Below, piece by piece: positions 1-64,000 of a stretch of DNA of 64,000 nucleotides. A program made the translations under genes and the position numbers. Numbering within the stretch: position 1 is the stretch's first letter; every line of letters begins with the position of its first letter. Source of the stretch: Sedimentisphaerales bacterium (GTDB taxonomy: Bacteria; Planctomycetota; Phycisphaerae; Sedimentisphaerales; Anaerobacaceae); assembly GCA_016935195.1 (NCBI GenBank), contig JAFGRL010000190.1, positions 1 through 64,000 on the forward strand. Direction: 5' to 3'. The notes under the pieces were generated by a model. The model saw only the letters and a list, made by a program, of their open reading frames with translations. It was not told the DNA's origin and did no database searches.

Positions 1-603
1 CGGATACCAGCTTTGGCCTGGAAATTCTTGTGCGTTATTATCGTTGCAGTCTGAACCTAGGGAATGACTCCAGCCGCCTAAAGGCTCTCCACATGGTGAA
101 GCGGCATTTGCAGTTTCCTCATCGCATGCAAAAATTGCGATCGAACTATAAACACCGTCGTCATCACAGTCCGGATACCAGCTTTGGCCCGGAAATTCAT
201 TTGGATCATTGTCATCACAGTCAACGGATGAATCCCAACCATCTCCATCGCTGTCAGGATAAAGAGAAATACATGCTGGATCATTTGGGTTAGTATTGCA
301 GTCAATAAGCCAATTCATAGCGACAAAGATAAAATCAAGAAAATCAATTTTACAGTCGTAATTGATATCTCCTAATAAAAAATGTTCACAGTAACCATCA
401 CAAGCATTTCCGCATGAAGGATCAGTCATAAATGGTTTTTCAGGACAATCATTGTTACTATCAGTCTGATCGGGATTAATCACGTACCAGCAATTATCGT
501 TCGGATCAGAAATACCATCCCCATCACTATCCACGGCATAAGTCGAGTAAGATATTATCATCGCTATTAACGAGACTGAATAAATAATTAGTTGTTTTTT
601 CAT
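1..603 (-). CDS. Secreted protein with dockerin-like EF-hand segment and putative metal-binding (MopE-type) D-C-D-D-N-D repeats; C-terminus runs off the left edge
   Basis: Minus-strand ORF with ATG at 603..601 and SD AGGAGGTGATGAA, open to base 1, so absent from the ORF track. Translation starts MKKQLIIYSVSLIAMIISYSTYAVDSDGDGISDPNDN and includes GDINYDCKIDFLDFIFVAMNWL and VDCDDNDPNEFPGQSWYPDCDDDGVYSS. Confidence 0.85.
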   Translation of the reverse strand, partial: MKKQLIIYSVSLIAMIISYSTYAVDSDGDGISDPNDNCWYVINPDQTDSNNDCPEKPFMTDPSCGNACDGYCEHFLLGDINYDCKIDFLDFIFVAMNWLIDCNTNPNDPACISLYPDSDGDGWDSSVDCDDNDPNEFPGQSWYPDCDDDGVYSSIAIFACDEETANAASPCGEPLGGWSHSLGSDCNDNNAQEFPGQSWYP

Positions 604-746
604 ATTTCATCACCTCCTAAGTAGGTAAATGGTGAAGGCATTCAATTAAAGTCATCATTTAAAAAATTATAATACGATTTATTCTTTTACTTAAATTGAT
701 CCAGATTAAGCTTATTACATTTATATTCTAAAAAAGAAAAAATTAA

Positions 747-3700
747 CTATTCACATTGTAACCATTCTGAAGCAAGCATAGCAAAGTCCTCAAAGGTAAC
801 TTCGCAATCATCACCTGTAAAATTAGCACTGTATTGGCAATCACTGGGATTACCATAGCTTAGCCACTGATTCACAAATTCAGAAAAATCGTTAATATCC
901 ACACAGCAATCATCAGTTAAATCACAATTTAGCGGGCATGAATATATTGTAAACGGCTGGTCAGAAGTATCTTCTAAACCTGGAAAATCCAGAGAACTTA
1001 TCTTTATAAGATTTTGCCTGTCTGAAACAAATGTATCATCAACTTGCCAATCAAAATGTCCGTCATCGGTAGTACTGGATGCAAGTGTTGTCCAGTTTGC
1101 TCCATAATCAGAGCTAATATCAATCTTCAAATTTCCTGTTAGATTATATGTTTTCCATTCTATCCCTTCATAGGTACCAACTCTCCAATTTTCCTGCCCG
1201 TTTGGAATCTTTACGAGAATTGATCTTTGTACAACATAGAAAACAGCGTCGCTGATATCATAAATAGAAGCGTTATCACGCCGGATGACTTGAATGAGAC
1301 ACTGGTCAGAAACGATTGTCGGTGTCCACATAAAACTGCCGTCATTTTCCGTCATTGCTACGATATTTAACCATGAGGAGCCGTTATCATCACTAAATTT
1401 GATGACAACATATTCCGAAGCACCTCCAACAGGATTCCATATAATTTCTGTCGGGACGCCTGCTGCTAGTATCTCACCGCCATTTGGAGACGATATCTGT
1501 ACTGATTGTTCTACAATACTAAAGTCTGCATCACTGGTATCAGAAGGGTTACTTAATGGCAAGACTCCAATTGTGATACGGCAATTAGTTGCTGCTGGGC
1601 CTGTTACTGTCCATTCATAGAATCCGTCATTGGCAGTACTGGATTCAATGGTTTCAGGCACCCCATCCCGTATAAGATCGATTTTAACATTAGTGCCCGT
1701 ATTTGATGTCCATGCAATATTATTGTTGAAGGGTTCACCGATAACCGCAACTTCCCCGCCATTAGGACGTTTTATAGTAATGTCAGGAGCGCTCGTTGTA
1801 GAAAAAGTCCAGGTGGGACTCTGGGAAGAATATCCAGCGGGATTTTGTGCTACAACATACCAGGCGTAATTACTACTGTGACTCAAAGTCGCATATAAAG
1901 ATGCATCCGATGTACTGCCTAACAATTCAAATGGTTCGCTGTTCTTCTGAAGGTAGACATCATAGCTGCAGGCCCATTCACAGTCAGACCACTGCAAGTT
2001 AACCCATGGCCGTATCCCCGCAGCATCATCAGGAGGTGTTGGATTAGAAGGTACATCAGGATTGATTTGTTTATAGAAAGAAATACTATAAGTGCAGGTT
2101 TTATCCCAATCTGTACCAGAATCTTTACAGACAACTAAAGCATAGGAACCTGTAACTGATATAGATGTGTTCAAAACTTCATCTTCACCATCTCCTCCAT
2201 TGTTGATATGGGCAATATCATCACTCCATAAACAATAGTTGACATCCGGAGAATAGAGTTTAAGTGCCAAATCACAAGTGCCGGTTAACTGATCCAAAAC
2301 AAATTGATAAGTTCCTGAATCAGTTATTTCAATTTCATATATATCTACGGAATCATCACTTTCCATTGTAAATGGCCCATTTTCGCAAGGGCATAAAAGT
2401 GTGCTTTCGCTATGTTCTATACGATAGTTTTCGTTATCATAACTTGATAATCTGTTGACTCCGGTATAATATTGTCCTAACGGCATATTATGCCCATTAA
2501 GGAGCGCAAACCTATCTCCCTGGGAACCCAAAAGACCTAGACCATCGAAGCCTTTTTCACTGCCTGTATAATTGCCTATTTCCCAGATGTTAAGACCATA
2601 GGAAGCTCCGTCAACGTCCAAAACGCTAATTGCAGACCATGCTTTTCCTTCAGATGGATATTGACCCCAAAGATCAAATGAGAATCCATCCCAGTTCGAT
2701 TCGTTGGAGTCGATAGCGCTTGGGGCACTTGCAAGAGGAGGAGCATTATACTCTAATACAGTCTCATTCGCCAAATGCATCGGCTCCCACACAAATTGAG
2801 CTCCCCATGTATTATTGTTTTCATCACTTTCAAAAACTTCATGGTCAGCATCAATTTGATACCACAATGTGTGCCGTCCACCAGTTATAGTTTCAGGATT
2901 CTGTGCATTTAAGACATAATGATATTCGTTACTGTCCAAAGTTAATACTGAAGTCTCGAAGAGCATTTTATCATCGAGAAAGACCTTTACTGCGTGTGAT
3001 AAAGCTTCTGTCTGACCACAATTTTGCCATGCATAATTAAAGTATGTATCGCTGGAGCTGCCAGGCAGCGTTGAGCTGATTTGGCAATTGTCGGATGACT
3101 GTGTAAGATCAGAACGGGGCACAATAGAGTAATCCCAGTTAACTGATGTACTATAAGTTAGTTCTGGGAGGTTAAATTGCCAGTCAATACCGGATTCCAG
3201 TATCTCCAAATCAGGATTTCCATGTAAAGTAAAACCGAATGTATTTTCCAAAAGGCAAAGACCTGTATCATAATTATCGTGCATTTCTATCAATGTTCTT
3301 TTATGAGCTTCTCCAATCGATATTCGAGGGTTTTGATAACTGATTGAACCTTGACTAAATAAATATTCCATAGTTTGTGACAAACCATCAGAAGGTTGTG
3401 ACCAGCCCCATGAATAACAACTTGGACGTGTGAAACCTATGTATGCCACGGCTTTAAGCTTTTCAAGAAGTGTATTAGGCATATTATCAATAGATTCTGG
3501 TGACGCTGTAGAACAGCCAGTTGAATAAACAATGGACGGGTATGTGCTTTCGAGATATGACCAGTCTTCTAAAGCACTAAAGAAATAATCAGAGTCGCAA
3601 ATCGGATGATACGCTTTAAAATAAACGCCTGAAGGGCCGCCATGGCCGGCAAGAGTAACGTATCCGAAAGGGCCATCATCATAGTCATTGCCCCAGATTT

Positions 3701-5108
3701 CACGGGTAATATATCTGCTCATATCATATTCACTGTAATAATTAGAATCCCAGCAACAGGGATCCTGTTCATATATGCGAGTTGGCGGATTACACGGATC
3801 AAGCTCATTATTGATGATATATTCCATCATAACGGCTTTATCCGTTTCAGCATCTGAAAAGGCACCGGACATCAGATAATTCAACTTATAATTCGGATCA
3901 TCATTCATACTGAATTGGAGTATATTCGAGCAAATCTGTTCTACAGTATTCGGTTCGCTTATTGGAATACGTCCAACAGATACTTCAGCAGGAAAGAACA
4001 AAGGAGAATCAAAACCAGATCCATATATATAAACACCGCAAGGATCAACGTCTCCACCCTTCCGCCATGAATCTTCATCGGGTAACGTTAACTCAGCATA
4101 GTAGTAGTCAGTGGGTACATAATCTTCAAGATCCCAACCACCGTAAGGATTAGGATGAGTGTAACGCATAGGAACATCATCCATATGACCAACAAACATT
4201 ACGTATGATATATTCCAGATTGCTAGTCTTGAACGAAGGTAATTACGTATTTTTTCTGCCAAGTCAACGCCATAGGAAAGTGCGTCTATAATTTCTACCG
4301 TTGCAGTATATACCTCTCTTCCCTTAGCTCTCTCCATTTGTTCAATAAGCTTTACGCTATTTTGAAGAGCATATGTTGTTATAATTACAAAACCTTCATT
4401 CGCATCAGGGCTGCCTGAATCTGAAGTTATTATATTTTCATCACCAGCAGATTGTTGGGCTTTGAACTCATCGTAGTTTACAATAATCTCTCTGGCCAAT
4501 ACTTCCGCAGAAGCACAATTATCTCCAGCCATCAAGGCAGCCTCATCGAAAAGTTTTTGAGAACCCTGATATGTGATATGAACATCTATGGAAGGATAGA
4601 AAAAAAGTTTTCCGCTCTTTGGCTTGTAAGAAAATGGGCTATAGCGGACTTGACACAAGTTGTGTTTGCGATATGCTCCCTGGGCAACAAAGTGTCCTGC
4701 TTTTACCGGGTATTCACTGTTACTGGCGAATGCGGATTTACGTATCTTCTCATATTCGGATTTTATTTTTGCGATTTTCTCTTGCGAGTAACTTGTCGAA
4801 AGAACCATTGGAGCAGGTGTAATATTATAAGTACCTTCCATTACGATTGGCTTGCTTTTGATAACATTGACTGAATTGACTTTCATCCCTGCAGGTATCT
4901 CAATGTGAAAAATTCTTGAAGGTAGTTTCGGCTTGCCCGGATCGAGTAGTTGGCCAAAATCATCCATATGGATTTCCTGTGAGCCATCTTTGTTATAGAT
5001 AAACTCAAAATCTTTTGCTTCAAGTGTATAGCGATACTGACCGGCGTGTGCCGATTTAATAAAGCAAACTGAGAGGACAACTAATATCAAAGTTCTGGCA
5101 CTTTTCAT
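747..5108 (-). CDS. Gingipain-type C25 family peptidase with CARDB/PPC-like, Ser-Thr-rich repeat domains and C-terminal dockerin-like tail
   Basis: Signal peptide; propeptide-like N-terminus; FVIITTYALQNSVKLIEQMERAKGREV; catalytic-type TLAGHGG and YSTGCSTASPE; repeated PNGGE...W motifs; tail CDLTDDCCVDINDFSEFVNQWL...FTGDDCEVTFEDFAMLASEWLQCE. Confidence 0.87.
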   Translation of the reverse strand: MKSARTLILVVLSVCFIKSAHAGQYRYTLEAKDFEFIYNKDGSQEIHMDDFGQLLDPGKPKLPSRIFHIEIPAGMKVNSVNVIKSKPIVMEGTYNITPAPMVLSTSYSQEKIAKIKSEYEKIRKSAFASNSEYPVKAGHFVAQGAYRKHNLCQVRYSPFSYKPKSGKLFFYPSIDVHITYQGSQKLFDEAALMAGDNCASAEVLAREIIVNYDEFKAQQSAGDENIITSDSGSPDANEGFVIITTYALQNSVKLIEQMERAKGREVYTATVEIIDALSYGVDLAEKIRNYLRSRLAIWNISYVMFVGHMDDVPMRYTHPNPYGGWDLEDYVPTDYYYAELTLPDEDSWRKGGDVDPCGVYIYGSGFDSPLFFPAEVSVGRIPISEPNTVEQICSNILQFSMNDDPNYKLNYLMSGAFSDAETDKAVMMEYIINNELDPCNPPTRIYEQDPCCWDSNYYSEYDMSRYITREIWGNDYDDGPFGYVTLAGHGGPSGVYFKAYHPICDSDYFFSALEDWSYLESTYPSIVYSTGCSTASPESIDNMPNTLLEKLKAVAYIGFTRPSCYSWGWSQPSDGLSQTMEYLFSQGSISYQNPRISIGEAHKRTLIEMHDNYDTGLCLLENTFGFTLHGNPDLEILESGIDWQFNLPELTYSTSVNWDYSIVPRSDLTQSSDNCQISSTLPGSSSDTYFNYAWQNCGQTEALSHAVKVFLDDKMLFETSVLTLDSNEYHYVLNAQNPETITGGRHTLWYQIDADHEVFESDENNNTWGAQFVWEPMHLANETVLEYNAPPLASAPSAIDSNESNWDGFSFDLWGQYPSEGKAWSAISVLDVDGASYGLNIWEIGNYTGSEKGFDGLGLLGSQGDRFALLNGHNMPLGQYYTGVNRLSSYDNENYRIEHSESTLLCPCENGPFTMESDDSVDIYEIEITDSGTYQFVLDQLTGTCDLALKLYSPDVNYCLWSDDIAHINNGGDGEDEVLNTSISVTGSYALVVCKDSGTDWDKTCTYSISFYKQINPDVPSNPTPPDDAAGIRPWVNLQWSDCEWACSYDVYLQKNSEPFELLGSTSDASLYATLSHSSNYAWYVVAQNPAGYSSQSPTWTFSTTSAPDITIKRPNGGEVAVIGEPFNNNIAWTSNTGTNVKIDLIRDGVPETIESSTANDGFYEWTVTGPAATNCRITIGVLPLSNPSDTSDADFSIVEQSVQISSPNGGEILAAGVPTEIIWNPVGGASEYVVIKFSDDNGSSWLNIVAMTENDGSFMWTPTIVSDQCLIQVIRRDNASIYDISDAVFYVVQRSILVKIPNGQENWRVGTYEGIEWKTYNLTGNLKIDISSDYGANWTTLASSTTDDGHFDWQVDDTFVSDRQNLIKISSLDFPGLEDTSDQPFTIYSCPLNCDLTDDCCVDINDFSEFVNQWLSYGNPSDCQYSANFTGDDCEVTFEDFAMLASEWLQCE

Positions 5109-5199
5109 TGTCTTTTCGCCATAATTCTGAGGTAAGTGAAACGAACACCTCTGTGAAAAATAAGCATAGTTGCAGTTACCTTATTCTATATCTGGTTTT

Positions 5200-8100
5200 T
5201 TAAAAAATTTCTTTCGTAAGCAGCCATTGATTAACGAAGTATTCCAAATCGAGCATATTTACTAAGCCATCCGGTTCTTCAGGAACAACGTCTCCTGGAT
5301 ATGGATTTATGTCAGGCTTTGCCAACCAATCCTTCGCTAAAGTTGCAAAATCTTCAAAATCAATAATTTTATCAAGGTTAAAGTCGCATTTATTCCATGG
5401 AACAGCTTTCCCCAAAAAAGTTGTTATAGCGTGCTTTTGCTCCGGGTCATTACTGGTTATATCAAGCTCATTTGTGTATTCACCAAGTATTGATGCGTTA
5501 AATGCCATAACTATGCTTCGGCTTTCACCAGGTAACAATGTAACGGGCAAAGTTGTCCCCAACGGATTCTTCCCCGCATTGGGATCGGTTGTAAATTGAG
5601 TTGTATTACTTACCTGCAAATCACTTATTGTCAGATCGGCATCGCCAATATTTTTAATATATATATCTACAGTTTCCTGGCCACCAGGCAAAATCGCCTC
5701 AAGCTCATTACTGTCAGCTTGGATCGAAATACCTGGAACAGGCACAGGTACTCCCACACCGGTAAAAGCAACTTCTAATGATGAAGTATACATACCCGAA
5801 CCACCAGAAACATACAGCACGCAATTCTTGTACCCGACCGACCCGGGTGTAAACCACACATCGATATAAAGCGATTCGCCAGCCCCCAATGTTACTGGAG
5901 AAACAAACCGCGTGCATTTGAAATCGTTCGCATCGCTGATACCATAACCAACCGACATTGACACATTGCCCGTGTTCTGTATCCGCACTGTCACTTCATC
6001 ACCCAACTGGCCCACCACAACCTCGCCCAGGTCATAATAGTTGTACTTGGTAAAAAGTTCCCCCGTCGGGACCATTAGGCAACTCGCCATCAGCGAAACA
6101 TTAACCTCAGGCCTTTGATTGTCATCGCTGTTCACCTTCAAAACCGCCTCGTAACTTCCCTTCACCGCCGATGAAAATGAAACGTTCCGCACCGCCAACC
6201 CTCCCGGCGGCAATGCCATCCCGGAAGTCGAAACGCTGAACTTATCTGCGTCGGGACCGACTATCTCAATTGAACTCACATGAAGATCACCCGTGCCCGT
6301 ATTGCGTATCTCCAGCGGCTCATCAACGCTGCCCCCCTCTATCGCGGTGAAATGGATCAAGTTTGGATCAACCGAAACAACCGGCGTGACAACAGCATTA
6401 GTCGCATAATATATTCCGCTCTCATAATCAATATAAAACCTGAAGCTCAAATGCACCTTATCCTGCGAATCGATCTGTATCGCGGGCCTTTTGATAGTAT
6501 CAGGATAGCCACCAATCTCAAGATTTTCCGTCACGTCCTGAATTTGCCAAATCCCCATGATTTTCGAGGCCATCAAAACCTTCTCATCATCGTGAGGTTT
6601 CAGCACAATATAGGGCTGGCCATGCGAATCAGCCGCGATATCGAGCCATTTATCAAACATCTGCCCCGGCACATTCACATCTTCCACCTGCCAGCTGCCC
6701 GTCGCGTCAGTAGCATACTTGACAACATCCGTTTCGGTATCGACCCAGGCAATATGAACTTTCCCATACCCATCCACCGCCAGCATGGGTCTTGCATCAT
6801 TTGTCTCCATATAAAACGAGGAAGGAGCACCCACATCTTCCGCTATCGTCTCAACCGCAAAGCTCCCGGCACCCGAGCTATAGCCATATTTCATATCGTA
6901 CCTGAGATGATTATCACTTCCATTATCACCGCCGAACACATATGCAATATGATACCCGCCCCAGTCATCACATTCCATATCCGCCCAGACATAATCTTCA
7001 TGGCAAAAACCATTCACATCCGATGCTATATCTAAAATTCCATAATCCCAGTTTGACACCGGTTCATTATAAAAAAGCGTTGATACATAATCGTAATGAT
7101 TTGAATAAGTGGTCAGTTTTACATCGCCGGCGGAATTGGCCGCTATCTCAGGCATATGACACCACATAATAGTATTATAATCGTCCACCCAATTGCCTGC
7201 AGCATTACTTACATATCCAACTCCATCACCATAAGGGTCATCATCAGACCAGCCCTGATATGTAATATGAACATTATCATCGCTATCCAGGTCCATCCTG
7301 TAATTGGCGCCACTATACCAACCAATATCATAAAGCATTCTGCTTGTGGGAACCTGCTCCAAACTCCAGTCATCATCGCCGGTCCTGTCTGCAAAAATCA
7401 GCTCATTACGGATATTTTCTCCAACCAAAATCTTAGGATTATCGCCGCTGTCAAGCTCTATCCAGCTGGAATAATCTACCCGCATGTTATCATCAACCTT
7501 ACTCACTTGCCAGCTGCCTGTCTGCCCTCTGGCATGCTTAAGAATGTAATTATCATAATAGCTATTAGAAGAAATTCCACGCTCCATAATCGCCAAATGC
7601 ATTATCCCGTTGGCGTCCGTAGCAAGACTGACATCTCCTATACTATGGCAATCCGCTACCAGCTCACTCGACCAGTTGCCCCATTGCCCATAGCAGTGAT
7701 AAACTTCGCTCGGAATGTAATAGTAGTAACCGCTCGGCGCCTGAGCACGAGTATAAAATGTATGCACTACCCCGCAGGGATCAATGGTCAGCCTCGGGTT
7801 GAAATACCGAAAGTCGTCGTTCGAATCGGAAACAATTTCCTGCTCTCGCCAACTGCCCGTGGAATTATCCGCATAATTCAAGCTCCAACCCCCGGTCTTG
7901 TTGGTAAATACTATGTACACATTGTCCGCACCGTCGATAAAAATATCCGTACCATCGGTATCATGAGTATCTTTAACCTGCTCGACCTGCCAGTTGCTGC
8001 CATCATAATAATGATGCTCCACGTGCAGCGTCTCTCCATCCGGTACCTGCACGCTTATGTGGGGCCTGCCCATAGAATCAATCGCAATTGCCGTACTTTT

Positions 8101-8631
8101 TTCCACGTAGTCGTTAGCATTGCATACCTGCTCGACCTGCCAGCTGCCCCCTGCGTTAGTGACATAATATAAAGGGACATACGGATAATCCTCCCCGAAG
8201 CAAACCGCGTGTATCGCTCCGCTGCTGTCCACCGCAATATCCGGATTGCGCAGATAATCCGAGGGATAAGGGTCTATTTCTTCGACGCTGTATACACCAT
8301 TATTTCCTTGTGCAAATCTGTTGTGTTGCATTATAAGATTATCGCCGTCCTCTATGACGATCGCCGAGTTCGTACCGAGCAACTGTTCAAGACGCTCAAA
8401 TTTCCACCCTGCTGCATCCTGCCGGCAGTGAAACAAGCCTCCCGATGAACCGCTAGTACCATAATAACAAATATGCGCCCTGCCCGAATTATCTACCGCG
8501 ATCGCGTTTCTTCCGAGCCGGGAAAAGCTTCGGCTATTGATAACCTTCTCATATTTCCAGACATCTGCTGAACAAATACCTGTGATTAAAATTAGAATTG
8601 CTGCCGTCAAGAACAAATGCTTTCTTTTCAT
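5200..8631 (-). CDS. Large secreted repeat protein (propeller-like repeats, choice-of-anchor D/ASH-like domains, dockerin-like tail)
   Basis: Signal peptide MKRKHLFLTAAILILITGICSA; repeated (T)GSWQVEQV...IAIDSxGxPHI units; DPNLIHFTAIEGGSVDEPLEIRNTGTGDLHVSSIEI; tail CDFNLDKIIDFEDFATLAKDWL...LVNMLDLEYFVNQWL. Confidence 0.82.
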   Translation of the reverse strand: MKRKHLFLTAAILILITGICSADVWKYEKVINSRSFSRLGRNAIAVDNSGRAHICYYGTSGSSGGLFHCRQDAAGWKFERLEQLLGTNSAIVIEDGDNLIMQHNRFAQGNNGVYSVEEIDPYPSDYLRNPDIAVDSSGAIHAVCFGEDYPYVPLYYVTNAGGSWQVEQVCNANDYVEKSTAIAIDSMGRPHISVQVPDGETLHVEHHYYDGSNWQVEQVKDTHDTDGTDIFIDGADNVYIVFTNKTGGWSLNYADNSTGSWREQEIVSDSNDDFRYFNPRLTIDPCGVVHTFYTRAQAPSGYYYYIPSEVYHCYGQWGNWSSELVADCHSIGDVSLATDANGIMHLAIMERGISSNSYYDNYILKHARGQTGSWQVSKVDDNMRVDYSSWIELDSGDNPKILVGENIRNELIFADRTGDDDWSLEQVPTSRMLYDIGWYSGANYRMDLDSDDNVHITYQGWSDDDPYGDGVGYVSNAAGNWVDDYNTIMWCHMPEIAANSAGDVKLTTYSNHYDYVSTLFYNEPVSNWDYGILDIASDVNGFCHEDYVWADMECDDWGGYHIAYVFGGDNGSDNHLRYDMKYGYSSGAGSFAVETIAEDVGAPSSFYMETNDARPMLAVDGYGKVHIAWVDTETDVVKYATDATGSWQVEDVNVPGQMFDKWLDIAADSHGQPYIVLKPHDDEKVLMASKIMGIWQIQDVTENLEIGGYPDTIKRPAIQIDSQDKVHLSFRFYIDYESGIYYATNAVVTPVVSVDPNLIHFTAIEGGSVDEPLEIRNTGTGDLHVSSIEIVGPDADKFSVSTSGMALPPGGLAVRNVSFSSAVKGSYEAVLKVNSDDNQRPEVNVSLMASCLMVPTGELFTKYNYYDLGEVVVGQLGDEVTVRIQNTGNVSMSVGYGISDANDFKCTRFVSPVTLGAGESLYIDVWFTPGSVGYKNCVLYVSGGSGMYTSSLEVAFTGVGVPVPVPGISIQADSNELEAILPGGQETVDIYIKNIGDADLTISDLQVSNTTQFTTDPNAGKNPLGTTLPVTLLPGESRSIVMAFNASILGEYTNELDITSNDPEQKHAITTFLGKAVPWNKCDFNLDKIIDFEDFATLAKDWLAKPDINPYPGDVVPEEPDGLVNMLDLEYFVNQWLLTKEIF

Positions 8632-8841
8632 AACACCCTCTTCAATTTTACATCTTTTATAGCTAATTTTATATAACTTAAACTTAACTCTTTATTCTAC
8701 AGCAAGTTAATAAAAAAATCAAACAAGTCCTAATTTCCGCATGGAATATAGGTGTTGTTAATAAAATTCAGCAGCTTGTAAGTCATTAAATAAATTGAAG
8801 TTATATTATAACAGAACAAGCCTATGTGAAATTTTAACCAC

Positions 8842-9840
8842 TTAAAACCAATTTTTAATTTGTATTTTCTCTACTGCATATCGTAAAACGGGATCAACAT
8901 TTGTATATATTTTGTTGGTAAGATTAGGAGATGAGTGTTCCAGAAGTCTTTGCGTCACTGCTGTTGAAACACCGTTTTGGGCAAGAAGTGATGCAAATGT
9001 TTTACGCATATCATGAAACTTTAAATCAGGCAGACCAGCCTTCTTACAAATCTTACGCCATTGTCGATAGTTGAATTTAGTACGAAACAATTTCTTCTGG
9101 TTAACATCAAGGTCGGAAACATATTTGGAAAGATAGGACATAATTTCTGCAGATACAGGTCGTGAAGGCATGCACTTTTTTGTTTTCTTACTTGAGGTGC
9201 AGATACAATTGTTTTCAAAATCAATGTCGCTTATTTTAAGAGATTCTATATCTCCACGCCGAAGTCCAGTTCCCAATGCCAATAAAATCCTTATTTGCAT
9301 TGCAGGATGTTTCTTTGAAGCTTTTAGTAGACTTTTTACTTGACTATCATTCAATGACTTGACCGGTCTTTCCTCTAGCTTTAGCTCTTTAATTTCTAAT
9401 TGGCCATTAAGATACCTGTTCTTCCTACACCAGTATATAAATGTTTTAATATTCCTAAGATCCTTGTTGAGAGTAGCACGCTTTACCTCAGGACTTCTTT
9501 TAAGAACGAAATCATCGATAACATTTTGAGTGATTTGCTTAGAAGTACACTTGCCTTCAAGTCGTTCAAAATTTCTTAATGATAGAACATGCTCGTAAAG
9601 AGTTCCTTCGGTGACACCTTGAATCTTTTTTGCTTCAGCGTACTCAGAAACCATTTGTTCCCATCCGACTGATATAGTGCCTGTAAAAACATCAGAGTTC
9701 AATTGAGAATACTTGATCTGCTTATAATGTTCAGCCAGTTCTTTAGATGGTAAGGCTTTCGATTTGCGCTTACCGCTTTCGTACCATCCAACCCACCAGC
9801 CCATTACATTTTTTCGTTTATATGTCCACACCTTTTTCAT
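8842..9840 (-). CDS. Tyrosine-type recombinase/integrase
   Basis: Conserved R...HxxR...H...Y: GTGLRRGDIESL, FHDMRKTFASLL, LLEHSSPNLTNKIYTNVD. Confidence 0.9.
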   Translation of the reverse strand: MKKVWTYKRKNVMGWWVGWYESGKRKSKALPSKELAEHYKQIKYSQLNSDVFTGTISVGWEQMVSEYAEAKKIQGVTEGTLYEHVLSLRNFERLEGKCTSKQITQNVIDDFVLKRSPEVKRATLNKDLRNIKTFIYWCRKNRYLNGQLEIKELKLEERPVKSLNDSQVKSLLKASKKHPAMQIRILLALGTGLRRGDIESLKISDIDFENNCICTSSKKTKKCMPSRPVSAEIMSYLSKYVSDLDVNQKKLFRTKFNYRQWRKICKKAGLPDLKFHDMRKTFASLLAQNGVSTAVTQRLLEHSSPNLTNKIYTNVDPVLRYAVEKIQIKNWF

Positions 9841-10044
9841 ATAATTATTGTATCGTAAATATAGGGGTGCGAATCAAGCGGGAAAATGGGTAGAGAATCG
9901 GGCGAAATAGTACCATTATGGTGTCAAGGACACGGACTTCAAAATTGCTTACGACATAACCATATGTTTCTTAATCGCTTACAAGAAATAACTATTGATG
10001 GGCTAACGGCTTTAATATCTGGATGGCAGATTTTAAAAAATAGG

Positions 10045-10164
10045 CTATATAACTACCCTTAAGTCGGAATCGCCCGGGTCTACCACAAAGGTGTTGTTCT
10101 TATCGTAAAGATAAAGGTAAATATAGTTATCACCAAGGGCTGGTATTGTGATTACCGATCCCAT
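10045..10164 (-). pseudogene. Truncated N-terminal fragment of glyoxalase II/hydroxyacylglutathione-hydrolase-like gene (copy 1)
   Basis: Translates MGSVITIPALGDNYIYLYLYDKNNTFVVDPGDSDLRVVI*, which resembles the GloB N-terminus (IPA..DNYIW...VVDPGD) but stops before the THxHxDH motif. Confidence 0.7.
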
Positions 10165-10179
10165 AGATTTTCCTTTTGT
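10105..10179. repeat. 75-bp direct repeat, copy 1 (gloB-like 5' end plus leader)
   Basis: Two mismatches in 75 bp relative to 14781-14855. Confidence 0.9.
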
Positions 10180-10205
10180 GGGCGATTTACTTATTCCAAT
10201 TGGAA

Positions 10206-10880
10206 TTAAACATGCCACTCCTCTTCATCCCGCCAGGATTCATCCACCTTGGATCCGAACAAATCCGTCTGCGGAAGCATAAGCTCCGGGAGATTGCCAT
10301 GAGCAAATGTCTTTGGAAGCGGTTGAAACCTTGCCGGAACGCCAACTGCCAAGACATCAGGCGGAACATCTTTTGTAATCACAGCACCCGCTGCCACAAA
10401 CGAGCGAGCCCCAATAGTCACGCCAGGGCAGATGGTCACCCCGCCTCCAATGGTCACATGATTCTCTATTGTTACGCCATCCATCCCTATCCGATGCTCT
10501 GTGCGCTGAGGTTGTTTGTCGTTAAGAATAGTGGTATTCGGACCTATAAATACTAAGTTCCCGATATGGGTACGGCTTGGAATATAAACGTGGGCCATAA
10601 TTTTGACCCCAGAGCCGATGGTCAAATTCCCCTCCAGTGTCACTTTATGATGCACGACCACACGGTTGCCGATCGAGATGCCGCCGCGAAGCAGTGCCAT
10701 GTGTCCGCATGAAAAACGGTTGCCGATGGTCGTGTTAGTATACAGGATAGCGCCGGAGCGAATGATGGCATGAGAACCAATACGCAGCGGTTGAGAATCT
10801 CTTTCAAAGCGATACCCGAGGACAGCTCCATCATCGATTTGCGCATTGGGGCCGATTTCAAACCAAGGTTTTTTATCCAC
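10206..10880 (-). CDS. Left-handed beta-helix (hexapeptide repeat) acyltransferase
   Basis: [22 protein letters not shown]..., [32 protein letters not shown]..., [35 protein letters not shown] start at 10880..10878 preferred over the track start at 10928 because it overlaps the ceramidase stop and has an SD-like GGAG. Confidence 0.85.
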
Positions 10881-12456
10881 TTTGTTTCTCCATATAACCC
10901 TGGAGTATCTTGATGGCACGGTCGGCAACTACATCACCGGCCGGCTTGGCAAACGGAGGGCGAAACCGAGTATAACGATAAAATGCGCTCATATATTCCC
11001 GGTCGCCGGTGTTGGCTGAATCCGTTACATAAGCATGTGAGCCATTTACATACCCACAAGGGATGGTCAACGGATACGGCGATTGTGCGCGTATTTGTCG
11101 TCCAATACCCTGAAACGGTTCAAACGGCATCCCGATCACCGCCACATCGCCCAGCCTCAGCACATAAACAGGCACATCAAGTGAGCGCATAATCGTATCT
11201 TGTCTCCCCTGTTCATAAATATCTAATGCCCATTTGTTCCACCCCAAAGGTGTATTGACCAAAGCGCTGCGATATTTGGGAGAAAGCGCACGCGGGAAAT
11301 TCAGTCCGACGCAGGAGAGTGTATCTTCATCACCCGTCTGTGCTCGTCGAATAAAATCCTTCATCTCATTGATTTCAGCTAAAATTAAATCCCTGCCAGG
11401 CAGTGGTGCCAAGGGTATGGCGACTTTTTGCTCCGTATAATCCATACTGTCCAGATGCGACGGCTTGAGGTTAGCCAGCGCATCGATCGCACTTTGTCCC
11501 AACATTTCGCCGAACTTTTGTGCTCGCGACACACCCCCTGCAAACATTTCTTTGGAGTTGACGTCTCCGGCGCATCCCTGCAAAAAAGCAACAGGAATCG
11601 CTTGTCCACCTTTTCCTAAAGCTTGTCCCAGTATATCTGCGGCCACGGAGGGATAATCGCCGAAGATTGTTAATTTCTCAGGACGATAACTTGTAACTGG
11701 ATGGCCGGTAAACTGCAACAGAGCGGCAATCGGCTTTCCATTTTTCCCCTGAAACACTACCACTGGCACTTCACGGTCAATATCACCGTTAAAGTCCTCA
11801 CCGACCAACTTGCGGTCTTCTTCCCGCATAAAGTAAGTCGAGCCGTCCGCACGCCGCCCTTTGCGGTTGTAGGTAATACGCCCCTCTTGGCCTTGCGCCC
11901 AAAGAATCGTGGCTGGTTCAAGGGCGTCGGGCAGCTTGCGAAGATGCTGTCTCAGTGACTCCACAAAGCGTTTGCCAAACGGAAGCAGTTCCATTTTTGG
12001 CGTTTCCTCGTTTTTTTTGCCATACCCTTGGAAGCTCCGGAGCTCTCCCTCGGCAAATCGCGCCACGCTGTGATTATGAGATGAAAACATCAAAATACGG
12101 GAGTCATCAAGCACCAGCATTTTCGCAGCTTCCTTGCGAAGAAAAGGCGCGGTAGTTTGACTATCAATAGAAAAATCTGATGCAACCAGACAAAGCCTTT
12201 GACTGCCATCCTCTATTAGAAGCACGGTAGTCTTAAGTGGCCCAGCAATGTTTTGCACCAACGAACCAGTTTGTCCATATGTTGGCGCCCCCACCTCAAC
12301 TTCAGTTTCAAACCGACAGGCTGCCACTTTCAGTTTCGAGTTGCGTTCCTTTACAACGCTTGCAGCCAAAGCTGTTCCTGTCAATTTATCATAATTGTGC
12401 AATGTTAAACCTATAGCGTTTAATCCTGTGTATTTTAAAAAACTTCGTCGTTTCAT
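10873..12456 (-). CDS. Neutral/alkaline non-lysosomal ceramidase-like protein with Tat-type signal
   Basis: N-terminus [92 protein letters not shown]. Confidence 0.75.
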
Positions 12457-12665
12457 TGTGAATCCATTTCTTCTAATAGTAGAATAAACCATAGTGACCT
12501 TTCTCCTTTCGACTTCAATATTTTTACATAAATCAACTCAAACAGTCAAGGATTTCCGTTTCTGAGGAGATTTTGTTACATATTTACACCAAAGAACAGA
12601 TTTTTACACCCCGGACTTCTTCCATTTACTGTTTCTGTGCAGACCTTGGCAAAAGGTTCTTTTGA

Positions 12666-13119
12666 GTCTTTATTTTTGGGCTTCAAACGATTTTCGGATG
12701 CTTTTACGTGTGTACACAAGGAACAGAGTTTTTAGCAAACCTTAAAGCTATAGAATTGGAAGCCCTGCAAGAAAAATATTACCTTAACAAGCGGAAACAA
12801 ATAGAACTGTTCGTGGAAAAGCTGCAAGCTATCAAAGATGAGTTTGAAAAACGGGACTTGTCAGACATACCTGATATACCTACTTAGAGACTTTTCGACC
12901 TTTTAGAGAAATAGAGCAAAATTATCGAAGACGAAGCGGTAATTGTAACCTTCCAACAAAAGGCCAAAAGTAGCAGATTAGAGGTTATGCTCGATGAGAT
13001 GAATATATCCATACATCTTAAACAATAAGATTGTGCACCAAATCCTATCACCAAAATCAGACATTACCAAACAGCTTTCAGAAATAATAGATGTAGAAAG
13101 GTATAGTTACTGTCAATAA
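12666..13119 (+). pseudogene. Decayed gene of unknown function
   Basis: Coding-like frame FLANLKAIELEALQEKYYLNKRKQIELFVEKLQAIKDEFEKRDLSDIPDIPT*RLFDLLEK*SKIIEDEAVIVTFQQKAKSSRLEVMLDEMNISIHLKQ with TAG at 12885 and 12912, then a frame shift into KIVHQILSPKSDITKQLSEIIDVERYSYCQ*. Confidence 0.5.
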
Positions 13120-13326
13120 CCACAAGAATTTTCCATATAATATCGAAATTGTAATTCTACTCTTAGATGGTATATCTTGCCAACAAAACAAAGAGCTCGG
13201 TTTCTGGCTAAATAATCAAAAAATTTTGACACATATCGGTTCTGATTTTCTCTGCCTATAATAAAAATTATACAGGCACTTCTATTAACCTTGCAAAAAA
13301 GCAAATAATGCTTATAAGCGTTTGTC

Positions 13327-14658
13327 GTGAGTTATAAGAAAATACAATCAAGATGGAATAATGTGCCGTTTTCACCGGCAAAATGGCCCTTTTTCTACGG
13401 CTGGGTTGTAGTGTTCGCGTCGGTGATCGGGGCCTTTGCAAGTATTCCGGGCCAGACAATCGGTGTTGGGGTATTCACCGATTTCCTTATTGAGTCGTTG
13501 AAACTGAGCAGAACTCAGCTTTCATCAGCTTATATGGTGGGAACCATAGCATCAAGTCTTCTTTTGCCGTTGGCAGGTTCAATGCTGGACAGATTTGGTG
13601 CACGTTTAATAGGAGTATTAGCAGCAGTGGGGTTGGGAGTGAGCTTGCTCGGATTAGCTCATTGTGATCAGTTGGCAGAGTTGGGCTCTGCTGGTTCGAC
13701 ATTTTTTGTATTTGTGGTGATGGTGATTTGTTTTCTGGCGATTAGATTCTTTGGTCAGGGAATGCTAGGGATGGTCTCACAGGTGATGATAGGTAAGTGG
13801 TTCAACCATCACCGTGGACTGGCATCGGCGATCTTAGGGGTGTTTATAGGGTTTGGTTTTAATGCCGCGCCGAGATTTTTAAATATGCTTGTCAACGTAT
13901 TTGAATGGCACGGTGCATGTCTGGCGCTTGCGGTAATAATAGGTATAGGAATGAGTGTTTTCGCATGGATTTTCTATCGTGATAACCCGGAAGGTTGTGG
14001 GCTGGAAATGGACGGCGATCATGATGAACAATGGCATCGTAAAATGGCCGAGCGAACAGCCGAAACCGTCAAAGAATTCACCCCTTGGGAGGCTATAAAA
14101 GAACCGGCATTCTGGGTTTTTAGTATCGCTATAGGATTGCAAGGACTTTTTATGACGGCGATAACTTTCCATATCACTTCACTGGCATCGGAAGAAGGTC
14201 TTAGCCGATCAGAAGCATACTGGTTGTTTGTTCCTCTGGCAGTTACCAGTGTGTTTGCGACACTTGCAGGTGGCTGGGCCAGTGACCGAATAGGGATGAA
14301 GTGGCTGCTGGTAGTCATGATGATTTTTCAGTCGTTGGCCGCGGTAGGGACATTAACTATTAGTTCGGCAATAGGGCAGATAATGTTTGTCGGGGGTTAT
14401 GGTATTTCCGGCGGCATGTTTATTCCACTGCTTACGGTAGTCTGTCCGAGATTTTTCGGAAGGGAGCATCTGGGCGCGATCAACGGTTTGAACAAGTCTA
14501 TTTTGGTGTTTATGACTGCCGTTGGGCCCGTTATTTATTCTTCTGTTCGAGATTGGAGCGGTAGTTATGATACCATTCTCTGTGGGGCGGCGATTGTACC
14601 ATTTATAGTCCTTATCGCTGGGATCATCGAAGGTGAAAACCCTCAGGAACGTTTTTAA
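13327..14658 (+). CDS. MFS transporter (monocarboxylate/oxalate-formate-like)
   Basis: Multi-TM protein: PFFYGWVVVFASVIGAFASIPGQTIGVGVFTDFL; GSMLDRFGARLIG; GGWASDRIGMKWLL; GTG start. Confidence 0.85.
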   Translation: MSYKKIQSRWNNVPFSPAKWPFFYGWVVVFASVIGAFASIPGQTIGVGVFTDFLIESLKLSRTQLSSAYMVGTIASSLLLPLAGSMLDRFGARLIGVLAAVGLGVSLLGLAHCDQLAELGSAGSTFFVFVVMVICFLAIRFFGQGMLGMVSQVMIGKWFNHHRGLASAILGVFIGFGFNAAPRFLNMLVNVFEWHGACLALAVIIGIGMSVFAWIFYRDNPEGCGLEMDGDHDEQWHRKMAERTAETVKEFTPWEAIKEPAFWVFSIAIGLQGLFMTAITFHITSLASEEGLSRSEAYWLFVPLAVTSVFATLAGGWASDRIGMKWLLVVMMIFQSLAAVGTLTISSAIGQIMFVGGYGISGGMFIPLLTVVCPRFFGREHLGAINGLNKSILVFMTAVGPVIYSSVRDWSGSYDTILCGAAIVPFIVLIAGIIEGENPQERF

Positions 14659-14762
14659 TATCAAGTCTCTGCAATCACCTTGGCAATCCCCAATGCTGTA
14701 GCGACTGTGGTAGCAAAGTGTCATAATCGAGCCTTGTTTTTTGGTTTAGGAAAGGGGTTTGA

Positions 14763-14840
14763 ATGAGTGACGGATATGCCGTAAAGATAAAGGTAAATAT
14801 ATTTATCACCAAGAGCTGGTATTGTGATTACCGATCCCAT
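14763..14840 (-). pseudogene. Truncated N-terminal fragment of glyoxalase II-like gene (copy 2)
   Basis: MGSVITIPALGDKYIYLYLYG..., then similarity to copy 1 ends. Confidence 0.6.
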
Positions 14841-14855
14841 AGATTTTCCTTTTGT
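14781..14855. repeat. 75-bp direct repeat, copy 2
   Basis: 73/75 identical to 10105-10179. Confidence 0.9.
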
Positions 14856-14940
14856 CACCTTTTTCCCAAAATCCACAAAAAAATTCCCTCAAATCCCAAT
14901 CGTAGCATATCAGACTCAACTCATCCATTTTTGATAAAAG

Positions 14941-15963
14941 CTACCATGACCAAGTCATGTTTATGTTGTCGAGGCAGAAGTCTGCTTTAAGGCTTTTTAT
15001 AGTTAGGCCATCCAAAGCGATATTTTCTTTATCGAAAGACAATGCAACGGGATTTTCGGGATCGCTGTCAGTAGTTACGATATATTTTTCGGTATTAAAG
15101 TTTATTTCTACGAACAGTTTTGTCCACGTATTGTCAGTTATGCTCAAATTTTTCTGCAGCCATTTTCCATTTTCCATAACGTTTAGTCGGCCCTGTGGGT
15201 CAAACATTATCTGCGGATTGCTATCTGCGCCGCTGGCTTTAATTACAAATGCCGAGTCCAGCTTTCTGTATATATCGAGCGATATTTTCACCGTGCCTGA
15301 GGTTATTTTTTCGTCGGGCCAGTCTCTGCCTGAGCGGCGGTATATCTTGAGCGGTATCGAGTCTTTGTCCATATATGCGACTGTGCCGTAGACAAGAGGG
15401 CTTGCCGGGACGTCTATGAGTGCGGGGCCGGTGGCAGTGTCTTCGGTGAAGAAGCTCGCCAGGCCGGGTGAGGTGTTTTTCGAGGCATAATACCTGCCAT
15501 CACCTATTGCGAACCGTTTTTTGTCTGTGTTGAAATCGAGCAGGCCTTTTTCTTCCAAGGGCCTATAGTTTTCAAAGTCCTGCTGAATGAAGCCTATATA
15601 TCCGAAGGCGTTGAGGTTGTACTGGAGCTGACGTTTTCGCTGGTTTTTGGGATATGAACTGTCTCGGTTGACGGAGTCGTAGTATCCATCAACGCCTTCG
15701 ATATATGTTCTTGCCCGGCTGATAAGGGTTACTTTGTCGGCGTTTTCTTTTATGACCTCTCTTATTTTGCTGTACGGAGTAACGCCGACATTTTTGTCAC
15801 CCCATGTAAGGTATCCTTCCTTGCCGAAATCGTAAGCCCCGCAGCCGCCGGCCATCCATGTTCTTAGTATGCGTGTGTCGATGAGGCCTTCTTTAATCCA
15901 TGTTCACCAGTCGTTTTTCAGGTTGCCGAAGGGCGGGCCCCAATAGTCTTCGCTTGAGTCTCA
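14941..15963 (-). pseudogene. 5'-degraded secreted/glycosidase-like protein with C-terminal concanavalin-like domain (304-aa remnant ORF 14941-15855)
   Basis: Coding continues upstream of the called Met in the same frame (SSEDYWGPPFGNLKNDW*TWIKEGLIDTRILRTWMAGGCGAYDF), interrupted by TGA at 15906..15904 and 15963..15961. Confidence 0.55.
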
Positions 15964-16329
15964 AAGCGTCCTTGCGGGTTTCACCCATTGGGTTCTACTT
16001 TTTTAATGGCCTAAACTCTATTAAATCTATTCCGCAGGCTCTATACTATCAAATTAGCGTTGGATGCGCTACTTTTATATGGGAAATCCAGGTTAAGAGC
16101 AGTTCGGCCATTCTACAAGCATAGAGTAACTTTAATCGCTATTCTGTGAGGTTCTTCTGGGCTTGCACATTAGGAAATAATTATTTTGACTTTACCGCTA
16201 TTACAGTTATAAAAAATCTACCAGCTACTCAAATAATATTAAGCCAAATAAATCATTAGGCTAAAATATTTTTGACGAGATTGTCCTCGATTAACTCGGG
16301 CAAAGCTGCAGGAATAATATTCTACCGTC

Positions 16330-17448
16330 TCAACTCCGGCCGGCAGCGAGGAATTTGTCGACTTCTTTGCTGATAAATTTTAACCTTTCGCGAATGGGCA
16401 GCTTCTGCGTACAGGTCTCTTCGCATAAGCCGCATTCGGTGCATTTTCGCAGACAATCATCCTGTAGCTCAATCCCCCAGTGAAAGCGTAATCGATTAAT
16501 CATATCCACGGGCTTGCTGTTGAGCATGTGAAAATTGTAGGCGTCCATTAATTTAGGTATTGGTATGCCCTGGGGACAATTGTCGCAGTATTGGCAACAG
16601 GTGCAAAGCTCGCTGAAGGATTTCTGTAAACTGGAACGTATTTTCTGAATAGTCTCAGGCCGAATCGGCTGGAATCCTTCGACCGCACTGATGGCTTCAT
16701 GGAGCTGTCGCTGGTTACTGAGTCCGACAAGAGTAACTGTGATACGTGGGTCGTTGATTAAAAACCTCAAAGCACCCTTGACAACGGTCTCACCCTGATG
16801 GGTCTTTAGGAAACCGAATCGGTTGGGGTGCTGGGGGATAACGCCTCCACCAAGGGGATTCATTACCACAACTGTGCGGTTGAGTCTCTCGGCTGCATCC
16901 AATGCCGCCTCGCGATAGGCAAAGTTCATAGCCGAATAGCCCAGTAAAACCCCCTCGAATGGGTAATCCTGCAGCATTTTCTCGATATCTGTTCCGGTCA
17001 TATGTGTAGAAACACAGATGTGCCTGACCAGGCCTTCGGCTTTCAATTTCTCGAACTCGTCCAGGACGCCTTTGGCCTTTCGAGTCTGGTAAACATCGAA
17101 CGTAATAATACACCAGCAATGGTAAAAATCAATATAGTCGAGATTCATTTTTTTAAGCGAGGTTTCAATATCTCGCCGGATTTCTGTTGATTCGGATTTG
17201 GAACTCTTGGTGGAGACATAAAATGGTTTATGACTTCTGGTCTTGTTCATATGCTTGAAGGCGATACCGAATGACTCTTCAGATTTGTTGTAGCCTGGAG
17301 CGGTGTCGAAATAATTGACACCCTTATCATAGGCAGCTTTAACCAATGCGGCGCAAGTATCAACGTCGTCCAGCTCTTCGAACCTCATCCCGCCAAAACC
17401 TATAGCTGAGACTTTAATATCGGTTGAGCCGTAAGTGCGGTAAATCAT
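16330..17448 (-). CDS. Aldo/keto reductase with C-terminal 4Fe-4S ferredoxin domain
   Basis: MIYRTYGSTDIKVSAIGFGGMRFEE; FDTAPGYNKSEESFG; CTCCQYCDNCPQGIPIP and CTECGLCEETCTQKLPI. Confidence 0.92.
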   Translation of the reverse strand: MIYRTYGSTDIKVSAIGFGGMRFEELDDVDTCAALVKAAYDKGVNYFDTAPGYNKSEESFGIAFKHMNKTRSHKPFYVSTKSSKSESTEIRRDIETSLKKMNLDYIDFYHCWCIITFDVYQTRKAKGVLDEFEKLKAEGLVRHICVSTHMTGTDIEKMLQDYPFEGVLLGYSAMNFAYREAALDAAERLNRTVVVMNPLGGGVIPQHPNRFGFLKTHQGETVVKGALRFLINDPRITVTLVGLSNQRQLHEAISAVEGFQPIRPETIQKIRSSLQKSFSELCTCCQYCDNCPQGIPIPKLMDAYNFHMLNSKPVDMINRLRFHWGIELQDDCLRKCTECGLCEETCTQKLPIRERLKFISKEVDKFLAAGRS

Positions 17449-17578
17449 AATCCAAATCCATATCTACAATAATATTAAGGAGTATATTGACCAGATGCAA
17501 CTAAATCACTGGCCCTTTATAGCAAAACTTGCTCCATTATCTTCAGGAGGTATGTGTGCTGCTATTGGGCAGAGTACC

Positions 17579-17722
17579 TTACTGTATCTTGTTTTCAGAC
17601 TCACCGATGCAGGGAGGTTCTTTAGTTTCCCCGTGGCACTCTGCTATCTGTTCTGGTGAACATTATTCCGGCTTTTCTTTCAGCTTCTCTGGATGTTGAC
17701 ATTTGTTTTTCACATCGCACAT
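17579..17722 (-). pseudogene. Small Cys-rich protein gene with an in-frame TAA
   Basis: SD AAGGGG upstream of ATG at 17722; MCDVKNKCQHPEKLKEKPE*CSPEQIAECHGETKEPPCIGESENKIQ*. Confidence 0.5.
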
Positions 17723-17785
17723 AATAAGCCCCTTAAAATCCTATCATTTGTAATTATTTTACCGAAAGATTCATAAAAGCAAACT

Positions 17786-18556
17786 TTATTCTTTCCTTCT
17801 CGCCATCACCGCACTGAGGCCGAGCAATAAGAGTGTGGATGGTTCGGGTATGGCATAAATAAAGCTGTGGCCATCAGAGACGTCACTGTAGTAACCAACA
17901 AGATTGCTGCCGTCAATGCCCTTTATATTGGTGTGATTCGCCCCAGGCACATCATCAAGAATAATCCAACTCCCATTATTATAAATAAAGTTGTGGTAAC
18001 CAGGGTCGTCACTATAGTTGTCATTATAGTAATAACCAACAAGATTGCTGCCGTCAATGCCAACTATCTGTGTGTAATTTGCCCCAGGCTTATCGATGGT
18101 GGTCCAGGTTGTCCCATAATTATAGAGAAAACCGTGGCTACCACCAGAGGCGTCATTGTAATTGCCAACAAGATTACTACCGTCAATGCCAGTTATATAT
18201 GTTCCAGTCGCCCCAGGTGCATCAAGAATAAGCCAGCCTATTCCATTGTAGAGAAAACCGTGGTCACCAGAGGCGTTCCCATAATCACCAACAATATTGA
18301 TGCTGTCAATGTCATATATCCTTGTCCGAGTCGTTGCCTCTGGCGCATCGAGAGTGGTCCAGTTTGTCCCGTCATAGAGAAAACCGTGATAATTACCAGA
18401 GGTGTTTTTGTAGTAACCAACAAGATTGCTACCGTCAATGCCTTTTATAAATGTGTCAGTCGCCCCAGGTTTGTCGATAGTGGTCCAGGTAGCCATTGCG
18501 TAAGCCGTACTGAACAGCACTATGGCCACCGCAAAAACTGATTTACTTCTCATCAC
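17786..18556 (-). CDS. PEP-CTERM sorting-domain protein built of ~45-aa repeats
   Basis: Repeats WTTIDKPGAT..IKGIDGSNLVGYY..GFLYD; C-terminus IPEPSTLLLLGLSAVMARRKE; SD GAGGAGGAAGAG. Confidence 0.85.
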   Translation of the reverse strand: MMRSKSVFAVAIVLFSTAYAMATWTTIDKPGATDTFIKGIDGSNLVGYYKNTSGNYHGFLYDGTNWTTLDAPEATTRTRIYDIDSINIVGDYGNASGDHGFLYNGIGWLILDAPGATGTYITGIDGSNLVGNYNDASGGSHGFLYNYGTTWTTIDKPGANYTQIVGIDGSNLVGYYYNDNYSDDPGYHNFIYNNGSWIILDDVPGANHTNIKGIDGSNLVGYYSDVSDGHSFIYAIPEPSTLLLLGLSAVMARRKE

Positions 18557-18640
18557 TCTTCCTCCTCAAAAAAGTCCCCGCGAGAGCCTACGAAAGATAC
18601 GTAAGCGATGACCCCTGTTGCCGGAAGCACCGGCCTTTTT
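18557..18640 (-). promoter_or_regulatory. Candidate structured 5' leader of the PEP-CTERM gene
   Basis: On the minus transcript: GCCGG-tgctt-CCGGC hairpin (18634..18620) and CUUACG-uaucuuu-CGUAGG hairpin (18605..18587), followed by GGCTCTCGCGGGGAC and the SD. Confidence 0.35.
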
Positions 18641-18784
18641 GTGATCTATACCAGATTTGGGAGGGAAAATCAATTAAAAACTCTCAAGAGCTATAGAGGA
18701 AAAACTTAACAATTTATCAATTATGCAGTAAAATTGCTTATAAGCTAAAATTGATCGGGACGACCGGCTTGCTACCGGCCAAGT

Positions 18785-18853
18785 GGCTTGAGCAGCGGCA
18801 AGGTTTTACACCTGTCTTGCCTGCTGCTTGAGCTGACCCGAAAAGGACAGGTG
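18785..18853 (+). promoter_or_regulatory. Predicted H-type pseudoknot in the leader of the 18857 gene, overlapping its SD
   Basis: 18-bp stem 18785-18802/18816-18834 with one bulged U; loop CACCTGT (18809-18815) complementary to ACAGGTG (18847-18853), which contains the SD 4-6 nt before the ATG. Confidence 0.5.
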
Positions 18854-18856
18854 AAA

Positions 18857-19549
18857 ATGGCCAAATCGGAAAAAACGAACCGTGCACCGATTTCCATTAC
18901 GATAACCAGTGATGGAAAGTTGAAATTTTCATCAAAGACTCCAGAACAGGTCAAGAAGCAAGCTTTCTTTCCTATGTTTCCTTTTAAGCAGGGACAAGAG
19001 ACTGCTAATAGTGTGATGTTTAGCAGTGAATGGCCTCGTGTTTCCCGAAGGATTCCCCTTACGAAAGACCAGTTCGAGATTATAAAGCGTGCGGTTGGCT
19101 CGTATAGAATTGCCCGTATAAAGTCATTTCTTACACAAATGTGTAGTATTTCTGACCCAACAGCTTTATCTTGGGACGACATCATTGCACACTTGGAAAC
19201 TTACTTGGATTTGCAGCAAAAGAAGCAGTTGCAGAAAACAGCCAGCGGTAGTAAAGGAGGGGGAAAACGAAAAAAAACACCACCGCAACTGCTCAAAGAA
19301 ACACGGGAAAGACAAACAGCAAAAGAACTGGCAAAGGAGCCTAACAAAACTGCCGAGGAACTCGGCAAGCTACTGGGATGCCACAAATCAACAGTCGTTC
19401 GGCTAAAAGCGTGGCAGAAAAGAGGAGTTCTGGCTAACCCTAAACCCCCAAATGGCTTTAAGAAACAGCCCAAAGATGATAAGAGTAGAGGAGACATCGA
19501 AGCCATATACGAAAATGAGCCGAACGATGAAGGTGAAAACCCTCAATAA
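18857..19549 (+). CDS. Hypothetical protein with C-terminal HTH-like segment (mobile-element gene)
   Basis: ATG at 18857 with AGGTG SD; TAEELGKLLGCHKSTVVRLKAWQKRG. The track ORF begins at 18788 inside the structured leader. Confidence 0.65.
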   Translation: MAKSEKTNRAPISITITSDGKLKFSSKTPEQVKKQAFFPMFPFKQGQETANSVMFSSEWPRVSRRIPLTKDQFEIIKRAVGSYRIARIKSFLTQMCSISDPTALSWDDIIAHLETYLDLQQKKQLQKTASGSKGGGKRKKTPPQLLKETRERQTAKELAKEPNKTAEELGKLLGCHKSTVVRLKAWQKRGVLANPKPPNGFKKQPKDDKSRGDIEAIYENEPNDEGENPQ

Positions 19550-19692
19550 TTTGTTGCATTGTTGCACACTGCAACAGAGATTTACAACAAACCACTAAAA
19601 AGTTTTCTCTTTTAATTTCGTCAGCCACAATCCTTTAGTCGTTTTAGCAGTCCCGCTCTGCGTTTTTTTTGCAACAAGACCGCTACAGGTAT

Positions 19693-19881
19693 ATGGCCAC
19701 GATAACACATAAGACAAAAGGTCTGACAATTGTTGAGCAGGAATACCTTAAAGTAGTTCGGCTTGAGTTGCGACAGGCAATAAAAGAAGGTGAGCCACAA
19801 CGGGCAATGTCGTTCGCAAAAGAGGCAGCCAGATTGCAAAGGAAAAAACTCGCAAGCAAGGAGGGGCACAATGAGCGATAA
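19693..19881 (+). CDS. Small hypothetical protein
   Basis: MATITHKTKGLTIVEQEYLKVVRLELRQAIKEGEPQRAMSFAKEAARLQRKKLASKEGHNER; overlaps the start of the next gene. Confidence 0.45.
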   Translation: MATITHKTKGLTIVEQEYLKVVRLELRQAIKEGEPQRAMSFAKEAARLQRKKLASKEGHNER

Positions 19882-20122
19882 ACAATCCCCCGAAAAGCTA
19901 AAGATTGAGCCTGCTTTACTTACTATTCCACAGATTTGTGTACTGCTCAACATATCACGGGCAGAGTTTTACCGATTAGATTCGAGCGGCAAGTTCGCTC
20001 CATTGCAAACTGGACTTTGCCGCAAGCGGTTGTATTTGCGGTCTGAAATTGAGGGTTGGATTCGGGCGGGCTGTCCGCACCGAAAAGTTTGGCAGTCTAT
20101 GAAAACTAAATTTGCAACATAA
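19871..20122 (+). CDS. AlpA/excisionase-like HTH protein
   Basis: PALLTIPQICVLLNISRAEFYRLDSSGKFAPLQTGLCRKRLYLRSEIEGWIRAG; GGAGGGGCAC upstream of the ATG. Confidence 0.75.
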   Translation: MSDKQSPEKLKIEPALLTIPQICVLLNISRAEFYRLDSSGKFAPLQTGLCRKRLYLRSEIEGWIRAGCPHRKVWQSMKTKFAT

Positions 20123-20124
20123 AA

Positions 20125-20405
20125 TCTATTTTGACCGTGCCGTATCGGTTTGGCTTGCGGGCAATACGGCGGCACAAGCCAACGGCGTAGTAGATTGGCA
20201 TCCGAAATAAATAAAGACGGCAGACCGAACACCCTATCTGCCGCAAGCTGATTAGGCTTGACTCTATCGGGTTTGGGTAGTCGGGCAGAACGGACGCCCA
20301 AAATGGTGAAACAAATCCGTGCTTAAAGCCCGCCGAAGGCGACGGAGCAGAAGGCATCCTAAATCTTATTAGGGTGCTTCTGCGCCACCTCTGGCTCTGG
20401 AGCAG
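20125..20405. ncRNA. Candidate structured noncoding region
   Basis: No convincing ORF. Inverted repeats TTGGCTTG/CAAGCCAA (20150-20182), GGCAGA/TCTGCC, GGGC/GCCC, and a long stem CAGAAGGCATCCTAA/TTAGGGTGCTTCTG (20348-20382). Confidence 0.35.
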
Positions 20406-20488
20406 GTATGGTAATAAAGATTAAAAAAACAACAAAAAGAAGAAGAGTACTTGACACATGCCAATTATATGTTAAAGTTAGTCAAGTT

Positions 20489-20704
20489 ATGAAATCGACC
20501 ATCAAAATAATTCGAGAATGTATTGAAAAGCAAGGCTTGAGCCGATACCAAATCAGCAAGCGGACGGGAATAGACCAAACTGTGCTATATCGGATTGTTA
20601 GGGGTGGTGATTGTATGATTAGTACAGCAGATAAGTTGTTAAAGCTATTTGGTTATGAAGTTTGCAAAAAGAAAATCACAAAAAAATCGAGGGCAAAGAA
20701 ATGA
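20489..20704 (+). CDS. XRE-family HTH regulator
   Basis: MKSTIKIIRECIEKQGLSRYQISKRTGIDQTVLYRIVRGGDCMISTADKLLKLFGYEV; ATGA overlap with the integrase. Confidence 0.75.
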   Translation: MKSTIKIIRECIEKQGLSRYQISKRTGIDQTVLYRIVRGGDCMISTADKLLKLFGYEVCKKKITKKSRAKK

Positions 20705-22053
20705 GGCTTTTCAAACCAACATATAAGGGCAGGGACGGCAAAAAAAGAAAAACCGCTAAATGGTATTGCGATTTTTCCGACCAGAACCAGCTTAGGCATA
20801 AGATACCGGCCTTTGCTGATAAGCGGTTGTCTGAGGGGCTGGGACGGAATATTGAAGCCATTGTTAATTGCAGGATTGCACGGTTTGAGCCTGATACAAA
20901 ACTTAACCAGTGGATTGAAACTTTGCCGGATAGTTTGTTGAGAAAATTTGTATCTTGGGGCTTAATTGATGGACAGCGGGCAGAGATAACAAAGCCTTTG
21001 ACAGAGCATATAAGCGATTATATTAAAATCCTCGAAGCCAAAGGTAATTCAAAGGACGATATTGTTCGTACCCGAAACAGACTTAAAAGAATAGTTTCTG
21101 ATTGCAGGTTTTATTATTTCAGGGATATTACAAAATCAGCGGTTGAGATTTATTTAGGCAAGATGAAAAAAGACGGTTATAGCAGCACCAGCAGAGGCCA
21201 TTATCTCGGAACTCTTTCAACATTCCTGAACTGGGCAGAGCAAGACCAGAGGATTATCCGTAACCCGATTGCAAAGCTGGGGAAACCCGATAGAGATTCC
21301 GAACCAAAAGGCGTATTAAATCCTGAGCAATTTGTTCACTTAATCAAGACCACATTTGAAAAGAACGTCCTTGTCGGTAGAACTACAGGGCAGGAGCGGG
21401 CAGTTCTTTATGTTTTGGCAGGGACTACAGGGCTAAGACGAAAAGAGTTATTGAACCTTGCTTGGGACGATATCAACCTGTTAGCGGATACTTCCTATGT
21501 ACGAGTAAAGGCTTCTGCCGCCAAAAACGACAAAGAGGCAAAGCAACCCATACCGCCATTTGTAGTACGTCTTTTAACGGCCTTAAAAGCCGCTACAAGG
21601 CCAAAGCTGTCTGACAGGGTCTTTGTATCGTTTGGCAGGTGGATTAATACAGCAGAGCTAATCAGGGCGGATTTAGCGGCAGCAAGCATCGACCCGATAG
21701 ACAAAGACGGCAATGAGATATGCTTTCATTCCTTACGCAACAGCTATATATCTTTCCTTGCCAACAGTAATATTCCCCCAAAGGTTGTTCAGAAATTGGC
21801 AAGACATTCAGACCCCCGATTGACATTTAACACTTATGCCCGAACCTTTGACGAAGCTGAACAAAAGGCTATTAGTTTCTTGCCGAACTGCGGGAATTTT
21901 GTCTTGTCCACCAGCTTGGACAAAATGTGCAGAAAACAAGAGATTCCCATAGACAACCATAGACACAAAAACGGCCAAGGCACGTTACAAACCGCATTCT
22001 TGGCCGATGCACAAATAGCCCCAAGGGGATTCGAACCCCTGTTGCCGGGTTGA
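20701..22053 (+). CDS. Tyrosine-type site-specific integrase
   Basis: TGLRRKELLNLAWDDI, CFHSLRNSYISFLA, LARHSDPRLTFNTYARTF; C-terminus APRGFEPLLPG is encoded by antisense of the tRNA. Confidence 0.9.
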   Translation: MRLFKPTYKGRDGKKRKTAKWYCDFSDQNQLRHKIPAFADKRLSEGLGRNIEAIVNCRIARFEPDTKLNQWIETLPDSLLRKFVSWGLIDGQRAEITKPLTEHISDYIKILEAKGNSKDDIVRTRNRLKRIVSDCRFYYFRDITKSAVEIYLGKMKKDGYSSTSRGHYLGTLSTFLNWAEQDQRIIRNPIAKLGKPDRDSEPKGVLNPEQFVHLIKTTFEKNVLVGRTTGQERAVLYVLAGTTGLRRKELLNLAWDDINLLADTSYVRVKASAAKNDKEAKQPIPPFVVRLLTALKAATRPKLSDRVFVSFGRWINTAELIRADLAAASIDPIDKDGNEICFHSLRNSYISFLANSNIPPKVVQKLARHSDPRLTFNTYARTFDEAEQKAISFLPNCGNFVLSTSLDKMCRKQEIPIDNHRHKNGQGTLQTAFLADAQIAPRGFEPLLPG

Positions 22054-22090
22054 AAACCCGGTGTCCTGGACCTGCCTAGACGATGGGGCC
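22016..22090 (-). tRNA. tRNA-Glu (anticodon TTC)
   Basis: GGCCCCATCGTCTAGGCAGGTCCAGGACACCGGGTTTTCAACCCGGCAACAGGGGTTCGAATCCCCTTGGGGCTA: cloverleaf with anticodon loop TTTTCAA; resembles E. coli tRNA-Glu; CCA not encoded. Confidence 0.9.
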
Positions 22091-22099
22091 GCCTAAAAT

Positions 22100-22273
22100 T
22101 TAGTCCATACTGATTGCTTCTACAGGGCAGGCGTCAACACAAACGCCGCAATCGACACAAGTATCAGCGTTCACTGCTGCTTTGCCGTCAACCATACTTA
22201 TAGCATCGCTTGGACATTCATCGACACAGGACTCGCACCCTGTGCATTTTTCCTTATCAACTTTTGCCGGCAT
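22100..22273 (-). CDS. 2[4Fe-4S] ferredoxin
   Basis: MPAKVDKEKCTGCESCVDECPSDAISMVDGKAAVNADTCVDCGVCVDACPVEAISMD; start trimmed from the track ORF. Confidence 0.92.
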   Translation of the reverse strand: MPAKVDKEKCTGCESCVDECPSDAISMVDGKAAVNADTCVDCGVCVDACPVEAISMD

Positions 22274-22420
22274 TGTTATCAACCTTTCAATAAAAATCTC
22301 ATAACCTCTGGTAAAGTGCAAAATGCTACTAAATTATGCTCGTACATTACAACAAAAAATTTCAGAACTGACACCTATTGATTTTTGCTTTTTCCAACTG
22401 AGCATCAACAGCTTGAACAA

Positions 22421-23641
22421 CTATTTCGCTGGGCCTATGGAGAATTGAGTGAAATCGCCGGGCTTAAGTTGTTTAATCAGACGATTTACTTCTTCGACGG
22501 TAACTGCCTTTATAGCGTTGATATCGTCCGCAATCGGACGGTATTTGCCAAGATATATCCAGTTGAACCCCAAATCAACCAGCCGGCCCATCGGCAGTTC
22601 ATTTTTGATAACCAGCGCACTTAACGCCTTATTTTTAGCTTTTGTCAACTCATCCTGGCTTACGCCCTCGTGCAGCAAACGGCCAAATATCTGCTTTACG
22701 ATATCAAGCACCTTAGTGGCACCTTCCTGGCCGCAGCGTATATAGCTGTAAAATACTCCGGTACCTTCCATAGCGCTAAGCTGCATCGTTGCGGTCTCGG
22801 CCAGAGCCTTGTCAACAAGCTCCCAAAAGAATCTTGAGCCTACATCATCACCTATAATGGAGCTAAGCAGGGAACCTGCAAATCTTCGAGGGTCGTCGGC
22901 AGATACGGCCGGACTCATCAGGCATATATGCTCTCTGGCCAGGCTTGACTTTTCAAGCCGCTTTGTCTTTTTGCTTCCTGCGCAGGGCTGTAGATTTCTT
23001 TCAACTTTGTGCTGCTGCCATTTTCCGCAGGAATTTTCGACTGTTTGGCAGAAATGCTCCCACTTAAGCCTGCCGGCGCAGGCCAAGACCATATTATTGG
23101 GAACATAACGACTGCCGAAGTAATCCCGCATCTGGTTGGCCGTTAAATCGTCAATACTTTTTTCGGTACCCAGAACACTGTTTCCACAAGGATGACCATC
23201 GAAATGCAGGCTCCTGCACTTTTCAAGGACATCGTAATTCGGCAGGTCCTTGTACATAGCGATTTCTTCTTTGATTACGTTCTTTTCGATTTCGAAATCT
23301 TCATTTCTCAGCGCCGGCCTCATCAACTCAATCCACAGTCCTGTAACCTCGAGAAGATATTCAGGCAGGACGGCAGCGTAAAAGACTGTATTTTCCTCGC
23401 TTGTAAAGGCGTTGAACTTTGCGCCGGTTCTGTCAAAAGCCTCATTTACCTCGAACGCATTTAACTTACCGGTTCCTTTAAACAGCATATGTTCGAGAAA
23501 ATGTGAAGCACCATTTATATTATTGTTTTCGTCACGCGAGCCTGTTTTGACGAAGAAGCCTACCGCTGCCGATTTGGCGGAGTCGTTAATTTCAGAAACG
23601 ATAGTCAAACCATTAGCTAACTGCCTGTTTCTAAATTCCAT
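22421..23641 (-). CDS. M16 family zinc peptidase (catalytic, HxxEH)
   Basis: GASHFLEHMLFKGT and downstream E. Confidence 0.92.
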   Translation of the reverse strand: MEFRNRQLANGLTIVSEINDSAKSAAVGFFVKTGSRDENNNINGASHFLEHMLFKGTGKLNAFEVNEAFDRTGAKFNAFTSEENTVFYAAVLPEYLLEVTGLWIELMRPALRNEDFEIEKNVIKEEIAMYKDLPNYDVLEKCRSLHFDGHPCGNSVLGTEKSIDDLTANQMRDYFGSRYVPNNMVLACAGRLKWEHFCQTVENSCGKWQQHKVERNLQPCAGSKKTKRLEKSSLAREHICLMSPAVSADDPRRFAGSLLSSIIGDDVGSRFFWELVDKALAETATMQLSAMEGTGVFYSYIRCGQEGATKVLDIVKQIFGRLLHEGVSQDELTKAKNKALSALVIKNELPMGRLVDLGFNWIYLGKYRPIADDINAIKAVTVEEVNRLIKQLKPGDFTQFSIGPAK

Positions 23642-23677
23642 ATTTTTTGCTCTATACCATTTATTATTGATTTCGAG

Positions 23678-24907
23678 TTAGATATCTATCTGCTTAGGGC
23701 CTACCGTAACTACAGTAAAATCGTTAAATTTGTTATTCGCCAGAAACTGCCGCACCGAATCAACGGTGGTTTCTTCGATACTGTCCTTTATTTCGTCGAG
23801 GCTTCGAACCCTGCCCAACATATAATAGTCACTTCCAATAGCCCCGGCTCTGCTGCTGGTTGATTCACTTTGCAGTATTAAGGCACTTTTTAAGCCCGCT
23901 TTTGCACGGTTGATTTCTTCTTCATTAATACCTTCACAAAGGTGATTAAATTGGCCTATTATGACTTTGATTGTCTCCTGGGCCTTGTCGGGTGTTGTGC
24001 CAGCGTAGCACATTATCCCCGCTGCCTGCTTTAGGCAATGGTAGCCTGCCCCTATCGCATAGCACAATCCTCGTTTTTCTCTTACCTCGGTAAATAATCT
24101 GGCGCTCATTCCACCTGATAGAATTGAAACTGCCACTCTGGCGTCGTAGTAGCTTTTATCGTTCGGCTTGACGGTCTCTGTCATCAAGCCAATATGAACC
24201 TGAGCACCGTCATTATTTATGTGTGTGTATCTGCCGGGCCCTGCTTGTGTAACAGGTGTCTCAAAACCTCCCTGTTGGCGCAAGTCAAACAAGCTGTTTA
24301 TCTGCCGGCAAACTTCATCGAAGTTGTATTTTCCTGCAACTGTAAAAATCGTTTGTGAAAGGTCAAAATATGACTGAATAATCTTTTTTGCTCTTTTAGC
24401 TGTCAGCCTCTGTAATTCCTCAACAGAGCCTAAGGTGCTGCGTCCCAGTGGGTATGGATAAAATTGCTCTTTTAGCTTGAGCATAACTCGCTGGTGAGGG
24501 TCGTCATCCAGGGCACGAACCGAATCAATGGCAAGATGTTGAGCTAATTCAAACTGGTCTTGTTCCAAATTTGGCGAGCAAATAATCTCTCCGTATAAAT
24601 CCAAAGCTCTATGCAAGTTACCTGCTTCAAGCACCGCACCAACAGTTATATGCGAGCTGCCTACGCAGCTTGCTCGATGCAGACCCAAACCATCCAGCGC
24701 ATCACAAAGCTCTTTACTGCTTTTCCCGGCGGCACCTCGGGAAATCCAGTCGGCAATAACGTTTGAAGCTCCGCAGCAACCAGACGCTAATATCGCAGCT
24801 CCTGCCGGCAGCATAAAACTAAATGCTACAGAGCCGACCGCATCCATCGGCTCGCCCAAAAGAATCATCCCGTTTCTCAATATGTGCTTATCGATTTTAT
24901 CGACCAT
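23678..24907 (-). CDS. M16 family peptidase, non-catalytic partner
   Basis: M16 fold (VREKRGLCYAIGAGYH) without HxxEH; adjacent to the catalytic subunit. Confidence 0.85.
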   Translation of the reverse strand: MVDKIDKHILRNGMILLGEPMDAVGSVAFSFMLPAGAAILASGCCGASNVIADWISRGAAGKSSKELCDALDGLGLHRASCVGSSHITVGAVLEAGNLHRALDLYGEIICSPNLEQDQFELAQHLAIDSVRALDDDPHQRVMLKLKEQFYPYPLGRSTLGSVEELQRLTAKRAKKIIQSYFDLSQTIFTVAGKYNFDEVCRQINSLFDLRQQGGFETPVTQAGPGRYTHINNDGAQVHIGLMTETVKPNDKSYYDARVAVSILSGGMSARLFTEVREKRGLCYAIGAGYHCLKQAAGIMCYAGTTPDKAQETIKVIIGQFNHLCEGINEEEINRAKAGLKSALILQSESTSSRAGAIGSDYYMLGRVRSLDEIKDSIEETTVDSVRQFLANNKFNDFTVVTVGPKQIDI

Positions 24908-25096
24908 CGGTCTTTACCCTTTACGATGAACCAATACGCCTTTGTTTGGTTGCAATAAAGTACATAATTGGACTATGTTCTTCAATGGTATAAAAAATTC
25001 TTTTTGATTTGCTGATATTTATCATTTCTTCCTTGATATTCAAATGCCCTCAGAGAGAATACGCGGAATTTTCTGGTACATTATTGGATTGACGAA

Positions 25097-26458
25097 ATGT
25101 GTGCCGTTCCTGACGATATATTACCAACCAAGAAAAATGCTTATCATCATTATGATACTGCAGTTAAAAATGATTATCAGCATAACGCTATCATTTTTAC
25201 CGCCTTTGATTTCCTCTGGGGCTTAAGCCTTCCTTTCGCACTGTATACTACAATTGTGCCGGCCTATATGTCCGAGCTTGGCGCACCCAAGAGTCTGATT
25301 GGCATTATTGCTTCACTTACCATAACGATATGTCCTGTGCAGGTTATTACAAGTCATTTTTTCAGGAAACAGTCAAGAAAAGTATGGCTTATGGGCTTAT
25401 ATATTTCCAGTGTGATTCCGTGGACTTTGTACAGTTTCATTTTCCTGTGCTGGGCTCCGGCTGTTTCAAATGCGGTCAAGCTAATCTTCTTCTCTATCTG
25501 CATGTTGATATTTATGGCCGGCTGCATTGGCTGTTTTCCTCTTCACTTTTCTTTAATGACGGATTGTACTCCTTTGAAAAAGAGAGGAACTCTTTATGGT
25601 TACCGTGTAGCAGCAATTTCTTTAGCCTCTATATTGGCTTGTCCACTTGCTTATTGGGTAACAAAACATTGGAATGGACCTGACAGCTTTTTAGTTGCTT
25701 TCATTGTTGGTAACATATTTCGCATTATATCAAGCACCGTTATACTTTCTGCCCGCGAACATAGAGACCCAAGAATTTACAGAGACCGAAAGCCAGGTTC
25801 TAAAATGAATCGTTTAATACCGAGAACAAGATTAACTGTTCGCAAGATGCTCAAAAACACCAATTACAGAATACTGTTGTTTTTCACCATTATTCTTTTT
25901 ATTTCGATGATGATGGGGTCATTTATAATCGTTTTTGCGAAAGAGACAATGATGCTAACCGGTGCAGAAATTATTACATTTACGATTATTCAAATGTTAA
26001 GTGCAGCTTTTTTCTCGACGATTCTTGGAAAAATAGGTGACAAAGTGGGTTATAAAATCATCGGAGTAATAAGTACCTTACTTTTATCTTTTGGTTTTAT
26101 GCTTGTCTTGCTTGCAGCGACAGGTCATATGTTCCGGTCCGTTACTGTGTATCTGGGTTTTATTTTATATTCTGGTGTTACCTCTGTTGCCGCAATGGTA
26201 CAAATGAATATGTCTGTGGAATTGCTTCCAAAAATAAACTCCGGCACATTGGTCGCCTTGACCAATTTCCTAATGATGCCTGCTATATTTGTGAGCTTGC
26301 TTTTCTCTGGTCTGATTATAGACCTGACATCCAGCTATACAATTGTTTTTACTATTGGAGCCTTGCTGTCAGCAATTAGCACAGTTGGTTTTGCCGTGCT
26401 TGTTCAGGAACCAAGAAAACGCGTGATGTATGTGGTCAGGCAGGTGCGTAAAATCTAA
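25097..26458 (+). CDS. MFS transporter
   Basis: Multiple TM segments; VPAYMSELGAPKSLIGIIASL, ILGKIGDKVGYKIIGVIS; start uncertain. Confidence 0.75.
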   Translation: MCAVPDDILPTKKNAYHHYDTAVKNDYQHNAIIFTAFDFLWGLSLPFALYTTIVPAYMSELGAPKSLIGIIASLTITICPVQVITSHFFRKQSRKVWLMGLYISSVIPWTLYSFIFLCWAPAVSNAVKLIFFSICMLIFMAGCIGCFPLHFSLMTDCTPLKKRGTLYGYRVAAISLASILACPLAYWVTKHWNGPDSFLVAFIVGNIFRIISSTVILSAREHRDPRIYRDRKPGSKMNRLIPRTRLTVRKMLKNTNYRILLFFTIILFISMMMGSFIIVFAKETMMLTGAEIITFTIIQMLSAAFFSTILGKIGDKVGYKIIGVISTLLLSFGFMLVLLAATGHMFRSVTVYLGFILYSGVTSVAAMVQMNMSVELLPKINSGTLVALTNFLMMPAIFVSLLFSGLIIDLTSSYTIVFTIGALLSAISTVGFAVLVQEPRKRVMYVVRQVRKI

Positions 26459-26572
26459 TGTACTAAAAATTTTTTGCCCCTCAGTAACTCCGTAATTGTT
26501 GGCTTAAATACAGTTTGTAATTCGACCAAAATTAACAAATAATACGGCGTCGAAAAAACGGTGTATTTAGTT

Positions 26573-29500
26573 TTACGCTACCGCTACAGTTTGTTCTTCT
26601 TCATATTCGCCAAATTTAACGCCTATTTTCTTGCTAACCCCAGCTCTTTGCATAGTTATCCCGAACAAAACGTCCGCGATGCTCATAGTACGCTTGGTAT
26701 GAGTGATTACTATAAATTGCGAATCCTTTTGGAATTCACGCAGCAGCAGATTAAAACGCTCATTGTTTGCTTCATCCAGGGCTGCATCGATTTCATCAAG
26801 GAAGCAGAAAGGCGAAGGTTTCGTCTTGAAAACGGCAAAAAGCAGCGCAATTGCCGTCATAGACTTTTCACCGCCGCTGAGCAAAGACAGATTTCTTGTT
26901 TCCTTGCCGGGAGGCTGAGCTATTATCTCTATACCTGCTTCGAGGATGTCATCGGAATCCTCGAGTAGTATGTCGGCCCTGCCGCCGCCGAAAAGCTTTC
27001 GAAAAATCTGCTGGAAATTAATCCTTATTTGCTCAAAGGTTTCTGCGAATTTTTGCCTGCTTTTTTTATTGAGGCGATTTATCAGTTGCTGAAGCTGTGC
27101 TTTGCTGCTGTTAAGATCATGAAGCTGGCTGCTTAAAAATCCATATCGTTCTTGTAGCTTTTCCTGCTCATCTATTGCATCGACATTGACGTTGCCCAGC
27201 CGTTCAATCTTAGCTTTAAGTTCTGTTATCTGCTCTTTGACCTCAATCCAGTCGATATCACTATGGTTATAGTTTTTGAAGTGTTCTGCCAAGTCGATCT
27301 GCAGTTCTTCTCTAACCCTTTCAACAAGGTCCTGGCTCTTGACCTCCAATTGCCCCAGCTCTATTTTGACCTGATTAACCTGCTGCTCTATATCGGCCTG
27401 CCCGGCCTTTTTTTCCTTTACGGTTTGTTCTATATTGTTTCGCTGCTCAGCCAGAGCGGTTATTTCCCTCTGGAGCTGCTTGCTGTCCTGCTGGCTCTGC
27501 TCTTTTTTAACGAACAGGTCAGAAATCGATGCCTCGCTCTTGAGGATATCTCGGGAAGCCTGCCGGCACTGCTGATCGCATTGTTGTATTTCTCTGTTAG
27601 TTGTTTCTACGATTGATTGGTTTTCTTTTAGCTGAATTTGCATAGATGCAATAGTATCGGTCAGTGCCTGCTGGTGCTCGGTAAGCTGTCCGAGAGCAAC
27701 CTTTAGGCTGGTAAGCTGCTCATTTAGGAACTGTTGATTGACCTTTTGTTCCTGGAATTTGGTTTCAAGTTCTTTAATTCGTGCGGCTCTTTGGTTGTTG
27801 ACGGTCTCTAACTCGTCTAATCTCTGCTTCGAATCATATTCTTTTTGTACAGATTGGCTTATCTGGTTATGAAGGAGCGTAATTTCGCTGTCTAACAATG
27901 GCTGTTGCTGCCTTAACCGTTTTATATTCTGCTCATTTATGGACAGCTTTGATGCCATCTGCATCTTTTCAGTATTGGCTTCATAGATAGCGGTTCGGAG
28001 ATCTTTGTAAAGTTTGGCAATATGTTCTTTCTTTTGTGTGTTGTTCTTTAATTGCTCCTGCATTGAAGCAATTTCGCTGTTAATGCTTTCGATTGTCTGT
28101 CTTAGTTGTCTGAGTCGGCTTTTTCGTGATATAAGGCCGGCGGCTTTTCCCAGCGGGCCAAGCTTTATCCTGCCATCGCCACTAAAGAACCGGCCGGTTA
28201 AGGTAACAAAATCATATTCCTTTCCCAGCGTCTCGCTCAATTTAAGTGCGGCATCAATCGAGTCAACAATTACGGTTTTGCCGAGCAGATTCCAGATAAG
28301 CATGGCATGTTTACTTTCAGAGCTTATAAATTCAACGAGTCGGCCCTTTACGTTTGAAAATTGCGACAGGTCGTTCTTATCAACAAAAGGTTCGATTGTA
28401 TCTAAAGATATGAAATTCAATCTGCCATCGAGCTTTTCGATGTTCTCAATATCGGCCAGCAGTTTAGGAGCGTCGCTTATTACCAGTGCATCGGTTTTGC
28501 CTTCAAGGGCAGCTTCAACAGCACCTGCATACTTCAGGTCAGCAGTAACAATATCCGCCAACAATCCTTCTACATAGCTAAACCTGCTGTTATCAACTGA
28601 CCGGCTTTGCAGGACGGCCTTTGCGGCATTGTTTAGCCCTTGTTGTCTTTGTTCCATATCCTCTAATACAGCCAGCTCACCATTGAGAGTACTTCTTGCC
28701 TCTTTACTGTGAGCGAGCCTTTCGCCGTCCTTATCCAGCTGCGCACCGATTTGTTCTGCCTTTTTTCGTTTATCGTCGAGCCTGTCCTGTAATTCTGCCA
28801 GTACTTTTTCGATATCATCCATCCGCGCTTCGTGCTGGGCCTTTTCAGTCAGAAGCTGCTCAAGTTCGCTTTTGGCGTTTTGGGCCTGATTTGTGAGACG
28901 GTCTTTCTGATTGGATAAATTGCTCCGGTAACCTGATATGCTCTGGATTTCATTGTGGAGCTGAGCTGTTCTCCTGACTATGTCAATAATACCAGACTTT
29001 TCATCTTCCAGCTCAACCTCGAGCGATGAACACTCCGAAGCTGTCTGTTCGAGAGCCTGCTGAATCTTTTCAGCACTTAGTTTTTTTTCTTCAATTATTT
29101 TTTCGTTATCTGCTTGTTCAGCTTGATGGCGTTTTAAGTCATTCTCAAGTTCTCCTCCCCGCCGCCGTGCCTTTTCGATACTTTCTACTGCTGAAGTTTT
29201 TCTCTGCTGCAATTCCCTCATTTTTGATTGTAAAAAATCCACGCGCTGAAGCTGCTGTTCGATTTTACTTGTAACTGAAACCAGGGAGGTGTCTGCCTGC
29301 TTTAGTTTATTTTCCGCTTCTATAATTTTGTGGCCGAGCTCGCTGCTTAATACATCGCTGGCTGCAACTTCAGCCGCTATGGCAGCGTACTGCTGCTGTG
29401 CCTGTTCGAGTGTATTATTCTTTAATTCAGTTTCAGCATAGTTCTCGGAATATTCCGCCAGAAAATAGTTGACCTGCAGCTCTTTGAGTCTTTGGGTGTG

Positions 29501-30163
29501 TTGAAGGTAGCTTCTGGCTTTGCCTGCCTGGAGTTTTACGCTTCGAAGCCTTTTGGTTACCTCTGCCAAAATATCCGCAAGACGCAGCAGATTCTGCTCG
29601 GCGTGCTCAATCTTACGAAGCGCTTGCCTCTTGTGCGCCTTATACTTACTTATGCCGGCTGCCTCTTCGAAAACAACTCTTCTGTCTGTTTTTGATGCGT
29701 TGAGCAGTTGCTCAACTTCTCCCTGCTCGATAATCGAGTAAGCCCTGGTTCCCACGCCGGTATCCATAAATAGCTCACGCACATCTTTTAATCTGCAGGC
29801 TCTGTTGTTAATGCGGTATTCACTTTCACCACTTTTGTATATTCTTCGAGATATTTGGATCTGGTCGGCTTCGATTGGCAATTGTCCTGTTTTAGTCCCA
29901 TCGGGATTAGACATGAAAAGGCTCACTTCAGCCGAAGCTGTGGCTTTTCTGCTGCTGCTTCCATTAAATATCACGTCAGCCATTTGCTCGCTTCGAAGGC
30001 TCTTGACACGCTGCTCACCGAGCACCCATTTTACCGCATCGACAACATTGCTTTTGCCGCAGCCATTTGGCCCTACGATAGCGGTTAAAGGCCGGTCGAA
30101 CACAAATTCTGTTTTGTCAGCAAAACTCTTAAATCCGTCGAGAACAATTTTTTTGAGTCTCAT
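26573..30163 (-). CDS. smc: Chromosome segregation protein SMC
   Basis: Walker A GPNGCGKSN, hinge, coiled coils, LSGGEKSMTAIALLFAVF, FCFLDEIDAALDEAN. Confidence 0.97.
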   Translation of the reverse strand: MRLKKIVLDGFKSFADKTEFVFDRPLTAIVGPNGCGKSNVVDAVKWVLGEQRVKSLRSEQMADVIFNGSSSRKATASAEVSLFMSNPDGTKTGQLPIEADQIQISRRIYKSGESEYRINNRACRLKDVRELFMDTGVGTRAYSIIEQGEVEQLLNASKTDRRVVFEEAAGISKYKAHKRQALRKIEHAEQNLLRLADILAEVTKRLRSVKLQAGKARSYLQHTQRLKELQVNYFLAEYSENYAETELKNNTLEQAQQQYAAIAAEVAASDVLSSELGHKIIEAENKLKQADTSLVSVTSKIEQQLQRVDFLQSKMRELQQRKTSAVESIEKARRRGGELENDLKRHQAEQADNEKIIEEKKLSAEKIQQALEQTASECSSLEVELEDEKSGIIDIVRRTAQLHNEIQSISGYRSNLSNQKDRLTNQAQNAKSELEQLLTEKAQHEARMDDIEKVLAELQDRLDDKRKKAEQIGAQLDKDGERLAHSKEARSTLNGELAVLEDMEQRQQGLNNAAKAVLQSRSVDNSRFSYVEGLLADIVTADLKYAGAVEAALEGKTDALVISDAPKLLADIENIEKLDGRLNFISLDTIEPFVDKNDLSQFSNVKGRLVEFISSESKHAMLIWNLLGKTVIVDSIDAALKLSETLGKEYDFVTLTGRFFSGDGRIKLGPLGKAAGLISRKSRLRQLRQTIESINSEIASMQEQLKNNTQKKEHIAKLYKDLRTAIYEANTEKMQMASKLSINEQNIKRLRQQQPLLDSEITLLHNQISQSVQKEYDSKQRLDELETVNNQRAARIKELETKFQEQKVNQQFLNEQLTSLKVALGQLTEHQQALTDTIASMQIQLKENQSIVETTNREIQQCDQQCRQASRDILKSEASISDLFVKKEQSQQDSKQLQREITALAEQRNNIEQTVKEKKAGQADIEQQVNQVKIELGQLEVKSQDLVERVREELQIDLAEHFKNYNHSDIDWIEVKEQITELKAKIERLGNVNVDAIDEQEKLQERYGFLSSQLHDLNSSKAQLQQLINRLNKKSRQKFAETFEQIRINFQQIFRKLFGGGRADILLEDSDDILEAGIEIIAQPPGKETRNLSLLSGGEKSMTAIALLFAVFKTKPSPFCFLDEIDAALDEANNERFNLLLREFQKDSQFIVITHTKRTMSIADVLFGITMQRAGVSKKIGVKFGEYEEEQTVAVA

Positions 30164-30259
30164 TTGTCACCTTACTGCCGGCAGAATAATGGGCGAAGCA
30201 ACTTGGGCTTTCCGGCACATTTTACTTGATACGCACTTTTTTTATCGGCCACAGGCTTG

Positions 30260-31873
30260 TTATTTCTTCATATTTAGGCCGATTTTAGGAAGGGGACCTG
30301 CCCTAAATTCTGCTTGCAACGCTCCTTTGTCGCTCATCTGCTTTAAAATACCTATAAGCTCAACATAGGAAATATTTAGTCCGCGGTGTTGCTGTTCGGC
30401 TTTTTTAACAGGTTCTTCGCAAAGTATCTGGATTATGTCAGATAGCGCGAAAGAGCTTTTCAATTGGATTGGCCTGGCCTCGGGGTTAGTTGGGTGTTTA
30501 CGCATTATTGAAACATGTTGTTGGTCAGATGAGGCATTAATTGTAATATCTCCATCAGTTGATTGAACAAAAATATTGTCCTTGCAATATATAGGCCCGC
30601 CAAACAGGGCTATCCTTGGCTGACCACTGCGGGCGACAAAAATCGCTTTCTGTGTTGTCTGTGCAATCTGCTCCAGGTAGAAACTGCGTCCAATCGGCTG
30701 TTGAGTTATTACTATGTCGTCGAGCCTTCGCAACTGCTCGTACGCAGCCAGTCTGATACTAAAATCCTCATCTCGAAGCAACATTCTTGAAATTGCAGAT
30801 GCGTCGTTACGGCTTCCCGCTGTAGTTATGGCCTTTAAGGCTTCGATACGATAAAGTGAGTTTTTATCTAAAGCTATTGTCCTGAGAATATCCAGGCCCT
30901 TGTCGCTGCCTAAGTTAAGCGTACATCTGGCCGCTCTTAGACGCACCTGTTCTTCGGAAGAGTTCAGCAAAGCAGACAATTTTTCCAGGCTCTTTGTGCC
31001 TATTGCTTCGAGAATTATTTCACTTTCCTGCTTTTGCTCTAAAGCAGCAAGACTCCTTATAAAGCGGTTCACTCTCCGTTTAGTCAGCTCAGGATTCTCC
31101 GCCAAATACATCGACTTGATTAATGAAACCAGTCTGTGCTTGCGCGATTTATATTTTGGCGGCACCTGCAGTTGAATCTGCCCGGGCAGGACAGCCTTGG
31201 CCGTACCTGGACCCAAACGCTCATTTAGCCTGTAGCTTATCTCGCTGGTGAGCTTATAATCGGGCTTGTCAAGCACCAGAGACAATCTGTACTCATCCAG
31301 TGCCTTTGCCCCGCCGAGAATATAACCAGATGTCTTTTCTTTAACTGGGGCCTCGAGTGTGTCAAAAAAAACAGGACCTTCTGCATAGGCCAAAACTTTC
31401 AGGCCCATACCGAGTCGTCCGGCAGCCTTAAGTTCAGCACCATAGAGCCAGCCGCCTTGTAGCGAGGTTGTTTGTGTGCCCGGCACCGTTGATACTCTCA
31501 AATCAAAGTGCTCGTCTTTGCAGATGCCGCCCGGCATCATTCCCTGAACCAGCACTACAGCAGTATCGCTGCTGTTGATGAGTGCCTCGGCGTCCAGTTG
31601 AGGCGATTTCGAAAGTATATATTGACTCAGATATACCCTAATCTCAGGGGGACAGTCAGATGAGCCGGCACCTCTCAAACCTCCTACCAATCCGTACCCC
31701 TCAACAGCAATGTAAGCTGGAAATGGAACTTCAGCTAATGAGCCTATTTGGGCGCCCAGGTCATTCTGCGATGCAGGCTCTTGAGTTCGTAATGCCCTGC
31801 TGCAGCCTGATAAGACCAAAATGATAATCGGGATAGTAATTGCAAAGGCACAAATTTTTTGACGAATTGACAT
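30260..31873 (-). CDS. Lipoprotein with FlgI (P-ring)-like domain and HEAT-like repeats
   Basis: Lipobox LVLSGC; VEGYGLVGGLRGAGSSD, AVVLVQGMMPGGICKDEHFDLRVSTVPGTQTTSLQGGWLYGAELK resembles FlgI; then LLNSSEEQVRLRAARCTLNLGSDKGLDIL HEAT-like units. Confidence 0.7.
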   Translation of the reverse strand: MSIRQKICAFAITIPIIILVLSGCSRALRTQEPASQNDLGAQIGSLAEVPFPAYIAVEGYGLVGGLRGAGSSDCPPEIRVYLSQYILSKSPQLDAEALINSSDTAVVLVQGMMPGGICKDEHFDLRVSTVPGTQTTSLQGGWLYGAELKAAGRLGMGLKVLAYAEGPVFFDTLEAPVKEKTSGYILGGAKALDEYRLSLVLDKPDYKLTSEISYRLNERLGPGTAKAVLPGQIQLQVPPKYKSRKHRLVSLIKSMYLAENPELTKRRVNRFIRSLAALEQKQESEIILEAIGTKSLEKLSALLNSSEEQVRLRAARCTLNLGSDKGLDILRTIALDKNSLYRIEALKAITTAGSRNDASAISRMLLRDEDFSIRLAAYEQLRRLDDIVITQQPIGRSFYLEQIAQTTQKAIFVARSGQPRIALFGGPIYCKDNIFVQSTDGDITINASSDQQHVSIMRKHPTNPEARPIQLKSSFALSDIIQILCEEPVKKAEQQHRGLNISYVELIGILKQMSDKGALQAEFRAGPLPKIGLNMKK

Positions 31874-32567
31874 GAAAAATAAAGCTCTTAAAAAAGTCAT
31901 TGATATTCAATAATTTAACTCAGAATACTATTTCCTGTCAATGTATTCGTCAAGTGCAATTTAATGACATATATAAAAGACTGAACCGAATCCTCCTTCT
32001 TTCAGCCAATCTTTTACGAATCGTGATAAGTTATGGGCCAATGAATAAGGTCAGTAGGTTTCTAAATAAACAAGTCAGGTTCCTCAGCAGTACTAAAACA
32101 AAAAACCAGTGCAGGCAGTGGTCAAACGTTGAGTCTTTTGAAGCGGAATTAAATAAAATCGTAGGCCAGGCTGGTGGTGTAGAACGAGTTTTTATAAGAT
32201 TATCGTTAGAATTGTCAGATGAGCCTGACTCCATATATTTCGGCCAGAGAGCCAATTTTTTGCAAAAATTTGGGCGAAAAATACCGTTTAGACGGATATT
32301 AGAAATGTCGTGTATCTGTCAAGTTGGCGTGATAGCAAGTGGTTTTTGTGCCAAAATATGTGGGTTTTGGGGCGTACAGATTGGGGGCGGCTCGCCTCCG
32401 GGCAAATTTTACTATGCGTAATTCTTTGTTGTTAAAGCACTTATGGTTAACAAGTCGAAGAGGGGCAATAAGGGGGCAGAAGCTGGTATATCTTTTGCTA
32501 ATTTAGTTGTATATTAGGCAAAAAACCTAACATTGGTCTAATGAAAATAAATAGGAGATTAGAAACT

Positions 32568-34235
32568 ATGGCAGTTAAAGAACTTGTGTTTGAAGCTGAT
32601 GCCCGGTCGGCGCTTCTGGCTGGTGTGGAGAAGCTGGCCTCGGCAGTAAGGTCGACATTGGGGCCGAGGGGACGAAATGCGGTAATTGATAAGAGCTGGG
32701 CAGGGCCAACGGTAACCAAGGATGGTGTGACGGTAGCAGAAGAGATCGAGCTTGTGGATAAGAGTGAAAACCTTGGCGCAAAACTTGTCAGGGAAGCGGC
32801 GAGCAAGACCTCAAAAGTTGCCGGTGATGGGACGACCACGGCAATAGTGCTTGCCGAAGCGATGTTCAAGGAAGCTTACAAGTCCCGGGCAGCCGGTGCC
32901 GATGCAATGGCTCTGGCCAGGGGGATGCAGCAGGCTGCCAGTGTGGTAACGGACAAATTGGCATCCCTTGCCAAGCCGATAAATATTACCAGGAGCGATG
33001 ATATAGTTAACGTTGCGTCGGTTTCGGCAAACAATGATGTGGAAATTGGCAAGACTATGGCTAAAGCTTTCCAGCAGGTCGGCAAAGATGGCGTGATTAC
33101 GGTAGAGGAGGGAAAGAGCCTGGAGACAACAGTCGATTTTGTTGAGGGGATGCAGTTTGACCGAGGGTATCTTTCGCCGCACTTTGTCACCGATTCCGAT
33201 AACATGGTCTGTGAGCTGGAGAAGCCTTTCATACTTGTTTATGAGGAAAAGATCAGCAGCGTTACCAAACTTGTGCCGCTTCTGGAGAAGATTACAAAGG
33301 CAAAGAGGCCCCTGCTTATAATTGCTGAAGATGTTGAGAGTGAAGCACTGGCAACCCTCGTGGTCAACAAATTAAAGGGTGTGATACAGACCGCAGCGGT
33401 TAAGGCACCGGGCTATGGTGACAGACGCAAGGCCATTTGTGAAGATATTGCGATTCTGACAGGAGCTGAGCCGATATTTAAGGATTTGGGGATTGATTTG
33501 GAAAACATAGGTGTCAAGCAGCTTGGTCAGGCCAAAAAGGTAACTATTGACGGCGACAATACTATTATCATTGAAGGTGCCGGCAGTGATAAGGCAATCA
33601 AAGGCAGGATAGAACAGATTAAGAGCGAGATTGAAACGACCACGAGTGATTATGACCGAGAGAAGCTGGCCGAGCGCCTTGCGAAATTGACCGGCGGTGT
33701 TGCACAGATAAATGTTGGAGCGGTAAGTGAAGCAGAGATGAAAGAAAAAAAGGCAAGGATAGAAGATGCGCTTCACGCTACACGGGCAGCTATTGAAGAG
33801 GGAATCGTCCCGGGCGGCGGCGTAGCTCTTGTTCGGTGCATTGAGGCGGTTAAGAAACTTAAATTAGAAGGTGACGAACAAACAGGCGCCGATATAGTGG
33901 CCAAAGCGCTTTCGATGCCCTGCTATTACATAGCTGCCAACGCCGGCGCAACTCCAAATATTGTTGTGAATAATGTTAAAGAAGGCAAAAGTGGATACGG
34001 CTATAACGCGGACAAGGACAGATATGAGGATTTGCTGAATGCTGGTGTGCTTGACCCGGCAAAGGTAACTCGAACGGCTTTGCAGAATGCAATTAGCGTG
34101 GCGACACTGCTTTTGACTGCCGATTGTCTGATTACAGAAAAACCAAAGGACAAAGAGGAGATGTCGCCTGCTCCGGGAATGGGCGGCGGTATGGGGGGCA
34201 TGGGAGGAGGAATGGGAGGCATGAATATGATGTGA
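32568..34235 (+). CDS. groEL: Chaperonin GroEL (copy 1, with GGM-rich tail)
   Basis: VKSTLGPRGRN-type motif, VTKDGVTVAEEIEL, AGDGTTTA, C-term GMGGGMGGMGGGMGGMNMM; SD AGGAG before 32568. Confidence 0.96.
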   Translation: MAVKELVFEADARSALLAGVEKLASAVRSTLGPRGRNAVIDKSWAGPTVTKDGVTVAEEIELVDKSENLGAKLVREAASKTSKVAGDGTTTAIVLAEAMFKEAYKSRAAGADAMALARGMQQAASVVTDKLASLAKPINITRSDDIVNVASVSANNDVEIGKTMAKAFQQVGKDGVITVEEGKSLETTVDFVEGMQFDRGYLSPHFVTDSDNMVCELEKPFILVYEEKISSVTKLVPLLEKITKAKRPLLIIAEDVESEALATLVVNKLKGVIQTAAVKAPGYGDRRKAICEDIAILTGAEPIFKDLGIDLENIGVKQLGQAKKVTIDGDNTIIIEGAGSDKAIKGRIEQIKSEIETTTSDYDREKLAERLAKLTGGVAQINVGAVSEAEMKEKKARIEDALHATRAAIEEGIVPGGGVALVRCIEAVKKLKLEGDEQTGADIVAKALSMPCYYIAANAGATPNIVVNNVKEGKSGYGYNADKDRYEDLLNAGVLDPAKVTRTALQNAISVATLLLTADCLITEKPKDKEEMSPAPGMGGGMGGMGGGMGGMNMM

Positions 34236-34312
34236 TCGCGGCGTAAAGATAAACGGATTTAGAACGCGCAGCCTTACGATATAAGCAGAAACATCGAAAA
34301 GGAGTAAAGATT

Positions 34313-34603
34313 ATGAAGTTGAAACCTTTGGATAACCGAGTGGTGATAAAACAGTTGGAGGCAGAGGAAAAGACTGCGGGCGGAATCATATTGCCGGATA
34401 CAGCCAAAGAAAAGCCGCAGGTGGGCAGGATAACAGCAGTTGGCCCCGGCAAATTGCTCGATGACGGCAAAAGAAGCAGTATGAATGTGAAAAAGAACGA
34501 TGAGGTTATTTACGCGAAGTACCTTGGAAATGACGTGGAGATTGATGGGCAAAAGTACATCATTCTGCGAGAAGATGACATTTTGGGTGTGGTCGAGAGA
34601 TAG
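34313..34603 (+). CDS. groES: Co-chaperonin GroES
   Basis: MKLKPLDNRVVIKQLEAEEKTAGGIILPDTAKEKPQVGRITAVGPGK. Confidence 0.97.
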   Translation: MKLKPLDNRVVIKQLEAEEKTAGGIILPDTAKEKPQVGRITAVGPGKLLDDGKRSSMNVKKNDEVIYAKYLGNDVEIDGQKYIILREDDILGVVER

Positions 34604-34647
34604 TCAATTAAAGGTAATATTTAAAATTTCAATAAGAGGTAACAGAA

Positions 34648-36270
34648 ATGGCAAAACAATTAATGTTTGACGAAACTGCACGAAAGCACCTAAAAGACGG
34701 CTTGGGCCAGTTGTCGGCTGCAGTTAAGGTGACGCTTGGGCCGACCGGCAGGAATGTTATTCTTCAGAAGAGCTGGGGCTCGCCGAAGGTAACAAAGGAC
34801 GGCGTCTCGGTTAGCAAAGAGATTGAACTGCCGGAGCCGTTTAAGAATATGGGAGCTAAGATGGTCAACCAGGTCGCAAGCAAGACCAGCGACGTCGTCG
34901 GAGACGGCACGACCACTTCTACCGTTCTTGCAGAAGCAATATATAACGAAGGCTTAAAATATGTTACAGCCGGTATCAATCCTATGGCGATACAGAGGGG
35001 AATTAATAAAGCGGTCGAAGCTGCTACTGATTTCATCGAGTCGGTCAGCGTTGCCGTTAAAGGTCACGACGACATCGCAAAAGTCGGCACTATAAGCGCC
35101 AACGGCGACAGTAGTGTTGGTGAAATACTTGCAGATGCAATTGATAAGGTCGGCAAGGAAGGCGTCATAGAAGTTGAGGAAGGCAAAGGGCTGGAGAATG
35201 AACTGGAAGTAGTTGAAGGTATGCAGTTCGACAGGGGTTATATATCTCCATACTTTATGACCAACGCCGAGACGCTTGAAGCGATTCTTGAGGATGTTTA
35301 CATACTGCTGCACGAGAAGAAGATATCGAACATTCGCGAGTTTGTGCCGCTGCTTGAGAAAACTGCGCAGGTCGGAAAGCCTCTACTTGTAATTGCAGAG
35401 GATATCGAGGGTGAGGCTCTTGCAGCATTAGTGATAAATCGCCTGCAGGGAGTTTTGAAGGTTTGTGCGGTCAAGGCTCCGGGTTTTGGTGAACGCAGAA
35501 AGGCAACGATGGGCGATATTGCTGTTTTGACCGGCGGAGAGATGATAAGTGAAGATTTAGGTGTCAAGCTTGAGAGTGTGCAGCTTTCGCAGTTGGGCCG
35601 GGCAAAAAAGGTTGTTATTGGCAAGGAAACGACAACAATTATCGAAGGAGCAGGCACGGCCAAAGATATAAAAGCTCGCTGCGAGCAGATACGCAACCAG
35701 ATCGAAAAAACTACCAGCGATTACGACAGAGAGAAGCTGGCCGAGCGTCTTGCGAAGCTAAGCGGAGGCGTTGCGGTAATAAAAGCCGGAGCAACAACAG
35801 AAACGGAGATGAAAGCAAAGAAGGATCTGCTTGATGATGCTCTTCATGCAACCAGGGCTGCCAGCGAGGAAGGGATTGTAGCCGGTGGTGGTGTTGTCTT
35901 CCTTCGTGCGATAGCTGAAGTCGACAAGACAAGAGCAAAAGCCAAAGGCGATGAGAAGATAGGGTGCGATATTGTCAGCTCGGCCTTAAAGGCCCCTACC
36001 GCTCAGATAGTTGAGAACTCAGGCGGTCATGGCGATGTAGTAGTTGTTCAGTTGCTGGAAAAGCTTTCGAAACAGAAAACAATAGGTTATGACGCCAACA
36101 CAGGCCAATTTGTGGATATGTTCAAGGCCGGCATCATAGACCCTGCCAAGGTAGCTCGCACGGCCCTTCAAAATGCCGCCAGCGTTGCCGGATTAATGCT
36201 GACAACCAATGTATTGATAACAGAACTGAAAGAAAAAGATGAAGAGCCAATAGACGGTGCGGTACGGTAA
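34648..36270 (+). CDS. groEL: Chaperonin GroEL (copy 2, no GGM tail)
   Basis: [36 protein letters not shown]; ends [10 protein letters not shown]. Confidence 0.96.
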
Positions 36271-36333
36271 CATTTCGTGTCTCATGCCTGCGGACCTCTG
36301 AGCCACGAGACACAAAACACGAGATGCGAGATA

Positions 36334-37473
36334 ATGGCCAAGCGTGATTACTACGAAGTTTTGGGGTTAGCCAAAAACGCCTCAGCCGATGATATAAAAC
36401 GTGCGTATCGGCGGATGGCGATGAAGTACCACCCCGATAAGAATCCGGGCAACAAGGAGGCAGAAGCCAAATTCAAGGAATGTGCCGAGGCCTATGAGGT
36501 CTTAAGCGACAGCGAAAAACGTCAGCGTTATGACCAGTTTGGGCACGAAGGCCTTCGCGGGATGGGTATGCGCGATTATACGCATATGCGTTGGCAAGAC
36601 ATTGGCAGCATTTTTGAGGATATCCTGGGAGGGTTTGGAGACTTTGGTGATATATTCGGGATGGGCGGACGAAGAACGAGGCAGCGGGGTCCGGCACAAG
36701 GTTATGATTTAGAAACTTCGGTAGTCCTCACTTTGGCCGATGTTGCTAAGGGTACGGAGAAAACCATCGAATTTAGCCGGCAGGATATGTGTGCCGAGTG
36801 CAACGGCTCAGGATGTGCAAAAGGCAGTTCGCCGTCGCGATGTCCGAGCTGTAACGGAAGCGGACAAGTTGCCAAAGGCGGCGGGTTTTTTCAGATGATA
36901 TCGACCTGCCCACGGTGCCGGGGGACGGGTCAGGTTATCACAAATCCCTGCAGGAAATGCGGGGGTACCGGCAGGTCTTCAAAGAAACGGGTTGTCAGTG
37001 TTAAGATACCGCCGGGGGTTCATGAGGGACAAGGAGTTCGGGTAGCCAACGAAGGCGAGCCAGGTCGAAGTGGTGGGCCAAGAGGAGATCTTTACTGTTA
37101 TGTTAGAATTAAGCCTCATCAATTTTTAGAACGTGATGGAAACAACCTGATCGCAGTTGTACCGGTGAGTTTTACTCAGGCAGCCCTTGGAGCTATGATT
37201 GATGTCCCGAGCTTAAACGGAACAAAACAGTTAAAGATTCCTGCAGGGACGCAATATGGCAGTATTTTCAGAATAAAGGGGCAGGGACTTCCGGATATTC
37301 GCTCAAAGCGGCAAGGTGATCAGCTTGTGCAGGTTACTGTTGAGATACCAGCCAAACTTACGAAGGAACAGCAGGATTTGCTGCAGAAATTTGCTCAGAT
37401 AGAGAACAGGAGCGTTTTTCCTAAGACGAGGGATTTCCTGGATAAACTGAAAAAGTATTTCGGTGCCAACTGA
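36334..37473 (+). CDS. dnaJ: Chaperone DnaJ
   Basis: J domain [12 protein letters not shown]...HPD; four CxxCxGxG zinc motifs; start trimmed. Confidence 0.95.
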
Positions 37474-38069
37474 TGAGACATAAAAGCAAAGAAAAAACAC
37501 AGGGAAAGGAAAAGCGGATTATCGTGCCCGAGGCAGAGAGAATTGAGGAACCCCGAGAAGAACTGGAGAGTCTGAAAAAAGAGAAGGATGAGCTCTTTGA
37601 GAAGCTTCAGCGCGTAAGTGCCGATTATGACAATTTCCAAAAGAGGACCTCAAAACAGATCCATGACACGTTAGTTTACGAGAAAGAAAGAATAATAAAA
37701 ACATTGCTTCCGGCACTGGATAATTTTGAGCACACGCTGGCCGGCGCTCATTCGGCTGAGAAAGTAGATGTACTCGCCGAAGGCATCAGGATAATTTATG
37801 AACAGATGCTTGATATTTTAAGCTCGCTTAATGTCGAACAGATAAAAGCACTCGGCGAGCAGTTTGACCCCTCTGTGCACCAGGCGATGATGCAGGAAAA
37901 TAAGCCTGAAGAGAAAGAGAATGTTGTGCTCAAAGAGTTCCAGAAAGGCTATAAACTAAACGGGCGGGTAATCCGGCCCAGCAAGGTGGTGGTCAATAAG
38001 CCCCAGGACAAGAAACAGCAAGATAAACAATCTGACAACGATGAGAACAGAAGCGTTCAGCGGGAGTAA
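37473..38069 (+). CDS. grpE: Nucleotide exchange factor GrpE
   Basis: Coiled coil then ADYDNFQKRTSKQ, LLPALDNFEHTL, FDPSVHQAMM, KGYKLNGRVIRPSKVVV; TGATG overlap with dnaJ. Confidence 0.95.
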   Translation: MRHKSKEKTQGKEKRIIVPEAERIEEPREELESLKKEKDELFEKLQRVSADYDNFQKRTSKQIHDTLVYEKERIIKTLLPALDNFEHTLAGAHSAEKVDVLAEGIRIIYEQMLDILSSLNVEQIKALGEQFDPSVHQAMMQENKPEEKENVVLKEFQKGYKLNGRVIRPSKVVVNKPQDKKQQDKQSDNDENRSVQRE

Positions 38070-38074
38070 TTTTT

Positions 38075-38389
38075 GTGCCGACTTACGATTATTTATGTCA
38101 GGAATGTGGTTATGAGTTTGAGCGGTTTCAGTCTATAACTGCCAAGCCAATTCGAAAATGCCCGGAATGCGGCAGCAACAGTGTTAAGAGGTTGATAGGC
38201 TGTGGCTCTGGTGTAATATTCAGAGGAACCGGCTTCTACCAAACCGACTATAGAACAGAAAGTTATAAAAAGGGTCAGAGCAGGCATAAGGAGTCCTCTG
38301 CACAACAAAAGGGCGAAGAAAAAACAGATACAGCGAAAACAAACCAGACAGACAAAACCCAGTCAGAAAGCAAGAAGAAGACAGCCTGA
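38075..38389 (+). CDS. FmdB-family zinc ribbon protein
   Basis: MPTYDYLCQECGYEFERFQSITAKPIRKCPECGSNSVKRLIGCGSGVIFRGTGFYQTDY; GTG start. Confidence 0.9.
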   Translation: MPTYDYLCQECGYEFERFQSITAKPIRKCPECGSNSVKRLIGCGSGVIFRGTGFYQTDYRTESYKKGQSRHKESSAQQKGEEKTDTAKTNQTDKTQSESKKKTA

Positions 38390-38397
38390 GGGCAGAG

Positions 38398-38937
38398 TTA
38401 CTTGACAAGCCTGACAATTTCTTTGAAACGGGGATGCTCGGCGGTTTTAAGCAGTTCAAAAATCACCATTTCAGTTGAAGTGAATTTAGCACCAGCCGCT
38501 TTTATTTTTTCAAGTCCGATGTTTTTATTTTCGATTGTTCTTGACGAAACCGCATCGGCGACGACGTTTACCTCATAGCCTGCCTGCAGCAAATCAATTG
38601 CTGTCTGATAAATACAGACATGGGTTTCTATACCACAGATAAGAACCTGATTGCCAGAGAGAGATTTCAGATGGTCGTTAAACTCCCGGTTTGGCCAGCA
38701 GCTAAATGAGGCTTTATTTATAGGCTCATTGGCGCTTAGAAGCCGGGCTATTTCCGGCACAGTGGGCCCGAGTGCCTCAGGACACTGCTGGCACCACAGT
38801 ATAGGTACTTGGAGTATTTTGACAGCCTTTATTAAAATCTGAATGTTTTTGAACAAAGGTTCCTTTTCATACATCAATTGTGCAAGTTTGCCCTGAACAT
38901 CCACCACAACCAGCGAACAATCCTGTATTCTAAGCAT
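38398..38937 (-). CDS. Isochorismatase-family cysteine hydrolase
   Basis: LVVVDVQGKLAQLM, VLICGIETHVCIYQTAIDLL. Confidence 0.88.
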   Translation of the reverse strand: MLRIQDCSLVVVDVQGKLAQLMYEKEPLFKNIQILIKAVKILQVPILWCQQCPEALGPTVPEIARLLSANEPINKASFSCWPNREFNDHLKSLSGNQVLICGIETHVCIYQTAIDLLQAGYEVNVVADAVSSRTIENKNIGLEKIKAAGAKFTSTEMVIFELLKTAEHPRFKEIVRLVK

Positions 38938-39064
38938 TTTGTATTCCTTTTTTGTTCCAGTGTAACTATGCACGGAGGTTCAACATCGATAGCGCTAAGT
39001 TAAACAATGACATTGCAAGTGTACCCTTGGGGTGGAAAGATATTATAGGAGTAATGTGAAAATG

Positions 39065-40105
39065 TCAATCGCCTGCGCCGATTCCTGTTATGTTAATTGT
39101 AAGATAGACCTCAGCAGCAAGACCAGATCGCCTTTGCTGTTTCTTGGCTGGGATGTCATTAGAAGTGAAGACAGGTTTTGGTATGGCCAGCCGTTCATCG
39201 GTGCTATCGGCGATAGTTGTCAAAATCTCTTTGGCCGGAAGAAGTGCCGTCATATTATTGAGCGCAGTAAAATTCTTTGCCATCTGCACGCAATTTTCGA
39301 GGCTGGCACCGCCGGCAAATTGTCTGAACTGCTCGGAGCTGAGATTTTTCACTATTATTTCCTGCCCCGATTGATCGGCATCGGCCTGAACAGTCAGGGT
39401 TGCAGAATCAAGCTTTGGCCAGATTTGTGCCAGGTCATTGAATAGCAAATTTGCCTCCTTCCGGCTGCATGTAAGTGCATAGCTGTTTTTGCCCTGTCGT
39501 GATGCCAAACTGAGGTATTGCGAAAGTCCATTATCCTGTATTGCTCTGCTTACAAATGAATCAATTGCATCAGCAGCAGCAGCAGATAACCGAAGTTTGC
39601 AAAGCAGCACCGGCTCTGCAGGCCTGACTTTGGCAACCTTCGGCAAAGCAAGAGAAGGTAACTTAACCTCAGGGCTGTCTACTTCAACTGTCGTGGCAGG
39701 TACCTGTAAATCCTGGCCAACGATTGTTGGGCGTTCGACTTTTTCAGGTGCGACAATTGTGTAGACAACAGTACCCAGGATAGCCAACAGCGCTACCATT
39801 GCTGCAACAGAGAGAACTTTTCTGAAAAGAAGGTGCCTTGCCCCTTTTAGTTTGTCAAATTGCCTTTGTGGTTGTTCTGTTGTTTCGATTTGGACGGCAG
39901 CCTTGATTTTCTCTGTGAGCTGTTCGGGAGCTTTGACAAGAGGTAAAGAACCAATCAAAGTCCTGCACTTCTGCAATTGACGAAGCTGCTTTTGAAGCTG
40001 CCGGTCGTGTGCTATCATTCGCTGGGCTTGGATTCGCTCTCTGGGCGCAAGCTCATCGTCAAGTAAGCTATTTAGAAACTCATTTATATTTGGAATGTCT
40101 TTCAT
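39065..40105 (-). CDS. Membrane anti-sigma-like protein partnered with ECF sigma
   Basis: INEFLNSLLDDELAPRERIQAQRMIAHD; central TM; immediately follows the sigma factor gene. Confidence 0.75.
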   Translation of the reverse strand: MKDIPNINEFLNSLLDDELAPRERIQAQRMIAHDRQLQKQLRQLQKCRTLIGSLPLVKAPEQLTEKIKAAVQIETTEQPQRQFDKLKGARHLLFRKVLSVAAMVALLAILGTVVYTIVAPEKVERPTIVGQDLQVPATTVEVDSPEVKLPSLALPKVAKVRPAEPVLLCKLRLSAAAADAIDSFVSRAIQDNGLSQYLSLASRQGKNSYALTCSRKEANLLFNDLAQIWPKLDSATLTVQADADQSGQEIIVKNLSSEQFRQFAGGASLENCVQMAKNFTALNNMTALLPAKEILTTIADSTDERLAIPKPVFTSNDIPAKKQQRRSGLAAEVYLTINITGIGAGD

Positions 40106-40713
40106 TACAGGAAAGCCTCCAATTTTTCTCTTAGAGCATTTCTGGCTCTGCTTAGCCTGCTCTTGACCGTACCAAGTTCCAGCCCAAGTATTTGAGCAAT
40201 CTGGGCATAATTCATACCTTCAATATCCCGAAGCACAATTAAGACTCGCATGCTTTCATCAAGGTTCATCAGCATCTGAATAAGAAGCCGGCATAATTCC
40301 TTGTTTGCCGCCACTGCTGACGGGTCAATGGAGCTGTCGTCGGCTAACAGCTCTTTTAACGTCTGCCTCGGCTTTCCTGAACTACTGTCAATCTGTGTAT
40401 CAAGTGAACTAATCGACAGCCTCATATCCCGCTGACAGTAGTTCAGAGTTAAATTAACCGCTATTCTAAAGAGCCACGTATAAAAGCTGCTTCTTGCCTG
40501 AAAGTTGCCGATATTCTTTATTACTTTGACAAACGTATCCTGTGTCAGTTCCGCAGCATCATCAACATTTCCACACATCCTCAAAATGACGTTATATATG
40601 CGGTGTTGATATTTAAGTATAAGCCGCTCTGTTGCTTCCGAATCTCCCTGCCGGCTCAGTTCAACCAGCACAGAGTCATTGACACCAACATTTTCAGTTG
40701 TACGCTGCCCCAA
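40105..40713 (-). CDS. ECF-type RNA polymerase sigma factor
   Basis: DDAAELTQDTFVKVIKNIGNFQARSSFYTWLFRIAVNLTLNYCQR; IEGMNYAQIAQILGLELGTVKSRLSRARNALREKL. Confidence 0.94.
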   Translation of the reverse strand: MGQRTTENVGVNDSVLVELSRQGDSEATERLILKYQHRIYNVILRMCGNVDDAAELTQDTFVKVIKNIGNFQARSSFYTWLFRIAVNLTLNYCQRDMRLSISSLDTQIDSSSGKPRQTLKELLADDSSIDPSAVAANKELCRLLIQMLMNLDESMRVLIVLRDIEGMNYAQIAQILGLELGTVKSRLSRARNALREKLEAFL

Positions 40714-40924
40714 AGCAGTTTCCTTATATTTAGACCAGTTCGTCCTCTAAAAGTTCCGCTAAAAATTACAACAAAAAAGCCTTATAACAGGTATGATTGC
40801 AGATTAGAGGCCGAGAATCAATTCAATTCAGTAATAAAGGTGAAATATGGCAGTGCGGCAAAGACGCTTTCTTCAGCATTTTCCGCACTCGCTGAGACTG
40901 TGGTATTGCTAATGGAAGAGCCTT

Positions 40925-41449
40925 TTAGTTGGCCGGTCCAAGAGTATATTCGGCGCAGAGCCGTCTGTTGGACGGGCCTGTAAATGTAACCTGCAATATA
41001 TAGCTTTTCCCGGGCTCGGGATCGAAATCCAGATTGAAATGGTAGGCCCTTAAGAAGTTTTGCCAGTATCTGTCATTCTCGGTCGGCTTCATAAGGTCCA
41101 TATCCGGCCAGATGGCGATTCTTTTTCCCTTAGATTCTGCAACGCGTTTGATCTTTTCATAAAGCTCGAATCTGAACTTGCCGGGCCATTTCTGCTCGCA
41201 GGCGAAGCTGTCTACCAAACTAACATACAAATCGACTGCCGATTCTTCACGACTCTTGGTTACCACAAGTCTTGTCAGAGGCAGCAATTTAATTCGTGCC
41301 GGTGCATATTTTGTGTAAACCTGAACTTTGCTTAAACTCTGACCGGGCTCGCCCGGAAGATTTACACCCGACGGCATCCAGCCGCAGCCGGCAGCAACGA
41401 ACAGAAGATACACAAAAAGACTACTGGCTGAAATGATAAGATTTTTCAT
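40925..41449 (-). CDS. Lipoprotein, unknown function
   Basis: SLFVYLLFVAAGCG lipobox. Confidence 0.6.
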   Translation of the reverse strand: MKNLIISASSLFVYLLFVAAGCGWMPSGVNLPGEPGQSLSKVQVYTKYAPARIKLLPLTRLVVTKSREESAVDLYVSLVDSFACEQKWPGKFRFELYEKIKRVAESKGKRIAIWPDMDLMKPTENDRYWQNFLRAYHFNLDFDPEPGKSYILQVTFTGPSNRRLCAEYTLGPAN

Positions 41450-41452
41450 TCC

Positions 41453-42700
41453 TTAGAGGTCCTCGTCCAGCAAATGTCCCAATCGGTACTTTTTCGCTTT
41501 GAGGTAGTCTATATTGTACTTGCCGGGCTTTGCTCGAAGAGGTATTTGCTCAATAATTTCCATTCCATATACCTCGAGCCGGCTTATCTTCTTGGGGTTA
41601 TTGGTAAGAATTCTTATCTTTCTAAGACCAAGGTCGCGGCAGATTTGTGCCCCGATGCCGTAGTCTCGTTTATCAACCATAAATCCGAGTTTGAGGTTCG
41701 CATCGACGGTGTCAAGGCCCTGCTCCTGAAGCTTGTAGGCTTTTAGTTTGTTTGTCAGGCCAATACCTCTTCCCTCCTGGCGAAGATAAATCAAGGCGCC
41801 TTTTCCCGCCTCTTCAATCATCTTCATCGCTGTTATCAGTTGGTAGCCGCACTCACAGCGTTGGGAGTGGAATAAATCGCCGGTCATACATTCAGAATGA
41901 ACCCTGATAAGCACAGGTTCGTCGTGCTCCATAGCAGTGCCTTTTTCATCAAGCTCACCGACACTGCCCTTACACAAGGCTAAATGCGGCTCTGGGGAAG
42001 TTATGCTTTTATAGCCTATAAGTTTGAACTGGCCATAGTCGGTCGGAAGGTTAACAGATTCGAGACGTTTTATCTGTGTCTCCCGCTGAAGACGGTATTC
42101 TATCAGCTTGGCGATTGATGTGATTTTTATTTTGTGCCTCTGGCAGAACTTGAGCAGTTGTGGTACCCGAGCCATTGTGCCGTCTTCATTCATAATCTCG
42201 CAGATAACGCCGGCGGGCTTAAGGCCGGCTAAGCGAGCCAAATCGACAGCTCCTTCGGTTTGGCCTGCCCTGACGAGAACACCACCATCTCGGGCACGCA
42301 GCGGAAAGATGTGGCCTGGCCGGGCAAGGTCGGCAGGCTTTGCATCTTTGGCAATAACAGCTTGAACGGTGTGCGCCCTGTCGGCGGCACTTATGCCGGT
42401 GGTAATGCCGTTTGCTGCATCGATGCTGACGGTAAAGGCAGTACCAAATCTGGCTGTGTTATCGACTGTCTGCGGATAGAGTGCAAGGGAATCACATTTT
42501 TCGCCCGTTAGCGGCAGACATATCAGGCCGCGACCATATTTTGCCATAAAATTTATGATTTGCCGCGTGACCTTTTCCGCTGCGCAGAGCAAATCACCCT
42601 CGTTTTCACGGTCCTGGTCATCGACAAGAACAATCATCCTGCCCTGCCGAAGGTCTTCGAGAACGTCCTCAATCTCACTGAAATGTATGCTCATATCCAT
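41453..42700 (-). CDS. ribBA: Bifunctional 3,4-DHBP synthase/GTP cyclohydrolase II
   Basis: VDDQDRENEGDLLCAAE; HSECMTGDLFHSQRCECGYQL; RQEGRGIGLTNKLKAY. Confidence 0.96.
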   Translation of the reverse strand: MDMSIHFSEIEDVLEDLRQGRMIVLVDDQDRENEGDLLCAAEKVTRQIINFMAKYGRGLICLPLTGEKCDSLALYPQTVDNTARFGTAFTVSIDAANGITTGISAADRAHTVQAVIAKDAKPADLARPGHIFPLRARDGGVLVRAGQTEGAVDLARLAGLKPAGVICEIMNEDGTMARVPQLLKFCQRHKIKITSIAKLIEYRLQRETQIKRLESVNLPTDYGQFKLIGYKSITSPEPHLALCKGSVGELDEKGTAMEHDEPVLIRVHSECMTGDLFHSQRCECGYQLITAMKMIEEAGKGALIYLRQEGRGIGLTNKLKAYKLQEQGLDTVDANLKLGFMVDKRDYGIGAQICRDLGLRKIRILTNNPKKISRLEVYGMEIIEQIPLRAKPGKYNIDYLKAKKYRLGHLLDEDL

Positions 42701-42750
42701 TGAAGTAACAAGTTTCAGTTTTTTCCATTCTTGTCAGATTTTTGGATGCT

Positions 42751-43386
42751 CTATCGAGTGTTTGTTTGTGGCTTATTATTCTGATCAAACAACTCAATAT
42801 AACGAATCCCATTGCGAATGTAAATAAGTGTTGCCAGGACGGCAGTTGAAGCGGCAGACCACCAGAGCAACCTGAGCAGCCAGATCCAGCCGGCTAAAAA
42901 ACCGGAAACCTCAGGAGCAATCAAAATTCCTGTTACCATTGACAACTGCAGGGTAGTGGCGACTTTGCCTATGAACACAGGCGCGATACGAATTTGTGAT
43001 GTGATAAAATAAATAATGACAAAACCGATTAGCAAAAACAGGTCTTTGCCGATTATCAAAACAACCACCGTCGGCGGCAGTAAAAAACCCTCGACACGTC
43101 CTCGCTGGCAAGCCAGCAGCAGACACGCACAGGTGATAAGCAGTTTATCCGCAATTGGGTCCAAAAATGACCCAAGCTTTGTTACCTGTTTTTTGGCGCG
43201 GGCGAGAAAACCATCGAGTGCATCGCTGACTGCCATAGTCAAAAAAATTGCAGTGGCGATATGCCTGAGGGTGTTTCTCATCAGCTCAGTTAGAGTCGCA
43301 TCGTTTATCTTCAACATACAACTGACAAACGGGACAATCAATAAAATGCGAAGGATTGTTATTCGAGTGGCCAAACTAAGTTTCAT
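42751..43386 (-). CDS. pgsA: CDP-alcohol phosphatidyltransferase (PgsA-like)
   Basis: SDALDGFLARAKKQVTKLGSFLDPIADKLL matches D-x2-DG-x2-AR-x8-G-x3-D-x3-D. Confidence 0.85.
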   Translation of the reverse strand: MKLSLATRITILRILLIVPFVSCMLKINDATLTELMRNTLRHIATAIFLTMAVSDALDGFLARAKKQVTKLGSFLDPIADKLLITCACLLLACQRGRVEGFLLPPTVVVLIIGKDLFLLIGFVIIYFITSQIRIAPVFIGKVATTLQLSMVTGILIAPEVSGFLAGWIWLLRLLWWSAASTAVLATLIYIRNGIRYIELFDQNNKPQTNTR

Positions 43387-43403
43387 ACCTGTTTCACCAC
43401 ATT

Positions 43404-44699
43404 TTATGCGGATTCTTTTTTGTTCTTTCGTTTTGCGGCAAAGAGGTTTTTTCTGCCTTCGACAACATCTTCTGTAATTACATACCTGGCATGCTTTGTC
43501 TCTTCCGGCAGCTTGTACATTAGTTCTACCATTAGTTCTTCGGCGATTGAACGAAGCGCTCTGGCGCCGGTATCCCGCTCAAGAGCTTTCTGAGCCAATG
43601 CCACCAGCGCTTCATTTGTAAACTCGAGTTCCGAATCTTCCATCTCGAAAAATCTCTTATATTGCCTGGTAAGTGCGTTTTTCGGCTTTGTTAATATATC
43701 GACAAGTGCTTCTTTGTCGAGGGCGCTTAGAGTAGTAATTATCGGCAATCTGCCTACCATCTCAGGAATCATGCCGTACTCGATTATGTCTTCCGGTATC
43801 GCCTGACTGAGTATATCACTGTATAGGACCTTTTCGTCAACACGTCCGCCTAATTCCGAGTTAAATCCTATCATCTTTTTGCCGAGCCGTTTTTTAATTA
43901 TATTGTCAAGCCCGACAAATGTTCCGCCACAAATAAATAGGATCTGTGTGGTATCGAGCTGTATGTAAGATTGCTCGGGATGTTTTCTGCCGCCCTGGGG
44001 TGGTATATTGGCCGTTGTTCCTTCGAGCATCTTCAAAAGTGCCTGCTGTACGCCTTCCCCGGAGACGTCCCGGGTAATGGATATGTTCTGGGTGGTTTTG
44101 CCGACCTTGTCAATTTCATCTATGTAAACAATGCCGCGTTCTGCCTCTTCGACATCATAATCTGCTGACTGCAGAAGTCTCAGCAGAAAATTTTCTACAT
44201 CTTCTCCGACATAACCTGCCTCAGTCACGGTCGTTGCATCGCATATGGCAAAAGGCACTTCAAGAAACCTTGCAAGTGTGCGGGCCAACAATGTCTTGCC
44301 TGAGCCCGTAGGGCCTATCAGAAGCACATTCGATTTGTCAATCTCAACTTCACTGTCTTCGCCCGCTGAGGCAAGTTGTGACAAACTGTCAAAATGCAGC
44401 AGGCGTTTGTAGTGATTGTGTACTGCCACTGAAAGGTATTTCTTGGCGTGTTCCTGGCCGATAACGTACTGGTCGAGGTACTGTTTAATTTCCCTGGGTT
44501 TTGGGATATTTTCAGGACCCATTATTGACCTGCTTGGGTGCTTTCGGTCCTGCTGAACGATATTATGGCAAAGTTCTATGCACTCGGGGCAGATACATAC
44601 CTTGTTTGGCCCTTCTACAAAGGTCTCGGCAGCGTTGGCGCTTCGGCCGCAGAAGCTGCAGATAGGCCTGACCCTTTTTTTGTCTGACTGCTTTGCCAC
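43404..44699 (-). CDS. clpX: ATP-dependent Clp protease ATP-binding subunit ClpX
   Basis: [11 protein letters not shown] zinc finger; [31 protein letters not shown]. Confidence 0.97.
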
Positions 44700-44815
44700 A
44701 ATCTATCTCCCGTTATTTAGTGAATCGTGTTTAGTGATTCGACCAGCAGACAACGAACTGCTCTGGCTAGTATTTTATTCCGGCAGGTCTCTTTGCACAA
44801 GGAATTTTACAAAAT

Positions 44816-47152
44816 TCAACTGCCTGTTGTATTTCGCAGAATTTGTTCCTTGAGCGTGCCGAGCTTATCATTCCACGTTGGAGGAATATATGAGAAGCTG
44901 TTTTGCAGAACTTCGATGGAGTGCAGCACCTGTTTTTCTTGATTTTGCGACAAGCCCGAGCAGCAGTAAAGCTCATAAAACTTTGCACGCCACCATTTCC
45001 AGCTTCTTGAGGGTCCCCCTTTTTCTGCCTGGCCTGATTCATCGCTTCGCATCTGCCGAACTTTTGCCCAAAGGGCTGCTGCCTGATTGAATTGGCCCCT
45101 GCCGGTCAGCAGTCTGGCCCGGCATCGAAGAAAATCCGGATGTTCTTCCAAATCGTTTGTGGCTGATGTTTTGAGAATTCTTTCTGCTCGTGATAGTTTT
45201 GCATTGTCTCCATCTGCAGGGGCTCCTGCGGTAAATATGGCTAATTCTGCCACAAGCAGTGCCGACTGCCGGGTATCCAGAGCACTGTGGCAAAGTTCAG
45301 CTAAGTGTTCACAGTTTTCCATCATTTCTTCAAAATTACTTACCCTGGCCGACAGGCGGTCTATGGTATCAACAATTTCACTCAACAGGTCCATTGCCTG
45401 ATGAAATGTTAAGTCATCGTTGGTTTTGACAGCCAAGAGCATATGTTCCACAGATTCATTTAATCGGCCCAGGCGCCGAAGTGCCTTCGACTTATATAAA
45501 TCAACAGGCAGCCTCCGGCAATTCTTTACCTCATCAAGTATCGCCAGGACTTTTTTCGCCCCCAACCATTGGCCCGAATCAAGAAGATTTTGGCAGTAGA
45601 TTGTGGTTGCCTGCTCGGCCAGTTCTATGTCGTCGTCTGACTGTCCGCAGGTTAATATAAGATTTCTTAATTCTGCGAGCGTTTTGTTTATTTCCTGCCG
45701 GTCTTTGCCTTGCTTTTGTTCTAACTGCCTTATTATTATATCCAGCCTTGCCCTTTTGGCCCAAAATCCGGCAGGTCGATTAGCCATTGTCTGTAGCAAT
45801 TTCAGCCCCTTTTCTATTTGCCCGCACTGGGCCAAAACGATCGTGTAAAAATATTCCTGACTGCTGTCTAGGTCGTCGGCTGCGATATTAAAATAATTCT
45901 CGAAAGACCTTATGGCCCCAGGGCAGTGGCAGTTGTCTTCTGCCACCATATTGTAGGCAAGCTGGGCAGCCTGGCCGGATATTTGGACGGATGTAATACC
46001 GAGTTTATTTTCATCTTTCTTACTCCAGATCCTGCTGGCTCGGATTAACATCTGAATTGTTTTATCCGGGCAGGTTTTAGCGTTGGCAACCGCCGTAACA
46101 TATAGAATCAAAGGCGTTTGAAATTTCTGCAGTTGCGCCAGTCTGTTTAACAGCAACCTGTTATTTTCTGGTTCACCATTCCAGGCCGCCAGTGCCGCAA
46201 GTTCTGCCTCGAAGACACTTACTTGCTGTAGATTTCTTTCAATCTCTTTTTCACCGGAAAGTATGTTAGTCAGATTTGAGATTATCAAGGTGCCGAGAAG
46301 ATGTTCTGTTTGAGGCCAGAACAGAACTATTTTCTCAAGCCCTGCAGTATTGGCATACTTTCGCTGCAATCCTGCCACAGATACAAGCAGCTCGATGTCC
46401 ACGCAGCCGCTTTCGGCCAATTCGTCAATAAATGTGTTTAAGTCGTTCGGCTCATTTGGCCCAAAAAGTTTCATCTTTTGGATAGCTATTGACCATCTAA
46501 CTGCCTGTGTATCGCACTGAGTCATTAGTTTGTCTAATTCCTGACGAGCTCTCTTTTGGTAATCGTCATCACTTTGTGCCAGATTGACCAGTACCTTAGC
46601 TTGAAGCGAATCTAACGGGCAACTGGGGTAAATAGATTTACAGGCATTAATCTCATCGAGTATTTGCTCTAAGAGAAAATTTTTTTGCTGCTGCTGGGCG
46701 GCAAGGGCTAAATAGTACTCCAATTGGAGCTTATATAAAGTTGTTGTCAATATATCGGCACCTAACCTTCTGAAAAGCCCTGTCTGCCCATACCTTTGCT
46801 CCCAGTCCTGTTCGTGGCAGTTTTCGATTTGCTGCTTTAATTTCTTCTGCTGCTGAAGGATTTTCTGCAAGCCCTCTTTCGCTTTTACTGCTATCTCTTT
46901 TAGGTTCTCTCTCCGTAAGGAGCTCCCAGGGCTTTCATTATGCTCTAAAAAGCCGTAGTTAAATTCTTCTTTCATGCACAGCTCAAAGCTTTGCTGGCCA
47001 AAGGCCTGGGCGATTTGCTCTGTCATCTCGGAAAGTTGCTCGATTTCAGCGGGCAGGGAAGGAGAATCAGCCAAAACTGTTGGCCTCAGCATCCATGCTG
47101 TAAACAACCAGCTTATCGATAAAACCAGTTTTGACTTAGTCGAATTGTTCAT
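44816..47152 (-). CDS. Secreted hypothetical protein, helical/TPR-like
   Basis: Signal peptide, long helical repeats. Confidence 0.65.
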   Translation of the reverse strand: MNNSTKSKLVLSISWLFTAWMLRPTVLADSPSLPAEIEQLSEMTEQIAQAFGQQSFELCMKEEFNYGFLEHNESPGSSLRRENLKEIAVKAKEGLQKILQQQKKLKQQIENCHEQDWEQRYGQTGLFRRLGADILTTTLYKLQLEYYLALAAQQQQKNFLLEQILDEINACKSIYPSCPLDSLQAKVLVNLAQSDDDYQKRARQELDKLMTQCDTQAVRWSIAIQKMKLFGPNEPNDLNTFIDELAESGCVDIELLVSVAGLQRKYANTAGLEKIVLFWPQTEHLLGTLIISNLTNILSGEKEIERNLQQVSVFEAELAALAAWNGEPENNRLLLNRLAQLQKFQTPLILYVTAVANAKTCPDKTIQMLIRASRIWSKKDENKLGITSVQISGQAAQLAYNMVAEDNCHCPGAIRSFENYFNIAADDLDSSQEYFYTIVLAQCGQIEKGLKLLQTMANRPAGFWAKRARLDIIIRQLEQKQGKDRQEINKTLAELRNLILTCGQSDDDIELAEQATTIYCQNLLDSGQWLGAKKVLAILDEVKNCRRLPVDLYKSKALRRLGRLNESVEHMLLAVKTNDDLTFHQAMDLLSEIVDTIDRLSARVSNFEEMMENCEHLAELCHSALDTRQSALLVAELAIFTAGAPADGDNAKLSRAERILKTSATNDLEEHPDFLRCRARLLTGRGQFNQAAALWAKVRQMRSDESGQAEKGGPSRSWKWWRAKFYELYCCSGLSQNQEKQVLHSIEVLQNSFSYIPPTWNDKLGTLKEQILRNTTGS

Positions 47153-47162
47153 CCGAACTCTT

Positions 47163-47675
47163 TTAGTCCATTATTACAAAGGTAATGTCATTTAGGCCGG
47201 CGCCATACAGTACATTGTAAAGTTTTGCCACATAGTCCCATTGGACTTCATTTTCACAAATAAGCTCCACGGGATCGGCCAGGCATCTTTTCTGTGTGGA
47301 TATGCACTCTCTTAAGTTTTCAAGCAGTACAACCAGGTCTTCTTCGATGCGGTCATTTCTGATTTCGATATTTTTGCAGTTGTCTATATGCACTTCACAG
47401 CCCTCCGTAAGGAGCCCCAAGGACTTGGGAACAGGTTGAATGTAAATCGCCAAAGGCTGTGGTTTTCCTATTGCTAAACTTTGACCTGCAGCCTTAGGTA
47501 ACTGTAGTGGTAAAAATTCTTCATCCGGCCTGAACTTCGATGAAACCAGAAAGAATATAAGCAGCAGGAATATGAGGTCTATCATTGGTGCAAGACTCAC
47601 TGCAAATCCGTCAGCACTTCTACGTCCTAATCCAGCCTTAAAGTCTTGTTGGTTACTGTTATTTGACATTAACAT
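47163..47675 (-). CDS. ExbD/TolR-family biopolymer transport protein
   Basis: VSLAPMIDLIFLLLIFFLVSSKFR. Confidence 0.88.
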   Translation of the reverse strand: MLMSNNSNQQDFKAGLGRRSADGFAVSLAPMIDLIFLLLIFFLVSSKFRPDEEFLPLQLPKAAGQSLAIGKPQPLAIYIQPVPKSLGLLTEGCEVHIDNCKNIEIRNDRIEEDLVVLLENLRECISTQKRCLADPVELICENEVQWDYVAKLYNVLYGAGLNDITFVIMD

Positions 47676-47709
47676 CCTTGTTTTTGCTCAGCATAAACTC
47701 CGTCGTTTA

Positions 47710-48270
47710 TTATCCTTTGGATATAAACTTGGCGCCTCTTAATAGAGCTTCGGTATTAACAGGTAATGTCTTATGGTATCGTTTTGCCAAAACGTCCGGC
47801 AGGCTTTCTGCAGCCGCCTGAGGACTTGAGAACCCCTTCTTTTGCAGATAAGTACCAAGAATAACCATATTAGCCGCTTTGGAATTGCCAAGTTCGGCTG
47901 CTATGTCATCTGCGGGAATCGCCACTATATCAATCGTCTCATCAAGTGCGGGCCGCTCGTCAATCAAAGAGCTATTCATAACCAATAAACCACCTGGTTG
48001 GATTTTTGGGCCAAACTTGGTCAAAGATGCTTTGTTCATAATGATGGCCGAGTTAGGATTGCTTACAATTGGTGATGCAATGGCTTTATCTGAGATTATC
48101 ACCATACTGTTGGCCGTCCCGCCGCGCATCTCAGCTCCGTAGGAGGGCATATAAGTTACTTCTTTACCGGCCTTCATTGCAATATGGGCCAGTAATCTAC
48201 CTGCCAGAATGATGCCCTGGCCCCCAAAGCCAGCGATTGTAACCTCTTCATAGAAACCGATAACTGTCAT
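47710..48270 (-). CDS. 2-oxoacid:acceptor oxidoreductase gamma subunit
   Basis: EVTIAGFGGQGIILAGRLLAHIAMKAGKEVTYMPSYGAEMRGGTANSMVIIS. Confidence 0.93.
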   Translation of the reverse strand: MTVIGFYEEVTIAGFGGQGIILAGRLLAHIAMKAGKEVTYMPSYGAEMRGGTANSMVIISDKAIASPIVSNPNSAIIMNKASLTKFGPKIQPGGLLVMNSSLIDERPALDETIDIVAIPADDIAAELGNSKAANMVILGTYLQKKGFSSPQAAAESLPDVLAKRYHKTLPVNTEALLRGAKFISKG

Positions 48271-49007
48271 TTATAATCCTTCAATCGGCCTAATGGAAAG
48301 ACTTTTATCATTTCTTCCTCAATCCATTGGGTTGCCTCGACTGGTGACATCCTCCAGGCAGTCGGACACGGTGAAAGTATTTCCACCAGGGAAAGACCCT
48401 TGGCGTTATCAACCTGCAATTCAAAGCCATGCTTGATGGCTTTTTTTGCATTACGGATTTGTGCAGGATTGTGCAAAGAGCAGCGCTCTACATAAATTGC
48501 GCCAGGAAGTATGGCCAGCAGTTCTGATATCTGCAATGGATAGCCTTGACTACCGGCATCTCGGCCTAATGGCGTGGTGGTTGTAACTTGACCGAGAATG
48601 GTCGTAGGCGCCATTTGCCCGCCCGTCATTCCAAAGACAGCGTTGTTAATAAAGATGACCGTTATCTGCTCGGCCCTGTGAGCGGCGTGGATAATCTCCG
48701 CGGTGCCGATTGCCGCCAGGTCGCCGTCACCTTGATAGGAAAAAATTATTTTATCAGGGTTGGTTCTTTTCATACCTGTCGCCACCGCCGGCGCTCTGCC
48801 GTGCGCTACTTCTATCATGTCAACATCAAGGTAGTTATATGCCAACACCGCACATCCCACCGGTGCTATCCCGATTGTCCGGCCGCGTATATCGAGTTCA
48901 TCAATCGTTTCAGCCACTAATCGATGAGCAATCCCGTGCCCACACCCGGGACAATAGTGCGTCGGGCAGTCTTTCAATGTTGGTGTTCTGTCAAACACTG
49001 TCTTCAT
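48267..49007 (-). CDS. 2-oxoacid:ferredoxin oxidoreductase beta (TPP-binding) subunit
   Basis: YCPGCGHGIAHRLVAE, YQGDGDLAAIGTAEIIHAAHR, INNAVFGMTGGQMAPTT. Confidence 0.95.
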   Translation of the reverse strand: MKTVFDRTPTLKDCPTHYCPGCGHGIAHRLVAETIDELDIRGRTIGIAPVGCAVLAYNYLDVDMIEVAHGRAPAVATGMKRTNPDKIIFSYQGDGDLAAIGTAEIIHAAHRAEQITVIFINNAVFGMTGGQMAPTTILGQVTTTTPLGRDAGSQGYPLQISELLAILPGAIYVERCSLHNPAQIRNAKKAIKHGFELQVDNAKGLSLVEILSPCPTAWRMSPVEATQWIEEEMIKVFPLGRLKDYK

Positions 49008-50080
49008 ACACTGGCTGCCTTTTTAGCAGAAATAGTCAATTGTTTGATTTTTTCAAGGATTTGTTCCACTGTCGGCACGCTACCACCTGCCCGGCCGTAA
49101 AATAATACCGGTGCCTTTCCTGCAACGGCCAGTTTAACATCCTCAACCATCTGTCCACAGCTCATCTCGACGGCAAGAAAGATTCGAAGTTTATTTGCTG
49201 CCATATTTATCTGATTATATGGAAAAGGCCATAGTGTGATTGGTCTTATCCAGCCGACTTTGATTCCTTCATCTCGTGCAGCATCTACCGCACTTCGAAC
49301 TATCCGGGCGGCAACACCATAGGCGACTACTACGATATCAGCATCGTCGAGCTCATATTGTTCGCAGCGGACCTCTTGCCTTTCAATTTTTCTGTATTTA
49401 GCCTGCAGTTTGTAGTTTAATTGTTCCAGCAATCCCTCACCCAGACGTAATGATCTAACGATGTTCTGTTCTCTGCCCAAGGCTCCTGTCAAAGCCCAGT
49501 CTTTTGGAGGCAGATCAGCCCTGGGCTTTTTCTCAAGAACGATTGGCTCCATCATTTGACCCAGAATACCGTCAGCCAGAACAATAACGGTCATTCGGTA
49601 TTTGTCGGCCAAGTCGAATGCCAATGGCATACAATCGGCCAGTTCCTGCACAGTGGAAGGGGCCAGGACAATTGTACGGTAATCCCCATGACCGCCGCCG
49701 CGAGTAGCCTGGAAATAGTCCCCTTGTGATGGTGAAATGTTGCCCAGGCCGGGCCCGCCCCGCATTACATTTACTACCACCGCAGGCAGTTCGGCACCAG
49801 CTAAGTAACTGATTCCTTCCTGCATCAAGCTAATACCCGGGCTCGATGAGCTTGTCATTGCCCTCTTGCCGGTAGCTGACGCTCCAAAGACCATATTTAT
49901 TGCTGCAAGCTCACTCTCGCACTGAACAAAAACACGTCTTTCCTCCGGCATCCTTCTTGACATGTACGCAGTTACTTCGTTCTGAGGCGTTATGGGATAA
50001 CCGAAATAAGCATCAACGCCGGCGAGTATCGCTGCCTCACCCAAAGCTTCATTACCACACATTAATGTTCTGTTGCACAC
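49004..50080 (-). CDS. 2-oxoacid:ferredoxin oxidoreductase alpha subunit (VorB-like)
   Basis: GNEALGEAAILAGVDAYFGYPITPQNEVTAYMSRRM; TSSSSPGISLMQEGISYLAGAELP. Confidence 0.93.
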   Translation of the reverse strand: MCNRTLMCGNEALGEAAILAGVDAYFGYPITPQNEVTAYMSRRMPEERRVFVQCESELAAINMVFGASATGKRAMTSSSSPGISLMQEGISYLAGAELPAVVVNVMRGGPGLGNISPSQGDYFQATRGGGHGDYRTIVLAPSTVQELADCMPLAFDLADKYRMTVIVLADGILGQMMEPIVLEKKPRADLPPKDWALTGALGREQNIVRSLRLGEGLLEQLNYKLQAKYRKIERQEVRCEQYELDDADIVVVAYGVAARIVRSAVDAARDEGIKVGWIRPITLWPFPYNQINMAANKLRIFLAVEMSCGQMVEDVKLAVAGKAPVLFYGRAGGSVPTVEQILEKIKQLTISAKKAASV

Positions 50081-50283
50081 AGTTACTTACCTTACTGCCC
50101 AAACATTTTACTCTGATAATCTGCCTGCTGATAAACACTTCAGGTTTGTTCGATTCTTAATGAGGAATTTTAGCACGGTTATCGGATACTGTAAAGACAA
50201 AAGCACTAACTTGAGAATAGATAAGGCAGTTGCTCCGCAGCTCTGAAAAAAGAAAGAGGCACAGCATTGATGCTTTATGTTAA

Positions 50284-50307
50284 TATTAAGGCTTTAAAGC
50301 CTTAATA
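50284..50307. terminator. 24-bp perfect palindrome downstream of mltA, terminator-like
   Basis: TATTAAGGCTTTAAAGCCTTAATA. Confidence 0.45.
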
Positions 50308-50322
50308 AGTCTTTGCTGACTT

Positions 50323-51573
50323 TTATCCTCCGCTGGCATACGCCTTGGAAGGTTCGGTTGCTCCTGCATGTTCGGGCATAATATGTGAGTCTTTATAGAA
50401 CGGCTTTAGGAACAAATAATACAATCGTCCTTCCCGGTAAGTGTGCCCGGCAAGTTGGCCAGCCTTGTCGCCCTCGCCCATATACACATCGCATCGGCCG
50501 GCTGCCCGAATTGCTCCGCCGGTATCCTGATCCAGTGCAAATCCTCCATAAGCGTCGTGATATAGTTGACCATTGATTAAACGCGGCAGAGTTGTAGATA
50601 TATATGTCAGGCAGGCACGGGGAAAAACACTTTTATCCGTGGCGATGGTCCTCATAGCAATTACCGGCTCATTGATACTGCCGCGAGGAGGACCCTGTTT
50701 TTTTCTAAAGAATATATAGCGAGGATTGCGTTGTATGTAAGCACTGACCAAATCCGGGTGCTCTTTGAAATAGCTTATCATCGTCGAAAGACTCATTTTC
50801 TCTGCCGGTATTGCTCCGTCCTTTACTAATTCCTTGGCGATGCTTTGATATTCTTGGCCATTGCTGGCTGCATAGCCCACAGTAGTAAGTTTCTCGTCCG
50901 GCATTCTGACTTTTGCAGAACCTTGTACCTGAGCAATGTAAACTTCGAACGGGTCGCCAAGCCAAATTAATTCCTTGCCCTGGAGTAAATCAGATTTCTC
51001 AATCTCAGCTCTCGGCGGATATGGTGTGATTGTCCCATCAGTATCCTGCCGACCTAAGATTTCTCCATTAGCACCCTTAACCAGATCTTCGGGCTGGCTG
51101 TATAAAGGAAATTGAAACTTCTCTGTGGTTGTTGGTGAACCTTCGAAAATTGGTGTGTAGTACCCTGTAAAAAGCACCGTTCCTTGCCGGTCACATCCTA
51201 CCGACATGTAAACATCAAAATACTCCCCAATAGCATCATTAAGCTCTTGGCCTCGCAGGCCGGAGTCAATCAGTTTTCCAAAGGCTTTTAGGCTTTCGAC
51301 AGCACGGTCGTGGGTGATGTCTCCATAGGGAAAAAACTGACGGCTTGATGGTTTTTTCAGGTAGTTAAGACTATTGTTGATTGAATCTCGCAAATTGGCC
51401 AGGTTGTAAGAGCCATCGGTAAAATCGGGAATATCCGCTGGGTTTTCAATTTTTACAAGGGCAAGTTCACCTGGCGGCAGCGGCCTGTCGTACTGTTTGG
51501 CTTGTGGCGCTGTTCGGCAGCCTGCGATATAGGCCAGAACAGCCAACATCATTGCAAACACTATTTTATGCAT
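50323..51573 (-). CDS. mltA: Lytic murein transglycosylase A-like lipoprotein
   Basis: Lipobox AYIAGC; TGYYTPIFEGSPTTTEKFQFPLYSQPEDL; DQDTGGAIRAAGRCDVYMGEGDKAGQLAG. Confidence 0.9.
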   Translation of the reverse strand: MHKIVFAMMLAVLAYIAGCRTAPQAKQYDRPLPPGELALVKIENPADIPDFTDGSYNLANLRDSINNSLNYLKKPSSRQFFPYGDITHDRAVESLKAFGKLIDSGLRGQELNDAIGEYFDVYMSVGCDRQGTVLFTGYYTPIFEGSPTTTEKFQFPLYSQPEDLVKGANGEILGRQDTDGTITPYPPRAEIEKSDLLQGKELIWLGDPFEVYIAQVQGSAKVRMPDEKLTTVGYAASNGQEYQSIAKELVKDGAIPAEKMSLSTMISYFKEHPDLVSAYIQRNPRYIFFRKKQGPPRGSINEPVIAMRTIATDKSVFPRACLTYISTTLPRLINGQLYHDAYGGFALDQDTGGAIRAAGRCDVYMGEGDKAGQLAGHTYREGRLYYLFLKPFYKDSHIMPEHAGATEPSKAYASGG

Positions 51574-51682
51574 TGTGGTTCTCCTGACATATTTATCTGG
51601 GCTATGTTTTTTATCGGCCATTTAACGCCAGTTTCTTCAACTGGACCATATAAGAGAAGCTTCAAAGTAGATTTGATGTCTT

Positions 51683-52345
51683 TCAGGAGGGAGGTTCCTT
51701 GAGTTCTTCAACTTTAGGCAGGTCCTTCAGAGAGTTGAGGCCAAATACTTCCAGAAACTTTTTTGTCGTTCCATAGAGCATTGGTCTGCCTAAGACTTCT
51801 GCTCGGCCAATGATTTTAACAAGCCCTTTATAAATTAAGTTTCGAACTATTTCGCCGCTTGAAACACCCCTGATTGCCTCAATATCAGCTCGAATTATGG
51901 GCTGTTTGTATGCTATGACCGCCAGCGTCTCTAATGCCGCAGCACTTAACCTACTGTCGCTGCGAACTCGTAACAGTTTATTTAACCATTGGTTATAGGC
52001 ACTTAAGGTCAGCATTTGATAACCCCCGGCAATCTGCTCAATCCTAAATGCGTGGTTGTTTGCTTCGTATTTTTCGTTTAGCCCTTTGATGTATTGGCGA
52101 AGTTGTTTTGCACCTATGCCGACGATGTCGGCAAGACGAGCTGTTGTCAGAGACTCATCGCTGGCAAATAAAACCGCCTCCAACACTGATTCGGCACCTG
52201 GCTCGAAATCAGTATTTTCGCCCCTAAGGACATCCTGTTCGTTCGTCTCTTTTGAGGCTTTCACATTAACTTCAGCTATCTGTTCCTCGTCGGATACTTC
52301 TGTCTGAGAATCTTCCTGGCAGTGTTCTGTCATATCTGTTTCCAT
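51683..52345 (-). CDS. scpB: Segregation and condensation protein B
   Basis: VLEAVLFASDESLTTARLADIVG; ALETLAVIAYKQPIIRADIEAIRGVSSGEIVRNLIYKGLVKIIGR. Confidence 0.93.
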   Translation of the reverse strand: METDMTEHCQEDSQTEVSDEEQIAEVNVKASKETNEQDVLRGENTDFEPGAESVLEAVLFASDESLTTARLADIVGIGAKQLRQYIKGLNEKYEANNHAFRIEQIAGGYQMLTLSAYNQWLNKLLRVRSDSRLSAAALETLAVIAYKQPIIRADIEAIRGVSSGEIVRNLIYKGLVKIIGRAEVLGRPMLYGTTKKFLEVFGLNSLKDLPKVEELKEPPS

Positions 52346-53442
52346 ATAAAGGGGTCGGAATCTACTCTGCTTATTTTGATTGTTATATTTTTAATCTCTT
52401 TTTGCAACCTTTTAGCTAATTTTTTCAGGATAAAGCGTTCGGAGACGGTGTGACTTAGACAAATGCAGGTTAAATCTGCCTGCTCCCCGGCCAGCGCCTG
52501 ATGATGTTTTAATTCCCCGGTAACATACAAATCACATTCTGCTGCAATTACAGCATTGATAATCTTTCCACACGAGCCTGCACAAACTGCTGCCTTTCTT
52601 ACAATGCGGCTTTGGCGTCCCACAATACCCATCGCCTTTGCACCGGTCTTATCCTTTATCTTTTCGATGATTTGGCGCAGTTGCACAGGTTTTTTTAGAT
52701 TTCCTATTCTGCCCAGCCCGAATTTATCCCTGTTGTTGTAAAGTTTTATAACATCAAAAGCCGGCATCTCATAAGGATGCGCCTTTTTCATCGCTGCTAT
52801 ACAATCATCGAGTTTTTTGGCCGGTACAATTGTCTCAAACCTTATCTCTGGTACTTTTTCTAATCTGCCCCTTTTCCCAACCGCAGGTTTTGCATCTCGC
52901 CCAGGCAGGAAACTACCAATACCTTCGGTTTCAAAACTACATTTTTCATATCTGCCGATCCCCCCGGCCCCGGCAGCAAAGAGAGCATTCGAAACCTTCG
53001 CCGCGGCCTCAACAGGAACAAATATTGCCAGCTTATAAACTTTACTTTCAGAATCCTCGACAAAATCACCAATCGGTTTGGCATCGCAGATTCCAACCAT
53101 TTCTGCCAATTCATCATTTACGCCACCTTCAGCCACATCTAAAGCTGTGTGTATCGAAAAGACCGAAATGTCTTCTCGGATGAGTCTATATATAACCTCG
53201 GTTGCACCTGCAGCGACGATTTTTTTCAAACCATCCCATATTACCGGATGATAACTTATAATCATCTGTGCCTTTAATCTTTTTGCCTCAGCAACAACAT
53301 CTTTTGTAATATCGATAGTCAGCAGAATGTTTTTTACATTGAGTTTCTCATCGCCGATGAGCAGTCCCACATTATCCCAATCCTGCGCCAATCCAAGGGG
53401 TACTATCTCTTCGATTTTAGCTGCAATATCGTTTATCTTCAT
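52330..53442 (-). CDS. Nif3-like dinuclear metal center protein
   Basis: AQDWDNVGLLIGD; MIISYHPVIWDGLKKI; HTALDVAEGGVNDELAE; YVTGELKHHQAL. Confidence 0.92.
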   Translation of the reverse strand: MKINDIAAKIEEIVPLGLAQDWDNVGLLIGDEKLNVKNILLTIDITKDVVAEAKRLKAQMIISYHPVIWDGLKKIVAAGATEVIYRLIREDISVFSIHTALDVAEGGVNDELAEMVGICDAKPIGDFVEDSESKVYKLAIFVPVEAAAKVSNALFAAGAGGIGRYEKCSFETEGIGSFLPGRDAKPAVGKRGRLEKVPEIRFETIVPAKKLDDCIAAMKKAHPYEMPAFDVIKLYNNRDKFGLGRIGNLKKPVQLRQIIEKIKDKTGAKAMGIVGRQSRIVRKAAVCAGSCGKIINAVIAAECDLYVTGELKHHQALAGEQADLTCICLSHTVSERFILKKLAKRLQKEIKNITIKISRVDSDPFIWKQI

Positions 53443-53460
53443 TTGTCTTTCCTGCATTTG

Positions 53461-54300
53461 TCACTTAACGCATCCCTCGAAACACTTGATCAGTTTGCCA
53501 GTCACCGGCCCGACCTTTCCACCGCCCACAGTGTGCTTTTCCACGGCGCTTACCGGCATAACCTTCATAACCACATTTGTCAGAAACGCCTCTTCAGCGG
53601 AAAGTAAGTCATCTATAGACAGGTCCTTTTCAGCCAGCGTGATAGAATTTTCTAATGCCAGTTGACAAACAGTTTTTCTTGCCACACCTGCCAGGACAGG
53701 AGTTCTTATAGGCGGAGTATAGAGTACCGAATCTTTAACGAGAAATATATTGCTTATACACCCTTCTGCCAGTCGATTATCCACCGTGAACCACAATGCC
53801 TCAGCGGCTTTCTTCTCGTGCGCCAGCTTCAGCGCTATCATTCGGGAAAGGTAGTTTGTTGTTTTGTGTCCGTAAATCGGCTCAGCTGGGTTTTGTCTAA
53901 ATGGACAAAGCACTACCAGCACGCCATTTTTGTAATACTCCGGCGGATAATCCTGCGCCTTTGTTGCCGTGATAAGCAGCGTACCCTGGTGTTGATTTTC
54001 AGCCTGCGACATTCGCCCCGAGGTTAGCGTCAGTCTGATACGGGCATCTTTTAGGTTATTAGCTTGAATAACTTTATATATCGCTTTGGAAATATACTTC
54101 TTCTCGTAAGAATGGTTTATTCCCAAACTGCTGGAACTGAAAAACAGCCTATCCAAATGGTCTTCGAGACAAAAAACCACCGCGTTATAGCTCCGCATAG
54201 TCTCGAAAAGCCCAGCCCCATACAAAAGGCCGCTGTCACTAACCGACACGCAGGCCTTATCAACATCGACTAACTTATCATTTAGAAAAACTTTTTCCAT
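53461..54300 (-). CDS. Class IV aminotransferase (aminodeoxychorismate lyase-like)
   Basis: SVSDSGLLYGAGLFETMR; KTTNYLSRMIALKLAHEKKAAEALW; next to pabB. Confidence 0.88.
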   Translation of the reverse strand: MEKVFLNDKLVDVDKACVSVSDSGLLYGAGLFETMRSYNAVVFCLEDHLDRLFFSSSSLGINHSYEKKYISKAIYKVIQANNLKDARIRLTLTSGRMSQAENQHQGTLLITATKAQDYPPEYYKNGVLVVLCPFRQNPAEPIYGHKTTNYLSRMIALKLAHEKKAAEALWFTVDNRLAEGCISNIFLVKDSVLYTPPIRTPVLAGVARKTVCQLALENSITLAEKDLSIDDLLSAEEAFLTNVVMKVMPVSAVEKHTVGGGKVGPVTGKLIKCFEGCVK

Positions 54301-54309
54301 ATGAGGTCT

Positions 54310-55773
54310 CTAAACGACTTTGTCTTCATAACTACCCGCTACCCGCTGTACGCTATTAATTCCTGCTATTAATGCTCTTGCCTTGGTAATTGTCTCGGCC
54401 CATTCAGCTTCAGGGTCGGAATCTGCTACTATTCCGCCGCCTGCTTGTGCAAAGGCCATTTCGGCTGAGATAATAATCGTTCGTATCGAGATATTCAAGC
54501 ACACAGTGCCATCGATACCAATAAAGCCTATACTGCCAGTGTAAAGGCCTCTGGCTGTCGGCTCAGTCTCGTCAATAATCTCCATCGAGCGGATTTTTGG
54601 AGCGCCGGTAATGGAGCCGCCGGGAAACATCCCTCTTAGAACATCACAGAAAGTTATCTCTTGACGAAGCTGGCCGGCAACCGTCGCTACCGCGTGAAAT
54701 ACCGTCGGATAGCTTTCAATTGTCCTCGGCTGAATTACTTTTCTACTCCCGTATTGGCAGATTTTAGCAACGTCGTTACGCTCCAAATCGATTATCATGT
54801 TCAGCTCAGCCTGCTCTTTTTCGCTGCGAACTAATTCATCAAAGTTTTTCGCGTTGATTTGCTTACCTTGACCATCTTCGCTGACTCTCGGACGGGTACC
54901 TTTAATCGGCTTAGTTCGAATAACACCGTCTTCAATCGTTATAAACATCTCCGGCGAAGCGCTGACGATGTGAAAATCCGTGCAGTCGATATAAGCTGAG
55001 TAGCCGCTTGGGTTATAATAATTTTGCCAGTGGAAAACGTCTATTGGCCTGGCGTTATAATCACATTCAAACCGCTGTGAGAAGTTAATCTGGTAAACAT
55101 CGCCGTCGTAGATGTATCGCTTTATTTTCTCGACCATCCGCAGGTAATAATCCTTGTCCATATTGCATCGAATTTGCGAAAAATCAATTGCTTCAAGGTC
55201 GGCAGGTAAAGGTTGCTGCAAATGAATTTTTTGACAGTCACCCAGCAGCTGCTCCAACGCAGATAATTTTTCGTCCGGCTTTTCAGAATCGTCCGGCAAC
55301 TGCAGCACGATCAGCCAGCAAGCCCTTTTAATATGGTCGTAGGCAATAAGGCTGTCGTAAAAGCACAGTCGAATCAACGGCATCCCAAGGTCATCTATAG
55401 TCGTCTCCGGCAGCCGTTCGATATATCGGCCCAGCTCGTAGCTAAAATACCCAATCCATCCACCACAGAAAATCCCTGCTGGCAAGCTGTTTGTATTGTC
55501 CTCTGTAAGCCTGTACTTATCGAGGATCCTGTGCAGCTTCCTGAAAAGGTCTTGTTGTCCAGCTCGAAATTCAAACACTTCTTTCGGTTGGCCAGCCCAG
55601 TAGCTAAATCCGTCGGCATCTGCCTTGGCGATATTGGCCCCAAGTATGACAGGTGATTGCAAATGTGCGAATATTTCACTCAACGCCGGCATATTTACCG
55701 ATGTGGAGATTTTTTTATAATACAGTTTACAGCTGATAGTTTTATTGTTTGCAGCAACTGTCGTTGTGCTCAT
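54310..55773 (-). CDS. pabB: Aminodeoxychorismate synthase component I
   Basis: RPIKGTRPR-type motif IKGTRPRVSEDGQ; ELNMIIDLERNDVAKIC; FPGGSITGAPKIRSMEII. Confidence 0.93.
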   Translation of the reverse strand: MSTTTVAANNKTISCKLYYKKISTSVNMPALSEIFAHLQSPVILGANIAKADADGFSYWAGQPKEVFEFRAGQQDLFRKLHRILDKYRLTEDNTNSLPAGIFCGGWIGYFSYELGRYIERLPETTIDDLGMPLIRLCFYDSLIAYDHIKRACWLIVLQLPDDSEKPDEKLSALEQLLGDCQKIHLQQPLPADLEAIDFSQIRCNMDKDYYLRMVEKIKRYIYDGDVYQINFSQRFECDYNARPIDVFHWQNYYNPSGYSAYIDCTDFHIVSASPEMFITIEDGVIRTKPIKGTRPRVSEDGQGKQINAKNFDELVRSEKEQAELNMIIDLERNDVAKICQYGSRKVIQPRTIESYPTVFHAVATVAGQLRQEITFCDVLRGMFPGGSITGAPKIRSMEIIDETEPTARGLYTGSIGFIGIDGTVCLNISIRTIIISAEMAFAQAGGGIVADSDPEAEWAETITKARALIAGINSVQRVAGSYEDKVV

Positions 55774-56456
55774 TGTATCTGCCCAGCCCTGAACTGGTTT
55801 ACAATCTTTAACCCCGAGGAAGTTCCAATTCTCTCAGCCCCTGCCTCTAACATCTCAAGGGCCTGTTTTGCAGTCTGAATTCCGCCGGCTGCTTTGATTT
55901 TACAGTTGCCTGCGAACTGTTTCATTAGTTTTATATCCTCGACCGTTGCGCCGCCGGCAGGGTTCATACCGGTGCTGGTTTTGACAAAATCAACGCCGCA
56001 GCTATCTGCAATTTGACGGGCGAATATTTTTTGTTCTCTTGTCAGAGCAGCCGACTCAATTATCACCTTCAAGAGTACCGTCGGCTTCATTGAGTGACAT
56101 ACTTTCACAACCGCCCGTAGCTGGGTGGACAGATATTTAGAATTGCCCTCAATTATCGACGCCAAATCGGCGACCATATCAATCTCGTCGGCGCCGTCAA
56201 ATATAGCCTGTTTTGTCTGGGCAACTTTAATTTTAGTTGTATCAGCTCCCAGCGGAAGACTAACTACACCGCTGACTTTTACCTTTGTCCGCTGTAATAT
56301 TTCCGCCGCTAATGGTATCCATCGAGGATTTATTGATACCGAATGAAAGCCATAATTCACAGCCTCTTGGCACAGTTGCCTGATGTCTTCACTTGTTGCC
56401 GTTGCAGCTAACAATGTATGGTCAATACAACCGGCTAATTGTTTTTCTTCCATCAC
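55770..56456 (-). CDS. deoC: Deoxyribose-phosphate aldolase
   Basis: IDHTLLAATATSEDIRQLCQEA; VDFVKTSTGMNPAGGATVEDI; KAAGGIQT. Confidence 0.93.
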   Translation of the reverse strand: MMEEKQLAGCIDHTLLAATATSEDIRQLCQEAVNYGFHSVSINPRWIPLAAEILQRTKVKVSGVVSLPLGADTTKIKVAQTKQAIFDGADEIDMVADLASIIEGNSKYLSTQLRAVVKVCHSMKPTVLLKVIIESAALTREQKIFARQIADSCGVDFVKTSTGMNPAGGATVEDIKLMKQFAGNCKIKAAGGIQTAKQALEMLEAGAERIGTSSGLKIVNQFRAGQIQ

Positions 56457-56458
56457 TG

Positions 56459-57544
56459 TTACTTCTTTATGTACTTTTTCTTTTTGAAGAATTCCATCGC
56501 ATCGGCTGGGTCGTTGAAGAGTTTTGTTGCCGTCTGCGTAACAAAAACCGAAGGTCTTTGCTTTGCGGCCCAGATAACATACACTTCTTTGCCGGCTTCG
56601 TAAGCGTGCTGAAGCTCTCTTTCAACCCCGCTGGATATTGCGGCTCGTCCGTCAGGCAGTGTTGGGACAAAGCTTATTATCATATCAGACTGCTCGATGA
56701 GCATAAAGTCGCGGGCATATATCTGGCTGTTGATGTCCCTGTCAATTTGCTGAACCTGATGCAAATCCAGTCGAACTGTCTGTCCCGATGTTGTTACCTC
56801 AACGTAATCTAAACCTTCCTGGGCCGATTTACGGGCATAATGAGGCAAATACGATTCTTCCAAATCAGCGGGGTCAAAGCAGGTGAAAAACTGTTTCATC
56901 ATTGCACGGAATCTATCAATTTGCTTCCTGACTTCGTCCATATCTGCAACGGCAGTCATCGGAAAACTCAAATAAGCTTTTTTGCTCAACTCATCAAAGA
57001 TAAGTTTGTAGAATGTTTCAATGGTCTGCTCTTTTGCGCCGCGTGCAAGACAGTAAAATACCGCTTTGTCATTAACACCTTTCCACAGCATTTCTGTCCC
57101 AATGATTTCTTCTTCACGCCAGACAATCAGATCTTTCAATGAATGCTCTGAGGTATGCTCGTCCGAAAGTCGTTTGTGCACGGCAACGATACCGTCAATT
57201 AAACATATATAGATATCGGCTCCAAGCTGGTGCATCTGGTCGAAATCAACCGCTGGGAACAAGCCATGTCGCCAGCGGAAAGTGGCGTGTGTATTGACTA
57301 TCAAATTGGCAGCCTTATCTGCTTTTACAATGATGTCTTTGAAAACACTGCGGCGAAGCGAACTTAATCTTTTCATCGGTATGTCAAGGATTTTACCAGC
57401 CGGAATGTCAGGGGCTTCCTTATACATCATATCCCCCACGTTGCATAAAAGCACTTGTTGGCACCTTTGGCCGGCAAATTTGCAAACCTCTTGCAGATAT
57501 GCCTTTTTATCAAGACCAACCATTCCGGTAACCACGATTACCAT
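56459..57544 (-). CDS. P-loop nucleotide-kinase-like protein with C-terminal deoxyribosyltransferase-like region
   Basis: N-term VIVVTGMVGLDKKAYLQEV...; C-term RDFMLIEQSDMIISFVPTLPDGRAAISSGVERELQHAYEAGKEVYVIW. Confidence 0.55.
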   Translation of the reverse strand: MVIVVTGMVGLDKKAYLQEVCKFAGQRCQQVLLCNVGDMMYKEAPDIPAGKILDIPMKRLSSLRRSVFKDIIVKADKAANLIVNTHATFRWRHGLFPAVDFDQMHQLGADIYICLIDGIVAVHKRLSDEHTSEHSLKDLIVWREEEIIGTEMLWKGVNDKAVFYCLARGAKEQTIETFYKLIFDELSKKAYLSFPMTAVADMDEVRKQIDRFRAMMKQFFTCFDPADLEESYLPHYARKSAQEGLDYVEVTTSGQTVRLDLHQVQQIDRDINSQIYARDFMLIEQSDMIISFVPTLPDGRAAISSGVERELQHAYEAGKEVYVIWAAKQRPSVFVTQTATKLFNDPADAMEFFKKKKYIKK

Positions 57545-57741
57545 CAGATAAGACTCCGAACTCGAACGTAAACGCTTACTCTTCAGCCACTGTAAGGCCT
57601 TTTCTCATTTACTTCCCTCTTTTCCAAGGGATTTTAATCTTTGTACACGGCCTCTTGCAATTATTCAAGTCGGTTTGTGGGGGAATTCTAAGTTACCGTG
57701 GGACGTGCGTAGTTAATCTTGAACTGCGGCCGCAATAAAAT

Positions 57742-58884
57742 TTACGTTCTAAAAATTGGTCCTATGTCCTTAGCCTCTTTTGCTGCCACTTTTGCTTTAA
57801 CGCCTTTTAGTCTTGACATCCTCTCCGTAACCTTATCCTGCAAAGCGCCCGGCTGCTGGGCCTTGTCTAACATCTCCTCCAATATTATCTTGCCGCTCTC
57901 ATAAAGTTGGAACAGATGGTCATCCAAAAGCTGCATGCCGAGCCTCTTGCCGGTTTGAATACTTGAATCAATCCGGTAGGTTTTGTTCTCGCGGATAAGA
58001 TTAGCAATCGCCGGGGTTACAACCATAAACTCATAGGCGGCAACTCTGCCTCTTCCAGCGGCCAAAGGACACAGAGCCTGGCTAAGCACCGCCATTAAAT
58101 TGCTGCTTAGCTGCACACGGATCTGCTCCTGTTGGTCGGGCGGGAAAACATCAATCATTCGGGTAATAGTACCGGAAGCACTCGTGGTATGGACGGTACT
58201 GAAGACAAGGTGGCCTGTCTCGGCGGCTCTGATCGCCGCTTCAATCGTTTCGAGGTCTCGCAGCTCACCTACCAGAATTACGTCGGGGTCCTGCCGTAAA
58301 ACGCGTCTTAGCGCCTCTGAAAAACTCGGTACATCAACACCGACTTCCCTCTGGTTGACGATTGACTTTTTGTGGTTATGATAATATTCGATAGGGTCTT
58401 CAACGGTTACTATGTGGCGGTCAAGGTTCTCGTTGATGTAATTGAGCATACAGGCCAAAGTTGTGGTCTTGCCACAACCTGTTGGACCCGTTACCAGAAA
58501 TAACCCACGCGGCCTTCGACATAAAGCCGAGCATATCTTAGGCAAACCGATCTCCTCGAATGTCATTATCTTCGTCGGTATAAGCCGAAGGACAATCGAT
58601 ACATTTCCCTTCTGTTTAAAAACAGCAACACGAAATCTTCCTTCATCCCCGAAGGCAAAACCAAAATCGGTTCCACCCTCTTCCTGAAGCTCCTGCTGGT
58701 TTCGCTCCGGAGTTACACTTTTCATCAAAGCAACAGTGTCATCAGGCCCTAAAACCTTTGTCTCCAAAGGTCTGAGCCTGCCGTCTATACGCAAAATTGG
58801 AGGCTTATTAGTCACAATATGTAAGTCCGATGCTCCCTGGGATACACACGCATGAAGCAATCTGTCCATATTCAATGTCGCCAT
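57742..58884 (-). CDS. pilT: Type IV pilus retraction ATPase PilT-like
   Basis: GASDLHIVTNKPPILRIDGRL; GPTGCGKTTTLACMLNYIN; RQDPDVILVGELRDLETIEAAIRAAETGHLVFSTVHT. Confidence 0.95.
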   Translation of the reverse strand: MATLNMDRLLHACVSQGASDLHIVTNKPPILRIDGRLRPLETKVLGPDDTVALMKSVTPERNQQELQEEGGTDFGFAFGDEGRFRVAVFKQKGNVSIVLRLIPTKIMTFEEIGLPKICSALCRRPRGLFLVTGPTGCGKTTTLACMLNYINENLDRHIVTVEDPIEYYHNHKKSIVNQREVGVDVPSFSEALRRVLRQDPDVILVGELRDLETIEAAIRAAETGHLVFSTVHTTSASGTITRMIDVFPPDQQEQIRVQLSSNLMAVLSQALCPLAAGRGRVAAYEFMVVTPAIANLIRENKTYRIDSSIQTGKRLGMQLLDDHLFQLYESGKIILEEMLDKAQQPGALQDKVTERMSRLKGVKAKVAAKEAKDIGPIFRT

Positions 58885-58904
58885 CGCAATACCCTCAATG
58901 TTCT

Positions 58905-60638
58905 TTAACTTACAACTACACCTTCAGTTTGGGTAATCCTCGCCACTTCATCAGGGGTTGTTATACCTTTAAATATCTTGACCTTACCGTCTTCCAGCAA
59001 TGTTCTCATCCCACCAGCTATCGCCGCTTTTCTCAATTCGTTTGAAGGAACCTTGTTGAAGGCCAGTTCCCTCAGTTCACTATTTAGTTCAACCATTTCA
59101 AAAGCGCCTATTCTCCCCTTATAACCGGTCCGCTGACACTGACTGCATCCGGCACCTTTATAAATAGGATGCTCCCTTATATCATCCGGATTGATATTCA
59201 AGAGCCTGAGCTGGTACGGGTCCGGGTCCTCATCGATAATCTTGCAGTTCTCGCAAATAACCCTGACAAGCCGTTGAGCCATTATTGCCTGAATGGAGCT
59301 GGCCACCAGGAAGGGCTTGACTCCCATATCTATCAGACGTGTTATTGCACTGGTTGCATCGTTGGTATGAAGTGTGCTGAAGACCAAATGCCCCGTAAGA
59401 GCTGCCTGAATCGCTATATCTGCCACCACACCATCACGAATCTCGCCTATAAGGATAATATTGGGTGCCTGTCGCAGCATGGACCGCAGAATCCTCTCGA
59501 ATGTCAGGTTAATCTCGGTTTTAACCTGACATTGGTTCATACCGTCAAAGTTGTACTCCACAGGATCTTCTGCTGTAATGATTTTTGTATCGGGTGTATT
59601 GAGCTCCTGCAGTGCCGCATACAATGTTGTGGTCTTACCGCTACCAGTCGGACCAGTTACCAGAAATATACCATTTGGCCTTCTGATTATTCTCTGGAAG
59701 TGCTCATAATCATCATGCTCAAAACCAAGAGCCTGAATACCAATGTTCACTGCATCCGGCCGCAAGATTCGCAAGACTACACTTGGACCATGGTTGCCGG
59801 GCAGGGTTGAAACACGAAAATCAATGTCCTGACCATCTATCACACGCTTGATACGGCCGTCCTGCGGCAATCTTTTATCTGCAATATCCATTCCGGAAAG
59901 GATTTTAAAGCGGGTTACTAACGGTGCCTGCATGCTTTTGGGTATGTTATCCTTTTCCAGGCAGACTCCGTCAACACGATACCTTATCCGAACTCTGTCA
60001 GCCATAGGCTCGACGTGAATATCACTGGCCCGCATATGGTAAGCAGTATCTATAATCAGGTTGACAAGCCTGACAATAGGCCCATCATCATCGCCGCCTT
60101 CAGCCTGTGCTTTTAATATCTCCGCCTGCAGCTCATGACCTGCCTCGGTCAGCTCTGCAGCAGTAGCATCGATACTGTGCTTTAGCCTGTCATCTTCTAC
60201 GTCCTGCTTCTCAAATAAGTCCTCTATAAAGGAATTTATCTTCGAAGGATTTGCCAGAAAATATTCCAGCTCGGCATTTAACCGAAACCGAAGTGCATCC
60301 ATAGTGTCCAAATCCGTTGGGTCACCAATAATCAACCTCAGTCTCCCATTATCCTTCCCCAAAGGCAAAACCTTGTGTCTTTTTATTATCTCTTCTGGCA
60401 CCAGCTTGGTTGCATCAGAGGCAATAGGAGTTTTGTCCAAATTCACATACTTCAATCCAAATTGTTTAGCAACCGCTTTGGTTAATGTGTCTTCATCTAC
60501 AAGTCCCGACTCAAGAAGTATCTGGCCGAGACGCTTATTATTCTTCTTGGAGGTCTTGATTGCGCTGAGCAGCGCCTGTTTTTCAACTACACCGGCCTTA
60601 TAGAGTATCTCACCCAAATGTCTGCGTTTCTTTGCCAT
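58905..60638 (-). CDS. Type II secretion/type IV pilus assembly ATPase (GspE/PilB)
   Basis: N-terminal MshEN-like; [67 protein letters not shown]...CSQC. Confidence 0.94.
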   Translation of the reverse strand: MAKKRRHLGEILYKAGVVEKQALLSAIKTSKKNNKRLGQILLESGLVDEDTLTKAVAKQFGLKYVNLDKTPIASDATKLVPEEIIKRHKVLPLGKDNGRLRLIIGDPTDLDTMDALRFRLNAELEYFLANPSKINSFIEDLFEKQDVEDDRLKHSIDATAAELTEAGHELQAEILKAQAEGGDDDGPIVRLVNLIIDTAYHMRASDIHVEPMADRVRIRYRVDGVCLEKDNIPKSMQAPLVTRFKILSGMDIADKRLPQDGRIKRVIDGQDIDFRVSTLPGNHGPSVVLRILRPDAVNIGIQALGFEHDDYEHFQRIIRRPNGIFLVTGPTGSGKTTTLYAALQELNTPDTKIITAEDPVEYNFDGMNQCQVKTEINLTFERILRSMLRQAPNIILIGEIRDGVVADIAIQAALTGHLVFSTLHTNDATSAITRLIDMGVKPFLVASSIQAIMAQRLVRVICENCKIIDEDPDPYQLRLLNINPDDIREHPIYKGAGCSQCQRTGYKGRIGAFEMVELNSELRELAFNKVPSNELRKAAIAGGMRTLLEDGKVKIFKGITTPDEVARITQTEGVVVS

Positions 60639-60807
60639 GTTCCCACAAAAACCACATATATTTGATTTCCTCAATCATTATAACATTATCAGCACGATTA
60701 GTCAAATCACCCCAGCTACGGCTTTTGGTAAGATGAAATATTTTTATTGGCATTGAGAACCTCCCACAAGGGTATAATATAATTGACGGGACTTTAGGGC
60801 CATAGAT

Positions 60808-61884
60808 ATGCAGGTAACAGACAACATCCTGGAGCTGGTCAACAAAAAAGCTGCCGAAACCGTGCGGTCAGCCAGCAGGGGTCTGATATTACTGTCGGGC
60901 GCCATAGGCGACTGCATACTTGCACTACCCTTAGCTGGGTTCGTTAAAGATTCGCTGGCGCTGGAAGCTATCGACTTGGCAGGAAATATGGAATACATCA
61001 GCCTGTTCCCAGGCAGAACGGTCATAGATAGGGTACGTTCTATCGAATCGATAGAGTTGCACAAGTTATTTGCCAAAGCCGCCGAGTTTGAACTGCCCGA
61101 TAGAGATAGCTTAATAGACTTCTTCGCAAATTATAGCTGGATAATGTCCTTTCTTGGGGAACCAGGAAGTGATTTTGAGCAAAACCTGATTTGGACTGCC
61201 AACTGCAGCCGCAGCAGCGATGTGATTAGCCTTTCAATGAAACCACCTTCAAAATTTGCCGGACATTTAACTCAGTACTACGCACAGCAATTTGCCGAAC
61301 AATGTGCTATACCGGTTAATCCCGCCCGACTTGCCGGTGAGCAAACTCTAATAAAAGCCAATGAGTCGGACAAAAAACTCAGCCTACAAATTCTGCAGGA
61401 GATAACCAATGACAGTGATAAAGTTCTGGTCATCATTCATCCCGGCAGCGGAGGAAAAGAGAAATGCTGGCACCTTGACAATTTCATTGCCGTCGCCAGG
61501 AAATTAAGAACCTTAGGCTCTGAAGTTATGTTTTTGTTAGGACCAGCTGAACTTGAGAGATTCACTAAAAAGGACTTAATTAAAATGAGCGCAGTGGCAA
61601 AATGCCTGGCAGAATTAACATTGACTGAAGTCCTGGGGATTCTAAGCTGTACTGCGTTATTCATCGGAAATGATAGCGGCATAACACATCTGGCTGCTGG
61701 TTTGGGCGTTCCTACTTTTGCTGTCTTTGGACCCAGCAATCCAATCGTTTACAAGCCAATCGGGCCGAAAGTGACAGTCCTGGCTACGAAAAGCCAAAAT
61801 TTCTCCAGCAAACCCTCACCTTACTACCGACGCAAACTATTAGCTCTGCTGAAAAGTTTTTTTGAAAAACATATTCAGGTGTGA
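60808..61884 (+). CDS. Glycosyltransferase family 9 (heptosyltransferase-like)
   Basis: GAIGDCILALPL; VIIHPGSGGKEKCWHLDNFIAVARKL; FIGNDSGITHLAAGLGVPTFAVFGPSNP. Confidence 0.9.
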   Translation: MQVTDNILELVNKKAAETVRSASRGLILLSGAIGDCILALPLAGFVKDSLALEAIDLAGNMEYISLFPGRTVIDRVRSIESIELHKLFAKAAEFELPDRDSLIDFFANYSWIMSFLGEPGSDFEQNLIWTANCSRSSDVISLSMKPPSKFAGHLTQYYAQQFAEQCAIPVNPARLAGEQTLIKANESDKKLSLQILQEITNDSDKVLVIIHPGSGGKEKCWHLDNFIAVARKLRTLGSEVMFLLGPAELERFTKKDLIKMSAVAKCLAELTLTEVLGILSCTALFIGNDSGITHLAAGLGVPTFAVFGPSNPIVYKPIGPKVTVLATKSQNFSSKPSPYYRRKLLALLKSFFEKHIQV

Positions 61885-61930
61885 AAAAAACAGATGTGCT
61901 TTCGTCAATCTGCTTTAGTCTTGCAGCCGT

Positions 61931-62524
61931 TTAACCAAACAGCCTTCTTATGTCTTCATCGGTAATTTTTTCATCAGGCTTTATGGGCTCTCCCCTTTGG
62001 CGCCTTAGGTGATCGAAGAACTCATTGACGTTCTCAGAGGCCGACTTTATTACCAGACCCAGTGAATATCTCATAAGCGAGACGTCTGCCCCTTCAAGGG
62101 AACCCTTTATCAGGCCGGTTTCGATATTCTGCTGTTGTTCCATTTCTCTATCGAACCTGCCTAACACCTCCTTCAGGCTGCCATATTCCATCTCCTGTTT
62201 TGTTATGAGTCTGTTGGCTACCTGGGAATAAGGAAGTCCCATTGTTCTAAAGATATAAGCTGCCTCCGGAGGTATTGCCTCAGGGTGCTCAAAGCCGTCG
62301 TTGAACTGAGGCCCGCTAAAATACCGAGGCAGCAAAATATGAGGTTTTTGAAAAAGAATATTCCCTCTTCTAACAACCGTCCTGTTGCTGAATCGTCTGT
62401 GTTCAGCAACAAAAACATAAGGCAGCTCCATATCCCCGAATGTATAGAGTATGCGTTGATATTCCCTGATTATCTCGGTTTTCTTCCAATACTCTTTGAA
62501 TTTCTCTCTGTTAAGTTCAGACAT
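61931..62524 (-). CDS. Conserved-looking hypothetical protein
   Basis: 197-aa ORF, good coding character, no family recognised. Confidence 0.6.
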   Translation of the reverse strand: MSELNREKFKEYWKKTEIIREYQRILYTFGDMELPYVFVAEHRRFSNRTVVRRGNILFQKPHILLPRYFSGPQFNDGFEHPEAIPPEAAYIFRTMGLPYSQVANRLITKQEMEYGSLKEVLGRFDREMEQQQNIETGLIKGSLEGADVSLMRYSLGLVIKSASENVNEFFDHLRRQRGEPIKPDEKITDEDIRRLFG

Positions 62525-62739
62525 TACTCAAAGTTACTCCATTTTCCTACCGTCGTTTGGATCTCTAATTTTCGTATATCTGCCCTATAATATAATACCT
62601 CAGACTGCCCGGGATTTCCAGCATTGTTTCTTAAAACAGATGTGCAAAAATCAACCGTATTGTAATTTTCGGCGATTTCACCTAAAGTGTCGTCGAAGAC
62701 CCTGCGGGGATAAAGACTTTTGGAGTTGCAACAAAATTC

Positions 62740-63177
62740 ATGGCTAACAGGAAAACAACAAAAATTATTATTGCTGTATGCGTTATCAGCCTTGCTTCGG
62801 TATATTTGTTATATGTGGCAATGAGCTCCTCCTGGACATATTACTACTCTGTGGACGAATTTGTCGAAACAAAAACAGCTATAACTGCTCAGAAAAGCAC
62901 TGTCAGAGCAGATAACATCAATAATCGGCTCGTCCGGCTTGCCGGCTGGGTCAAAGAAGGAACTGTCAAGCACAATACAGGCCAAAGGCAGCTCAGTTTT
63001 GAATTGGCTGGGCTGAAACATACTATACCTGTCATATTTGTTGGAGCCGTACCTAAAAATTTCTCTGCTGATAAAGAAGTGGTCGTCGAGGGCAGAATGG
63101 ATGTGAACGGAACATTTCAAGCCGAAGAAATTTTAACCCGCTGTGAATCAAAGTATAAAGTAAAACTTCAAAATTAA
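62740..63177 (+). CDS. ccmE: Cytochrome c maturation protein CcmE (CxxxY variant)
   Basis: N-terminal TM; RLAGWVKEGTVKHNTGQRQLSFELAGLKHTIPVIFVGAVPKNFSADKEVVVEGRMDVNGTFQAEEILTRCESKYK. Confidence 0.88.
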   Translation: MANRKTTKIIIAVCVISLASVYLLYVAMSSSWTYYYSVDEFVETKTAITAQKSTVRADNINNRLVRLAGWVKEGTVKHNTGQRQLSFELAGLKHTIPVIFVGAVPKNFSADKEVVVEGRMDVNGTFQAEEILTRCESKYKVKLQN

Positions 63178-63205
63178 TTTAAAGCTCAGATGTATAACTC
63201 GCAAA

Positions 63206-63456
63206 TCAATCAAATGCGCAGGTAGTTGTGGGGTTAATTTTGGAAAAATATTGGTTTTGGGGAGCAATTCGGACGCAAATTTTACAGCTGATGTGGATTT
63301 GCAGGCTAAAAACAAGGAAAACCGTCAATCAAAAGCGCTGTATAGTGAAAAAACGAGCAAAAAATGTTAAGAAAATTGGCAGAAATTAAGAAAAAGATAC
63401 GAGAAATGAACCCTTTTTGTGCAACTTTTTTTCAGGTACCTGCGCTTTTGATCGAT
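63206..63456. repeat. MITE-like unit bounded by imperfect 19-bp inverted repeats
   Basis: Left TCAATCAAATGCGCAGGTA; right TACCTGCGCTTTTGATCGA (reverse complement TCGATCAAAAGCGCAGGTA, 17/19). A further related copy lies at 63325-63342. Confidence 0.4.
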
Positions 63457-63468
63457 CAAATGCGCAGG
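63439..63468. repeat. 30-bp near-perfect palindrome
   Basis: CCTGCGCTTTTGATCGATCAAATGCGCAGG, a single mismatched T/T pair. Confidence 0.8.
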
Positions 63469-64000
63469 GGGGCGTGATTCGTCGCTCGTGGCCCGTGTCT
63501 CGTGAATCGTCCCTGCACCATCTGATGCAAGGCATAAGAGTCAGAATCTGTAACGAGATATTTTGGATAGAAAAAGACTACGGGTGAGATAGGCCTTGGC
63601 AGGAGGTAGGGGTTGGCAGATGGGGAAAACAAGCAAGTGGCTGATGGAGGCTGGGTAAGGACGCGAAGTGTGGGTCGTGGGTCGCGAATAGAAGCTTATA
63701 GACAGTGGATAGCGTAGGGCGTATAGAGACGAAAGATTTTGCAAGTTTTTTGGTAAAATGCGGAATATACAACAAGTAAACTTAGATATAGAATTATTCG
63801 ATGGGTTTGTGTTGCTGATGATAGAGGAGATGGAGAACTTAGAGGGATTCGGGATTGGATGACATAAGTTTTTAGCGTTTATCCTTCGGCTATTTCAATT
63901 AGACTCAGCACAAGTCTGCTCCCCTATGGGACGGGGTTTTTAGTTTTGATTGTTTTGTGCCTCGTCGTGCAGGAGTTATACCCTTCAGGGTAGTAAATTC

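Follow-up and report, generated by a model that had tools for sequence, protein, structure and literature searches.

The first gene of a small integrative element in a Sedimentisphaerales bacterium is preceded by a hairpin whose loop could pair with the ribosome-binding site of that gene. Does this complementarity belong to a conserved RNA, and what would such an RNA do? The original prediction, made from the window (the whole 64,000-nucleotide stretch of DNA analyzed here), proposed an H-type pseudoknot and recognized no known class for it. The stem that it described, 18785–18802 against 18816–18834 with a bulged U and a few G-U pairs, was confirmed: it has 18 bp and three G-U pairs, and closes a loop at 18803–18815. 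CACCTGT (18809–18815) does complement ACAGGTG (18847–18853), with the ATG at 18857, and the pairing reaches 8 bp (CACCTGTC/GACAGGTG, 18809–18816 with 18846–18853), with four more T/A pairs possible across a bulge.

Architecture of the Leader RNA

The reported hairpin and its complementarity to the ribosome site form one arm of a larger leader of 107 nt (18753–18859). We predict this leader to be a three-way junction of helices P1, P2, and P3, with a pseudoknot that joins the P3 loop to an arm holding the Shine–Dalgarno (SD) sequence. P1 encloses the reported hairpin and P2 (18762–18767 with 18775–18780) flanks it, and relatives show the same arrangement. The nested fold of the window sequence alone is moderately unusual (z = −2.6 and −2.5), so the case for this well-supported fold rests on comparison with relatives. 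The U run that an intrinsic terminator or attenuator would have after P3 is absent, and a terminator scan of the + strand found none there.

Relatives of the first-gene protein (18857–19549) are few and distant. The leaders of three of them (L005, L012, L016) share an arrangement with the window leader that is not evident from the window alone. Folded one by one, all four gave the same junction: P1 pairs UCGGG with CCCGA, P2 is capped by a 7-nt loop, the linker reads AAG, and P3 is long and variable in sequence. A covariance model built from these four leaders recovered about 80 relatives of the RNA in planctomycetes.

Table 1. Features of the leader RNA and of the element that it heads, in window positions
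Feature	Position	Strand	Basis
14-nt direct repeat of the tRNA-Glu gene (ACCCCTGTTGCCGG), probable attL	18611..18624	.	also at 22035–22048 inside tRNA-Glu
Terminator-like hairpin ahead of the leader, with CTTTTT after it	18620..18634	+	consensus scan only
Second candidate promoter, TTAACA / TAAAAT	18706 / 18729–18734	+	scan
−10-like TAnnnT box, TAAGCT, at a position enriched across relatives	18741..18746	+	TAnnnT enrichment; scan
P1 5′ strand, UCGGG	18755..18759	+	pairs with 18837–18841 in 4/4 seeds folded separately; 94.8% of helix 1 cells paired
P2 hairpin, GACCGG-CUUGCUA-CCGGCC (loop 18768–18774)	18762..18780	+	double-sided changes in 6/6 pairs, 81 distinct rows; loop self-complementary at positions 4–5
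J2/3 linker, AAG, conserved and unpaired	18781..18783	+	A 0.86, A 0.96, G 0.83 (70 sequences)
P3 5′ strand: reported stem plus U18784, able to pair with G18835	18784..18802	+	folds; covariation; G-U over A-C in P3, 52 to 16
Pseudoknot 5′ arm, CACCUGUC, in the P3 loop	18809..18816	+	native vs swapped pairing, z = 18, 75 sequences
P3 3′ strand	18816..18835	+	coordinates checked; seed folds; covariation
P1 3′ strand, CCCGA	18837..18841	+	seed folds; covariation
Pseudoknot 3′ arm, GACAGGUG, overlapping the SD (AGGUGA)	18846..18853	+	native/swapped test; median 3 nt from arm end to start codon across relatives
First gene, 230 aa, C-terminal helix-turn-helix	18857..19549	+	ORF; weak HTH_23 match at residues 149–191, below the Pfam cut-off
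Excisionase-like HTH_17 protein	19871..20122	+	Pfam E 6e-8; PHROG excisionase
Cro/C1-type regulator	20408..20704	+	HTH_3 E 2e-7
Tyrosine integrase, 3′ end into tRNA-Glu	20701..22053	+	Pfam Phage_integrase E 1e-16
tRNA-Glu(TTC), integration target and right end of the element	22016..22090	-	Rfam tRNA match; 14-nt repeat

Conservation of the Helices and the Pseudoknot

In an alignment of 81 distinct sequences, which was fitted to the model and so leans towards structure, 93.7% of P1–P3 cells are paired compared to 78.9% in shuffled alignments, 16 of the 19 pairs show double-sided changes, and the covariation score is 0.425. The score is 0.177 for shuffled alignments, with none of 500 shuffles reaching the observed value, and it drops to 0.09 or less once partners are slid.

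The pseudoknot, which the model leaves out, was assessed from the longest complementary run, in each sequence, between the P3 interior and the last 23 nt ahead of the start codon. Native runs average 8.7, against 6.0 for swapped partners (75 sequences, 0 of 10,000 permutations, z = 18). Because the swap control retains the consensus CACCUGUC/GACAGGUG, the excess pairing comes from co-variation. Many relatives have replaced the loop/arm pair entirely, as in CUGGUCCCC/GGGGCCAG, GCACCUUCUGA/UCAGAAGGUGC, GUACUCGC/GCGAGUAC, and CACUCGCC/GGCGAGUG. The 3′ arm lies close to the start codon, with a median gap of 3 nt across relatives.

Comparison establishes the predicted fold and pseudoknot, and their place at the start codon. 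The compensatory changes on which the original prediction had staked itself are seen in both helices, as P3 covariation and as loop/arm co-variation, and they support a real RNA element in which the first gene's ribosome-binding site would be hidden. Of the proposed H-type pseudoknot, the pairing of a hairpin loop with a downstream tail stands across the 75 relatives, but the hairpin is not a stand-alone unit: P1 encloses it, P2 precedes P3, and both of these helices covary. As simple duplex energies that exclude loop and topology costs, the pseudoknot arms of the window give −13.9 kcal/mol versus −12.3 kcal/mol for SD:anti-SD (taking the general bacterial anti-SD, not one read from this genome), and the mean pseudoknot duplex is −13.6 kcal/mol.

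A TAnnnT box begins 9–14 nt upstream of the RNA in 33 of 76 relatives, compared to an average of about 7 of 76 in control windows. This enrichment indicates that transcription probably begins at or just before P1. Both candidate promoters of the window lie upstream of P1, so that a transcript from either one would include all of the RNA. A transcription start downstream of 18802 had been named as contrary evidence; the enrichment and the scan instead place the likely promoter upstream of the whole structure.

Self-Complementary P2 Loops

Among 24 distinct 7-nt P2 loops, a few of them assigned by hand and with relatedness reduced only by counting distinct loops, positions 4 and 5 are complementary in 23 and positions 3 and 6 in 18 (permutation P < 0.0002 each). 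No other pair of positions in these 24 loops is significantly complementary. Six central tetramers occur: AAUU, GUAC, AGCU, CGCG, UGCA, and GAUC. In the window loop, CUUGCUA, only positions 4–5 (the central GC) pair among the central four. Since adjacent bases are unable to pair within one loop, this pattern points to loop–loop pairing between two molecules, and the self-complementarity suggests that the RNAs form kissing dimers.

Distribution of the Leader RNA

The covariance model finds the leader RNA in the host's order (33 of 161 genomes, E ≤ 0.05) and in its class (42 of 397 genomes, E ≤ 0.001); a refined model finds it in a few genomes from further classes of the phylum. When 84,980 named genomes were scanned with a strict pattern, nearly all of the records returned were Planctomycetota, mainly Phycisphaerae and Sedimentisphaerales. 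One pattern match labeled Pirellulales is a true relative by the covariance model, and matches in an Uhrbacteria MAG and a Thermoplasmata MAG were rejected, as the model matches neither. Searches of phage and viral collections found neither first-gene relatives nor the RNA pattern.

Not every match is intact. Four covariance matches (L133, L136, L137, L138), in which loop/arm pairing is absent or poor, and a second match in L080, with the weakest score, were set aside as chance or decayed. Three others (L089, L093, L099) are odd or damaged copies. In L004, L097, and L139, P2/P3 has been lost, yet the genes behind these copies remain open, so the structure can be dispensed with in places. L139 (1582–1648) is a second RNA copy in the window's own genome, on contig C195, from which most of the segment from the P2 loop to P3 is deleted between CCTGCC repeats. 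The gene behind this copy encodes a C-terminal TIR domain that resembles Thoeris ThsB.

Integrative Elements and Their First Genes

In the window, the RNA is followed by the first gene, an excisionase-like gene, a Cro/C1-type gene, and a tyrosine integrase gene that runs into tRNA-Glu. The flank left of 18611 contains no displaced tRNA 3′ end, which makes the attL assignment probable rather than proven. An AlphaFold model of the first-gene product has low overall confidence (pLDDT 63) with a well-scored helical block and the helix-turn-helix (HTH), and a fold search of the PDB with this model returned no match. Between the excisionase-like and Cro-like genes lies a 283-nt noncoding stretch (20125–20407) whose predicted fold is far more stable than that of shuffled sequence (z = −3.3, 0 of 200 shuffles as stable), possibly a second structured RNA or an origin. 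Beside the left end of the element, the minus strand encodes a repeat-rich protein with a PEP-CTERM-like tail (17786–18556) and 97-nt degenerate DNA repeats.

The leader RNA usually heads small tRNA-targeting integrative elements of the order RNA, variable first gene, excisionase, tyrosine integrase. Downstream sequence of at least 5.5 kb is available for 57 relatives. An excisionase-like gene follows the RNA in 40 of them and an integrase of the same family in 32, in every case with the same orientation. The tRNA targets include Glu, Lys, Asn, Cys, Val, Arg, and Asp. This association with integrative elements, repeated across relatives, is again a result of comparison. Other copies sit in mini-elements, or alone before membrane or TIR-domain proteins. 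L065 and L095 are apparent mini-elements consisting of the RNA and a small membrane-protein gene, with tRNA-Glu within 0.5–1.2 kb and no integrase. In L102, L105, L129, and L134, an integrase frame ends 6–11 nt upstream of the RNA, as expected of circular permutation or tandem elements.

The products of the first genes behind the RNA are mostly unrelated, and many have HTH domains. In L079 (4281–5888), the first gene includes a C-terminal domain of RNA polymerase alpha (E 2e-14), cargo that is unusual for mobile elements. In L119 (5109–5999) and L135 (619–1965), first genes with TIR domains (CAP12/Pycsar-type and TIR_2) directly follow the RNA, a possible link to defense. In one genome, L070 (1438–1580) and L071 (5839–5981) are 99% identical over a block that opens 28 nt ahead of the RNA and stops at the start codon; their first genes and flanks differ. 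The conserved unit is the RNA, and the promoter-plus-RNA block looks as if it had been exchanged or converted as a module.

Proposed Mechanism and Alternatives

Our best reading is that the leader RNA is a translational off-switch that has been widely reused by planctomycete elements. The first-gene transcript would start at or just before P1 and fold into the P1/P2/P3 junction, whereupon the P3 loop would pair with the SD-containing segment, leaving about 3 nt between it and the start codon. This pseudoknotted form would shut out ribosomes, so that the first gene is poorly translated by default, and a factor shared by planctomycete hosts, or by these elements, would open or stabilize the fold. 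A point against this reading is the length of P3 (median 54 nt across the whole arm): with a linker of about 4–5 nt after P1, P3 would have to bend back along P1 for its loop to be reached. We consider it likely that the three-way junction and its SD-covering pseudoknot operate in this manner, under a shared factor and not the encoded protein. Translational repression, the switching and its trigger, and dimerization of the leader RNA are what we infer from the arrangement. The combination of a conserved scaffold (P1 sequence and AAG linker) with variable cargo argues for a common factor over the encoded protein. More tentatively, the leader could be a homodimeric switch in which P2 kissing sets the junction and the SD pseudoknot. 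Translation of the first gene would then follow the level of its own transcript, differences among palindromes would prevent cross-pairing of coexisting elements, and the module would be reused before swappable regulators or defense-like effectors.

As an alternative, the junction could bind a metabolite or ion that stabilizes or breaks the pseudoknot. Such a riboswitch would account for the conserved P1 sequence and AAG linker, and SD-sequestering pseudoknots are common riboswitch output forms. Few unpaired nucleotides besides the linker are invariant, however, and hence no classic ligand pocket stands out, the downstream genes lack a common metabolic theme, and Rfam returned no match, weak ones included; we regard this explanation as unlikely. 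Autoregulation, in which the first-gene protein binds its own leader, had been suggested by the original prediction and would suit the many first genes with HTH domains. It now seems improbable, as the proteins encoded behind the RNA are for the most part unrelated, TIR and membrane proteins among them, and the near-identical RNAs of L070 and L071 stand before different genes, which makes the encoded protein an unlikely sensor.

The arms also form inverted repeats close to a promoter and to one end of the element, and could serve at the DNA level as an operator or as integrase/excisionase arm sites. Wobble pairs in the pseudoknot arms, a small sample, are not significantly enriched (GU 6, AC 3), as this explanation would allow. 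In P3, however, G-U pairs outnumber A-C mismatches 52 to 16, and they also do so in P1 and P2, an excess that we read as the mark of selection on RNA. Moreover, the fold has its place at the start codon, and the P2 loop palindrome lies half a base off the stem dyad, which fits RNA hairpins and not a DNA dyad. We therefore give a purely DNA-level role very little weight. A 5′-end stability element, in which the junction and loop-to-tail pseudoknot block 5′-to-3′ decay, appears similarly remote. Its helix order and loop-to-tail pairing recall viral exonuclease-resistant RNAs, and the RNA starts near the predicted 5′ end of the transcript. Those RNAs have a far shorter P3, which makes a tight ring unlikely here. 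The pairing also tracks the ribosome site, which a decay block would not need.

Comparison with Known Systems

At the Rfam 15 gathering threshold, only tRNAs were found in the window and 20 related loci, and a permissive search gave nothing credible for the leader RNA, in agreement with the original prediction, which recognized no known class. A search of the open-access literature found no description of it. One candidate structured RNA of Planctomycetes and Proteobacteria, the Rhodopirellula-1 motif, is listed without an Rfam accession (Weinberg 2010; PMC2864571). An earlier notice of the leader RNA under this name is conceivable.

The leader is of interest as a well-supported structured RNA, matched by no family in Rfam, from a phylum whose RNA biology is little known, and for its ties to small integrative elements and to effectors of the TIR type. 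A switch that stays constant while its cargo is mostly unrelated suggests that these elements share a means of holding the first gene silent until it is needed. The palindromic P2 loops, in turn, make mRNA–mRNA dimerization in bacteria directly testable.

Palindromic kissing loops are found in guanidine-II riboswitches. They also occur in the HIV-1 DIS and the oskar 3′UTR (PMC7357161). All of these share with the P2 hairpin a loop with a self-complementary core, whereas the planctomycete case is a bacterial 5′ leader beside an SD pseudoknot, with at least six palindromes and with dimers suggested by sequence. In viral exonuclease-resistant RNAs, the loop of the third helix of a three-way junction pairs with the tail after P1. 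The leader resembles them in this topology only; its P3 is much longer (median 54 nt), it occurs in another phylum and setting, and its pairing covers a ribosome site. The preQ1, SAM-II, and c-di-GMP-II riboswitches are leaders with SD-sequestering pseudoknots, and as in these, the pseudoknot arm of the planctomycete RNA contains or abuts the SD and would block initiation. In contrast to them, it has a different junction and different conserved bases, heads mobile elements with unrelated cargo, and has a ligand only hypothetically. We conclude that the leader probably works like these SD-sequestering pseudoknots, while matching no family in Rfam.
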